From: Phlyctochytrium arcticum
Taxonomy: Eukaryota > Chytridiomycota > Chytridiomycetes > Chytridiales > Chytridiaceae
DNA: 64,000 bases
Direction of reading: 5' to 3'
Assembly: GCA_025602905.1 (NCBI GenBank)
Contig: JAHLKI010000010.1
Coordinates: 744,001-808,000 of the forward strand
The translations under genes and the position numbers were made by a program. The notes beneath the pieces are model-generated. The model saw only the letters and a program-made list of their open reading frames with translations, was not told the DNA's origin and ran no database searches. Positions 1 to 64,000 of the stretch are shown in pieces (within the stretch, counting starts at the first letter, position 1; every line of letters starts with the position of its first letter).

Positions 1-1
1 T

Positions 2-139
2 GTTGAGGACCTGGAGGACGGGATTGGGACAGATTTGGTGGGCTGGAATATCGCCCTGGCCAGCGAATACCGCCTGCAGAGCGCCGGTGGTGAGCTGGTC
101 GTTGTTCATTGTTCCGTCGTCGTCGTCGTCGTCGTCTAA
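2..139 (+). CDS. Possible C-terminal tail of an unidentified protein (5' end outside window)
   Basis: The second forward frame is open from the window edge to a TAA at 137-139, giving about 45 residues. It contains an acidic start, the stretch LVGWNIALASEYRLQ and a run of seven valines encoded by a GTC repeat just before the stop. The residue mix looks more protein-like than the other two frames, but I recognise no domain. The following 310 bases up to the convergent Zds gene hold no further gene. It could equally be a chance open frame over a microsatellite. Confidence 0.28.
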   Translation, partial: VEDLEDGIGTDLVGWNIALASEYRLQSAGGELVVVHCSVVVVVVV

Positions 140-450
140 ATTGCTGCAATGTGTCCGTCCCAATTTCCACCAACGTTCGGACCAAACGCAGCTTTATTTA
201 CCTTTTTGTGGAGAGCATTCATTTGGACGTTTTTGGCCTGCAGATGCGCAGTTCCTCTTGAGAGCTGTCAGAATCTGTGTCAGAATCAGAAATGTGTCAG
301 AGAGCAGCTTCCAGGATAAAAATATGAACATCATTGACCCTGCACTGTACATGCTCAAGCTATTAGACATAAGAGAAGTATGAAAAAGGCTATAGAAATA
401 AAATATACGAAAAATACATAAATTGACAAGGTTGTATCAGCCTTCATGCA

Positions 451-3400
451 TCAGGGTCGCCTTTCGGAGAGGGATCCGACCGACGACAGGGACGACAAGC
501 TCGAAGAAGAATGTCTCCGGTTTCGTTGAAGGATACCCAAAGGAACGTCGTCTTCGTCCCCGGGAGTGTTGTTGGATGATGAGGGGTCGGGCGAGACTTG
601 GGGTTTGGCGCGGTGCGGGGGTTGGGGGGAGATAGAGCGCCGGTTGTTGCTGTTGTTGATGGCGGCAGCACGGGCAGCACCGTAAAGAGGTGTTGCACGG
701 TGAGGAGAGGGTGAGCGCCGATTATTCCGACCGTTTTGATGGGGTGGAGCCAACATGGTTGGAGAGGGGGGGCGCTGGTAATGCGCTTTCAGGGAAAGAC
801 CATATTGCGCTGCGGATGCCGGCTGAGCGTGAGGTAGACTGTTGTTGGTGTGCTGTCGTGAAGGATCTGTAACTTCGTCGTCGTCTTCTGATCCGGACGA
901 AGATGACGAAGAGGAGGATGAATCAGGCGGGGAGATACGTGATGATTGCTGCGCGAGTGTTGGACTCGAGGGTATGGTAGGATGATCTGCGGCTACTGCA
1001 GGGGTAGCATCAAGCAACCACGATCCCGGCAATGAACCCGGAGCCGTCATACCCGAGGGATGCGCAAGATACTGGAACATGTCGCTCCCTTCGCCCCCAT
1101 TATTTTCACCCGCATGATTGTCTACTTCGGACCCGCCACCTCCCGACTTGATGACAGCCAAATGTGCCAAATTCCGCTGACGCCATTCGGCTCCTCCAGT
1201 GGATGATGGCGACACTGGCGGAGAAGAGTTTTGTTGAAAGCAGTTTTGCTGCTTGGACCCCATTGGCGGGGAGCCTGGCATTTGTTGCTGCTGCTGTTGT
1301 GACGGCTGCTGTTGAGGAAGATAGAGATCTTGGTGAGGCGTCAACTGTACGCCAAGTCCAAGCCCACGACCTCCAGACTCATCCTGCCCAGTGGAATAGA
1401 ATGGCGTGGTTTGATATCCATTCAAGCTCCCACTCATAGGTTGCTGCTGTTGCGTCGTTCCCGACAATGTCGGAGGATTGATCATCACCAGCGGTCCAGA
1501 AGCACGAGCCGGACTCACACTTCTGTCCTTTCGTCCCGGCGTTCCCATTCCCCCACTTCCATTCCCAATGCTTCCGCGCTTCCGTCCCCGCCGCCCCCTC
1601 TTGGCCCTCGGATTCACCCGGTTGAACGTCACATCCGCATGCACACTCAGGATATACAGCATTAGATTTGAGATCAAGACTTGTTGAAGGAGAGCCCGCC
1701 GATGCTGGGCCAACTTCATATGAGACGCGCGGTAAATCTGTTTCTCAACTTCCAAGGGCAATCTGGGCTGATTGTCGTCACCATCCACGGGGTAGGCATC
1801 ATTGTAATCGTCATGGACCGCATCATCGGGATGGTGTTGGGCCGCATGGACACTACGTTGATCTTGCGATGGTCGAGACCGTTTAGCTTTTGTCGCATTA
1901 CCGTCATTGGAACTACCACCATTCTTCTTGTGTCCACCAAGAATACCCGATAACCAATTCCAGCTCTTTCCGTCCTTCTTCTTTTTACTTTTCGTGGTCA
2001 CTGGCGGTGCAATCGTCGTGATTGACTGGACAGGTTGCGACGATGGTAAAAGAGGACCATTAGCTGATTCCTGTTTGGGCACCTCCACAACTGCCGTTTG
2101 ACTTGCGGGTACATTGGAAGTTGTCACGTCTACAGAAGCAACGGCTACTTCCGGCTGTTGCACTTTCCCATCTATTAGGTTCTCTGTCGAGGCTTCAGTA
2201 TTTGTACCAGTAGCAGTGACCGAATTCCCAGACTCTAAGCGAGAGGTCGCAGTAGGCGTAGGTGTAACATCGACCCACTGCTTCTCCTCTTCATCCTTAT
2301 CAATGGCGGCACTTGTCCCAGTCGTAGTATCAGAATGAGGGACTTCCACAATATTACTCGGTGCATCCTCCTCGATAATCTCTACCTTAACCTCTCCAAC
2401 AGCATCAGTTTTGTCACTGTTTTGCTGCTGCTGTTCACCATCTTGCGATGTGCGAGAGAGACTCGGTGATCGCGCTCTGAGGGATCCATCTTCATAAATA
2501 CGCGATCGGCGATTAGCTTGATGGCGCCTTGTGATGGTCAATCGCCGACGACGTATTGGGTTAGCAGGAGGAGGTGATGTCGATAACGCGGGTGAATCAG
2601 TAGTCACGGCAGTTTCGTCAGGAGACGTGTCTTTGGCATCTTCACCGCTAGCAGTCTTACTAACAGATCTCTTGCTACTAGTTCGCAAAGGATGAGCAGC
2701 AGAATACTTTTTGGAATCAGTGCGTTCCGGGTAATACTTTGTTGTTCCATCACCCTCGGCAACACCCGGAGTCTCGGGCACATTCGGCCGTCCTTTTGGT
2801 CGAATCTTTCTGCTCCTCGAGAGTGGCGGCAACCCTTTTGCTGCACTAGTACCAGCACCTGTAACACCTCCCCGCGAATACTGTCCTGCCGAGGCAACAG
2901 TCCGACTTCGCGTGATTGCATGACCCTTGGATTCAGATGTGGACTGCGCTTGAGCCGACTGAGTCCGCTTCTTAGCCACAAAGGTTGTACTTCCATCCGG
3001 AGCCGCAAGCCCATTCTCCTCTACGCCTACGAACTCCTCAGCATTGTCGGGGGTAATCACCACATGTCGCTCTACAAAACTCTTGGAGCGGCGCAGAGGT
3101 CTCTTTGCGGATGGAAAGAAGACGGTCGTGTCTACATTAGCATTCGCCAAATCGGGATCCTCAATCTTCTTGGACCCAGCCCACATCTTAAAGTCGGATG
3201 GGTGCAGTTCGGGATGAAGATGCGCGGGCACCCAAAACAGATGTGACGGATCGTCGGTTTCAAAAGTGGCTCCAGCGCGAGAGACGGTCGCCTTCTTGGC
3301 AGGGGCCAATACATCGGGAACCGAAACTTGAGTTCCATCCGACAAGGTCGATTTCGTAGATCGGACGGAATGAATCGTACTCTGCCGACTAAGTGGGGAC

Positions 3401-5733
3401 GATTCGGAATCATTGCTTAACGACCGGTCCGGGCTCAAGTTCCTGCGCAAGTCCTCTTCAGTCAAACTAGAGAAACTATTTCGATCTTGGTATAAAGACG
3501 AAAGGGATGACACTGCCGCTGCACCAAGACTGCTGGAGCCTACTGGTCCCCCGGACGCAGTCGTGGGTGACGTACTGAACGAGAAAAGCGAGCTCCGGGA
3601 CGCGGGAGATGAACCGTAGGTATGACTCTGATTAGTGTTAGTCGACACAGATCCCCGAGAGCCCATCAGCTGCGCCGCTTTACATGGCGAATCGTCAGGA
3701 GAGCCGGAAATTTTAGACAGCGAGTCTTCAAGCCAAGACCATGTCCCAGACACAGGAGGAATGTCAGGTAATTCTAAAAGCGGGCCCAAGGAGCTTCCTC
3801 TACTGGCACTTGACGTGACTGATCGGGCGGCTGGTAACGAGTTGGGCATGGGGTATGTGGCGCTAGGAGATGGAGAGGTGCTTGGGATAGGGATTTCCAT
3901 AGTATTGCTTGAGATGGACGAGCGCCTGGCTACCGGAACCGGTAATGGGGTGGCTGCAACTGGCATCGGGGTTGGTTTTTCTCGAGCCTGCTGCTGCGGC
4001 TGCTGAACGGGAACATCTACTTCCTTTCCGTTTAGAGCCACTGGTAAATCTGTCGGCTTTCCTTCGGAAACAGCTGCCAAACTCTGGATCGGTAATTTGG
4101 CGGTAGCCGAGCTTGGAGCAGGATTAGCAGGTTGAATTGTGCCACCAGGCAAAGGAGGCTAAGATGGGAGATCGCATGAATAAAAAAGGCATCAAGAATA
4201 AAATGCATGTCTAGTACATACCCGGGGTATAGCAGGTTTAGCGAGTGGAGTTCCATCCGCCGAAATCGCAATTAGCCCATTAACGGAAACATTGGCAATC
4301 GACGGTTCAGACCGTGATGCCGCCGTTGTAGCAGTACCTTTTCCTTTTTTCTGCTGCTTGCTCTGATTACCAGGCGTTCGAAACCCAAAAAAGGATCGCT
4401 TAGCAGATAATTCCGGCTGGCTTTGCATGCTCGTCAGACTACCACCACTTTTGATACTCGACGAGTCTGATTCTTCCGGCTTGATGGGTTTGCCGTTGTT
4501 GTCCCGAAACCGGGCCATGCCAGCCTCATCCAACGACGGACTCCCCTCTTTGCGAGCGTGATACGCTTCATCCAAATCATGCGATGACCGGTTTTTGGTG
4601 CCTTTCTTGAACAAGAAATCGAGAACTCGGCCCGAAAAACGGCGCTCGAGCACTGGAGGTTCTACTCGGCGACCTAGTGCACCGTAGTTTGTGCGATTTA
4701 GCGCGTCAGGGCGGGGTCGGCTCAAATCCAGTTCGCTTTGGCTGCGGGTCAGATTGGGAAGAGAAGGGGATTGGGAGCGAAAGTCGGGGCGAGGTGGTGG
4801 TGGCTGCGACGGGAGCGGGGAAGGGGAAAGATTTGAATGTGATGGCATTTGCGCCTGTTGTTGCGGATGTGATGCTTGGTCAATATCTCTGCGCGGGTTT
4901 GATGACGACTGTCCACCACTACTGCGAGACTGTTCTGGCTGCAAAGGTGTTGGCGGCGGTGGTGATCTATTCCCCATCTGTCCACTTAAAAATTCTTCCT
5001 GTGCCGACAACCGATGCGACGCGTCCAAATCACTCAGCGTATTGAAAGATCGCATCCTCATTGGCCGCACTGGAGGGGACAGGGGCACTGCCGTCTGTTG
5101 AGAAGATCGAATTGATTCTTGACGTTGTGGATGTTGAAATTGTTGCTGAGGCGGCGGTTGTACAGGAATTTGCTGCGCCGTTATGCCATACTCGTATCCT
5201 TTAATGACGGGTCGATGGGACTGCTGATACTGCTGTGCCCGGTGCTGTTCTTGCTGTTTGAGATACTCCCTTTCCTCTTGCTTTTGCTGCATGAAATCCA
5301 TGTGCTGCATCTGAGCCGCCTCATCATCCCGCATGACTTGTTCTAGTGTCACCATCTGTTGTAGGTACTGATGAGGCATCAATTGTGCAGAACTCGGTGA
5401 AGGGTCGTCGTAGGTAGATGATGGCCGAAGATGTGGTGGTGATTGATGATGATGATGAGGGTGGAAGGAAGGTGAAGGCGGATGCTGATCCCGTTGCAGA
5501 TGCGCAAAATGCGGTTGATCCTGGCGATTTTGCGGTTGAAAGTACTCTTGCTGTTGATGCCGCTGTTGCATTGGCGACGATACATGATGCCTCATATCCC
5601 TCTGCTGCTGTTGTTGTTGTTGCTGATGCTCATAGTGCTGCGCTGGATCTGCCAAGTATTGTTCGTTGGGAGTAGGTCTGTATGGGCCACCGGGAGTGCC
5701 TTGAGAATTTGAGGAATTGTGGGTCGGTCCCAT
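451..5733 (-). CDS. Zds1/Zds2-family protein (regulator of PP2A-Cdc55)
   Basis: Two exons, 5733-4222 and 4158-451, join in phase 0 across a 63-nt GT-AG intron and encode about 1,739 residues. Most of the protein is low complexity: a polyQ/His-rich N-terminus, then Ser/Pro/Thr-rich and acidic stretches. Two islands look conserved. One, near residue 810, contains FWVPAHLHPEL. The other, near residue 1,350, contains QIYRASHMKLAQHRRALLQQ followed by VLISNLMLYILS, which resembles the Zds_C domain. In yeast, Zds proteins bind the PP2A regulatory subunit Cdc55 and act in mitotic entry, mitotic exit and polarity; that role here is by family. The start follows an in-frame ATG with no extension upstream. 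The long disordered linkers make the exact ends of the domains uncertain, and the second conserved island is the stronger support. Confidence 0.78.
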
Positions 5734-6444
5734 TGCCCCTCCTCGTTCAATATGACAGATGAGCCAGCCTCAATAAATTGACAGGTCGTGGTGGGAACAA
5801 ATAAGGATTTCCGGCACTATGGGTTCGACGTTGTCGGTGTCGTCTATGAGATTTGATGATAACTTTTGCAGAGTTGGCGCCGGAGCGTTTGATGAGTGGA
5901 CCTACGACCAAGTGCAAAAGTGTTAGCTTTAGTGATAAATAAACGTAAACAAAGCGACCAACGAGACGACGACTGTTTGACTGCCCGCACTGATGCATAC
6001 ACACAGACACATTCGAGCAGCAGTTGCATCATGCATGTCGATCGTTGCCGGGGTTGGTTCAGGGCCCTGTGCGTCCTTCGCGCTGATCTTTTACGACACC
6101 AACCGCACCCGGTAAACTTGTTTGACGTAGATCCCGTCTACGGCGAAATGACTAAAGCTGCCATGAACATCTGCTACCCGCCTCATCCTTCCAGCAATAG
6201 GTATGCGTATATCCAGTGCGTATATGTGAGTGTCTTAGCGGCAGTCGTCGTCGTCGTCGTCTCTGAACTGGGCTGTGCTCAGCACTCGGCTAGTTTCCGA
6301 CGTCATCCTACCTGGCGCAATTTTCAAAAGTCCTCTTATTCCAAGATATCGACGGCGAAAGACTGAAAAGGTTACCCAGAATGAGAAGAATGCAGTAGTG
6401 GCGGCGATATATCCTTGATGATTCTGCCAACTTTTCCGGTTGGC

Positions 6445-6902
6445 TCAGTGCGGCTGGTTTCGTCCCCGTTTGCTGCTATATGCTGTCCCCTGCCCCAAAT
6501 AAAAGCCAAGGAAAAGATATCCTAGGCCAAAATCGTAAAGAACAGGACGTTGTCCCTGCTCCACTGCTCCGTTGCCGATATAGGTTCCTGCTAGCCGAAG
6601 CGCAATGGGGCCTTTGGTTCGAAAGGACAGTGTAAACACACCAACAAAGTCGCAATTCCTCCCCGTTTAAGACCGTTCAAAGTCCCGGTCGTCGTGAGCG
6701 TCCAGGCCGTTGCTCCCAGAATCAAATGCGGAAGGTCTTTCAGGAGGTCGTTCAATGCTTTTCTGACTATAAATGTTGCTTCAAATCCCTTTGGCCAAAA
6801 GTTCTTTGCCTTTGGAGGCGCTTGAGCCGAAATTCGGCAAGGGCGATAAGCGGTTGTATATTTATGGCCAGCTGCGCAAATAGCACTGTGGGCATCACTC
6901 AA
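6445..6902 (-). pseudogene. Possible decayed or frameshifted hydrophobic protein fragment
   Basis: Two overlapping reverse-strand frames (6902-6591 and 6639-6445) read like one hydrophobic protein broken by a single frame change near 6630-6655. One extra T in the short T run there would join ...LKRGGIAT to FVGVFTLSFRTKGP and continue to a stop at 6445. The pieces include several aliphatic stretches that could be membrane segments, but I see no clear family motif; a degenerate transporter is only a guess. The rest of 5734-7178 shows no convincing gene. It holds the 5' flank of the Zds gene and the 3' flank of the DUF1769 gene. Confidence 0.2.
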
Positions 6903-7178
6903 GGATCCTGTCCTCTATATTTTATCCTGTGGGATGCTCAAGATATACCATACGGGATGCGAAATATCTTAGTGGTTGCTGGCATGAAACACCTGTTGTG
7001 GGTAGATGGTCCGAGACAGGCTCTGATCAACGAAATTCGGGCGAGAAAGCGAGGAAGTGGAAATGTCATCTGTGGGAATTACAATAAAGAAAGAACATCC
7101 GAAAGACAAATTAGAACACGACACGCAACAAACAGTGACAGTGGAGATGGAAATATATGTTAAGTGTAGAGGCCGTCA

Positions 7179-8614
7179 TCAAGGAGACTCGGCCTGCGCA
7201 TCTTCAAACACTTCAGACCCTCCTGTTGTGCTCTGGTCGCTGTCGGTTTCCGTATTTTCGTGGACGAGGTCAAACTCGATCACAAAGAATGGAACATTTT
7301 TCACGAGGGATTTGGAAATGAGGCGAATGGGTTGTTTGTTGAGGTATTGGAGAAGATTGATGCTGATGCCGAGGCTGAGGTCAAACGTGTTCAGGTTCAT
7401 GAAGGGAGCAAAGATCTATGGAGTGACAGGATGTTAATGGAAGGAAGGCTAAAAAGTGTAGACAACAATACCTCGAAATTGTAGACATTGTCTGGTTTGA
7501 ACACGAGCGCTTTGCGAGCTTTCTCGCTTTGAAAGTATTTTCGTCGTTCGTTAATACCGTCCGCAGGGAACGGCGACGGGTTTGAGCCATCGACCAGTAA
7601 TGTGGTGTCCTCCTCCAATTCCTCGCCTGATCCCCATAGCCATGGCGTCAATACCTTATCTGGGACGACAGGACCCTTGACGGATGAGCGTCGCTTTGAC
7701 AGCTCTGAGTTGGGCCTTTTGGGTTGCTGGGTATCGGGGCCTTTAGTTGGCGCAGCATCCGGGCTGGTGGATTTGGGTTCGGCCGCGGGATGGGCATTGA
7801 CGATGGGGCTGGTCGCCTTGACGACGTTGACAATGTTCATGGAGCAAAGAGCTGGACTCCAAAGCCATGGCTTGTCGGCATATACATCATTTTTGAGTGC
7901 GGGATCAATCACATTGGCAAATTTCATGGCAATCCAGGAACCACTCGGCAGCGACACTTTTCGTTCGAATTCAGATCCAAAGACGACATCGTCCGCGGTA
8001 TATTCCTATCATGATAGATCGTTTAGCGAATTGTCCACTTAATGGAGTAAAGAGTGGTAATTACATGTTTGAAACGGCCAGACACTTGAACGGAAAATAA
8101 TCGTTTCTTGCCGTCGAAATAGGGCAAATTTTCAATGGGTGCCGACCCATCCGGTGTTATACCCTTGAAGTTCTTGACTCGAACCAGAATGGATCCCGTA
8201 AAGTACGGAGAATCAATAAAGTGCGGGTTGGCGGTATCATTGATGTTGGCCACTGTCAAGGCATCCACGGACGGACCAATTCGGCAGCGAAGCTTGCGAT
8301 TACCGATAGCGGCGGCGCCGCTAGCCCCGAATAAGAAATCCAGTTTGGCGACGGGCGTGGGGGGTATAGTCTAGGCAACTCTTCAACTCTTTCCAAGATT
8401 GCTTTCACGGGCAAAGTGTCCAAGGAGGCGACTTTCTTGAAACTTGGTCCACGTTCTTTCCGTTAAAGCTTGAGTGCTTCTGTTGGTCCCACTAAAGATA
8501 TACTCTGCCTTGAACCTTCTGAATCTACCTGTTATTGACGGTAATTAGCTCGGCAGATGATGGCAAATTTCCGAAATTCGAAATCCGCGAAACTTCAAAC
8601 TGCCCAAACTTCAT
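7179..8614 (-). CDS. DUF1769-family protein (fungal, function unknown)
   Basis: The secure part is three exons, about 8370-8065, 8005-7472 and 7415-7179, joined in phase 0 by introns of 59 and 56 nt. They encode a compact domain with PYFDGKKRLFSVQVSGRF, then an LPSGSWIAMKFANVIDPAL stretch and the motif DKPWLWSPAL, typical of fungal DUF1769 proteins. After a variable linker comes a final beta-rich segment with NLNTFDLSLGISINLLQY. Upstream, a 28-codon exon (8614-8529) and an exon starting at 8442 give a plausible N-terminus (...SLDTLPVKAILERVEELPR), but it meets the DUF1769 frame only if the C6 run near 8362-8367 had one more C. Alternatively, exon 2 starts after the TAG at 8371-8373. With the correction the protein would be about 411 residues. 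The molecular function of the family is not known to me. Confidence 0.75.
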
Positions 8615-9453
8615 CGATAATGTGGCTTGTCCTTCTACAGTGGCAAAGTCATGACATCCCCTGTCAGCAACTCCCCTCTCTCTCCCCCGTTCCTTTTCCT
8701 TTTTCCTTCTGGGCAACTACACTACGTTTCTATAGTGGTTCTGCACGACTACCAGGATAAAGAGATTCTATTCTAGCCATTCCCGCATATTCAGCGTGTG
8801 ACTAATCATCGAGCATACCAATATTAAACGCTACCCCCACCGTCTTAGTCCCCCGACCATCTTACTCGATCCCTTCTCCACATATTGACCACCCTTGGAC
8901 TCATCAGCATCAACATCTTGAGTAGGTACACCGCGCGCCAAGGCGGATCCGATAGGGACATCCAAGCATGTGCCACAGGTTATATGGTGATTTCCTCATT
9001 GTTGCTGCCCTTCTCTCGTCCTTAGACCAGGCCAAAGGTTTAGGAACTGGTTACTATAGGGTTCCCCCAAATAAAGTCTCAGTAGCTGGGTAATTTGAGG
9101 GATGCATCGAGCACGGCCATCAAGACCTCGGAAAGCATTCAAAACCCCAGCCGTTTCTTCCCACCGCCCGATTGGGACGAATGAGCTCAGTCTTTTCCCA
9201 ATGTTTTTCCCCCTTAAATCCCTTCGCCTAGCCCTGATTCTTGTCCATGAAAGCAATATTAGTGGCATTTTTACTTTTAGGATGTGAGTGTATCTAACGA
9301 CGGTTTCTGCTTGAAAAAAGTTGGTCCGAAGAAATTGACCGTCGGTGGCTTGGCCGAGATCGGGGGCTCCAGAATAATAGCTCCTCCTGGCCATTAATTA
9401 TTCTTCTCCCACCAGCAGATTTTCCAACTTACCCTCAACGAACTTGGAAAAAG
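8615..9453. other. Intergenic region between divergent DUF1769 and REC8 genes
   Basis: This stretch separates the divergent start regions of the DUF1769 gene (-) and REC8 (+), so it should hold both promoters. The longest open frame (9394-8996, -) starts at ATG but has no recognisable motif, and I do not call it. I see no strong TATA box, repeat or RNA gene. Confidence 0.5.
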
Positions 9454-12400
9454 ATGTTTTATCCCAAGGATATCCTCGCCAACAAACGGCGGTCGGGTAT
9501 GGCCGTCGTCTGGCTGGCGGCCACGTTGGGCCCTCGGCACTCGTTTCGCAAGGTTAGCCCTCTTTTCCACTTAGCTTTGATTTGTTTATAAACGTTGTCT
9601 ACGCCTATTTCTGTAGCTGTCCAAAAAAGAAGTGAATGGCGTTGATGTGGCCGAAACATGGTAGGCACCGGGATGTGCTATGCGGATTCTTTTGGTCTAA
9701 CAAGTTTTGCACAGCGCCGTTCTCCAAGATCCCCCCGAACCAATGGCTTTGCGACTGAGGTGAATCTCCAAGTAGCGCACATACTAGAATCTCCGTACTG
9801 ATTTGTGCTGTCAGCTCCAACTTGATGGTCGGAGTTACTCGGATTCTTGCACAGCAATACGCCTTCTTCTACGGTATAGACGCATGTGTTTGATCTACTC
9901 GACAGACCCGTCTAAACCTCCAAGGATACAGCCGAGGTAAATCATGTCTTTACCAAGCTGAGAAAAGCCTGGGGAGACATGTACAGTGCCAACGTCAACA
10001 TGAACACCCACGAAACTGCTCGGTAAAGTCGAGTTCCCACTACTGTGCTGCGCAATTCTAAGTAATCGATTCCAGAGTGGATGCCATTACGCTGCAGCCT
10101 GACCAGGATGGTATACTGCCCGATGAACCTTCGTTGAATCTGGATGGGGAAGGAAACGCCGATGTATGAGTTTGTTCCTGGTCATTACACCGCGTTTTAA
10201 TAACAACCTGATACGTAGATGGGAAGACACCTCGCGTTTGGATGGATCGCAGATGACGGGAGGGACGTGGCCTCATCGCGTTCGCGCAGTGAGTGCATCT
10301 CTTGAATCATAATAATATGTTGGTACTTAAATAACGCCTGAAAATAGCACCCAATTCATCAGCCAAGAGCCCCACCGCGTCCTTTTCCTTTGGTGGTGGC
10401 AATTCTGTATCTGGCATGGGAGGTGGATCCTCCCACATGGGCTCCACAAAAGATATTACCCTCCAGGGCAGCAGTCAGGCCGGAACCCCATTCTACCAAT
10501 CCAGTGTGACGAGTGGGCAGGCCTTACCGCTTGGCTTGACCATCGGACCCGAGGGCGGAGCTGACTTACTTATGCCACCCAACAATGAGGATGGGCTCTC
10601 ATTCGGATTCGAAAACGAGTTTGATTTGTTTGCGGATATTATGGAGGATCGGGGTGGGCAACAGAAACGAAGGAGATTGCAGGCGGTTAGTATTTGTAAA
10701 ATTATCTATACCTTCCCACCCCGTGCTGAATCAAAGGAAACTTGGTCATAGGGCGCAATCACCGACCTGGCCACCCTTGATTTCTTCGGCGAGGATTTGT
10801 TGCAAGTGGATACGAGCGCCCATGCCGCCGACATGGACCAACAACCAGATCATGTCTATACTGGGTACCAGCCCGACTTCCAGGAGGAAGAACATCATCA
10901 GCAAGTGCCCGATGTGCTCGAACCTGATAGTCATAATGGCCTCAGTATCTTTGTTGATGTGGCTGATCCAGTACCGGTTCAATTGGATGATGCTGTAGAC
11001 CACACCAAAGCGAAATCGCGAAAAAGAAAGCTTTTGTTTGACCGAAATGTATGTCCGGGTGCCTTGTGATTTATCTGCGATCTCGGTATTGACAATCGAG
11101 GTAGACGCAAATCTCGAATGCCGACATGATGGTTCTACGCGTCCGTGCTGGACAAGATTTGGATCAAGCAGAGCTTCGATTTTTCCATAAAGTATGATGA
11201 TGCTTTAAACATATCAACTACCTTTTAATACTAATGGACGATGGATCATTTTCAGTCACGAAAGCAAGCAGACACTGCGCTTCTCGCGGAACTATTGACA
11301 CGACCGGCGATGGGTCTGTCTTTTCACACATCATACTCTTGCATGGGGATCACGTTTTGATTGATTTGCCTCCGATAGATGTGGGAGACGACTTGACGCG
11401 TTTTTGGCAGAACACTGCCGTTTCCAAGAAACGAAAGGCTTTTGGTATGTCTGGCCAGCACTCTTCCCATGATCACGCGAAGTCACTCACCCGCATTCAA
11501 GCTTTGGCGTTGGAAAATGCTACTGGACCGGCACGGAAGAGAAACAAAGGCTTTGATTTACCTGCTGACAACCAGCAGTATGGTGATATAGGCAAGTCAC
11601 TTTCATTTTACGTTGCCTTTATATGAAAAAGCGAGTAACAGTCATGAATCGATTGCAGACTTTGCGCAGCAGCATCTGGAAGACTATGGACCGCCTGAAC
11701 AGCTACTGGGCGAGGTAAGAACGATTCAGACTTTTGGACGCTTATGAACTCAAATTCGTGTTTAGCCTGAAGAATATGCCTCACCGGAAGCATTTCGAGC
11801 TGCCGATGATCGTCGAAAAAGTGAGGTCATGCCATGGCATAGATCTTCCCGTGGCGGATCTGTCGCTTCTGGTAACGTTCCTAATGAACTCAGTATCCTG
11901 TTTCTTTTCCGGTTGAACCCCTGATATTACCCAGAACTCCAAAGCCGGAACAGTCGGCAATCCTCTGCACAAGGATCCGCACTCAAATCCCGCGACTCCA
12001 TGTCGACATTCATGGACGGATTTCTCACTCCTTCAACCACGACGCGTCGCCGCTCGGCATCCGTGACAGGCTCATACATGGATACGTCCCCGTTGAAGGG
12101 CATTCCCGATTTTGAGGATTTCTCGTTTGGAGGTAAATCTCTGAATCGTGTTTTTGAACATGCTCATTGATTTGACCTGAGACTATGTGTAGATGGAGGA
12201 GATGAACATGCCGTGTTTACTGAATCGGATATGCGGGCTGCCGGGGTTGAAGGCGATGCACTGGATTTTGTCAAGTAAGGACATGCACTCGGGCATTTCA
12301 CACTGACACCTTTACTCATATGGTTTTGGGTAGTTTTGTCAAGGATCACGGACTGACTAGGGGCACAGAGACAGGTCAGCACTCACTTGCATTCTCGACA

Positions 12401-12633
12401 ATCTTTTCAGAACTTGATAAAACCGTACAGTCTCGTTCTTTGATCTCATCCCTCCCTCGAACGCGGGTCGGAATACCGCCACCCAAGCATTTTACCATGG
12501 TTTGTTCATTCGTCTATTCCGCCATTCTCACGACTAACCGTGAAGAATAGTCTTGGCATTAGCTACCCGGGATGTCATTCAGGTAGAGCAAGTGGCCCCC
12601 TATGCCGACATTTCGATCAAGGTCAAGGCGTAA
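9454..12633 (+). CDS. REC8: REC8-type meiotic cohesin kleisin
   Basis: About 19 small exons encode roughly 720 residues. The N-terminus begins MFYPKDILANKRRSG, followed by VVWLAATLG, PMALRLSSN and LMVGVTRILAQQYAFFY. This pattern fits the Rad21/Rec8 N-terminal domain and is closer to Rec8 (WLAAT-G, the Q-Q/H-QY segment) than to mitotic Rad21. The middle carries the family motif RKRKLLFD. The last exons encode the C-terminal winged helix (LALATRDVIQVEQV...YADISI). Rec8 closes the cohesin ring between Smc1 and Smc3 in meiosis and is cleaved by separase. Exon ends: 9552, 9660, 9759, about 9873-9887, 10022, 10163, 10288, 10685, 11048, 11191, 11313, 11591, 11714, 11871, 12132, 12274, 12374, 12503. 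The exon 4/5 join is unresolved: a 51-nt intron is one base out of frame, while a 37-nt intron restores it. The intron at 11592-11658 is GC-AG. Confidence 0.88.
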
Positions 12634-12808
12634 GTATGAACTACGGGTCTATTACTATGGTTGTGTGTCATGAACCTATTATGGGTGATTTCGTGAATGA
12701 TTTTCTATTATGGCTATTAGTACGAGGTAGAGGATTGCCTTTTGGCACTAGTAGTCTAGCTATTCGAGTAATCTAGCTCAACTTGCGCCCAATAGTTTGT
12801 AACGCTCC

Positions 12809-13432
12809 CTACATGAGAAGCATTTCCTTCAAATCATTCCACCGGGCTCTGTTCCGCCCAATGTCGCCGCCCATCCTCCCCTCTGCATAATAGGTGACTT
12901 CCACTACATCCGTCGCTGAAGGCGCAATTTCAATAGCGATATCGTCAACGAATCCACAGATGGACGTCATGTACTCTACAGCAAAAAAACAGATAATATG
13001 ATCTACACAAATTCCGCGTAAATGTCAAACGATCCGTTTACCTAGATGCCAGAAATATGACCCAGAAGTCTCGTCCGCAGACCTATGCAACACCGTCCTC
13101 ATATTAGGTGTTCGCGCAGCCCAGTCGCCAATCTTTTCATCCACCTTCATCGCACGACCTTGCTTCAAAGTAACTTGCCCTCGCACTCCCCTACTACTCT
13201 CCACCGGCATCCGCGTCCAGTGCTTTTGTTTCCAGAGACATCGGACCCGGATATAGATTATTGATCCCCGCATAACTTTGAGGAAAACGAAGGGCCATGA
13301 GGAGACGGATCCGACGGATGGGAAGAGGAACGGGTAGGATAGGACTGGGATGGAGAACAGAATTCCGACTGTGTGCCGGGCATGAATACAGAGAAGAGCG
13401 GTGATAATGCTGAAGAAAGTTGTCGGCTCCAT
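12809..13432 (-). CDS. DUF1499-family membrane protein
   Basis: Exons 13432-13042 and 12975-12809, joined across a 66-nt intron, encode 185 residues. The first 55 residues are hydrophobic (two probable membrane segments), then a basic linker. The C-terminal half has YMTSICGFVDDIAIEI and later GGDIGRNRARWNDLK. This matches the DUF1499 pattern of an F-DD-hydrophobic strand followed by a G-D-G-NR-R segment. DUF1499 proteins are small membrane-associated or periplasmic/plastid proteins of unknown function. The gene converges on REC8, with about 175 bases between the two stops. The start is the first ATG before the hydrophobic segment. Confidence 0.6.
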
Positions 13433-13563
13433 AGTTGTATTCTCTGCTGCTGCTAAACTGACGATTCAACGCGGAAAAGTCACACTTGTGCCAGCCAAAA
13501 ATTTCGGTGGTTTGTCACTGCGATCTTTCAAGATCTGCACTGCCTAGTGCCGCCGTTGCAGAA

Positions 13564-15241
13564 ATGGATCAACTATTCGCTAGTCTGGCGGTATCCGGAG
13601 GTGAGTCCGCATATATAAGAGTTTTTACTCACAGTGGTTTGCTGACATCCTTTGGGCTCCCAGCATCACTGGTCTCGAAGGCAGCATTTTCATACTGTCA
13701 GGGTTATGCAGTCAAGCAAATATCTACCTATGTTCAGCAAAGCACAGAAAAGTCTAAACACAAGGACAGACTGGTGCGCATGCAGTCTGTCTTGGAGAGG
13801 AAACTTGCTGTCATAACTCCAGGTACGTTTTGGTTGTGCCCTTTCCCTTCACGTTTAGACACGCTGACTTTTTTTCCGTTCAGCAATCGACATGTGCGAG
13901 ATAGTGGCCGCGAGGGGAAATACGGGGTTAGAAGCGGTACTGACCTTGTCATCGGAGCTGAAGCGGGACTTGAACAAGTTGGGGAGCAGCATACATGGGG
14001 ATGACAGTGAAGAGAACAATGCGCAAATGACCACAACGGTTTTGCGGGAAGTGGAAGACCTCATCAAGGCTATTGATGACTTGGTCCCCTACATTCAACT
14101 GGCGATTGCATCCTGCGGCGTGTCCGTGCAGAACACGATACCCGATTCAGTTTCCCCCAGTCGGCTCCTGCAAGCGTCTACCGCGGTCGCCTTGGCATCC
14201 GGTCGTTACCAAGCCCATAAAAACTTTGGAGCGACACAACCCCCGGAACCAGTACAAGTTGGTCCACGGTTCCCAGTCCGTGTCTACTCTCTCTTTCAGT
14301 CATCTGCACGCGCCAAGGGCGTATCGGATTGGACCTGGAAGGAAGATTACGCCAAGGCATCAGTTACCGTCCAACGAGTACCTACTGAAATCTCTAATTT
14401 GAATGATGATGACGCGACATCGGCCGCTGCAGCGCCGCTTCGGTCACGTATCGCCTACGAGTTATGGATGGTGGAAGATCTGAATGATGGACGGTACCAT
14501 GAGGAAACGGAGGGAAAGACACTGCAACCTGATGAGATGGTTCCGGGAAAAAAAGTTCGCATCCCTGCAACAGACATTCAGCGATTGTATTACACACGCT
14601 CTGGTAATCTACTCAACATTGATGCCAAGGCACCTGTCATGGTACTCAAAGTTGTAAGGGGCGGACGGCCCACCCCATCTAGCCAAAGTCAAGGTGCTAC
14701 ACCTGCCCGAAACCAGGACAACTCTCGAATCGAGTATCTTGCATTCGAGCTGTATCAGCCTGATACAGAGAATGAGGAAGCCGGGGATAGCGGCGAAGAC
14801 GAGCAGGAGGACAGTGATAGCTCAATAGAGGGAGACGGTAGCGATACGGATGGTGCTGGGAAGGCGTTGACCAAAGCACCGTCACCACGCCGACAACGAC
14901 AGCAGCGTTCTTACATCTCTGGCGCTATTCCTATAGGACTATTGAGCGTGCTTGAGTACATTCTGCGCTTATCAGCACTGGAAGTCTCTGAGCAGCGCTC
15001 GCATCTGGACGTCCCGGATGAAAAGCTCAACATGTATCTCTCCAGCGACGTTGGGGGTGGCAACCAAGCCAGGAACTCATTGGCCAACTTGGCCATGTCT
15101 GGGCAGCCACTGTCGAGCGCATCGAGCAAGAAGTTGCCGTCCACTTCAGGGAGCTCGGGACTGGATAGCCCTCTCAATCGGAAACCCGGGGGCACTCGAT
15201 TTCTCGACCGATTATTGAGCGCGTCGAACGGACAGGAGTAG
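13564..15241 (+). CDS. Yrb30-like RanGTP-binding protein
   Basis: Exons 13564-13600, 13664-13822 and 13884-15241 join in frame to give 517 residues. The protein starts MDQLFASLAVSG, then has IDMCEIVAARGNTGLEAVL, a coiled stretch ending LVPYIQLAIASCG, SPSRLLQASTAV, a QVGPRFPVRVYSLF segment, and near the C-terminus ISGAIPIGLLSVLEYILRLS. This order fits the fungal RanGTP-binding family of yeast Yrb30, which binds Gsp1/Ran-GTP and blocks RanGAP-stimulated hydrolysis. An acidic Ser/Asp-rich insertion lies around residues 355-385. By family it acts in nucleocytoplasmic transport. No organelle signal is visible. The next gene starts 375 bases downstream on the same strand; the space between holds only the 3' end and a promoter, with nothing else recognised. 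Confidence 0.82.
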
Positions 15242-15616
15242 TCATACCTTGACCGAAAATCCCATTGAATTTCCTTTTCGTTCTACTGAACCTAATGTAT
15301 ACCTCCCATCCCATAAATTATATACACCTTCTGAAACTTTCCCAATACTCTTTTCCACATCATTTTCAATGTGTTTTGATCCATTGATTCGGTATTGCAC
15401 GTGACTGCGAATCTGTCGGAGCTGGGCGGGTTTGGCCGTTTTGGAACTTTTGACCTTGGAAACAACCATCTTCTCTCCATTTGCTCCAAATACTGTCAGA
15501 ACACACCTGCCCAGGGAACAGCGGCTGGCCCGCGTTGATATCCTACATATCCTACGCCTAAAGCAAGCTATTGCCACTGAGCCTTTGCCAACGAAAATTC
15601 AGACTATCCCGTCAAG

Positions 15617-18600
15617 ATGGTGTCGGCAGCGCCGCCAGCAAAGATCCTGGACTACAAGAGGGACTTGAGTAGTTTACGATACCGAGGACAATGGCAGACA
15701 GTGATACAGCTCGCAGAAAAGTATCTGGGAAAGCTAGGAGAAAACCGGTCGGCAGACTATGGTAAACTCGCAGGATCTTGATGTTGGTTGAGGACCAGGA
15801 AATGCCAGACTAACTGAGTGTGTGATGTTGCTAGCCTTTGGGTTGATATGTAAAGGGGAGGGGCTTCTCAATCAAATACATCAAGACTACCTCCGGCGCG
15901 ACTTTCCTGCTGATGACGGTGTTCGACGAAGACATTGGTACCCGGTTGACTTTCCACAACCAACTGCCCCAGATCCAAGTCCCGACGATTCCATCGTGAT
16001 TGAAGATATGGACGACGAACGACAATCAACGACAGGATCGAATCTGTCGCCAGAAGAACATGAACGCTCGGCTGTAGCACTCAAATATCTGACGCAAGCA
16101 GTGGCAATTTTGCAGGGGGAGGATTCTTATAGTCGTCAGCTATTCCTGGTGCGCCCGTATTTGTTGCGGTAAAGCTATTTACTCTTTTTAACAAACGTAT
16201 TGTTCCAGGAAGCTAGCACGATCTTATGTTTCCACGACGGAATCATCGGCCAAACAGAACAAATGGCTAATCGCATACGGGATCCGCGATGGCAATGGAA
16301 TCTAGATAACCCTCCACCAGATCTGGCAGATTCGGCTCATCCCTATGAACATGTGCTGAGACTCATGTTTTGGACAGCGCATGGTAGGTCATTGAAAATT
16401 CACCTACATTCAGGGGTGCTCAATATCAGGTTTAGCATTGGGTAGTCAGGCGGAGAAAGAAGAGGATACTTCTTTGCTTTACATCAATCGCGCTGTAGAA
16501 TATTATCGACAACACAAGGTCCTCGTTTGCCCCAAGCTCTCCAGGACGCGTCCTACGCATGGCTCGGATGAGGATCAGTGGCTCCGGTGGGCAGAGTTCT
16601 CCCATTTCTGGTCTACGCTGCATAATGCGCGTTTAGGGTAACTTTTAGGCCAGCACGTTTCAGAACAATTATTAACTACTCATCATTCCAGAAATAGCGA
16701 GCAGTCAATTGCTGTCGCGCGGGACTACGTCAAAATGATGGGATCATCTTCCAATGATCACCGAACACAACCACGCATTGCTGTGGTTGGTACTCTTATG
16801 CGCCAATTAGCGGGAGTTCCAATAGTCGGTGAAATACCCGTTCCCTTCCGCGGCATTGCAACGCAATCACCGCCAACACTAGCACCGGAAATCCGAAAAG
16901 AACTACTGAGGCTTGCGGTAACCTATGAGGCCCTGACAACCCATTTACTAGACTTTCCCCGAGGAGAGGATCAGTTGCCAATGGAAAAGAACCGTCACGC
17001 CCGTGTGGTCGAGTGCTATGACTGGTACGTCTGGTTGATGACCCAACCAGTTCCGGGCGAAAATGTAGGACAGGCTTGCGATCGCTACATTGATTTGTTG
17101 AAGCATCTCTATCGCGGAACCAAACACACGTTCCATAACATGCGGCTCTTTCGGTACTTGTGCCATACCTTAACGCGGCTCATGCTTCTTAATCACGACA
17201 ACATGAGTTTGGGTGAGCGTATCGAAGCAGAGGCGGTTATGGAATCGTACAAGTTTTTCTGGATCAAGCACTTTGATTCAAAACTCGCTAGCGAAAAGAA
17301 GAAGAAGGCAGAATCTGTTGGTTCTATCCCATCTTCACCCCGTCGGCTGTCAACCGTGCGCAGCATGAAAAGGCGGGATGCGAATGGCAATACGATTACC
17401 ATGGATGTTCCTTATGATCCCGTGTTTGATAAGGACGGCAACTACATTCGCCTGAAAGATCTTGATGCTTATCTGGAAAAGCTCACCAAGGAAGAAGACG
17501 ACAAGATCATGAAAGCCCTACAAATGACTACAATACCCGATGACAATCTCGTGGTAATTGGAGAAGTTGATGGAGAGCGCATTGAAGATGCCATTGGCGT
17601 GTTTCTATCGGCGGTCAAAGTTTTTACCCTGACCGCCGATGGTGAGGTGGCCAAGGTACGGATTCCTATGCTTTGTTTACGTACAATATCAAGTAACTGA
17701 TGTGGCGAATAGTTGGAGGTGGCTTACGATTACGCCAAACTGGCTCTTGGTTTGATCGAGGAGCACGGACGAGCTTTGCTGAACCCAACAACCTACCGGT
17801 TTGAAGCTTACAAGATTACCGCCGAGGTTTGCTTGGAATTGGAACAAGAAGGTTGGTAGATTTCTGGCAGATTTTGTGAGAGATTGTACTGAGTTCAACC
17901 ACCATGGCAACAGTTCGGGAAGTAGGCGCGCGAACTCAATGGCAAGTCAGAGCAGCAGATGCGATTCGAAAGTGCTTGGTGGAACAACCCAAATCACCGG
18001 AGGTTCTTTACCTCAAAGCCTTACTCGCTGCGCAACGGGGGGAGGTTCGTTCCTGTAGATACGTGGTTTCAAAGTACTTGCAATAACACTCAATTTTTGG
18101 AATCAGTGTGAGAGCGCTACTTTGATTGTCAGAGCGAGCCTGCATGAAAACAAGGATCGTGCCACATCGTGGAACCTTATGGCATTGCTTTGCAGCGCCC
18201 ATAAAGAATACGATCAAGCCATCCAGTTTTGCCGCGCTGGTGCTATAAAGTCATATGAATACTTGGAACAACTCTTGGCAGCAGGGGATGTATCGGACGC
18301 CCATATTGACGCTGAAAAGTTTGACCTGATAAAGTTAGTTGTGTCCTGCCACCCCCTTCGTCGACTGGTCCATAACTGACTCTCAATCATCCTCCTACCA
18401 GCCTCAAACTTACTGATGCTTCACTACGGCTTCAAAAAGAGGGCCCAGAAGGTGGTCTGGAGGTCATTCGAGAGGTCATTACCCTGGCCAGAAAACTCTT
18501 CCCAGGAGTTGACGGGGGGAGATCCACCGATGAGATAATTGCAGGACCATCTCGATCTACCACACCTACGCCGTCTATAGCGACAGGTAGGTCCATCTGC

Positions 18601-19986
18601 GCCGCTTTGACCAAATCATAATTTTGACATTCCGCTTGACAGGCCGTACTGGTAGTTCCATAGGAGCATCGCCCTACATTGCCCCTTACCGCTTTGGAAT
18701 TCATGACCTCTTTGTCGGAATTTGGCTCGCTACTTCGAGTCTGTACCGACTTGCCGGAATGCTGGACAAGGCGAAAAATGCTGTCCAAGAAGCAGAGACC
18801 CTCGCCGAAGAGGTGATTCGTATGGATTCCTTGATCGAAGGTACTCCATCAAGATTTTATAGCGGTATATCCATGGATAAGTTGTTGGAACGGCAGTCGG
18901 GCATCCAAAGAGACATGCGGTTGGGCAAAATAAAAACTGCGATGAGGGTTGGGGAAAGTGATAAGTTTGACAGTTTTCCCACTTGGGGCCCCGCACGGGC
19001 GCGCGTGAGGAGAGTCATAGCTGATGTGGCCTTCGAGGTATGATACGGCAAAGTATTCCATATTTCACGAGTGCAAGCTAATAAAACATTGTTCTTTGCA
19101 GGCTGCTCTAGTGCGGCAATGTGAACTGACGGCTTTGAAACGAACCCCAACGGAGCCCCGATTCAAACAGTATCTCAGTCCTACTGAGCAAGTCAACCAA
19201 GAAAAGCTGCTTCGAACATGGAGCACCGCGGTCGAGCTCGGCGGCTTGAAACCCAGTTTATCACAAATTTCCATTTCCAGCGCAAACACAACAGGATCCT
19301 TAGTGACTACTGCTAGCACACCACTGGGACGTGAGCTCATGCGAGCATCAAGTCCTTCCTCCAACTCAGCCACCCCTCCACCTCCTCGCTCCGGCAGTCT
19401 CCGAGGTCTTCCCAACGGCTTTCGGCCCTCGAGCGATGCTGGCACTCCTCCTCCACCCGTTCAGTTACAAGTCAATGGCGTCTCTGTCAGGAATGGCACA
19501 CCCTCACCCTTACCACCCCAAGAAGAAGATCACGTTTTGTCTGAGGACGATGAGGACGCAGATCCATCACGTATCAAGCAGCTCGACCCTAATGACCCTT
19601 CAACATTACAACCCCATCCTCTGACGCTAGAAACCCTGGTTCAAGACTTTGAATCTATAACGTTCATTGATGACGATCACCTCGGCGCTCGTGTGGAGCT
19701 TGGCAAACTTTACATGGAGCAAGACCGGTGGGAGCTAGCCGAATCATTCTTTGAACGTGCGTGCAAAAACTCTCGTGCGCGTGGTGGAGGTGGAGGTCGG
19801 CCGTCATGGTATGGAGGGGCCACCGCCAAATGGGGTTGGGAAAGTTGGCGATATTTGGCAAAGTGTCTGGCCAAGGATGCCCGCAGTGAGAGGGCATACG
19901 AAGCTATGGCCATGGCCGTTCGTGTCCGCCGCGGGTTAGGCTTTGTTCATGGTTTGGAGACGTTGCGACGTTCTAATTGGAGTTAA
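15617..19986 (+). CDS. Ypp1/TTC7-family TPR protein (PI4-kinase recruitment complex)
   Basis: Eleven exons (15617-15761, 15835-16148, 16209-16383, 16430-16637, 16692-17655, 17713-17851, 17914-18044, 18107-18333, 18402-18586, 18643-19037, 19102-19986) join in frame to give 1,102 residues. The protein is largely helical with TPR-like pairs, such as LYLKALLAAQRGE, TSWNLMALLCSAHKEYDQAI and a C-terminal set with LGKLYMEQDRWELAESFFER. A Pro/Ser-rich acidic linker precedes that set. The arrangement and C-terminal WESWRYLAKCL...AYEAMAMAVR fit the Ypp1/TTC7 family. In yeast, Ypp1 with Efr3 recruits the PI4-kinase Stt4 to the plasma membrane. Introns are 46-73 nt. The N-terminal exons are less conserved, so the family call rests on the C-terminal TPR block. 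Confidence 0.75.
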
Positions 19987-20343
19987 TTTACTGCCCCGCT
20001 CTGACTGATACATGAGGAACTTTTGGTGTGTTCTTCTCGCTTTTTTCATATTTCCATCGTCAGTCTACTCCTTTCATGGACTTGAGACCGGCACCCCAGT
20101 AATAATACTTTCTGTATATATATGTATTTCTTTTGTATGATAGAGGTGCACCTTTCTATGCCATAACTTTCGAATGCTGTGCCAAAAGGGAAGGGGAGAG
20201 ACTGAAACTGAAATATATTGGTTATCTACATTCTACTACAAATTTGCGATGCGATATACTGAAAAGGCACGGGGTTTCGGCAAGTCCAACCACTATCTGG
20301 TTTGGGAACTTTTGGTTCTTTTGACCTTGTGTCTACGCCATTC
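19987..20343. other. Intergenic 3' region between convergent Ypp1/TTC7 and CDC20 genes
   Basis: The 357 bases between the two stop codons carry AT-rich stretches, including a TATATATATGTA run near 20116, that would suit 3' UTRs and polyadenylation on both strands. I see no gene, repeat or RNA here. Confidence 0.45.
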
Positions 20344-22334
20344 TCAGCGAATAGCCAGTCGGCGGTATGCATTGGATAGCTCATCTTCCACATCGCGCTC
20401 AACCCCAACAGACCCTTTGGCTGCTAGTCGTCCCAACCCTGCTGCCATTGACCCCGTACGCGTCCCTGTATCCGCCTTGGCACCCTTCTTTCTACTCTCC
20501 CATACACTCCAAAACTTGAGATTTTCATCGCTGGCCCCTGTCGCGACTGTCTGACCGTCAGGGCTCTGCGCAGAGTGCAAGACACGCGCATCGTGTCCTT
20601 CCAAGTCACCAATCTTTGTCAGACTAGGGTATCTCCATATCGAAAGGTGGTTATTAGGGTAGCCGTGCGACGTGAAAAATTCCTTGTATTCGGTCGACCA
20701 AATGATTGAGGTAACTTGGGATCCAGTGTCAATGGAGGCTATTTTGCCGGTAGTGGCTACATTCCAAAGGTGGACGGTACGGTCGTGGGAACCCCCGCCC
20801 GTGGCAAGGGTGTTGAGCTGCCAAGGGCACCATGCGACAGCCTGTAGAAGGATGGGGCGTTTTTTAGCCGTATAATAAACGGAACATGCATATTCGACAG
20901 TACGTTACCTTGACTGCAGCTTTATGTTCACCCTTTGTGAATTTGGGTGTGCTCATTTTGGCGTCCCAAAGGACAACCTTGTTATCGTTCCCACCACTTG
21001 CCAGGAACATGCCGTCTGGCCGCCATTTGAGTCCACACACATCCGAATCGTGCCCCAGAAGGGTAGCCGTCCGGTGGTTTGCGGCTCGCACATCATGATT
21101 CCAGATGGAGCCATCACGAGCACCTGATGAGAGAACGTTGGTATCCCAAGACAGGACTCCGACCCGCGACGCTCGTCCCCGCATGGTCCGCATCTTTTTC
21201 ATACTATCTATCGACCAAACTTCAATATCACCTTCGGACGATCCTACCGCCAGATGGCTTCCATCAGGGGCCCATTGAATGGAAGCAATATACGTGTCTT
21301 CTCGTGTGGACGAGCATAGTGGACGGGTCGTGCCAGTGTTTCCGTTCCAGAGATAGACTGTGTTATCAAGAGCAATGGCAAGCACATTGTTGCTGGACCA
21401 ATCCATCAAATTGAGGTAATAGTCATCTGACATTCCGGGTGCATCCAAAATCTTTTCGGGTTCTGACTTTACGCGCCGTGCAGCAAGGTTTGAGTTTGGT
21501 TTTCGCAGCGGGCGGGACCAAGAAGTGCGAATATCCGTACGGGCATTGGCTGCGGGAGGTTCGGCATTAAAGGCAAGAATCCGTTTGTCGAGGGCCACGC
21601 CACAAGCTCTCGCCACTTGTTCTTGGTAGGCCAAGGCGTCCGGATCGAGAGTTTTAAGTTTGGAGCGGTCGGTCGCATCGCGCAGGTTGAACTGGGAACT
21701 GGCCCGGTCAATTGCTTCTTGACTTGGCACAAATCGATCATACTGAAAGTTAGAATATACTACATTTAGTGCTTTCTTTTCCAAAAGCGGCAGTATGCGC
21801 GAAATTGGAACTTACCATACGGTCCTTGACCTTGCCACGCTTGCTTGCTCCTCCAGGGCTCACACCGGCCACACCCAGCCGTTGTTTGATAAAGCTATCT
21901 GTATTTCGCGCACTAATGATTGACGACCGAGGCGATTGGCACATTCCCGCCTTCCCATCACCGAATGTTCCACTTAGCCCCCCAGCATAGGTTCGCGGAG
22001 ACCTGGTGTTGGCCACAGATGGAGATAGAGGCAAATTTGGTATAGCCCCTCCATTTGTAGACTGGCCAGGTTGTTGAGTAGATGATGATGATCTGGTGGG
22101 CGTTCGAATATTATTATGCAAACGATCAGACGCCGAGGATCTACTTGGGGTTCCCAACCGACCGATTGTTGCTTTTCGGCGAGGAGAGTTGAAGCCCTCG
22201 CGGATCCGCCGGGCAACCAATGGGCTCAGTGGAGCCGGAAAGTCACCCATCACAGAGCGGCCGTTGCTGCTTCCCGATCCACTCGCGGCACCAATCCCAG
22301 TTGTTGCTCCTGAGCGTCCGCCGGCGGCAGGCAT
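20344..22334 (-). CDS. CDC20: CDC20/Fizzy, anaphase-promoting complex activator
   Basis: Exons 22334-21816, 21742-20909 and 20841-20344 join in phase 0 (introns 73 and 67 nt) to give 616 residues. The first exon is a disordered Ser/Pro-rich N-terminus. Exon 2 opens exactly on the C-box, YDRFVPS, which contacts the APC/C. Then comes KILDAPGMSDDYYLNLMDW and SNNVLAIALDNTVYLWN, the Cdc20 version of this signature rather than the Cdh1 one. Seven WD repeats follow (ends YLWN, EVWS, IWNHD, VLWD, HLWN, SIWR, KFWS). The chain ends ...RRLAIR, the Ile-Arg tail that docks on APC3. All key docking elements are intact. By family it presents securin and cyclin B to the APC/C at anaphase onset and is the spindle-checkpoint target. 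Confidence 0.93.
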
Positions 22335-22567
22335 GCTGGCAGGTCCTAATAATAATTCGTTGAGCTCTCCAAACAGACAATGATCAGCGACCTAATCCAA
22401 GGTATCTTCGGGATCTGTTTATGTGCGCAATATTTGTTCTCGTGTATGGAGCAAGAAAGGAGGATACCGCGGTTATGGAGAGTGCTTCAGGTCAAGATTG
22501 CTTGCAAGATTGGCCAGAAGGAAAAAAGTGATACGACGCGTTCGTGGCCATGAATTCAATTCATTCA

Positions 22568-22694
22568 GACCTAGACTAATTCTGAACTGAAATCCTGACC
22601 CAATTTCAAGAATTAGTCTAGGTCAGTCTGACATGATTTCCTTCAACCACTTGGTAAAGCAGATTGTTCAGAATTCTAGAGGCTAGACTAATTC
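22568..22694. repeat. Palindromic AGACTAATT repeat cluster
   Basis: The 16-mer GACCTAGACTAATTCT at 22568-22583 is matched by its exact reverse complement at 22609-22624, a hairpin with a 25-nt spacer. A third related copy, GCTAGACTAATTC, lies at 22682-22694, followed by AGACTAATTT. The same AGACTAATT core occurs in the ends of the MITE-like element at 32499-32762. This block lies between CDC20 and the 5' end of the membrane-protein frame at 22722, which lacks a good start. I see no outer terminal repeat or target duplication. Confidence 0.6.
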
Positions 22695-22721
22695 AGAGAC
22701 TAATTTACTGATTATGGTACG

Positions 22722-23243
22722 GTGTACTTCACCATCGGGCCGCTTGGCTTCAGGGCAACAACAGTGCTGGAAATCAGCTGGAGATCCCAGGGAGCTCCCT
22801 CGGAAAACCTCACCATTATGACAGAAAGGAACTTCACCACCACTACTTGCACGTTGCCTGACGGCCCCGAATGCAGGCTCCTGACGGCCCAGTCGACCGA
22901 CTTCTGGGATTGCTCCCCGAGTCGGCTCGTTTGCGAAATGTTGTCTCCCCACCCAGGACGAGATGGGAAAGATCGCTCCGTGGAAAGACTTCTCAATCAA
23001 TTGGTACTTATTGGGGTGATGTGTGCCCTTGGGCTGCTAGCATGCTCCTTTTGCTGCGGTCTCTGTCTCTGGGTACGTCGGCGTATCAACAAGAAGAGTC
23101 CACCAATTCAGATTCAAGTAGTTAATCCCTTGGACACGCCGGAAACGAAGCTACCAGGGGTTAGAGGTTCGGTAGTTGTTGGATCTGGAAATGAACACAA
23201 AACTGGTATTCCCTTGTGGCCGAACGCTCAGTGTGTTGTTTGA
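22722..23243 (+). CDS. Orphan single-pass membrane protein, 5' end unclear
   Basis: An open frame of 173 codons whose first in-frame ATG is at 22818; a stop lies just upstream of 22722 and no AG acceptor gives a clean splice in. The predicted chain has an outer part with N-glycosylation sequons (NLT, NFT) and several cysteines (CTLPDGPEC, FWDCSPSRLVC). One membrane segment, LVLIGVMCALGLLACSFCCG, is followed by basic WVRRRINKK, so type I topology is likely. The cytoplasmic tail is about 50 residues. I recognise no family. The palindromic repeat block directly upstream may have separated it from its first exon, or the gene may start at 22818 without a signal peptide. The 400 bases after the stop show nothing recognisable. 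Confidence 0.4.
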   Translation: MYFTIGPLGFRATTVLEISWRSQGAPSENLTIMTERNFTTTTCTLPDGPECRLLTAQSTDFWDCSPSRLVCEMLSPHPGRDGKDRSVERLLNQLVLIGVMCALGLLACSFCCGLCLWVRRRINKKSPPIQIQVVNPLDTPETKLPGVRGSVVVGSGNEHKTGIPLWPNAQCVV

Positions 23244-23686
23244 AATAGCTTTTTTGGAACCTCATATTACCCCCATCACCCATTCCTTGCCTTATAGAAA
23301 TCGTCTCATTCCGCGACTTGCCCCCATTTCAGGGACATTGATTAATACTAGTTTGATAGCTCTTTTCTTACGTAGACTTGCTTTTCAACACGATTCCCCA
23401 GATTTCCTTCTCGTTGTGATTTGAAATCAGCTCATCATACTTTCAGGTTGATTCGTGCAATGCCTGATGAGAAAGATCCACAAAAGGTGTGCAAACTCGA
23501 GACATTAACGAAAAAAGCTTCAATTGGTCGAATGATTCCGTGTATGTTGAAGATGTATACTGGATGTTGTGAATGTCAGTGACTGAGAACCATGGGAATT
23601 TTAGTGCCAACTTGAGGAAGTACAGTCAAATCAGATTCATTTTGCTTCACATCATCTGAAAATTTCGAGCATGAATCAACATCAAA

Positions 23687-24267
23687 ACGAAATACCTGCT
23701 CTCGAAAACAGTTACAAGGGCCAATTGTTGAACCACCAGACTTTGTTCGCTCCAATCATAGCCAGTGTAACCGAAACCCAGGGCACCATAACACCATTTA
23801 TCCTCAGTCGTGCCCCAACTTTCCTCTAGTGCTATGGGATCTAGCAAAGCCTCATTATGGAAAAGTGGTGCATTTGTTTGGGATGCTTGCCAATGTAATT
23901 GTATGAACATGTGTGGTAGTCCCAAGCAGTTGTGGCAAAAACGCAATAGTTGGAAACGTACAGGTGCAATAGACTGTCATCTATTGGTGCTGCATAGAAC
24001 ATTCGCCCTTTTGTATACTACCACGACCTACCTTGTCCTAAGTCTTTCATTCTTGTATCATACATCATCGTTCACCATCTATGTCAAAGACTTACTTTTC
24101 ACATTGAATGTGTTCATATCTATTGGTTCCTCCATAGATTTGTTATTCTTGGGGTCAAATAGTTTCTTTGATGAGCACATTAAGGCCCATCTGTCCGGAT
24201 CCATGGCCGAAACCCAGAGACTGCCATCGGTTTCTTTATGACATACGACATAATACTTGCCGGGATA
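23687..24267 (-). CDS. Unidentified multi-exon gene, partial model
   Basis: A well-formed reverse-strand exon runs 24267-24096, bounded by TAG and a strong GTAAGT donor. It encodes a Trp/Met/Lys-rich segment with GKYYVVCHKETDGSLWVSAM, then DPDRWALMCSSKKLFDPKNN. Downstream on the same strand, 23998-23687 is open for about 100 codons (ALLDPIALEESWGTTEDKW, then GALGFGYTGYDWSEQSLVVQ) and ends at a GTATTT donor. The two exons do not join in frame through the best splice sites, and I did not find the first exon, which would have to overlap or lie near the CEP78 start. Codon texture suggests real coding sequence, but I recognise no domain. The coordinates are approximate. Confidence 0.35.
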
Positions 24268-24465
24268 CTACTATACCTGGCAGCGATGCAGCTTGATGAA
24301 GCAGGCTCGAAATCATAAAGAAAAAGAAAAAACATCTGAGAGAGCACTGCCCAAATTACGGTATGTGGCTGGCAGGGTCGTAAAGAAACACGTCGCTGGA
24401 CCTTTGGAACCTGCTCAGGAAGCTGCTTTGGAACTTTTTCCAAGCGCGCTGCCGTCCCGACGACG

Positions 24466-27400
24466 ATGCCTATAAAGCCGCGCGAAGGGCTGGCCGACAA
24501 GCATCTTCTCATCGACGCCGACAATGTGCGGCAGCAGCAGGACTGGGATCGCTTGTTCTCGGGATTGCGCAAGAGGCCCAACGATGTCTTGGCCTGGCGC
24601 GTTTTGTCAAGAGGCCCTGCTGGTTCGTTTTGCTACTGCACCGTCTTTGAGAACCCAACCTAACACAGAGAATATCATTTAGAGGCAGATATAGCAGCAA
24701 AGGGCCATGCGTACGGGCAGCGGATCAACAAAAGCAGCCACCGATCTCAAAATTCTGTCCCATCATATCAGCAGCCAAAGCACTATCCGTCGCGACGCGT
24801 TCCGCCTTTGTTAGCCTCACCGAAGCTTGTCTATGATCTAGTCAGGTAAGGGTGTCCAAGCACCAGCATGAAATTCAGTAGCTAACAGTGGAATGCCGCA
24901 TAAGCATAGGTTGACCAAGTTCATTGCGATACAGAGCACGACGCTCACGGAGATTGAAATCGCCGGTGTGCCCTTGAGTCTGGATATGGTGAAGGTGCTC
25001 GCTGAGGTGAGGAGCCCAAGCACTTCTCTACCAAGCAAGGGCAAGTGGAGCTCATGCCAAATGATGCTATCAGGGAATCTATCATGGCGGTCAAATGATT
25101 AGGCGTTTCTCACTTGCAAGAGGCCAAATTGGCGATGAGGGTCTGAAATGTAATTCTCCGCTGTTTTGCTCTGACCGCTTGTGCTCATTGCTAACATTCG
25201 TCCTGCCGCGTTGATAGTATTGGCTCCGGGGCTGAAGACTCTACTCTCGCTGACGATCTTGAATCTGGGCGCCTGCAGTCTAACTGAAAAAAGTGCGGTG
25301 GTTTTATCAGACGTCCTAAATGTATGGTTCAGGTGTGCTTTGCCATTCAAACAGCACGTCTCAATACTAAGGGATATTTGTGTGCAATAGGGTCGCGCAG
25401 TCAAACGGCAGGCCGCTATATGGGAATGCACTCTACGAAGTCGAGCCGGTCCACCCTATGACAGGGGGGTAAACCCTGCGATTGCCTTCCGATCCAACAA
25501 TCTGATTGCATCAACCAACGCCTCGATCGTCACAGAGGGGGTTTACCCAGGTGACGCGGGTGTAGTGGCACCACTTTCAAGCGGTGCCCTGATAATACGA
25601 GGAAAAGTGGTCCCTGCTGCCATTAAACGACTATGCTTGCCGCATAATGATTTTGGAGATGAGGGTGTACATACTCTCATGGAGAGTTTGGTGGAGGAGA
25701 CTGGACTAGCCGGTATGTCTTGAGTGGCCTGAGACATTCCGAATTCACGGCAGGCCAACCATGATCATATAGCCCTCGATTTACCCTGCAACGGTATCAC
25801 GGATCTAGGGGCCCGGATCGTGGAGCAGGTACTTCACCTCAACAAGGAGCTACAAGTGGTTGATTTACGAAGTAATTTCGTCAGTACGTGAACCAGCAAT
25901 CCTCCACAGAATCGTTTTAGATAATGAGATTGACTTCAGCTTTGATATAGGTTCAGAAATGTGGGATATGGTGTGTCGACGGTTATGCGAGAATAGAGGC
26001 ACCGAGCTTCAGGTTGTCAGCGCCACGGGTGAATGGGCAGACATCACACGAGTAAAGGTTGGACAAGTTGATACTTGCTTCTTCGGGAATGTTTTTCTGA
26101 TACCCGTGTTTAGACCACTGACCCAGAAGTCAAATGGTTGCCACCGACCGATCCCCTCAGATTTTCATATTACCAAGCAGTGGTAGATGCAAAGTCTGGT
26201 CGTTCAAAGTCGCGCTTTCGACCAACATTTTCCAAGAATGCAAAACTGGTAAAGAAACCGGTGCCTGTTGGTGCTCGGCCACCCTTCAAAGTCGGGCCAG
26301 CACCTGTGCAGGGCTGGGGCCACCATAACGCTGGTCCTGCCCAATACGCGAAATTTCAGGTAAGTCTAGTAGAGTTAACATACGAACAAACAATTAATAT
26401 GGACACTCAGCTAGCTCCGTCCACCCCGGGAACGCTTTCATTGGCAGCTTCGCCCGCCCCCTCGAAAGACAAGCCCTCAAAAACCATAAATCCCACATGC
26501 TTTAGATCCCGAGTTCATCAACCCTTCACATTTTCCGAATCACAGCCATCAGGAACCGCTACCCGACCATCATCACCACCTGAAAACCGACCAGATTACC
26601 CAGACATTCTCAAAGAGGCGGATCGTACGCATGCCCAAATCGAGAATGTTGACTTGCGGCGAAGATTACGCGAAATGGAAGCACTGCTTATAAAAAAGTC
26701 CTGCCCACCGGAGCGTAAATTCATTGATTCGCCCGAACTGCGGCGCAACTTCGACACTACGGCTAGGTCTACCGTGGCAGGAACCAGCAGAATGACAGAA
26801 GAGTCCCAGAGTGATTTCGAACCAGAAGGCTTGAGTACAAAGGAAAAGCTGTTGAGAGTCTTGAAAAGGCGCGAGCTGGACTTGGCGAGATCAAAAATCA
26901 GCAACATTGCCTTGATTGACCAATCCCACTGGCGTAGGTCATCACTCATAGACAGGGATACTTATGTGGAATCATATCCGAATCTTTATCCGGACAATCA
27001 CATTGTCCATTCTGCAGAAAATCCTGCGTATATACCTGGCATAACCGATCCCATCAACCTGCATCAGGTGACGGACTTGGGGCTAACAACCTCAAAAGAA
27101 TGGCCAACTAAAGGCTCAGGGGCGGATGCAGTGGCATCCGTAGCAGCATCAAGTCCGCAACTTGATGTCCTTGTCCAGTTGATGGAAACGTCACTCCAAA
27201 GCTTCCATACTCTGCTGGATAAGATGGAAATGGAACGTGAGGCAAAGGAGAAGAGACGGCGACGGAGACGAAACAAACATGGCACGGAAAGTCGTAATAA
27301 AACTACTGCCACTTCCAGTGTTGCTGGGGATGTAACGCATGCAATGAAAACTGGCCCAAGCCAGAATGGAACAACTCACACCGATTCCCACAAAACGAAT

Positions 27401-27946
27401 ACCTTCCACAAGGAGAATCAGGCGCGTGATGAGCGCAGTGTTCCAGCCTCGGACAGCATTACCTCCCACGTCCGGCATGATGGCTCTGCCGCGGACGCCA
27501 ATCGCAAGAAGCGCGAACTAAACGAATTACTGCGCAAGTCCTTGCCCAAGATAGAATCAAATGACAATGTATCGGCTCCACCAGTGACCCACGACATGGA
27601 ATCTCGCATATACCCCGCCAATGCACCATTGTCCTCACCGACCTTCCACAAACCGTCTGCCAAGTCCTCTCCTCCATCACACCACTCAGTCGACCCTATT
27701 CCGTCCCCGGATGAATTTCATCAAGAAACGGAAGCCGGCCAAGGTCGGCTCCATCTCAGCGATTTGGACCTGAACGACGAACTGTCAGAAGAGCTTTACG
27801 AACAATTAGCTTCGCTGCGCCAAGGGGCTCAAGATTTGTTGGAAGAAGTGGATGATTTAGAGGAGGAGGAAATGCGAGACATGGGAGAATTCGATGACGA
27901 GGAGGTTGAGATCGTAGAGGATGTTGCGTCGTTGTTGACTGCGTGA
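24466..27946 (+). CDS. CEP78: CEP78-like centriole/basal-body LRR protein
   Basis: Exons 24466-24622, 24683-24845, 24889-25006, 25074-25149, 25218-25321, 25391-25712, 25773-25883, 25951-26012, 26114-26359 and 26411-27946 give about 964 residues. The N-terminal third is leucine-rich repeats arranged as in CEP78: a DADN...DWDRLFSGLRK opening, LARGQIGDEGLKLLAPGLK, LNLGACSLTEKSA, an insert with AAIWECTLRSR, then RLCLPHNDFGDEGVHTL and LPCNGITDLGAR. The rest is disordered, with a short coiled coil (LVQLMETSLQSFHTLLDKME) and an acidic C-terminus. In animals CEP78 sits on centrioles, regulates PLK4-linked and CP110-linked steps and supports cilia. The 51-nt intron 26360-26410 has GTAAGT and CAG ends but a length divisible by three and no stop, so it could also be retained. 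An N-terminal extension in the same frame upstream of 24466 is possible. Confidence 0.8.
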
Positions 27947-29796
27947 GAGGATCAAGATGTCCCCTCTCTGCCTAATTTATTACTGTATCTTTTACTTTTG
28001 CTCTTTTTATCAAAACTCTTTACTTATGCTTATAAACTCAACATGATGATTTTCCCCTAATCGCACGTCCAGTGTTATAATTCAGATTTTCTCCCACCGA
28101 AATTCGCACTCTGTTTCGCCCAATGTCTATTGGGGAAACCCGGAATATTGTGAATGCTGCGAAAGAAGTTGATTTTACCTTTCCCGTTTTCTCAATGATC
28201 ACACCGGGGGCCAAGGCCGGAGCCAAGGCCGGAGCCAAGGTCTTGCCCAAGGGCCCAAGGAAAACTAATTCAACACATTGGAAAAACTGGGTTAGGGTTG
28301 GGCCTTAACCAGAGTTGTTGCCATGACTACACCTCGCAAGACAGTCGCCGCAAGGTCGGTGCTTTTCGAAGCTCAACCCATTGTATGTAGCCACGGTAAG
28401 ATAAATGAACTTTCAGTGTGATTTAACCAGTTACACAGATTCGCTCAATCTTCCTAGTGATTGCCAACAGATTCGCTCGCTAGTGATTACTAGTCGCGCA
28501 GATTGACGAATACAGTCCGACGGGTTAATCCAGGAGCGGACATGCGAACATCAAAAGAGCAATATGCACAGGGACCGGCCTAACTGGATGACTGGATTGA
28601 CGCAAGCTGGAGGATGTTGGGACGATGCTGCAATACTACTAGAACTGTCTTACCCGCTGAAGAAGAGTTTTTGGGTCCCGGAGCGCTAAAGAAAAGCCTT
28701 TTGGGCCGCCTTGTAGATGGACGGATGACTGCCCCTTTTTAGGATAAGGTCATGCATTTCAAACATAGAGCAACAATCCTCGGGGTGGAGCGCGATGGAG
28801 AAGATGTGCACCCCGCGGTTGGAACGGAAACTGGAGCAGATGATCAAGACCACCGCCCTTCCTGTTAGCGCTTACTCCTTGCCGCAGCATCCGCATATAC
28901 GAGTGATGCTTTGACTAACTACCATTGGTGAAAGAAGATAAACAGACTGCTCTTTTGTCTGACAACTCTTTTTAGCGACTTTTAAGATGGCAGCACATTG
29001 TATGCGGCGTGAGCGCGGAAGGGTTGTTATGTTTGTCGTACCTGGCTTTCAGCGACTTGATGGCGACATTATTATGCAGAGCTTCATCTGACAAGGTTGG
29101 TCGTATGGAGAACCCCAACAATTATTGTCGCATAAGTTGGACTGCCCACAAGAAGTGCTAGAAGAGGTGGCCCGAAAATTTCGCGCCCAAACAACTTCAA
29201 GAGGACAATGCGCCCGCCCATGATTATATGAAGATAACTGCGGAAACTGGAAACTGGACCAAATGACTAGGAACATCAGCATGATATTGATCCGAGCAGG
29301 GAAGCCCGGCGTAAGAGTGCTATTTCCCTAGATCGATCGCTTCAGATGGATGGGTGAGCGGCTCTCTGACCTTCAAAGTCTTCGGATTAACCAGGTACAC
29401 GTTAGACACTTTGCTCAGTGATTTGCCTTGTTCCTAGCTTTACAGTTGCTTCTTTGCTCCTTGGTAAGAGCACTCTTTCCTTTATCTGAAAAACATATAA
29501 AATGCATTCGAATTCTTGATCGGGATCGAGTCGATCGACAAAATGTCTTAACAATGGTTTCACCGCCACCTTGGGAGCGAGTACAAAAAGATGCAAACGT
29601 GGGAGAGTCGCTTCAAGACCTTTTGCCCCAAACTAAACTGAAATAGATTGGAAGATCTCGTATAGAGTTGTTATATCCAGACTTCAGCTTCACAAGGTCG
29701 TCAAGCTTCTCCTTTATACCGCCTCTGGGTGCTCGAATACTATAGACTGGAAAGCCCCAGGATCGTCGACTGTAGAACAGTACATTCCAATACACC
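27947..29796. other. Intergenic region with no convincing gene
   Basis: About 1.85 kb between CEP78 and the DUF262 gene. It contains a short tandem repeat near 28208 and several short open frames (for example 28797-28913 + and 29428-29646 +) without recognisable domains or good splice continuity. Parts could be long UTRs or decayed sequence; I see no RNA gene. Confidence 0.4.
28208..28241. repeat. 12-bp tandem repeat (GCCAAGGCCGGA), nearly 3 copies
   Basis: The unit GCCAAGGCCGGA is repeated head to tail, the last copy ending GCCAAGGTC. It lies in the 3' flank of CEP78, outside any called gene. It is short and probably a simple slippage repeat. Confidence 0.7.
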
Positions 29797-31425
29797 ATGG
29801 CCAACAACGACTATGATAGCCAAGAAGAATACGAGGAAGACGACGACGAAAGCGTTTGCTCCAACGAAGGGCGCGAGGCGCTTACTAAACCAGATACCTA
29901 TGCTCTGCAATACAGAATGTTGCATGGTAAAGTCACAAATTTATGTATCAAATCAAGTACACCTTTTCTCACATTCACATAGAGCACGTTAAACGAAGGA
30001 CAATCGACCTAGATGCACCCTATCAGGTAACAAACAACTCCTTATCATCATTTACGGCGTTGTATCTGTCCTATCAAGCAATTTGCATGGACGCAAAATG
30101 CACATAAATAACCTGACGTCCGAGATTATTAAGTGGCTAACATAATGCTCTTTCCCCTCTCCCCTACCCTTATATAGAGAGATATCGTGTGGACTGGTAG
30201 GTACCGAAGCCGAAGATATTGATTTGATTGATTGAAATCGATCAAGAACCCAAATACTAATAATTTGTTTATATTTGCTGTATATAGCTGTCAAACAAGG
30301 ACATCTCATCGATTGTAAGTGTATTTCGACCGATATCATCCTAACTATCCTGACCTCAGTCCGTGGTATCCTTTCAACAGCTTTGATCAAGAATTACTAC
30401 GTACCACCCGTCATTTTTTCCATAAGGTATGCTTTTTTTTGGCCATATGTTCAAAGAGTAGATATTGAGTATATACATAGACACGACAAATCAGATCCCA
30501 ACGCGCAGCCAGTACGAGTAGCAATCGACGGTAAGCAGCGCCTAACATCAATACACAGGTATGTGTGTTTATATGCAGCCCCAAGTAAAGTGTGGAATAG
30601 TTCATTCAACGTCCAAATCGTTGTAGATTTATACAAGGGGAAATCCCATATCTCGACACTGCAATCAACAAAAGGATATGGTACAAGAATCCAAAGAAGG
30701 AACGCGGGCGCTCTCCCGCCGGTCTCGTGATGACTGACGGGGAGCGCAAAGAATTTGACAGCAAAAAGCTAGTATGTGTCGACTACAAGAACCTGACGAT
30801 TGAACAAGAGCTGGAAATATTTCGACGTGTCCAACTGGGAGTATCCCTCACTCCTGCCGAAAAGTTGTTTGCCCGTCAAGGCCCCTATGCCGAGTTTGCT
30901 CGCCATCTGCTGGAACAATTCAGCGACCTGTGTTCCATAGTGGAGAGTAAACGGAAAACGATGTTCCAGCTTATGCTGCAGATCATTGTGGTTGTGGTGG
31001 ACAAGCCGGCTAAGCTGCCATTGATACCGTCTCTGGAGACGCTCCTCAACAAAACAGAGCCATTGTCAGTGAGGGACTCGGCGCTGGTGGAAAGTGTTTT
31101 GCAGCTTTTCATGTCGCTTAAAGTACAGTGCCCAGATGTGATAACAAAGCCAGCGCGCATGCTCGTAAGTGTTTTTTACAGTATCTTTTTGTGGAGTTTG
31201 GCGAACGGCAATGTGAACTTTTCACTAACCGATTTCTTCGTATATTAGGGCATAGAGTTTTTAATGATATGTTACTTGATTTCACTCAAACAGGACGCGA
31301 TCGTCCAGGAAATCCGAACGGATGTGGCACTCTTACGAAAGAAGAGTAGGAAAAAGTTTCCCATTCTCCGAGTCACCCGAGCGATTTATGTATACATGAA
31401 GGGCTTATGTGACGACATTGCCTGA
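29797..31425 (+). CDS. DUF262 (GmrSD N-terminal-like) domain protein, fungal
   Basis: Exons 29797-29926, 29983-30026, 30178-30196, 30288-30314, 30360-30426, 30481-30558, 30627-31164 and 31249-31425 join in frame to give 359 residues. One exon is only 19 nt and another 27 nt. After an acidic N-terminus, the spliced chain reads IDLDAPYQRDIVW, then an internal VRVAIDGKQRLTSI, which are the two hallmark motifs of DUF262, and later EIFRRVQLGVSLTPAEKLFA. In bacteria DUF262 forms the NTPase/sensor half of GmrSD modification-dependent restriction enzymes. Fungal versions are usually solo domains of unknown role; no DUF1524 HNH-type nuclease half is visible here. The C-terminal 60 residues are basic (RKKSRKKF). 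Splice sites are consensus throughout. Confidence 0.82.
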
Positions 31426-32498
31426 TATATCCGTCATGCGTCGATTGTTTACTCTCAACACCGGGGCTTTTCAGCCCTCAAACCATTGCAGAAAATTGAG
31501 ATTTTCCTTGTATCTATATTTACCGTTTTGAAATCGTTATTACCAAGTGTATGTGTGTGTGTTGCGAATGGGAGGCGAAAAAACTTATTCCAGATTATAG
31601 AAATAGGTTGCAAAACTCTCTCTCTCAAGGTCGTGGGAACAAGACTTTGGAGCACTCCGTGATAGCTACCGATCTGTCAGTTCAAGCGGGGATACTGCTC
31701 TGGTTATCTTTTTTTTGCAAAGAAGGGCAATAGAGTAACTCACCCTGGGATGGAGAGATGTAGAAGTTATAGTAAAGCAGAGATGGAAGCACTTAAAACA
31801 ATAGCCGGATGCGGTTCACAAATCTTTACTGTTACTGATTTCTCAGTCTCCCTCCCGGGTCCTAATGGTCAACCTCGAAAGCAGGAAGCGGGAAACTATC
31901 GTAACACGATGGAACCAGCTGCGCAATAAACCATACAAGAGAACCCAAGCGGACATACGTCAGGCGAGGGCCCCCAACATCATCTCCAAAGTTCAACCGT
32001 CAGTCCCAATCAGCTGTCTACGGAAACAGATATTCAATGCATGTCCAATGCATGCCTACAACCCTTAGCTTAATGGTCGCAAATCAAAAACCTGTATGAC
32101 TCTATGATGTTCCGACTTGTTCAAAGAGATCACGAAGTTCCCCATCTATTATCTTGAACTCGAAAAAAAGCTTTGAAACCAAGTTCCACTGTAGTACGCA
32201 TAACAAGTTTAAGTGCCACCCACAATCCCCCTAGCAATCCCCGCAACCGGCCTTCTCAAAGATTCTAGGTACCACGGTGAAAGAAAGCGATCCAGATATG
32301 ACTAATTCATCCTCTAGCGGCATAGCCGCAATCTGAATTGCAGATGTGGATAGAAAACCGTATCGGTCGAAAAGAATGGCTTAAATATTTCACTCCCAGA
32401 CCAACAAAGATCTGATAAAAACTGATATTCCATGTGTACAATTAAAAAAAAGACCTCCATGGACTAAATTCTATCCTGACACTATCAGGTTACTAACT
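31426..32498. other. Intergenic region with no convincing gene
   Basis: About 1.07 kb between the DUF262 stop and the MITE-like element. Only short, motif-free open frames occur (for example 31865-32068 +). The first 100 bases should be the 3' UTR of the DUF262 gene. Confidence 0.4.
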
Positions 32499-32762
32499 AC
32501 ACCGAAAATAGCAATTAGTCTGGTCCAGACTATTCATCATCCTCAAAATCTGGCCAGCTGGTCTGGACCAGCCACCCATGGATCTGCCTCGAACCATGGG
32601 TAACCATTTCTAATTTATCAAATGCATTTGGTTTTTATTGGTTGATGATTTGATTTGATGTGTCACAGGTGCCCAATCCAGGTTCCAACCACCCAGGGCT
32701 GATCCAGACTATTTGGCAACCCAGACTAATTATTTGTCCAGACTAATTGCTATTTTCGGTGT
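32499..32762. mobile_element. MITE-like element with 25-bp perfect terminal inverted repeats
   Basis: The left end at 32499-32523 starts ACACCGAAAATAGC, and the right end at 32738-32762 is its exact reverse complement over all 25 bases. The 264-bp element has no coding capacity. Its interior holds further copies of CCAGACTA and a palindrome around CTGGTCTGGACCAG. These features fit a non-autonomous DNA transposon remnant. I see no clear target-site duplication, so the superfamily is undetermined. The right end overlaps the last codons of the S41 peptidase reading frame. Related AGACTAATT palindromes occur at 22568-22694. Confidence 0.8.
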
Positions 32763-35424
32763 TCCGCAGATCGGTCAACAAAATTCTTAATCTCCAAACT
32801 CGGAAAGACAATGCTCAGAAGAGCGAATCCAGAGTTAAAACGTGTCATGTTCTTGACAGTAAAATCTACTTTGTCGGTGAAGGAAAGTTTGTCATTCACG
32901 ATGGAGTCGCCGTTGGAGATAATACCGGTCGTAGGTTCGGAGCGGAACAGTGTCATCTCAAACGGTGTGGGCACATCCGCGGGAGTCCTGAGTTCAATAT
33001 CTGCCTTGATATTGAGGGTAGCGCCTTTCCCCACTTTGAACGGAAATACTGCTTGGGCGTGGACGCTGTCGATATTTGTAGGGCGGATACTGAACGTGCC
33101 ATCCTGGTTTTTTTGCCATCCATCTTTGGGTGCAGCGACTTGATCACCATCGTCATCGTTGAGGATCACTAACGGGGGATTCATAATGGATTTTCCGGCC
33201 GCAATCTCCGGGAGCTCACTCAGGTCGGGAAGTACCACAATAGGCCGTTTGGTAGTCATCATTGTCTGGGATCCCTTGAATCCAATGATGTTGTATCGGT
33301 CCCACCCTTCGGCAGGCTTTTTGGTAGGTATCAAAGCCCCTTGGCACCCATCACTCCCCGGTGAGAACTTTTGATCAACAACCAGGGTCCCCTTTGAATC
33401 GCGGACCTCAATGCGGTCAAAGCCGCTTGCATTGAACGGAATAGTGAAGTTGGTAAGGAAGCGCACGCCAAAAGGTGACTGAAAAAGTAAATTTGACCGT
33501 CCGTCCTTGGCGGCCTGCTGTTTGAGACGCATGGCAATGTGTTCGAATTGAGGAAAAACTTCTCCTTGGGTTTGGGCAAATTCGGCTACTGTTTTCCGAA
33601 TGACTGCACCACTAGGACCCCCGTATCCTCCAGGATTTTACCAGCACTCCGACCAACTCTCACAACTTGCCGAAAAGCAACCCGCATGCCACGGGTACCA
33701 GGAATCGGAATGGTCCTGTTGTTCGCATCTTTGCCAAGTGATCCCTCGAAAGGAAACGGCTTGAAAATGGTGGGAGCCAACTCCCGCAAACGTCGCTGGT
33801 CAAGCACATTGGCCCCGCCGGCTCCCGTTTGTGGATCTTCCCCGAAAATGATGGCGGCGCCGTTGTCCTGCATCCCGGAAGAAAAGGAATCACAGGATGA
33901 GTAGCACAGCCCGTCGGTTAATACCGCCACACACATGGCCGTCCATATTAACAGTGTCTACCCCAAAAAACCTTACAGGTTTGGCAAACTTGTCCGTGGG
34001 CGCAGCACTCTCTAACGCCAAGCGATTCGCCCGAAAGTCGTCCAAGGTGAGACTCTGGTTTCCAAAAATAATGCGGTTGGTTGGATGATTGATGGCTCGC
34101 GTTTGGTCGGGCACGATCTTTCCCGAAAACCACTGAATGATACTTTGCGCCATCTGAACGTTGCCGCCACCATTCCCGCGCACGTCAAACAGGATACCAT
34201 CTGTATTGCTCAGAGTGTTCATCAACAATGTCCTCATAACATCGAGGACCGCGGTCGCCGATAAGTTATCGTCATTAAAGCTGTCCAAACGTACAACGCC
34301 CATCGTAAAGTCCTTGGCCTTGTATGTCGAGTGACGCACGATACCTGACTTGGTCCTCTGATAATTGTAATTGTCAAAGCGGCCGGGAAAGATCTGTGCG
34401 GGTGGTAGGTTTGAGCTAGCATCTTTGGGATTTGGTGGAGGGAGAGGGGAGGAGGAGTATCTCGCTCCTTGGGCGCGTTCCGGATACAATATTGGGACCC
34501 CTGAGCAACGTAAGGAACTTTCACAATAGTTGATTTTCCGGTTCCCTGACGAAACCCAAACTCGATTTCGTTGTTGGTCGGTAATGGATGAGTAGCCGAG
34601 TATTGGATCATTAGCATTGACAGGGCCTGTCGATATCCGCCGAACTGATTCGCCCCGCCCGTCATATTTTGCACTGAGAGCCAATAGTCCCGGAAAGACT
34701 TGCCGTCGATTGTGTCCAGAGGGACTCCCGGTTGATGGCCAACGCTTCAGGGGGGAACAGTGCATTGTACTCTGGATCTTGAGAAACGGCACGGACGACG
34801 ATTTGGGGGTTCTTGACTATATCGTCACTCATCACGAAATCGAACTCGTAGGGGGTTCCAACCGAGTAGCAGCTATGCTGGCCGCCGATCTCAAAATTGG
34901 TGTGAAAATCCCTGAGGGAAAGGGAATGCCTGGCCATGACATAACTGAAGTCCTTGTTTGTCATGTTTGAAGCATTTTTGAGGATATCGCTGAAGGTTGC
35001 AATGGCGTCCACGCCGTCTGCATAAAGGTAAAATAGTTTAGTATGACAGTCCTTGCAGAACGCCAAAGTAATACATACAATTTTTGATTTTCTCCTCAAT
35101 GTTTGAGTAGACATTCAGAGTCTCTTGTCGTTGCTGCGCGACAAAGACGCGCTCCTCGGGCGTGTACGGCAGAAATGTCATTTTCTCACGCATATCCTTT
35201 AACAGTCCAAGTTCGAAATCTTCACTAAGTTTGCGAGTGGCCCTCTTCTCGCTGGGAGAACCAGTCGGCTGTGGTGCGGGAGGGGCGTTTGCACTAGTTC
35301 TAGTTTGCGCTACTGATGTGGTGCTGGGTGATGCTGTCTTGGCCAACGATGATGATGAGGAGGTTGTCTGAGCTGATGCCGACAGTATCGCGGTTACCGC
35401 GATGATAGACTTTAAGAGCAACAT
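32750..35424 (-). CDS. Secreted S41-family (tail-specific protease-like) peptidase with apparent frameshifts
   Basis: Exon 1 (35424-35079) gives a signal peptide (MLLLKSIIAVTAILSASAQ) and a Ser/Thr-rich linker. A 61-nt intron leads to 35017. The body has IDGKSFRDYW, then GILFDVRGNGGGNVQMA, the S41 core strand, and VLTDGLCYSSCDSFSSGMQD followed by IIFGEDPQTGAGG. The serine in YSS matches the expected nucleophile position. The C-terminus (from about 33600) is a beta-rich domain. The frame changes four times, near 34730, 34450, 33930 and 33620. Each is repaired by adding one base to a C/G run or one TG unit to a short repeat. Either the gene is decaying or the consensus has indel errors. The final codons and stop come from the MITE end. 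S41 peptidases are expanded in chytrids such as Batrachochytrium. Confidence 0.72.
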
Positions 35425-35504
35425 GATGGCTTGGCAGTGGATGACCAGATGTCCTTGTGCAGGGAGGAAGTTGGCAGATCATGGTTTCATAGAAGTTTTT
35501 CGAT

Positions 35505-36240
35505 CTAGATTTCTGGTGTGCTATAATGCAATCCTTTTTCGAAAATCCGGGAAGCGACAGCTTGAGCGAGCGCAATCATGTTTGTGAACGTCTGCTTTTC
35601 GCAAATCTGGACGGCGACATCTTCAGCGGGCGAGCGCGATCCTGTTTGTGAAAGCCTGCGCCCCGTATAAGCATGTCCCGGTGACATGGTCGGGTAAAGA
35701 GTCGTGAAAGATCCGTGTGAATCTCCTGGGATGTCTTTTCAAACTCTGAAACAAAACGGATTTCTGATGTTCTATCGTGTAACCCTTCTGCGAAAATCCG
35801 GACGGCGACAGCTTCAGCGAGCGAGCGCAATTATGTTTGTGGAAGTCTGCGCCCCGTATAAGCATGTCCCGGTTGCATGGTCGGGCGAGGTATGACTGTC
35901 GAAGATATTTTCCCAGACATCAAACTCTGAAACAAAACAGATTTCTGAAGTTACATCTTCAGCGAGTGAGCGCAATCATGTTTGTGGAAGTCTGCGCCCC
36001 GTATAAGCATGTCCCGGTTGCATGGTCGAGTGATGCGTATGCCTATATCAAGGATGTTTCTTCCAAAGACATCTAGACTCTGAAACAAAACAGAAAGAAA
36101 GAAAGAAAGGCTTAGCGAACCGCAGTAAAATCATGTTGGCAATAATGGCTTGGGCAAAAATGGAACGGGAAACTCTGTCCGAAACGCTGCGAATCATGAA
36201 ACAAAACGGCTTGGCGAAGCGCCATCGGGTAGGATTGCAG
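35505..36240. repeat. Degenerate tandem repeat array upstream of the S41 gene
   Basis: A block containing GCCCCGTATAAGCATGTCCC occurs three times, at about 35662, 35852 and 35997. Each is preceded by a GAGCGCAAT(C/T)ATGTTTGTG-type stretch, which has a further partial copy near 35570. The blocks alternate with copies of CTCTGAAACAAAACNGA at about 35741, 35923 and 36078, and a weaker one near 36195. Spacing varies (about 145-190 bp), so the array is diverged and partly deleted. A GAAA microsatellite sits at about 36092-36107. Nothing in it looks coding. It starts about 80 bp upstream of the peptidase ATG and so may include its promoter. Confidence 0.7.
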
Positions 36241-38483
36241 AGATCTACTGAACTGGTCTGACGATCGAAAACGATTTTATGCGAGGGTCAAAACTGTTGA
36301 TTCGATACAGTATTGTCATCAACCTCCCCAAAGGCATTTTTTGACTTCACAATTATCAAAATATTTTGTGGTGCATTGGCTTCACCGAATTTACCACCAA
36401 ATCCGCCCCACATCTCAGGGTAAAACAACTTTTTAGCCTTAATTTCAATTTACTCGAATCCTTGGTAACATGGTGGAATGCCAGATACCCGGGGTTCGAG
36501 TACTACTGATTACCAAGGGTACAATAGTAAAGATGAGCCCCTTGGGCGCCGGGTTTCTGGGTTTTACGGCTTAGTCAGCATCCGGAGTTGAGTTTATGCC
36601 TGTGATCAACGGCGTAAAAGAGAATCCAAGCAATGCACAGGACGTGAGCAGGGCGGCAGGATACGAAGGGCACGGGGTTAGCGCAAAACCAACTCCAAAG
36701 TAATGTTCAAAAAGCCAGAGTATTTAATTTGCACGCCAAGAGTGCTTGCAGGATAACAAAGGTCTATAGAAATCGAAAAGATGGGATGGCGGGAGTTTAT
36801 CCAAGTTCAGGCCTGCAATCAGTATATCAAGACAGAAATGAAAACACAATGAAAACGATAGATAGCAGCCTGTGGCGATAATGAAGGACAGGAGTGTATT
36901 TGCAATAAATTAGTCTTGGGGTATACAGTTCAACCAAGTTTCCAAAAAGATAGATATGGGAAAACCAATCTCACGGATGCGAAACGGTGTGTATGGGAGC
37001 TGGGTAGATATATAGCCAAGAGAAAACGATAGCCTGATAGCCAATACAGTAAAAGAGTCTTGTGGAATTCAAACCAATAACCGTTTTGTTTTTTTTCGAT
37101 TTGACTATCAGAACAACTCACATGTTTAAAGAGTAATGGATCTGGTTTCTTCTGAATAGACCCAATTTTTTTTCTATGGCGTCTATATTAGGAGCAGATA
37201 TTCTTATTACTTTCATCTCATTGTTGGATGAAATCGAAAAAATGGAAAAGAAAAGGCTGCAGTAGAATCTGGTCCCCTTACACGATCCAGATTCGAAAGC
37301 ATCGCCTTGCATGTGAACTTGGTTGCCCATCTTGATGTCCCCGTCTGATCATTCAAAGACGAGTCCGGCTCCGTTCCCACGCCATTGCTCATGGACCAAA
37401 ACCGCCAATATCAAAAGAGGATCGTAAAATCTAATCTATATGTCTATACATTTTCTCAATGCAGATTTTGGATGCGTCGATCTCACGGCCTTTTGAACAT
37501 TCATTTGGAAGCCTAAATGTCATTAAAGACACCGACCGTCAACCAAGCTCCGAGCAAAAATTGGTAAGCCATTCTTGTTCATGCTGATGTGACGCTAATG
37601 TCCGTTTTTTTTTTTGCTAATTGATGTTCAACTCTCCTGCAACAGGATCCTCTCTCCTCCTCCTCCTACAAAGCCCTCCGCGCGCAAAAAGACCCATTCT
37701 CGTATGGTCATTCGTCCCCGGATACAACGGACTCTCGTTGGCATCAGGAAAAAGTCTTATAAGCGACCCCAAAGTCAAACTAACTAGTTTGACTTTTGGT
37801 TTTTCCTTTACTAGCTACTACTACTGCAAATGATAACCTCCTTCAAGATATTTTGTTGACGAGCTCAATAAACAGAAAACCTTACAAAAAATAAGGCCAA
37901 ACCCATCATGAAGAGGTTATGGCCCCATTCAAAAATCACAAGATCAAAGTAGTGATACACTACTACTACTTCAATTGTTTCGTAGATGGATCCGTTACCC
38001 GTTTCATTCGACATTAAAAAACCCACTAAACTCTTACGGGAAGCAAGTTTGTCCTTTGAGGATGGGACCGACACAAGTTTGGTCACAATTTTACTTACTT
38101 ACTTGTGCATTTGGCAGTCAAAAACTTATATATATATGTGACTGGCAAGGACATCGTCTCAACCCTGGACGTACAAAATGGGTATTCAGCAAGGGAGTAC
38201 CTTGCCATTTTGATATCGTTAGCTGAACCAAAACATTCTTTTCTCGCTGGGAGACCAAAGAAATGATGTAGCGGATTTTACAATGCCCAAGATGAGTAAG
38301 TTTTTTGATCTGCTGGGCCAGAAAAGAAAATTCCTCCCTCCCTCTCTCTCCCACGAACTCAATCATAAAAAAATTGGAGGGAATTGTATTCAAAAACGTT
38401 TGTATACAGTAACGTGTATCTATGCAAAAAAAAAAGACATCGCAAAAAAACAAACTTTTTACAAAAAAGAAAAAAACTCATAT
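36241..38483. other. Gene-poor AT-rich region
   Basis: About 2.2 kb with many A and T runs and no open frame that shows a domain, splice structure or strong codon texture. A 9-bp inverted pair (CCTTGGTAA near 36460, TTACCAAGG near 36510) looked tRNA-like but does not fold as a tRNA. The right edge is presumably the 3' UTR of the 5-phosphatase gene. Confidence 0.4.
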
Positions 38484-41400
38484 TCAAGGCCGCGGAATCA
38501 ACCCCCTCAAAACTCCCCCCACACTCCTCCTCACCCCCTCAACCCTAGCCAGCATTCCGACGACCAAGGCGACCACGACACACACCACAATGGTTTGCAG
38601 TACACTGTTATTCACCACACTCTTCATAAACCGTTTTCGACGTTCAACGGCCGCCCAGTGCAACAACGAGTCTTCTTCCGAGTGGGTTCGGGTTAAAGTT
38701 CGGGCGCCCAAGTAGGAGGTTGTTGTGGTGGATGTGGATGTGGATGTGGAGGAGGGGGTGCGGTGGGGTATCGGGTTTGATGGTGTTGTTGTTGCAGATG
38801 CAGCAGCATACCGATTTCGAACAGTGGTAGTTGACTCTTCCCCGCCTTCATTCACGACATCAAACCCCTGTTGATCATCCCAAGAACCTGATGACGGCTC
38901 CGGACGTGGTTGCTTGTAAGGTTCCAGGAGTTTATCAACATTCAAGGCAAATAATGCCGAAACGGGTTTATGATCTGACCACAGAACATTCTGGGCACAG
39001 TGGTAATAAATGACCCGGATGGATTGTTCTGAATGGGATTTCGCGATTTGCCATGATGATGATGACGATGATGAGTCTTGGTTAGAGGATGATGATGATG
39101 ATACAGTTTCTTGGGGTGTATCCGACTCCAAAGAAGTTTGGACTCTACGACCCTGTCGACTCGTAAAAGTTTCCTTGCCAACATGATTCCGTTTAGGGTT
39201 ATCGGGTGTTGTAATCGGAAACGAGACTTGATCGTCTTCCCAGCCGATATGGTCGCGGCGACGGGGTGGGAGGGAGGGGTAGGTGGCCCTATACAAGATT
39301 CGGTCGCAGTAGGCTGGAATCCGTTTGGAGGAAAAGAGGGAGATGGATGGAGTGGAGAGGACGGATTCGTTTGTGGGTGGTTGGGGGATCACTTGGCGGC
39401 CATTTTTTGTTGTTGTTGTTGTTGTTGTTGTAGATGTGGGTAATTGGGAGTCGACATTGTATTTGTAGGAAGGTAGGAATTGGATAGGAGACTCGACGAA
39501 TCCCGCTAAAGGTTCAAATTTCTGTCTGTCCCTCAACACCGTCAATTCATCCACTTCCACTAGTGCCTCCACATCCTTGGCATCAATATAATTCAATACA
39601 CTCCGTCGAAATACGGCCCGATCGCGTTGATCCGTAACTCCAGCCCCAATCAATCGATAATTCATATCCCCAAAAAAGAAATTTGCGTGAAAATCGTCAA
39701 TGGTTCGAATTCCAAAGGGGGTCACGGTACTCGTGAAGAGGAGGGTGCGAAGGATATGTTCCAATTCCTCATTTCGCCAGGTGAAATAGTCGAATCCTTC
39801 ATGGGGTCCCAAGTGAGAATTGACAAATGCCAGGCTGAGACGACGGGAAATGAGGTACATGTCTTCAAACACGTCAATATCCAAACCGATGGCTTCTACG
39901 CCTTTATTACCGTAGGTGCCCAGGAGTCCTGTACCCATGGATCCCTCCCAGACTCCACGGATTTTGACGCGGGAGTGGGGGTCGACGCGGACAAAAACGG
40001 CGAGGCCTAAAGCGGTCATGCGGCTCATGGAGTAGGGCTCGTAGCGGATTCTTTCTATTTCGGGAGAGTAGTTTCCAGAGTCGGAAGAGGAGCTTGCTTC
40101 TTCTTCGCTGGATGTCGAAAAGATGGAATTGCTGTCGGTTTTTCCGTGGTGACGGGATTTGGCTTTCGGGGGTTTCTCTACGAGGTCAATAGGTTAGAAT
40201 ATCGGCTCATGTGGCATTAGAGTAAAAGTTGAAAATTTACCCTCAGGGGCGACAGAAGAAGCAATTCCACTGTCTTTGCGATCCAAAGCCAGGTCATACC
40301 GTGCTCTATCAGCCAGACTATCAAACGTCCTCGCAGATGTTTTTATGGGACCCAAATCATCCGTCGTGCCCGCATTGACGCCTGCTGCTGCAGGATCCGA
40401 GTCGGATCCTTGAGGAGAAGTGTAACTGCCATAGGCATCCTGCAATGTTTCCTGGACAAGAGTGACCCAATTCCGTAATGATTGCATCCAGGCCTCTTCA
40501 TGTCGAACAGCCAGCTTGGCTGTCCCATACGAACGTTCGCGCATGGGCAGCCAGGCCGCCTTGTACTGTGACAGTAATTCTTGGAACCCGACCACGACAA
40601 TATCAGGGGGTGGTGAATTTGATGGGGTTTTGATGGTGAGGTTATTTGATGTTGTTGTTGTTGATGAGCCATTCGCATGTTGAGGCTTTTTGGTTGAGGT
40701 ATGAGGCGGATTAAGCCAGGGTGACAAATCAGGCACACCACTGCCCGACTCTAAATTCAACACCCTTGTTGCCAAATTGACTATATAACATTATCCGTTA
40801 GCCACCCTTGTACTAGTAAGTTTGCCACCATCCCCTCTCATCTCCTGTCCATCCATCCATCCCCTCATCCATCCATCAAACCATTTGAGTCTGTTATTAT
40901 AACGCATGCTCCTCCCCCTCGCATGCGCTCGGGGTCGTCGTATTGTTGCACCATGTGAGAACCCCGTATTGATTTTGCTCCGCAAAATCGTGTTCCTCGC
41001 TCCTTGCGGAGCTTCGTCAGTCTCATTTTCCCTCCTCGCTGTCGCTCGCAAGAATTGCCTCGCTTCGCTCGGCGCCCTCCTCGCTCCGCTCGCGTTTGAT
41101 TTTGCTTCGCAAAATCGTCAGCGCCCATCCATTTTTCCTTTGGAAAAATGTCTGGGCCCCGACCGCGCTCCCGCTCGCCAATTTCCCTTTGGGAAATTGT
41201 CTCGCTCGCGTGGGCCCTTCTCGCCCTTTGGGCTCGTCGGGATTCCTTCCCCTCCGCTTCGCTCGGGGTCGTCATAAATGACATTTGCTAGGCCCCGACC
41301 GCGCTCCCGCTCGCCAATTTCCCTTTGGGAAATTGTCTCGCTTCGCTCGGCCTCGTCATAAATTGCGCAAAATCATCCGCGCCCATCCGTTTTTCCTCGC

Positions 41401-41884
41401 CCTCGCTTCGCTCGGGCTCGAAAAAATGTCTGGGCCACCCTCGGCCGTTGGCCTCGGGGCCCTCCTCGCCCTACGGGGTCGTCGGGGTCGTCACAAGTTA
41501 CTTACAAGTTCCAACGAGGACATGTATATCTGGCACATCAAAGCCATCCTCCTCCTCCAACCCCTGATCCTCTTGCTCATCCCGAGCATCGTCATCATGT
41601 AGTAATCCCGACTTTACACTTGATCCAACGGAAATTGAGTCATCATCATCCGAGTGGTGATGAGTATCAGTCGACTCCGAAAAATGGGTCATGGGCTGCT
41701 GATGATGATCAGATTCATGATCCAATTCCTGGATGGGAATACTGCCACGGGGCGAGTGAGTGTTGGGCAAGGGCAATGAGGCGGATGATTCCTGGGGTGG
41801 AATAGGAGGTGGTTTGGGGGAATCATTAGTTGGAGCTGAGGCACTGCGCGCTGGAGTAGCAGTTTCGTTGGTGTCGCGGGCCAT
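38484..41884 (-). CDS. Tail-anchored inositol polyphosphate 5-phosphatase
   Basis: Exons 41884-41506, 40780-40241 and 40177-38484 join in frame to give 870 residues. After a disordered acidic N-terminus, the IPPc domain starts at VLVGTFNLATRV and includes PDIVVVGFQELL, FVNSHLGPHEG, FFFGDMNYRL (near residue 476), PAYCDRILYR and SDHKPVSALF. The catalytic PA-CDRIL and SDH-P motifs are intact (Tyr in place of the common Trp). Long low-complexity inserts with Thr and Ser/Asp runs interrupt the domain. The C-terminus has one hydrophobic segment, TIVVCVVVALVVGMLA, close to the end, suggesting a tail anchor in an internal membrane. By family it removes the 5-phosphate from phosphoinositides such as PI(4,5)P2. 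Intron 1 (40781-41505, 725 nt) is more than ten times the local norm and packed with hairpin repeats. Confidence 0.87.
40930..41495. repeat. Cluster of perfect mini-hairpins inside the phosphatase intron
   Basis: At least seven short perfect palindromes share one design: a 4-9 bp stem around a 3-nt pyrimidine loop. Examples: 40972-40988 (ATTTTGC-TCC-GCAAAAT), 41098-41116 (same stem, TTC loop), 41130-41150 (CATTTTTCC-TTT-GGAAAAATG), 41179-41199 and 41315-41335 (CAATTTCCC-TTT-GGGAAATTG), 41223-41233 (GCCC-TTT-GGGC). They are linked by GC-rich CGCTTCGCTCGG-type connectors repeated many times. The layout recalls the double-hairpin elements described in chytrid/Allomyces mitochondrial DNA, but here it sits in a nuclear spliceosomal intron. 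The cluster is open in several frames; I regard those frames as fortuitous. Confidence 0.8.
41155..41342. repeat. 52-bp direct repeat pair carrying a hairpin
   Basis: The 52 bases at 41155-41206 (starting GGCCCCGACCGCGCTCCC and containing the CAATTTCCC hairpin) recur without change at 41291-41342. The copies are 136 bp apart start to start. Near-identity implies recent duplication within the intron. Confidence 0.75.
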
Positions 41885-42283
41885 TGTGATTGCCGGGCGG
41901 TCTACAAACTTGGTGGTGGTGGTGGGGTATCTACTAAGGATAGTTAGCGGGGGAGTGTACTACGAGTGCACACTGCAAACCCTACCTTCCGTAATAGTCA
42001 GTCTCTCTCTCTCGCAGGCAGCGTTCTGTTCTGTTCCTGTGCCCGTAAGACCAAATGCCCTTTCGTCTAGGTCCCAGGAACAACTAGTACGAACAACTGC
42101 AACGCTCGGAGCGAAAACGCATCGGAGCCACGGCAAAATGAATGACGGAGTGGATGTAACCGGATCCAGGGCGTGACGTGTTCATGTCGGAGGGGAATCG
42201 GAGCCACGGCGGAGTTTCAATGTTCTGAGTATTAGAGTATGAATTCACAATAAATGCATGTAGGGATATATATAGGCAGGAAA
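41885..42283. other. Intergenic region, 5-phosphatase promoter side
   Basis: About 400 bases between the 5-phosphatase start and the GT32 stop, both on the reverse strand. A CT run (near 42001-42014) and a degenerate repeat of CGGAGCCACGGC (near 42123 and 42200) are the only notable sequences. I see no gene. Confidence 0.4.
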
Positions 42284-43083
42284 TCACCTCGAAGCAAGCA
42301 AAGCAACATGCACAGCCATCACCGCTTTTCCGTGCAGTCTACAATCATCACCCCCATCCTCATCCACACACACTGGGCCGACCAACATTGTAACAGGATC
42401 AGCCTCATCCACCTCCCTCAGGTACCCCTCTAACCCCGTCTTGAGGCCAACCTCACTCCCATTCATCATCATCCGAGACATCAAAGTCATCCACACCGAA
42501 TGTCCCCGCGTACTCATCATCCATTCATCCCTCACTCCACTACTACTACCCTCTTCAGCTACCCAGACCCCCTTCTTCCCTTTCATTAACCCATCCAGTG
42601 GTCTCAATGCTTCCACTTTGAGATCCGCATACACGCCCCCGTACCGATGCAACAGTGCATATATAGCCATGTGCGGTTGTAAATTGGAAGGTAAAGAGTC
42701 GTAACTGGCCAAGGCGAACGGGTAGTGGTTGTGAATGAGGTGTCGGTTGAGAGTAGAGGTCCAGAGATGGTACGTGTATCCTGGGTTTAGGAGTTGCCAC
42801 GAGTTGCTCCATTCTTGGTACATCTATACTCTCTCATAAATTAGCACTCTATTACTTGACATCAAACTCACTCGTGTAATGACTGCCCTACCTCAGGCAC
42901 AGGCCCCGTCTGGTGATATTGATGGATGATCCGCGGAACCGTTGATGAGTCCCCATACGTTACTTGACTCCTCCTCTGGTGATAATACGTCCCACAAGAC
43001 ACCACGAGTGACGCTAATAATAAAACGACAACGACGCCTTGGACGCCACGTAGTTTCTTGGAGGGTCGAGGGAGAAGATGCAT
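42284..43083 (-). CDS. GT32-like (Och1-type) glycosyltransferase with altered DXD motif
   Basis: Exons 43083-42892 and 42823-42284 join in phase 0 across a 68-nt intron to give 243 residues. A basic N-tip is followed by a signal anchor (GVVVVLLLASLVVSCGTYY), implying a type II Golgi protein. Then come VPRIIHQYHQTGPVPE, typical of the family start, WSNSWQLLNPGYTYHLW, and LLHRYGGVYADLKVEALRPL. In most GT32 enzymes the last motif reads G-G-x-Y-x-D-x-D; here the second Asp is Lys (ADLKVE), so sugar-nucleotide/metal binding may be changed or lost. By family the substrate would be GDP-mannose or a similar donor. The protein is at the short end of the family. Confidence 0.75.
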
Positions 43084-43259
43084 GTTTTATATGGACGGAT
43101 TGGTTGCTGCAGATTTAGATTACGACAAAACGCGTTACACGTTTCGACGCGTAGTATAAACTAATAACTGCGCCGGAACATCCATTCTAGGCATTCTAGG
43201 CATAACCCAACTAAACAACAACAATGACATGTATATGTATTTGAATATTAATATAGTGT

Positions 43260-44814
43260 CTAAGACTCATCCCCACTACTCCCACTCCCCTCTGCACCAC
43301 CACCCCCTTCCTCATCCATCCCCTCCAACAACTCCAACTGCTCACTCAAATCCTCATTCCCTTTAAAAAAACCCAGTCAATCACTTATCCAACAAGAATT
43401 AAAAATAGTGGAACAACAAACCTGGATCAAGCCCAAATGCCCGTTTCAACGCCTGCACCCCCCGCTCAAAATACTCTACAGCCAGATCTTCATCGCCCTC
43501 CGTCGTGCTCAGTAATATCAGGGATTGGCCTTGCTATAAAACACAATGACGTTATGAGTATCAAGTTGATAAATGAAGGGTGGTGGGATATACGTACAAG
43601 TTGGAGGTACTCTGCCCCCTTCACTGGATCCCCCTTTTGTTGTTCCCACACTGAAATAGCAGTCCCCAAAGTCTCGGCCGCGTCCTTTGCAGTCTTCGAG
43701 ACCAACTCCCGTTCAGACTCTGATCCGTGCATATAATGATCTGCTAAATAGTAGAGACAGGCACCCTTTGATCCGATCGCGTGTTGGTTTAAGGTCATCA
43801 GATCCGGGAAGGCGGATGCGGCTTGGGAGAGGTAGCTTAAGGCGGTTTGGAGGGTTGAGACTAGGTGTGCTCCCGCTTTGCATAAGTCGTATAAGTTTAG
43901 GGAAAGGAATAAGAGGAGAGAGGACACTTACATCGTTTAGTAGAACTCCTAGACCGTTGCGCAACCGCATAATCCCGAAACAAGCCTGCAGCAGAAACCA
44001 TCTGCTTCACCCAACTCTCCCGATCCGCTTTCACACTTTCAAGACCTTTATCCAATGTCTCTTTGGCCTGTTTCACCAACTCGGATTCTTCAACAGGGAT
44101 ATCCTGTTCCCCTTCTTCCTCCCCATCATCATCCCGATCAAGTTCCGGATACCGACACCTAGCCAACTCCATTTGTGCTCGTCCCAGTCCAAACTGAGCC
44201 GCACTCGCTCCCCAACTCGACAAATACGCCTTGCCGGCTCCCTGTACGGTAGATATACACTCGGAAAACACATCCACGGAGCGTTGAATGTAGACGGGTA
44301 AAGGCACGAATACCCCGAAATCTAGAAGACAGGATGCATACATTAAATGCGTATTGAGCATACTGGCCGAATTTGCACCCGAGACAGTCATGACTTGAGG
44401 ACCCGTGGATTGCTCATTCAAGGGTCGAATCGCCGGTATCCCCGTCACTTTTTCAAATTCCCTCAAACTCATTTCAAACAATTTCGTAATCAACACCGTT
44501 TTATCTACCCCTCCATCTTTGACAACAGCCCTAATCCCCCCCTCCTCGTCTTGGTCGGCCCCATCGCGTTCTTCCAGGGCCATACGGTACAAATCGGCTG
44601 CAGAGGGTTTGGTAGTTGTTTCGACTCCATTCGCATCGGTGAATTGAATCTCAATCTCGCCGGAACTGCAGCCGGTGCATTTAGGGTCGGTGCAGGAGGG
44701 GACGTGGGTGGGATTGTGGGAGAGGGATTTCCGCCGTTTGGTGGATCCGGAGGGGATGCCGCCTTCGAGGGTTTCTAGAGAGCGTTTTTGTGGTGGTGGG
44801 TTGTTATTCTCCAT
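43260..44814 (-). CDS. TPR-like protein, possibly ETT1/Nro1 family
   Basis: Exons 44814-43932, 43860-43598, 43533-43422 and 43360-43260 join in frame to give 452 residues. The N-terminus has a basic patch (STKRRKSLS) that could be nuclear targeting, and two CxxC-like cysteines (CTDPKCTGC). The rest is helical: DLYRMALEERDG, LNTHLMYASCLLDFGVFVPL, WGASAAQFGLGRAQMELARC, then LKRAFGLDPGNEDLSEQLEL and an acidic Gly/Ser tail. The helical-repeat architecture, nuclear-type start and C-terminal AxxxxPxNEDL segment resemble fungal ETT1/Nro1 (enhancer of translation termination; in fission yeast a regulator of Ofd1/Sre1). I cannot confirm it by eye. The start is placed at the first ATG (MENNNPPPQ); the frame is open further upstream without ATG. 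Confidence 0.5.
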
Positions 44815-45163
44815 GATTCTTCTTTCTCCCAGTCGTTTTTTTCCTTTGAGCCTTTGCTTTCTAAACAAATGTCCAAAAAGGTGTAACAAAAATCATCGGG
44901 AATGTTCGAGTTTGGAAATGTGTGTGAAGTCATAACTGCTGTGCCGCCATTCTTAATGTCTTGGCAACAACCGGAGCCCCTCCGAAAGGCTAAAACACAT
45001 ATGCGCAGCGAGAAGATGATGGTCATTGGAAGCTATGTACAACAACAACGGAGAGATACGAAACAAGAAATATATGGAAAAGATAGAAACCAACAAAAGA
45101 GAGAGAGCATATACAAAGAGATATCACACAACAAAAGATAAAATCATACAGAAAAAAGGGGAA
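44815..45163. other. Intergenic region between HECT ligase stop and ETT1-like gene start
   Basis: About 350 A-rich bases between two reverse-strand genes: promoter of the ETT1-like gene and 3' UTR of the HECT gene. No other feature is visible. Confidence 0.4.
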
Positions 45164-48100
45164 TCAAGAAAGATGAAAACAGCCCTGCCCCTCGCGCACC
45201 GCAACCTCAAACCGTGCCTGTAAAACCTCAAAATCCGAGTATTCCGGCACCTTCAAATAATTCACACAAGTCATCACACTCGGCAAAAAGTCGTCCGGTT
45301 TACGACCCGCATCCACCGTTTTGCGAACGACAGTCAATGGGGGTGAAAGGGCACCAAACCCTCCAATCGGTAATTTGGGGCTTCCCGTTACAAACTGTAA
45401 AAATTCGCGACGATGAAGAGGTGAGAGTTGTGACATGTAGGTCGCCAATTGGAGAATCACCCGGGAATCAGAGGTATACCCGTGATCGGCTTTAATGGAT
45501 TGACGTAAAACGTCATACTCCCAATTCTCAGTTTCAGAGCCCGAGACGAGGACTCCCAATTCCTGAACGGTAAAACTCCGCAAATCGGCTACAGGAAACA
45601 CCCGATCAAACCCGGATCGGAAGGATTCGATTTGGGTCAAGATGCCCGTGCCGACACTCATTTCGACCACGTGTTCAATGTAGGATTCCAGATTGGCGAG
45701 GGTTAATGGGGTATTCTTGCCGTTGGGACAGAGGTCCAGGTCGGGGTATCCCGGCAGTGTGAAATCCAAACATAAATCTTCAATGCGGGCATCCTTGACC
45801 GTCACGTTCCGCAAACGAGCAGCTTTTTCCTCGGGAGTCAAAGTGGTATCACCCTCAATTACGTCCTTCTGGCTCACGTATTTTTTGAGGTCCAAGAGGG
45901 ATTTATATAATGCCGGATCAATATGCTATCAAAATCCAAATCAGCCCAAAAACCCCCCCAAAATTCGTAAAAAAAATGTCAAAAAAAAATACTCACTCTC
46001 AAAACATGAAATTCGGCTCCCTTACGTCCATCCACTCCAAACGCCCGTTCAGCCAACAACTCCTCCTCTTCTTCTTCCCCTACAACCATTTCCAAAAAAA
46101 TAGGGTTGAAGGGTAAATCCACAATCCGCGAGTCAAGCAGGGCTTTGCCCACAAATGTGCCTAGGGCTTTGAAGAGGGTCAAGGTTTGACGGCCGGAGGG
46201 GGTGGAGAGTTGGTGGGGGCTGAGAGGGCTGGGGAAGAATCCGAGAGAGGGGTTCAAGTACTCGGCGGGTAATTCGACCGTCTTGCCCTTTTCCTTGGTG
46301 GTGGTGGTGGTGGCATCATCAGCAGAATCATGAACATCCTCCACAATCACATCATCATCCCTCCAAACCCTCAATTTCTCCGGTGCAGGTCCCAAACTCA
46401 CACCCTGACGCTTCCGCAACTCTCTACACACATTCGAGTAAAATTCCAGGGTAGGTCCCAACCCCGTGCCCACCTCGTCAAAAAACTCGACTTCCAAAAG
46501 CGCCTGCGTAGATCCATACAATTCCATGACTTTGACCATACTATCCAGAATCCGGTGCCGGGCAATCCGGACTTTTTGACGCTGGATGCGGCCTAATTGG
46601 GCTGTTCCGTCACTTCGGTTGTTACGGTTATGGGTATCAGACGCGTTTTGGGATTGTTGTTGTTGGTGTTGCCAGCGGCCCATGCTGCGCGAGTACCCGA
46701 ATGATGTGCTTTGGAGGTAAATCAGGCGAGTCTCGAAGGGTACCAAAAACGAAAACTCTTTGGCGAGCGACGCACACCATTTGGGTAACACGTGGGATGC
46801 CACAATGAGTGGTTCGTCCAATTGCCGATTCAGTTTGGCCGTCAGCTTGGTATTGACAAAGGCTGTGGCGGGCAAGGCTTCAATGCTGATGGGCGCGGCT
46901 GAGCGGGATGTGACGGCTACCCGCGTGATGGATTGTGAGCCTTCTTGTAGAGGCAATGCTGCAGGGGCCGTTTCCCCGACAGCAGTAAAGTGATTTTGAA
47001 ATTCGTCTTCGTTGGCGTATACTTCTGACCAGCGCGTGTTTAATCCATACAAGAGACGAAGAACGTAGAGGATCTGGCCGGCGGGGGTCTCGAGCGATAT
47101 CCCCTCTGGTGGCTCCGTCTTGAACGGAAGCTTGATCCGGGTGGGGCGTTCGGCCGTCGGCACAACAGGTGGAACTATCGACTCCTGCGTTTTCGACTGA
47201 GGTGTCGTAGCACCTTTCTCACTGGCACTAGCAGGTGAAGAAGGCGTAGCGACCTTTTTGTATTTGATGGTGTACATGGCCTGCCACACATTCGGCTGTT
47301 GTCCCGAGCTCACGCGTCGCTGCTCGTGCTGAAACGCGGCTCCAAATATAGTCATATCCCGCGGAATCTCGACATCGCCAATCGAGAATTGAAGCGAAAA
47401 ATTGGTGGAAGTGGTCACGGCAGAAGCGTACGAACGCATTGAGCCAGTAGTTGCAGCTGCTGCGGGCTTGCTTGATTTGGAAGAAGAAGTAGAGGTTCCT
47501 TCGGTTGTTGGGACTCCAGGAGTGGATGCGCTAGATGGCGTAGCAGCTGACGGTTGTTTGGGTGTACCAACTCGTGCATCGGTGGCATCCTTGGACTGGC
47601 TGGACGGCGCCGGACTACCAATATCAGCTCGCACATCCACAACACTGTCTCGTCGACTACCCTCTCCAGACCCGCCGGTCGCATCGGCCGACGCTGCCCC
47701 ACCCTCAGTCTCATTAAACTGTGATCCACGACGGCTTTGACGCCTCGCTTCCTCCGAATGCAACAACAAGTCACTCACATTGACTGTCTCATCGTCACCC
47801 AGATCATCATCATCTTCATAATCCTCTTCGATATCCTCATCCTCGTCCATATCGTGCTGATCATCATCATCATCGCCCTCTTCGTTTTCATCATCATCCT
47901 CGGCACCATCACCAAGCGCCGCCCGAACGGAGGCTTCAACGTTTTCGCGATGATCTTTTTCCTCGGCGTCTTCCTCGTCAGAGTCCTTGGGCTCTGCCTC
48001 TTCGTCAGGCTCCAAACCGCTGGATGATGCAACCGCGTCCTCAGTACCCGAAGCTTTCGCCGCGGAACCACCTTCTGCCGCTGCATCCTTCTTTTCAAAA

Positions 48101-51100
48101 TCCGGCGCGTTCCCGACCCGGCCTTTCAAATAATCTTCCAGAGCTTTAAAGGGAGCGATCGCATGGACACTAATCAGGACACTCTCATATTGTTTAGGGA
48201 CCGTCTCAGGTTCCTCGGCCACAAGCTTGATGCGCAATTGTCGGGTCAGTTGCATACTGGGACTATTGGAACTGTTTTCCGTGCCAAAGGACCCGCCGCT
48301 CATCAGACCTCCAAACATCCCATCGTAGGAGAATGCCGAGGACGCTTGCGTAGCGGATACAACATCGAAACTCTCCACTCGCGACAAGGATTCTTGCAAG
48401 AGCTGCACCGTCCGCTTGAAACCTCCTGGGACGAAGAAGGATCGATTCGCTGGATCAGGTGTAGGTCCATTCAGGAATACATGCAGAAAAGATTTGAGTC
48501 GGAGCGCGAGTGACAGCGCATACTCTGGTCGCTCTGTATCCGAAAGGGGTACTGTAATGTCTGTGGCGCCAGGTTTGGTAAGGAAGTCGGACAAAGCTTG
48601 CATTAATCCGCTTTCCAGGATCTCGTAGCCCGTCACTCCAACGCCAACATCCGTAGCCTTATTACGTGAAAACCGCTCAGCGACAACCCTGAGTGTATCA
48701 AGCATGAGAGGATCCTTGTTGGATGGGGGAACTTTGCCAGAGAGGATTTCGCCCAAATGGACCAGCTCGGCCAGAACCTCATCCATTTTGCCCGACGTGG
48801 TGGGTGTGGTGGGGTGTGACTCGATCGTACGACGACATTGACTGATGATCCATTTGCGAACTCCGCTTTCGGGATATCGCTCGTTATTCAGACCCATGAC
48901 GGTACCGCCACCCACAGTTCCGAGACTACGCTGACGACTTGAATTTGCGCTAGCCGAAGTGCGATTCAACCTTTCGAGTGCATCGCGCATTCCTTGCAAT
49001 ATAGAAGTAGTGGAATTCAAATCGCCGGTGGACGATGCTGATCCAGCTGATAGTGGGTTGTCGCTATTGTCGCCAGATGCAGAATCACGATTGGTTTGAA
49101 TAGACAAATCGGCGTTCTGAGTGGGTTCGGCACTAGGAGTAGGTTGGTCCGTACTTGCCGTTCCAATGGGAGCTCGGGCAATCGCTTCCACAGTGTCTAA
49201 TAACTCATCCATTTCGTCTTGGCGGCGCGCTACTGCAGACTGTCCTGCCGTAGTGCCCGCAGCGGAAGAACCCGGCGCAGCAGAAGAAGTTCCAATATGA
49301 CCGGCAACTTGATCGCGCAACCGCTTCAAGTCTCGCACAAGATCGCTCAACCTTCGGCTCATGGGTACCGGAAGCCCACTTGTGGTGGCGGCGGTGGACG
49401 ATGTGGGAGTTCCTTGCTGGTCAGATAACGTACTAGCAGCCTCAGCAGCAGTGGCCGCTAATTCGACCTCTACCCGATCACTTTCGTCCATGCTAATCAT
49501 TTTCGACATTTCCTCCAAAGCACCTTCCCGCGCAAACCAAGTTCGGTAGGAAGGCCCACATTTGCGAATGACAACTAATGCAATCTGCAGACCACCGGCT
49601 ACCAGGGCAAGAGCCTCTCGTCGCTCCTTATCCGGAACAGTTCGTCTGAGTCCTATTTCACGTAGTGATAACAATTCGGAAATGAACTTTCCAAAAACGC
49701 TGTTTCGAGCCAACACGTCAGCTAAAACGGAAGAGTCGCTGCTGTACCAAACACCCTTGCCGACGCCTTCGACGACCTTGCGACGGACATTGGCATTGAC
49801 GGTTGCACCAAACACTTCAATCAGAATGGGAAGGATTTGCTGAGTATAACTATTCACGAGTTCGGGGTGTTCTTGGAGCAATTTGAAGTGGGATGCATCG
49901 TGGGGGCTCAATGCTGGTTTGCCTTTTCCGGCAGTCGCAGATCGAGAGGATGTACCGGTAGTTCCGGTCGCGTCAGCATTCACAACATCAGATGAGGATT
50001 GCGGAGAAGGAGTGCTCTTGGCCGGGCTTGGCGGCGGCCGACCTTTGGCATCCGTCTGCCCCTTCTGCTGTGAAAGCTCCACTCGTGGGACCCCAGATTG
50101 ATCGTTATTGAGATCCCAGACATCCTCACGGGGTAAAGTTGGTAAAAGCGACAGAGCAAGATTCAAAACTTCAGTGACTTGATCAACAGGGCGAGTGACG
50201 ACAACTTGAGTGACGGCAGCAGACAAGACTTCCGTCTCAATCTCATCCAGATCATTTGAATCAGTAATGCGCCCACCTGTCAGGTACCCGCGGACGAGAT
50301 TGACTATATCGTGGTCCTGTAGCATTTCCATGGCCAGCTTGGGAGAACTGCGCGCCGCTGATGCCAACAACTTGATGAGTTGGGTGAATATGGCTGGGTT
50401 GGAAGTGACGGTCGATGGTGCAGTGACGGGATTCACCAAGGTCGAGATAGTTCGTAGGAAGCTAGTCGTAATCAATTTCTCTGACCTTTCCATGGATGCG
50501 CTACACCAGTCCACAATTCGACCCAACGCGCGGACTACTTGTTCAACGAGCTTTTGGTCGGCATATGAGAGCAAACGTTCAAAGATGGGTAAAACTTCTT
50601 TGATCATGCCAAATGTCTGGGCATGCTTGTCGGCTCGGCCGCTTTCCGAACTATCACCCAATAGGGAGGAAGTGTCGGACGGCAACTTGTTCAGTCCTCG
50701 ACATGCGTTGGCCGCAATACTGACGGCCGTCCTTTGTACGTGCAAACTAAAAAAGTCAATGTACTGCAGAACTGCTAGCAAGCCATTTGCGCGAATGATG
50801 GCCGATGGGTATTCTTGACTAATCTTGCCGAGCACAGAGAGAACTTGCTCCGCCAAGTCAATGTACTCGACTTCCATCAGTTTGCCTACCAAAACGCTGA
50901 CTGCGCCGTGTTGGAGAACGTGCATGGTCGAAGATGGATGGGCCTCGATCAGGTTTGACAAACATCGGCAAGCCAAAAGCATCAGCTCGGGATTAGGGCC
51001 GGCTCCGCCAAGACCGAGCTCATGAGCGGCCATTCCAAGTTCTGCTAGCATTTCGGCAGGAATGTCGTCGCCCAGCGAATCCGGGCTTGGACCTCTAATG

Positions 51101-52652
51101 ATGTCCACTAGAGCCTTGACGAAATCATGCGTATTGAATCCAGCCATACTCTGACTTCCATGACCAATAAACATATCTTCGGTAGCCATGCTCAGCAACT
51201 CGGATAGCTCCTGTAGCGCCACCATTTGCATTGTTTGATCATTTTGATCTTTTAATTGTCGCAACATGTCGGAAAATCGTGAGCTGGATGCCCCGCCGCC
51301 TTGTGAGCTCATACGTATTCCGCCAAAGCTAAAGAGGGCAGCCATCTCAGATCGACGCGCCGCAGACGCTCCGTCGCCGAATCCGTCATTTCCATAGTCT
51401 GCTTCCATGTCATCTTCATTCTCTTCGTCATCCTCAATATCATAATCAGGATGATCCAATTCTTCTGGATTGTCCTGCGACGAAAGAGTAGGTTTTTTCG
51501 AAGCATCAGATTCGGACCCACGAGCACGACGGCCCCGTCGACGACGACTGGAATTTGAGACTGGCTGCCGTACATCCGATGTATCATCGCTGGTATCCAT
51601 CGACATAGGAGACGTAGGGTCCTCGGCAGTTTGTTGAGAAGTGGGTTGCGTTGCTGCTACACGGGAAGGTGATGGCTCGGGTGTTGATAGTGATTCAGAG
51701 GATTGCCTTTTTGATGACGTAGCATGGCTACTACGCCGCGACTTTGACTTCCGGCTGCCGCGAGAGGAGCCACTACTAACATCTTGTTCCCCATTGCCAT
51801 TGTTATCTTCCCTGTGCTTCCCTTTGTTCTTTTCGCGACCCATATTTTCAGCGCTTGCAGTTGTCGGCAAGAGATCGCCCTCCGTGTGGCGTCGCCTTTT
51901 TGCTTTATAAGCAAGTGACGTTGTTTCTGATCCTGATCTGCTACCGTCGGAGACCGAGGAACTCGACAGTCGACGCTTTCTCTTGTTATCTGCTCCCAAC
52001 TGCTGTTGAGATGATGCCGCAGACTGATCCTCACCGAATCTAGATCAAAGACGGTTTATATTTTGCGGGAGCGTGAATGATGCAACGACATTAATACCTT
52101 TCAGTTACGCTCGATTGTGTAGAGCCTATTTTGGCAGACTTTGTCAAGCGGGTACGATTGATTAGAGGTATAGAGACTTCAATAGTGCTTGCTTTGGCCT
52201 GTAGATTACCCGCTTTCGCCTTTGCCTTTATTGGTCGCCGCCTACATTTCAACATTCAATACTATTCTTAAAATCCGGAGATACGACTTTGATGGATGAA
52301 CATACCTGGACGGTGGAGTGACGGCGGTCACACGCGGCCTTGTACCTCGCAGGACCTTTGTTCCCTGGCTTCGTTTACTTGACCCTGCCGAGTTCAATAG
52401 GTTCTGTTTCCGGGTTGCTTTCTCAGCGTGCTTGGTCTTCTTGCCGCCTTCAAGTGTAATACCCTTCCGCTGTTTCTTATTTTCGTTGTTTGATGGTCCT
52501 GCTATGGCCGCCGCGGAGGCGAGTTTTGGGTCGTTGACGTCCCCCTGTTGCTGTTGATGTATAACCCGAGTACTCCGGCGCCGAATCGGTAAGGCTGGCG
52601 ATTGATTTTCCTGCTGCTGCGAGTGCCTGCTTCCTTGTTCAGACGAGTCCAT
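45164..52652 (-). CDS. UFD4: TRIP12/UFD4-type HECT E3 ubiquitin ligase
   Basis: Exons 52652-52306, 52241-52098, 52039-45997 and 45925-45164 join in frame to give 2,431 residues. The N-terminal 350 residues are basic and disordered, then an ARM/HEAT block begins with MLRQLKDQNDQTMQMVALQE and LSELLSMATEDMF, the typical TRIP12/UFD4 opening. A long Ser-rich middle, a KFGKFISELLSLRE-like helical region and an acidic Asp/Glu tract follow. The HECT domain starts around VEFFDEVGTGLGPTLEFYS. The last exon carries FEVL, HRREFLQFVTGSPKLPIGGF and PSVMTCVNYLKVPEYS, with catalytic Cys near residue 2,398, 33 residues from the end as usual. By family it extends ubiquitin chains on fusion-degradation and N-degron substrates. 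The gene is longer than yeast UFD4 and closer to animal TRIP12. Very large exon 3 (6 kb) contrasts with the small exons nearby. Confidence 0.92.
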
Positions 52653-54071
52653 TTACGAGAGCAGTGCAGTTGGGTGGGCCATCCAGCGCGCTTTTGGCCA
52701 CACTTGGATAAGTGATGCAACGACTTTTGGCAATGAGCGTAACGTTCAATCAAGCACCCCGTTTTTGTGACAAAACAGCAGCAAGACGTGATTCGGGGTT
52801 GTTACAAATAGTCCGTTTGGTCAACGTGTCTGAGAGTAGCAAATGCAAATGCCGAAGAACCTAAAGGGCGCTTTTTTTCTGAGTAGGGATAGATTCTGTC
52901 ACAATGAAGAGTCTTTTCCTCTAATATGATACTTGGTATGGACGGAGAACTGCCTGCAATGATACGAATTCAACACAAGATCAACCCCCAAGGAAAGCCA
53001 CGAAAGAACCACCCACCAGACGGGACTACAGATCCACCAAGATCCCCACAGTCGGCGGGATACCGGTGTCTTGGCTGTTGACAGTTGGGCCTGTCAAATG
53101 GTTGGCCGAGTAAAGACGCTGCCTTCTTGCTGGCAGTTTCTTTTGCGAATGGGATAAAATGCAAGGTTCCTCGCTAAACTTTTGGCCGTTCCCGAGAAGT
53201 GATGGGAACTTTGAAGTTTGACGTGGGCAGCAGCCGGTTCGATCCGCATCGGCTGCTGCGCTAATCTGGCCATGAACTTGATGCAGATCCACAGATTCAA
53301 GGACAAACCGTGCATTATGAGATTTTCATTAATGCGTACCCCCAATCTCTCCTTTTCCGTCTACACAAGGTCTGGGCATGGCAAGTTGCAAACAAACCGT
53401 ATCAAAGCTGGCTGGCTGATGGCTGCTCCGTTCACCGGGACGCAAACAAGACAAGAAGAATGCTCAAGAAAAAGTCAGGCCACTCCTCCTATTCAGATTT
53501 GCTGGTATGATCGGCTTGGAGTTGAATGCTGCATTCCCCTTGTGCTTGAATATTAGGGACCTGGTCTCCAAATGGACGTTGGCAGTGGCCGTTCCAATTC
53601 ATACAAAATTAGTCTTCCTCAGTTCATCCCAAACTTGCTGTTCGTGCCGCATTCGGAAATGAAAACGATCGTTAGTTTACCGAAATATCATACTACACTT
53701 CTTTCACGGCAGTTCCAGAGCCTTTTATTCCATAAGTACATCTACCAATATGCTTACCCAGGGTGCGATGTGACTCCCCTGACCATCAAAATAACCCAGG
53801 AATCTGCCAATGATACGAGCTAGGCCCATCCTACAACTGACAGCTCTAGACTCAAGTTGCCAAAGTGCCAGCCAGCGGGGGGCCTCCAAGCTCGAGCGGA
53901 GTTTCAAGCCGAGTTCTGACTCATGCGGCTGGTGCCTTCATTTGCTCTTCTTGACTGTGCCGCTCAGATTTGCATTGCTCATCCCATTTGAAGTTTGGCA
54001 AAGTTTTGTCCCATTTCGCCAAGCATTTTTGCCCATCAAATCGAAAGACAACGACCGGAACCTCAAGAAGA
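52653..54071. other. Intergenic region between divergent HECT and ferredoxin-fusion genes
   Basis: About 1.4 kb between divergently transcribed genes; it should hold both promoters. Overlapping short frames exist on both strands around 53026-53556 but none shows a domain or splice structure. I see no repeat or RNA gene. Confidence 0.4.
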
Positions 54072-56035
54072 ATGCCTCAGCAGATGCTGCGATGGGCACT
54101 GGGCCGCTCTTTGATCTACCGCGGCCCTCAGCGTCTCGGCCTCCGGTCAAAGAGTTCTAAAACTGCCGCAGTCAGCAACGTACCAGAACATGTCGGCAGT
54201 GTTGGCAGCCCATACCGCAAGCATATTCTCCTGGGTACTAGTCAGCCTCCCGCTAGTTGGGCTCCCAAATTGGAGAAGACGGACACCTTCATGAAGCAAC
54301 TGTCACCCTTCCTCGACGACTCGGATGCGGGTTACAAGGTCTCTGCAAGCACGGATGCCACTACGAATGGGGAATCAGGGACAAGAACAATAAGAATCTT
54401 GCCTGGAAATACTCAACTTGTCGTTCCCGAAAATGATGGCAAGACTGCCGCGAAGGCTATTCAACAACACCCGACTGATGCAGGCAACTCGAGAAACAAG
54501 ACTCGGCATCAGATTTTAGTTTGCGTACATGGCCAGCGGGACTGCCGATGTGGCGAACAAGGCGTTCGTCTCTTTGATTCACTCAAGAAGGAGATAGAAA
54601 ATCGTGGACTGAGTCAGGACATTGAAGTCAGTGGCGTGTCCCACATCGGCGGCCATAAATATGCCGGAAATGCCATTGTTTATCCGAGGGGGGACTGGTA
54701 TGGCTTACTTGACAGTCCAGATGCAAAATCCCTGATATCGGCGGTCCTGGAAGATAGAGTTTGGTGGGACCGCTGGCGGGGGCGCATGGATTTGACCAAG
54801 GATCAAGAAATTGCGCTCTACCAACAGTCTACTTCTGTCTCGGCTCTAGCTCCACATCCTCAAACAAAAGTAGCGGAAAGCATTTCTGTGACGTATATTA
54901 TGCCTGACAATACCACAAAAACTTTATCCGTTCCTTGCGGCAAGCGACTCATGGAAGTGGGCAAAGAAGCCGACATTCCGACAATTGACGGAACGTGCGG
55001 AGGGAACTTGGAGTGTGCCACATGCCACATTATTGTTGACCCTGCATACGCTTCGAAGCTGCCCCCTGTTACCGAGGAAGAGGAAGACATACTCGAGGTA
55101 ACTCTCTCTGTCACTCTTTACTGCCGTCGGAATATCGTAGCTAATTTGATCTTTTGTTAGTACGCAATCGGCCGCACACCAAAGTAAGTGGCATCTCTTT
55201 ACTTTTGTGATAGGGATTCGGGTTAATGTTCCTATCATTTGGCAGCTCGCGACTGTCGTGTCAGCTGACGGCCAAGAAGGATCTTGATGGGCTTCGGCTA
55301 CAGGTCGCTTCACCTGTCCCAAAACCTTTCCCCGCTCGGTCCTTTTCCACTTCCGCTAGACCGATTCTCTCAATAACCAGTATCCTTCCTGGCCAATCAC
55401 GCCTTATTCCCACCCCACCATTCTCCCGCTCCTTCTCCGCTATCCCTTCCTCACAGGCGGAAGGTCCCCGTCAGGAGCAGCCAGAACAGTCACCACCGAA
55501 AAGGGATATCAAGTCTCTCACTCGAGAATACGGCCCTATCGCTGTCGCTGTCTACCTGACATTCTCATTCTCAACCTTCCTTCTTTGCCTTGGCCTTATC
55601 TCTACCTACGAAATCGACGCTGCAAAACTCTCCGAGGTCTTTACGACCTTAAAGTCATACCTGGGAATTGCCGCACCATCCCCCAGTGAAGTCGAGGAAG
55701 AAGCTGAACCAAAGCAGTCGGAATTGTTTAATCTACTTCCCGAACGTTTCAGAACACCCGAAGTCCGTGCGGGCGCTACAATGGTCCTCCTAGCTATGGC
55801 AATGACCAAACTCTTTTTACCCATCAAGTTGGGTCTTACCGCCGCAGTAACGCCGCTAGTCGCAAAGCGGTTGCGTACCATGGGGTTCCATTTAGGGACC
55901 AAGGGCGGCTATAAAGATGCCGCAGTACGGGTCAAGAGTGAGGTCAAGGTTCGCACTGACCGGGTCAAAGAACGAGCTGATAGAGTCAAGGAAGGGGTCA
56001 AAGAACGGGCGGAAAAGTTTAGAGACCGAGAGTGA
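54072..56035 (+). CDS. Three-domain mitochondrial protein: Apd1/Aim32-like ferredoxin + adrenodoxin-type ferredoxin + FAM210 (DUF1279)
   Basis: Exons 54072-55097, 55161-55183 and 55246-56035 join in frame to give 612 residues. A basic presequence (MLRWALGRSLIYRGPQRLGL) suggests mitochondrial import. Domain 1 is the thioredoxin-like Suc/Fer fold: ILVCVHGQRDCRCGEQG and SHIGGHKYAGNAIVYPRGDW, keeping the two Cys and two His expected to bind a [2Fe-2S] cluster in Apd1/Aim32. Domain 2 is adrenodoxin-like: GTCGGNLECATCHIIV gives three ligands and RLSCQL, after the last intron, the fourth. Domain 3, after a Ser/Pro linker, is DUF1279 (DIKSLTREYGPIAVAVYLTF with a membrane helix), ending in a charged coiled coil with repeated DRVKERA units. 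No stop lies between domains. An in-frame ATG inside the last intron (55226) offers an alternative start. Confidence 0.82.
55226..55245 (+). other. In-frame ATG within the last intron of the fusion gene (possible alternative start)
   Basis: The last 20 bases of intron 55184-55245 contain ATG in frame with exon 3 (MFLSFGSSRLSCQL...). Translation from it would yield a 269-residue DUF1279 protein whose N-terminus, rich in Ser/Arg with SFSTSARPIL, resembles a mitochondrial presequence. This start would make a stand-alone FAM210-like protein from an unspliced or internally initiated transcript. Confidence 0.4.
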
Positions 56036-56214
56036 ATATTTGTACAGCCTTACTTTTCACATATTTATGATTCGTGTAATATTACGCCTTAATCTGCCGC
56101 AACAATCGCCTACGAAACTCTACGAAACTCTCTAATCCTTCCAGGGAAGAAATACCGGAACCAGAATGTTGGTTAGTAGGGACTTCTGCACATGTGAGAT
56201 CTTGAAATCCGTGA

Positions 56215-56286
56215 GCCCGCTTAGCTCAGTGGTAGAGCGTGAGGCTTTTAACCTTAAGGTCGTGGGTTCGACACCCACAGCGGGCG
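56215..56286 (+). tRNA. tRNA-Lys (UUU)
   Basis: A 72-nt intronless tRNA. The acceptor stem GCCCGCT pairs with AGCGGGC; the D arm has TAGCTCAGTGGTAGAG. The anticodon stem TGAGG/CCTTA closes the loop CTTTTAA, giving anticodon UUU. The T arm GTGGGTTCGACACCCAC is perfect. Internal A and B boxes are intact. A T7 run follows 7 bases downstream as RNA polymerase III terminator. Confidence 0.95.
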
Positions 56287-56292
56287 CATCCC

Positions 56293-56299
56293 TTTTTTT
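56293..56299 (+). terminator. RNA polymerase III terminator of tRNA-Lys
   Basis: Seven consecutive T on the sense strand, 7 bases after the tRNA 3' end. Confidence 0.85.
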
Positions 56300-57119
56300 G
56301 TCTTTTCTTGGATTCTGTCTCACTTTCGAACTCGTATTCAGATTTTACTCTTTTATATAGAACTCAACTCGGTGGATGCAAGGGAAAAAAAATCCACTGA
56401 AGAGGGTACTTGCTGCTAAATCAAACGCCATGTCATGCGCAATACCAAGTTGGTAAAATAATATAGCTTATGCTAATAAGGGACACCCACAAAAAACCGT
56501 ACGTTTTTATTCCAATCTTGAGAAACGTAAGTTAATTGTAATACTGTATGTGTATCTGTTTTATGAATCCAAGTTCGTACTTTAAAGTTGTTGCGGCAGG
56601 ATAGCTATGGATAGCTTTTGCATCCAGATTGAGCTCAGAATTTGACTCAGTCGTATGTTGATAATATTTACCAGTGTTCTTAACAAAAAAAACTGTACCG
56701 GTAGGTCAAAATTACATGGACGAGTTGCTCATCGCCAATGGGATGGTCACAGGTAGATTCAAGGTTTGAGAGGTTTGGCCAATGTAGAAAGTTGCAGCTG
56801 TGGATCAGTCACGTCAGTGTAGCAAATCAAGTGCGTAAGTGTTTCAAGTGTTTCAGTGTTATGCACTACTTATATCTAACGCACATGCCATACGCTTCTC
56901 CACCATCTTCTTAACTATTCCACAATCTTGTCATAGCCAATAAAGATGGGTGAACTGTATGATACTTGGTTGGAGGGGGTTCGGGTTTGTCCTTTAAAAG
57001 GTCCCCTATAAATGATATCCCCATACTCCATACAAATAGAGCCTACTACTTCATATCTTCTTCGTCGTTCAGCACTGCGTCACAACAAATATCAATATCG
57101 ATAGGTCTACAGTAGCAAC
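56300..57119. other. Intergenic region upstream of the NADAR gene
   Basis: About 800 AT-rich bases. Apart from the TATA-like box at 57007, I recognise nothing. Confidence 0.4.
57007..57013 (+). promoter_or_regulatory. TATA-like box of the NADAR gene
   Basis: TATAAAT lies 107 bases upstream of the NADAR ATG, a plausible core promoter position. Confidence 0.4.
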
Positions 57120-57611
57120 ATGGCAGACACTATCAATTTCTACAGTACCTCGTCTCCAAATGGGTTCATGTCAAACTTTTACCCAGCCAGAATACTCGTC
57201 GACGGCAAGCTTTGGCCAAGTACGGAACACTACTTTCAAGCAATGAAGTTTTCTGGTACAAAGGACGAAAGCATTGTGGAGAAGATCCGGTTGAACGATT
57301 CGCCAGTCAAAGCAACACAATTTGGTCGAAATAGAACGTACAGACTCAGACCCGACTGGGACATTGAATATACGGATGCCAATGGGAAGATCACCAAGAC
57401 GAAAATCGAGGTCATGAGGAAAGCAGTACGAGCAAAGTTCACTCAACACCTTTATCTGAAAGAACAACTATTGGACACTGCCGGCAAGAATATTGTGGAA
57501 CACACAAAGAACGATTCATACTGGGGCGATGGAGGCGATGGGAGTGGAACGAACATGCTGGGGAAACTTCTTGTTGAACTGCGAGATGAACTCCTACAGG
57601 AAGCGGACTGA
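57120..57611 (+). CDS. NADAR/YbiA-like domain protein
   Basis: A single-exon gene of 163 residues that is almost entirely one NADAR (DUF1768) domain. It has INFYSTSSPNGFMSNFYPA near the start, WPSTEHYFQAMKF, ATQFGRNR, VMRKAVRAKFTQH and the C-terminal NDSYWGDGGDGSGTNMLGK. Most family landmarks (GE/TEHYFQA, W-DG..G-N-LGK) are present. YbiA-type enzymes cleave N-glycosidic bonds: some act on a riboflavin intermediate and some reverse ADP-ribosylation of guanine. Which substrate applies here cannot be told from sequence. No targeting signal is visible, so the cytosol is likely. A TATA-like box lies upstream. Confidence 0.9.
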   Translation: MADTINFYSTSSPNGFMSNFYPARILVDGKLWPSTEHYFQAMKFSGTKDESIVEKIRLNDSPVKATQFGRNRTYRLRPDWDIEYTDANGKITKTKIEVMRKAVRAKFTQHLYLKEQLLDTAGKNIVEHTKNDSYWGDGGDGSGTNMLGKLLVELRDELLQEAD

Positions 57612-59241
57612 ATTTGAATCGGTTCTTTGTACTTCCCTTTCACTCTTTTCCAACCACTACTTTTCATATCTATTGTCCGTTGTACTCTCCCACTTTCTTT
57701 CCTCACTCTTCACCGCCTCTTTTACCACTCCCCCACTTCTCCTCCACTCTATAGCTGCTTTTTGCCCTCTCCCCTTCTCCACTTGCAATCTTTCCCACCC
57801 TTTTCCGCTACATAGTTTGTGTTTTTGCATCTCCTTCTCTAATGTATTTTCTGCCACCTTCAGTCTTCAGTTTTGCTGTTTTACTTTTATGTATTCTTCC
57901 TGCAATCAATGCATCGTTCACACTCTATACTAAGAATTTCTCATTTCTGTAGGTCCTGGCTACAGTAAGGCCCTTCCTCTTTCATTTGGTCCGTTTCATC
58001 CCATGTAGTATGCGCTACCTATGTCTCTTACTTTTTATTTTCTCTCCTTTCTATTACCAACCCCATTTATCTTCGCGCTCTCACATTCCTGCCTCTATTA
58101 GCATTTCCGATGATTTACCTTTGTTCCATTTGTTTCTTCTGTTTCATTCTCTTTATCTAAAGAAGCCTGCCCTTCCTGCCCGGCTAGGGGCGTCCTCTAT
58201 AGTTATGCTTGCCACCTATGCCAATTTCCCCTAGCTTCACCTGTCAAGATGTCCTTTCCTTCCCCACACATAAAGAGCAGACCCTTGCTCATTTATGGCA
58301 ACGTATCACATTTGTGTTCAGGAAGTACCAACATAAGAGAGTACGCGGTGCGGAGTTTTTCGTGTCAGGGAATGTCTACGTGGGAAAATTTTGAGATGCC
58401 TGTTGTGTACATATCAAAATTGACGAAGTCGTTTTTTTATGGTGACATGTTTGTGGATCCTTTTGGGACATTCTGATAAGATGGCTTATCTGTGCATAGA
58501 CTTCCTGTCAACAGGTTGCCAGTACTCGGTGTTGACATATTTCAACAAGTTGCCAGTACTCGGTAGTGACATATTTGAGTCGCAGTTTTATACACAGAAC
58601 TATGAGATTGATTAGCGATTGTCGTTAACTTCGTCATTCCCAACGTTCATACTATATTTTCACGGCTTGTAACAAGCAATGCGAATAGAATGTTAGGAAA
58701 GACATCGGTAAGGCATAAGTATTTCACCTTCGCAGCACAGCATACGATACGGAACCGAACAAAAAGGGGCTATAGAAGAAAGAACGGGACAGGACAAGCG
58801 GCCCTCTCGAAGCATGTCGCAGATTTACATCGTCTTACTACCGTGCAGCCTGACAATCAAGCAGATTACTGCGCTCTTGGGGATGTAGCCAGGATTCGGC
58901 ATCGTTAATTTCATTTTTGCACCAAATCGCTTTGTTGACCACTGGAATACGAATGAATCGCACCGTAAGTATATGGGCTGTCATGTACTTAATAGTTCGG
59001 CTTATTTAATGTACCCAACAAGCCTTGACGGAGAAAAGAGTATGTCATTTAGGTTGAGAATTGGTTTGCGATGTCGCGTGGCTCTTCGCTGTGCTCGTAA
59101 TCAACCTCAGTACCATGCAAGACGTTTATTCTTGAGCAGTTGCATATTATTTCTATGGAAACCCTGAACAATATTACGAAGGTGTACATAAGTGTTCAGA
59201 TGTTGGAAGACGTCCTTCCACGAGGCCAGGTTCTGGAAAAT
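57612..59241. other. Intergenic region with no convincing gene
   Basis: About 1.6 kb between the NADAR and GPCR genes. The first 500 bases are strongly pyrimidine-rich on the forward strand (TTCC/CTCC runs). A 34-bp tandem duplication lies at 58510. Open frames here have no domains. Confidence 0.4.
58510..58577. repeat. Tandem duplication, 34-bp unit, 2 copies
   Basis: Each unit contains TTGCCAGTACTCGGT followed by (G/A)(T/G)TGACATATTT with few differences; copies start at about 58516 and 58550. Confidence 0.75.
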
Positions 59242-62200
59242 TTATTGGGACTTTCTTTTCTTTGCGGACTCTAGCTCGCTGATCCAGTTTTTAGCCGCAG
59301 GTCCAGTTGCAAACTGCAATACAATTTCCTTCCCATCGCTTGTAGACAGTCTGACAGCATCTTGGACGGCGGACTCTTCATTGGTGTCGAGGGAGATCGT
59401 GCTGCCACTGACATCCGCTGCGGAAAGTTGAACTCCCTGTCAAAATAAAGTTTTATCAATGCCGTTCAACAAGCTATTTGTCACAAAACTTACAGTAGCG
59501 GAACCCTCCGAGGAGAGTAACAGGTTGCCGTCCCGGAGCATGACATTATGAACCCGCGACGCTTTAACTGCGGGCGGTAACACCGATTTATTGATTGAGA
59601 GTTTTGCAGGGTAAGGTGTACCGAGTGCAGTGGACTTTGTTGCTGAATGTGCAGAGCTCAAAGCAACCTAATCATTGCAGCAAATGTATGGTCAAGCTGT
59701 TAGAAAAGACGCATGGAAAAACATGGAATCAAAGCCGTACATACATTCATGATCTCATCCCTCATGTTCCCCTCTTCGTCATCCTTGTTGGAGCCCATCG
59801 AAAGAGCTAATTTGTAGGCCGGAAGCGTTACCAACAGAATTCCGGCTGCCGTGAGCGCAATCGCTATTCGTACAGCCACTTGTTTTGACCCAGGCAAGAA
59901 ATCGGACAGCATCAAGGCGACCAGAGCCGCCCCTAGCACCAGGATATTAACACTATTCACCAGTAGCATTGTCGTCTCACGCGCTGGAATGGATCTGGAG
60001 GCGTTGATTTTGAGGGTGAGGTACAGCATGACACCAGATAAACCGGCAAGGAAGATCACGTAGACAGGGTTGGTGTGGCAAGTATAAAATCGGTGGTCGG
60101 ATGCGGACTTATATAGAAGTGTGGGAGAAGGCGAATCTTTTGCCAGCCAAACTATCATCAAAATCTGTAAAGTCAAATGTCAGTACGTATTGTTTCTTTT
60201 TTTTTTTAATTTTTATCTGCTCACCAAGTAAAGCGAAACCAGTCCAAAAACTGCACTCAGAGCTAACGAACTTTCCTTCTTTGTGGGGCCCTTCGAAAGC
60301 GCAACTGGATTCCACTGTTTGATGTAGTAGTACAATGATTTCACCATAAAAACGGACACAACTAGCCCAATCGAGAATGGCATCAAGACCACTTGCATAA
60401 TACACGATGCGCGAGTTGGTTGCATCGTGTCCGTCACTGGGAACAAAAACAACGCCGCGATACCGCAGCATAGCACATAGTTGAGGGGATTCACCGACCG
60501 ATGCAGAACCGCAGACTGCCTTTTGACGCACGATACGAGCAGCGTGAAAAGGCTGAACATGCCGCCAATACTCGCCACCACTACGGCCAGCACAGATCCT
60601 GCGTTACTTGCCGCAATATTGCTCAACTCTCCAAGCTGCAACCTTGCCGTGACAGCAGCGTGAGGAAAAGCGGTTGACAGGCTGGTTCCCGCATCTGAAG
60701 CAACCGAGTTTAGCTGTGCTGCCACCAGGAAATCTCCAGTACTGTTCTTAGACAGCGAGAACTTGAAGATCATAGCGGTGGAATTCCCTTGCCGGTAATC
60801 CCTGAATACGACATTATAGAACCCGTTGAACAAGGCCTGCAAATTATCGTAAATAGCGTCCCTTGTATTGAGCGAGTAAGGCGCATCCGTGCTGATAGGT
60901 ATATCAAGAACGAGAGAGTCGTTGACAGATCGCTTGATTGAGCAGTCCCATTCTTCATATTGTGGGTTGATGAGGCAGGAGCAGTTACCGTCATTCACGC
61001 AGAGACCGTTTGAAAGGCAGCCCCTCGGACATTTGTGGGTGTAACACGTTTTTTGCAAGTAACCAATCACTGGCCGTTCCACATCCGGATATGTGCATGG
61101 CAGCACCTCAACCGGCAAAGTAATGTTTTGAAGCTCGTCAGCACCTGCATCCGCATGATGACCCACTTTCAGGTGGAAATTTCCAGCTGGGCCCAAGAGA
61201 CGCACATTCAAGAAGTTCGCCTCGCTAAAAAGAATGATGGCGCTTTTTTGACCAGTCAAAGCAGAGACACCATTCGTATCATTGGTTGCAACAACTTCCG
61301 CTTTCAAAATGATGGCATTATCATAAGTTGTCGTATAAAATGCTTGACCAACGGCATCGACTGCTGTGACGGTAAATTTGGGCACTAGTTCACCGGACTT
61401 TAGTTTCGGTGATTGCCATGGCTTCCCAAGCTGGAGACTTTTTGGACCAGTTGCAAAATTTGCACCACCCTTGGCCACATTTCCGATGTAGGTGTTGTTT
61501 GCGTAGTCAGGGACCGCTTTCACCTCAGTCGAGTACCAGGCCGCTCCACGCTGCGCGTTGTTATCCTGGAAAAGATTTCCTCGGACGTCCACTTGACCAG
61601 GGTTTTGCAGGCCAGAAATGTGGATACCACCACCCACGATGGCTTTGTTGCCCCGAAAAACACTATTTATCACACTCAGTCTGGTATTTCCCGACGTCAG
61701 GTCGCAACGTATGACGCCCCCGTTGCCGTCTGCTGAGTTGTTCACAAAGGTACAGGAATCAAAGAGCACAGAATCCCCACAAGCATTTAAAATGGGGCTG
61801 CTGGATACCCCAGCATTGTCTACAAATTTCAGTGCGTCAACAAAACTGACAAGACGGGCAGGCGCTCCCAAAACTTACTTGAAAATGTGGTATTCCTCAC
61901 CATAACCGAGGCAAGTGGCCCCTGGAACGCCTGCCTATACAAAGCCAAAACATTGTAATTGTCCCTGAAAAGGGAATTTGTCACCGTAATGTTCGCTCCG
62001 GTGGTGTCGAGAATCGTGTTCCCCTTCATGTTCCGGAAAGTGCACTTATCGATTAGTCCCGCGAATGGCGGATAGAATCCTTCGACAATTGTGAACAGAT
62101 GATAATAGAGTAAGAGTCCTGAAGGGAGAGCGTGAGTAGTAGCTCTGTGGGCGGGTATCCGTATACTCTAACCGTCAAAATCGGAATTTCTCACTTGGAA

Positions 62201-64000
62201 TTTAAGTAGGTCAAAGAATTTAAAGCAGGACCCAGGACATTCAAAGGGCCCTTTAAAACGGCAGCCATCCATTCGAAAAATCCCGTTGGCGGCCTTGAGC
62301 AGTGAGTCCTTCGTGTAGACATACTGTTTGGTGAGGAATGTAACGTTCTTGTTGTCCGAGCGTTAGTTAAATTATGGTGCACAACCATTAAAACGAATCG
62401 GCCTTGTTGTCCCATACCTGCATATCCAACATTGGTCCTTCAGATGCGCTCAGCACCGAGACGACGTTGCTGCCTGTGGAATTAGGTTGGTGGACGTCCA
62501 TTCTGATCCCTCCGCAATATGAGCATTCTTACCAGTAGTAAGCATATAGGCATTTCTGATGGTGAATAGTGCGCTACTTCCCTCGCCAGACCAACCTCCG
62601 CTGCAATCTTCTGATGTGTGAGAATTCTCGCATATATCGCGATACTAAGAGTGCTCACCCCACCTTCTGAATAGATATCACTTAATATGAGATTTCCATA
62701 AAAGTTGGTGATTGCGGCGTCGTAGAATCGATACATTGATAACCTTGCGACACTACCCGTCGCCCTGTTCACGCCGAGAAATTTTGCTCTTGTATCCTTG
62801 ACGGTCACATTCTCCATAGTCAGTGTACCTCCGGTTATTACCTAAAAAAAATTGAGAGCAGTATCGATGCTGCTCATTCTTAATAGTTTACCTGAAACAG
62901 AATATTCTCGACGGGTGTAATAATACCAGCAGGGGGTGCCTCTGAGCTGGGTTTCTCGTATACCATATTTTGGACCGTCAAGACGGAACTGACTCCCCCA
63001 ACCTGTTTGAAATGAAAACAATTTAGAGTCGAAAATCATATGGCGCACTGCCTGACTTTGGTCTTACCCGAAACACCCGATTTGAATTTATATGTAACCA
63101 AACATTCCGCAGATGCCAATCTCGCATAGTGTGGTTTCCAGCGCTTATTTCGAAATATACGGCCGCGAAACTAGCATCTAGAAAACATTCCCATCAGAAA
63201 CGATTCGTGCCCCGAAACAACAACCAAATATGAGTTCCCACCAACGACTCGGACGTTTGTCAAGTGAGTGATTCCGCTAGAGAAAACCGCAACGAGTTCG
63301 GTTCCATTGCGCATCGATATGTCATTTTTCAACATAACCCCTCCTGAGGTGGTTTCTGGGGTGCGGAAGAGTCAGTGTCGGGAATCAAAATACTCCGTAA
63401 AGTGCAGGTCAACTAACGAAATTGAAACCTCGTATAAGAATTTTTCGCCGCCACTGATCCGCCCTCCATAAACACGCCGTCCAGAGAAAGCGTAGCATTG
63501 TTCTTTCCTTCGAAATACCAGGTGAAGAGACCGTTCTGACCTTTCAAGGTAACATCTCGAAACGTAAGTCCTGCTGATTCTCGGACATAAAAATCAACTC
63601 TAAAGGTTTGATTCTGTAAGTAATTATCGTGGAATCGAGGAAATTTGTGGGATTTTATGTCAAATAATACCCTTTTTGCGGGAGACTTGCAAAAGTAGAA
63701 GGGAAGCTATACTTGTGCTTTCTTTGCCGACACCAATGATTTCCAGAATAACTGTCTTGGTCGTACCACCATCCCAGAGATATAGTCCTCCCACACTTGT
63801 GTTAAACTCATACCGGCCAGCTGCCAGCTCAATTCGCACAGTATTAGTGGTCAGAGCATTTCCGACAACCAATGTTTGGGCATCCAAGATGGCCGCATCT
63901 ATATTTTTCCAAGGATACAAAATAGTACCATCCTGAGTCGGGGCTAAACTTGACACATTGCAGTAAATGACATGTGGATCCGCCGAGCAAAATGCTGCTA
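59242..64000 (-). CDS. Class C-type GPCR with beta-helix ectodomain, EGF-like module and PH-like C-terminus (5' end outside window)
   Basis: At least 14 exons read from the window edge to a stop at 59242. Main exons: 64000-63687, 63613-63418, 63355-63242, 63177-63068, 63002-62892, 62841-62664, 62610-62533, 62473-62418, 62347-62195, about 62100-61879, 61819-60225, 60164-59746, 59667-59494, 59436-59242. The ectodomain repeats beta-helix turns (LTFRDVTLKGQNG, LFDSCTFVNNSADGNGG, INSVFRGNKAIVGGG). A Cys-rich EGF-like piece follows (CPRGCLSNGLCVNDGNCSC). Seven membrane helices start at VLAVVVASIGGMFSLFTLLV, with Cys before TM3 (ASCIMQVVL) and in loop 2 (FYTCHTNP), the class C disulfide. The cytoplasmic tail ends in a PH-like fold (VMLRDGNLLLSS ... 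GPAAKNWISELESAKK). The join near 62195-62100 is unresolved: the best donor and acceptor are out of frame. The signal peptide must lie beyond the window. Confidence 0.8.

What the first reader, a model, noticed from the sequence alone, without database searches (positions are those of the whole stretch)
59242..64000. Chimeric receptor: parallel beta-helix ectodomain + EGF-like module + class C 7TM + PH-like tail
The reading frame across the exons places a pectin-lyase-type beta-helix, a six-Cys EGF-like piece, seven hydrophobic helices with the class C extracellular disulfide cysteines, and a C-terminal PH-like strand/helix unit in one chain. Canonical class C receptors use a Venus-flytrap domain to sense ligand; here a beta-helix, a fold common in polysaccharide-binding or degrading proteins, takes its place. 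Inference: a surface sensor for cell-wall or host/substrate glycans, with the PH-like tail tethered to membrane lipids. I do not know of a described receptor with this exact layout.
Basis: partly seen in the sequence, partly recalled or inferred. Interest (0 to 1): 0.87.

Follow-up and report, generated by a model that had tools for sequence, protein, structure and literature searches.

The report
Paired beta-helix receptors in zoosporic fungus
A fungus with swimming spores carries a surface receptor that joins a polysaccharide-type beta-helix to a glutamate-receptor-like membrane core and an internal PH-like domain, and this gene sits back to back with a sister receptor in an arrangement seen at four places in its genome, which suggests that the two work as a couple.

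Summary
One minus-strand gene encodes about 1,290 residues: hydrophobic leader, beta-helix (Pfam Beta_helix 31.3 bits), EGF-like cysteines (below Pfam's cut-off), conserved stalk, class C seven-helix core (7tm_3 63.2 bits; 28 of 28 PDB hits are metabotropic glutamate receptors) and a C-terminal PH-like domain. Its ATG is 19 bases outside the window. Beta-helix + EGF + class C 7TM is not new: Seppala et al. 2016 described it in anaerobic gut fungi. Two things appear new, in one genome. (1) PH-like tails: assigned in 20 of 23 class C genes, 17 of them beyond all shuffles, whatever the ectodomain. (2) The eight receptors of the beta-helix type form four head-to-head pairs, 491-661 bp apart, each one clade-A member (this gene) and one clade-B member. 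Trees of A and of B match the physical pairing, so a divergent pair was probably copied as a unit. The four A members lack an arginine at the cytosolic end of TM3 that the four B members and 13 of 13 other aligned receptors keep. Best reading: an asymmetric receptor pair, possibly an obligate heterodimer like GABA-B, sensing surface polymers. Ligand, dimerisation and PH ligand are untested.

The parts
63671..64000 (-). Exon 1 (CDS starts at 64019, outside the window): hydrophobic leader and start of the beta-helix; 3' end of this exon uncertain
63418..63573 (-). Exon 2, beta-helix; 5' end uncertain
63242..63355 (-). Exon 3, beta-helix
63068..63177 (-). Exon 4, beta-helix
62892..63002 (-). Exon 5, beta-helix
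62659..62841 (-). Exon 6, beta-helix
62533..62555 (-). Exon 7 (weak, tiny)
62418..62469 (-). Exon 8 (uncertain ends)
62173..62323 (-).
61879..62118 (-). Exon 10, beta-helix
61569..62056 (-). Pfam Beta_helix match, aa 438-580 (across the intron 61878-61820), 31.3 bits over cut-off 25.9
   Evidence: coordinates
60225..61819 (-). Exon 11, aa 497-1028: beta-helix end, linker, EGF-like piece, stalk, TM1-TM4 in one open frame
60942..61046 (-). EGF-like cysteines C755-C789 (below Pfam cut-off)
   Evidence: coordinates
60630..60923 (-). Conserved stalk, aa 796-893, no match in Pfam or PDB
   Evidence: coordinates
59829..60602 (-). 7tm_3 match, aa 903-1140 (across the intron 60224-60165)
   Evidence: coordinates
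60402..60404 (-). C969, TM3 end of the class C disulfide
60078..60080 (-). C1057, extracellular loop 2 end of the disulfide
59745..60164 (-). Exon 12, TM5-TM7 and start of the tail
59494..59667 (-). Exon 13, linker and first half of the PH-like domain
59242..59436 (-). Exon 14, second half of the PH-like domain and stop
59245..59598 (-). PH-like domain, aa 1192-1290 (across the intron 59493-59437)
   Evidence: coordinates

Best explanation
This is the clade-A half of a divergently transcribed pair of class C receptors in a zoosporic fungus. Each half has a beta-helix-type ectodomain, a linker, an EGF-like knot, a stalk, a class C seven-helix core and a cytosolic PH-like domain. Proposed mechanism: the two halves are made together from the ~0.5 kb between them and assemble as a heterodimer on the zoospore or germling surface. 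The beta-helices bind a polymeric ligand, most likely a polysaccharide of substrate or host. The stalk passes the change to the 7TM dimer; the B half, with the canonical intracellular motif, engages the G protein, while the A half senses or modulates. The PH-like tails hold the dimer at a phosphoinositide-rich membrane patch or capture G-beta-gamma. Shown by sequence: anatomy, PH-like tails on most class C genes, four A/B pairs, matching A and B trees, absence of the arginine in all four A members. Inferred: co-expression, dimerisation, division of labour, ligand, PH ligand.
For: Anatomy. PH tail: a profile of 18 tails against the PDB gives 59 hits at E <= 10; the 10 at E <= 0.001 (best 3.4e-5) and, from recalled knowledge of these proteins, 58 of the 59 are PH-domain carriers. 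Pfam PH matches 9 of the 18 tails singly at E <= 10, best 4.4e-4. Tails lie in the same uninterrupted ORF as late TM helices in L018, L019, L015 and L020. Pairs: four A-type and four B-type loci, each A facing a B head to head; spacers 491, 661, 633 and 601 bp. Quartet trees: A ((focus,L024),(L026,A21)) p-AU 0.99 against 0.011 and 0.011; B ((nbr,L023),(L027,L022)) p-AU 0.999 against 0.0014 and 0.0010; these are the physical partners. A and B are each supported clades, 100/100 and 98/98; one common clade is not rejected, p 0.465. TM3/loop-2 motif KxxR: A 0 of 4, B 4 of 4 (L023 read), other class C rows 13 of 13. G-alpha genes are present.
Against: No expression, structure or binding data. The focal PH tail has no PH hit on its own in Pfam or PDB, and an exon-wise scan of the genome with the Pfam PH model (40 best candidates) rings at none of the class C loci. 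Three tails are weak: L015 1, L012 2, L011 7 of 1000 shuffles as high. EGF is below threshold. Beta_helix stays under its cut-off in the assembled ectodomains of 5 of 5 scanned sister receptors, though one exon of L026 passes it (28.7 bits). No shared word in clear excess of shuffles in the four spacers. AlphaFold2 on the window exon without relatives was uninformative (mean pLDDT 35.5). An inverted duplication can persist without heterodimers. In 7TM-only trees focus groups with L026 (93/85, A21 not included) or the order of focus, L024 and L026 is unresolved; the concordance rests on the longer alignment. Only one genome could be searched.
Confidence: 0.55

Rival explanations
1. The pair is a frozen inverted duplication: A and B are independent homodimeric receptors that stay adjacent because segments were copied whole, with at most shared regulation.
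For: A and B are compatible with one common clade (p 0.465), as an inverted tandem duplication would give; no shared spacer word was found.
Against: Four of four loci keep both members head to head although members of a clade share only 28-44% identity; none of the other 15 class C genes has a head-to-head class C neighbour.
Confidence: 0.3
2. An ordinary member of the known non-canonical fungal class C receptors with a beta-helix ectodomain, working singly as a carbohydrate sensor; pairing and PH tail have no special meaning.
For: Seppala et al. 2016 report a pectin-lyase fold in about 30% of gut fungal class C receptors, sometimes with PbH1 repeats and in a few cases EGF (PMC5168858 passages).
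Against: Does not explain the A/B pairing or the tails on most class C genes.
Confidence: 0.13
3. The A member is a surface adhesin or decoy that uses the 7TM core only as an anchor and no longer couples to G proteins, even in a dimer.
For: Absence of the conserved arginine in 4 of 4 A members and a long A branch (1.71 changes per column).
Against: The TM3 lysine and the loop-3 glutamate are kept in all four A rows, and a PH-like tail is kept, which a mere anchor would not need.
Confidence: 0.12
4. Gene-model artefact: two or more genes fused by the reader, or a tail that belongs to another transcript.
For: No transcript data; several small exons are uncertain.
Against: Beta-helix end to TM4 is one open frame of 553 codons; in four paralogues late TM helices and tail share one ORF.
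Confidence: 0.03

Closest known systems
Gut-fungal class C GPCRs with pectin-lyase fold (Seppala et al. 2016, PMC5168858)
   Same: Beta-helix, sometimes EGF-like, then class C 7TM; no ANF domain
   Different: No PH tail and no gene pairing in the passages read
Glutamate-type GPCRs of Spizellomyces and Allomyces (Krishnan et al. 2012, PMC3251606) and fungal class 16 (Liu et al. 2025, PMC12842992)
   Same: Class C 7TM enriched in zoosporic fungi
   Different: Ectodomains named in the passages are ANF and periplasmic-binding types; 'beta helix' (or 'beta-helix') and 'PH domain' had 0 occurrences in both texts
GABA-B and T1R obligate heterodimers (recalled; T1R heterodimer seen only in a search listing)
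   Same: Two class C subunits with unequal roles
   Different: Different ectodomains, no PH tail; here dimerisation is only inferred
GPCR-bigrams such as GPCR-PIPK and GPCR-INPP (PMC5784254 passages)
   Same: 7TM receptor with a C-terminal cytosolic domain tied to phosphoinositide signalling
   Different: Accessory domains described there are catalytic; here a PH-like domain
Head-to-head immune receptor pairs of plants (recalled)
   Same: Divergent pair of unequal receptors kept together
   Different: Unrelated intracellular NLR proteins

Membership tests
Class C (glutamate) GPCR | 7tm_3 core with seven helices | tested here: met
   63.2 bits, cut-off 33.5; seven hydropathy peaks; 28 of 28 PDB hits at E <= 10 are mGlu receptors, best 6.1e-7
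Class C (glutamate) GPCR | TM3 to extracellular loop 2 disulfide cysteines | tested here: met
   C969 and C1057 align with mGluR1 cysteines
Class C (glutamate) GPCR | Venus flytrap (ANF) ectodomain | tested here: not met
   No such Pfam match; Beta_helix instead
Class C (glutamate) GPCR | NCD3G nine-cysteine domain | tested here: not met
   No match
Class C (glutamate) GPCR | Dimerisation and G-protein coupling | not testable with these tools
   Needs experiment
Non-canonical fungal class C receptors with pectin-lyase fold | Beta-helix ectodomain before class C 7TM | tested here: met
   Beta_helix over cut-off; one open frame
Non-canonical fungal class C receptors with pectin-lyase fold | EGF-like domain (in a few of them) | tested here: inconclusive
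   EGF models below cut-off; sister receptor L024 EGF_Tenascin 23.0 against 25
PH domain (PF00169) | Focal tail alone reaches Pfam's cut-off | tested here: not met
   No PH row at E <= 1; no class C locus in the genome scan
PH domain superfamily | Family profile of the tails finds PH domains | tested here: met
   Pfam PH in 9 of 18 members; focal tail fits the profile of the others
PH domain superfamily | Seven-strand barrel plus C-terminal helix | not tested
   No structure made: the focal tail is spliced, and own-genome loci are not named in the fold tool's list
GPCR-bigrams | Catalytic accessory domain | tested here: not met
   No catalytic Pfam match in the focal tail
Obligate class C heterodimers | Function needs two different subunits | not testable with these tools
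   Pairing evidence only

The most novel reading that the evidence does not exclude
Zoosporic fungi have a class of obligate heterodimeric polymer-sensing GPCRs encoded as head-to-head pairs: a G-protein-coupling B subunit and a divergent A subunit, both with beta-helix ectodomains and PH tails, duplicated pair by pair to give a combinatorial surface-sensing set.
Probability: 0.45. Interest if true: 0.8.

Novelty: new variant of a known kind. Interest (0 to 1): 0.66.

Why it matters
Class C receptors were thought absent from fungi until about 2012 (PMC3251606 abstract and PMC5168858 passages), and a 2026 review says that the glutamate-like fungal class still needs experimental validation (PMC13308352 passage). 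If the pairs are heterodimers, subunit asymmetry as in GABA-B would have a case outside animals with a non-flytrap ectodomain. A PH-like domain on most class C receptors of one genome would link them physically to phosphoinositides or G-beta-gamma. Both claims can be tested directly by co-expression and by scanning other chytrid genomes.

Tried and rejected
Homologue search in the large protein database could not be made (switched off). Structure prediction of window:60225-61817 without relatives gave mean pLDDT 35.5 and was not interpreted; no fold search was run on it. The stalk (7 of the 8 receptors; A21 left out) looked SEA-like by eye, but has no Pfam or PDB support, so no name is given. 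Shared words in the four spacers: no clear excess over shuffles. PF13229 searched exon by exon gave 3 places, two on C56 and one in L026, and missed the focal gene, so it is too insensitive to count beta-helix genes; A and B protein queries were used instead. The Pfam PH scan of the genome rang at no class C locus. Pfam on the ectodomains of 5 of the other 7 beta-helix-type receptors: Beta_helix 22.7 (L023), 21.3 (L024) and 23.9 bits (L026), all under the cut-off of 25.9; none in the neighbour and L022; L027 and A21 were not scanned. For these the assignment rests on homology to the focal gene, coil-like repeats seen by eye, one L026 exon at 28.7 bits and Chlam_PMP repeats over cut-off in L023. 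The tree held a wrongly cut L012 row and lacked A21; it was rebuilt.
Full report
What is there. The window is C10:744001-808000 of a 31.5 Mb, 91-contig genome. The genome is fungal and flagellate by its genes: 30 exon matches to chitin synthase, radial-spoke matches and G-alpha matches. The finding is one minus-strand gene. A home-made splice model gives 14 exons and 1,290 aa. The ATG is at window 64019, just outside the window. Exon 61819-60225 lies in an open frame of 553 codons that runs from beta-helix coils through the EGF-like cysteines and a stalk into TM4, so the central claim does not depend on splicing. Pfam finds Beta_helix (31.3 bits) and 7tm_3 (63.2 bits) over their cut-offs; EGF models stay below, and no PH model is hit. 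The 7TM core matches only metabotropic glutamate receptors in the PDB, 28 of 28 hits at E <= 10, best 6.1e-7, and the two class C disulfide cysteines align. The window coordinates of the domains were computed.

The PH-like tail. By grouping 35 exon matches to 7tm_3 (a lower bound) I count 22 class C genes; a 23rd, called A21 here, was missed by that search and found by tblastn. Their ectodomains, judged by eye from the translations, fall into beta-helix, ANF-like, type II binding-protein-like, TctC-like and LamG-like kinds; only the beta-helix kind was tested with Pfam. After TM7 most carry a stretch of about 100 residues that looks like the strand/helix pattern of PH domains, often with the helix tryptophan. 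I picked the stretches by eye. A profile of 18 of them (L026 left out because only half of it was resolved, A21 not yet known) against the PDB returns 59 hits at E <= 10. The 10 at E <= 0.001 and, by my recollection of what these proteins contain, 58 of the 59 are PH proteins; the exception is 8i03_B. Pfam PH matches 9 of the 18 singly at a permissive E <= 10, best 4.4e-4. Leave-one-out scoring of 19 tails against 1000 shuffles each: no shuffle as high for 16; 1 for L015, 2 for L012, 7 for L011. A21 gives 0 of 1000; the tails of L013 and L028 do not fit (277 and 468 of 1000). The tail of the second C12 gene is recognisable but lies in different frames and was not scored. So of 23 genes, 20 have an assigned tail (17 beyond all shuffles, 3 weaker), 2 lack it and 1 is unclear. 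In L018, L019, L015 and L020 the tail is in the same ORF as late TM helices. Against it: the focal tail on its own gets no PH hit in the PDB, and a genome scan with the Pfam PH model did not ring at any class C locus among its 40 candidates.

The pairs. Beyond the window, 491 bp upstream of the focal ATG, a second receptor starts on the other strand. It has beta-helix-like coils (by eye; Pfam Beta_helix not reached), the stalk, class C 7TM (60.7 bits on a 338-residue piece) and a PH-like tail. A genome-wide query with the A core ranks four A-type loci first, then B-type and other class C hits. A query with the L022 core finds the four B-type loci, then three A-type, then other class C genes; one with the neighbour's core finds three B-type loci first, with L022 below some other class C genes. 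The eight loci form four head-to-head pairs: focus/neighbour on C10, L024/L023 on C2, L026/L027 on C6, A21/L022 on C21, with 491, 661, 633 and 601 bp between ATGs. None of the other 15 class C genes has a head-to-head class C neighbour. On alignments of about 650-830 aa the A quartet groups focus with L024 and L026 with A21 (p-AU 0.99, alternatives 0.011), and the B quartet groups the neighbour with L023 and L027 with L022 (p-AU 0.999, alternatives 0.0014 and 0.0010). This is the grouping expected if pairs were copied as units. 7TM-only trees are less clear for A: without A21, focus grouped with L026 (93/85), against this grouping; with A21, A21 falls outside the other three (92/83), as its partner L022 does in B, but the three are unresolved. 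A and B are each clades (100/100 and 98/98), and a joint clade is not rejected, p 0.465; an inverted tandem duplication at the origin is therefore possible.

Asymmetry. At the cytosolic end of TM3 every class C row that covers it has a lysine. An arginine three residues later is present in 13 of 13 non-beta-helix rows and in 4 of 4 B members (the L023 residue sits beyond an exon edge and was read), but in 0 of 4 A members. L029 and the second C12 gene were not in that alignment; their fragments show NWRIF and KTMRV. All four A rows keep a glutamate in loop 3. From recalled knowledge, loop 2 is a main G-protein contact of class C receptors. I infer that B is the coupling half and A the modulating or sensing half, as in GABA-B.

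Function. The beta-helix fold is common among polysaccharide-active proteins (recalled; a similar argument is made in PMC5168858), and chytrid zoospores must choose a surface to settle on (recalled). A surface polymer as ligand is the most likely guess, perhaps one in three. PH domains may bind phosphoinositides, G-beta-gamma, or neither; no binding residues were tested.

Literature. Read as passages: PMC5168858, PMC3251606, PMC12842992, PMC12716839 (its Glutamate Receptors section in full), PMC13308352, PMC5784254. PMC6033456 was seen only in a search listing. Beta-helix plus EGF plus class C 7TM is published for gut fungi.

Verdict. The observed layout is real and mostly known in kind. The widespread PH-like tail and the four A/B pairs are the new parts, and they rest on one genome and on sequence alone.

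Noticed in passing
window 56215-56287 (+): tRNA-Lys (anticodon ttt) called by ARAGORN.
   Followed up: partly
window 55214-56035 (+): ORF with a FAM210A/B-like domain, 43.2 bits.
   Followed up: no
window 57105-57611 (+): ORF with a NADAR domain, 110.6 bits.
   Followed up: no
L011, L012 and L002 (C12:403-412k): Three similar class C receptors in tandem with LamG-like ectodomains (by eye); the tail of the middle one lies in different frames, so a pseudogene, introns or an assembly error.
   Followed up: partly
window 60630-60923 and paralogues: Stalk conserved between EGF-like piece and TM1 in 7 aligned beta-helix-type receptors, without a convincing Pfam or PDB match: perhaps an undescribed domain.
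   Followed up: partly
G000:C56:9806-10572: The strongest Beta_helix matches of the exon-wise genome scan, two neighbouring stretches, gene not examined.
   Followed up: no
G000: C71/C30 and C33/C53: Chitin synthase hits with identical scores on different contigs, perhaps unmerged haplotypes or recent duplicates.
   Followed up: no
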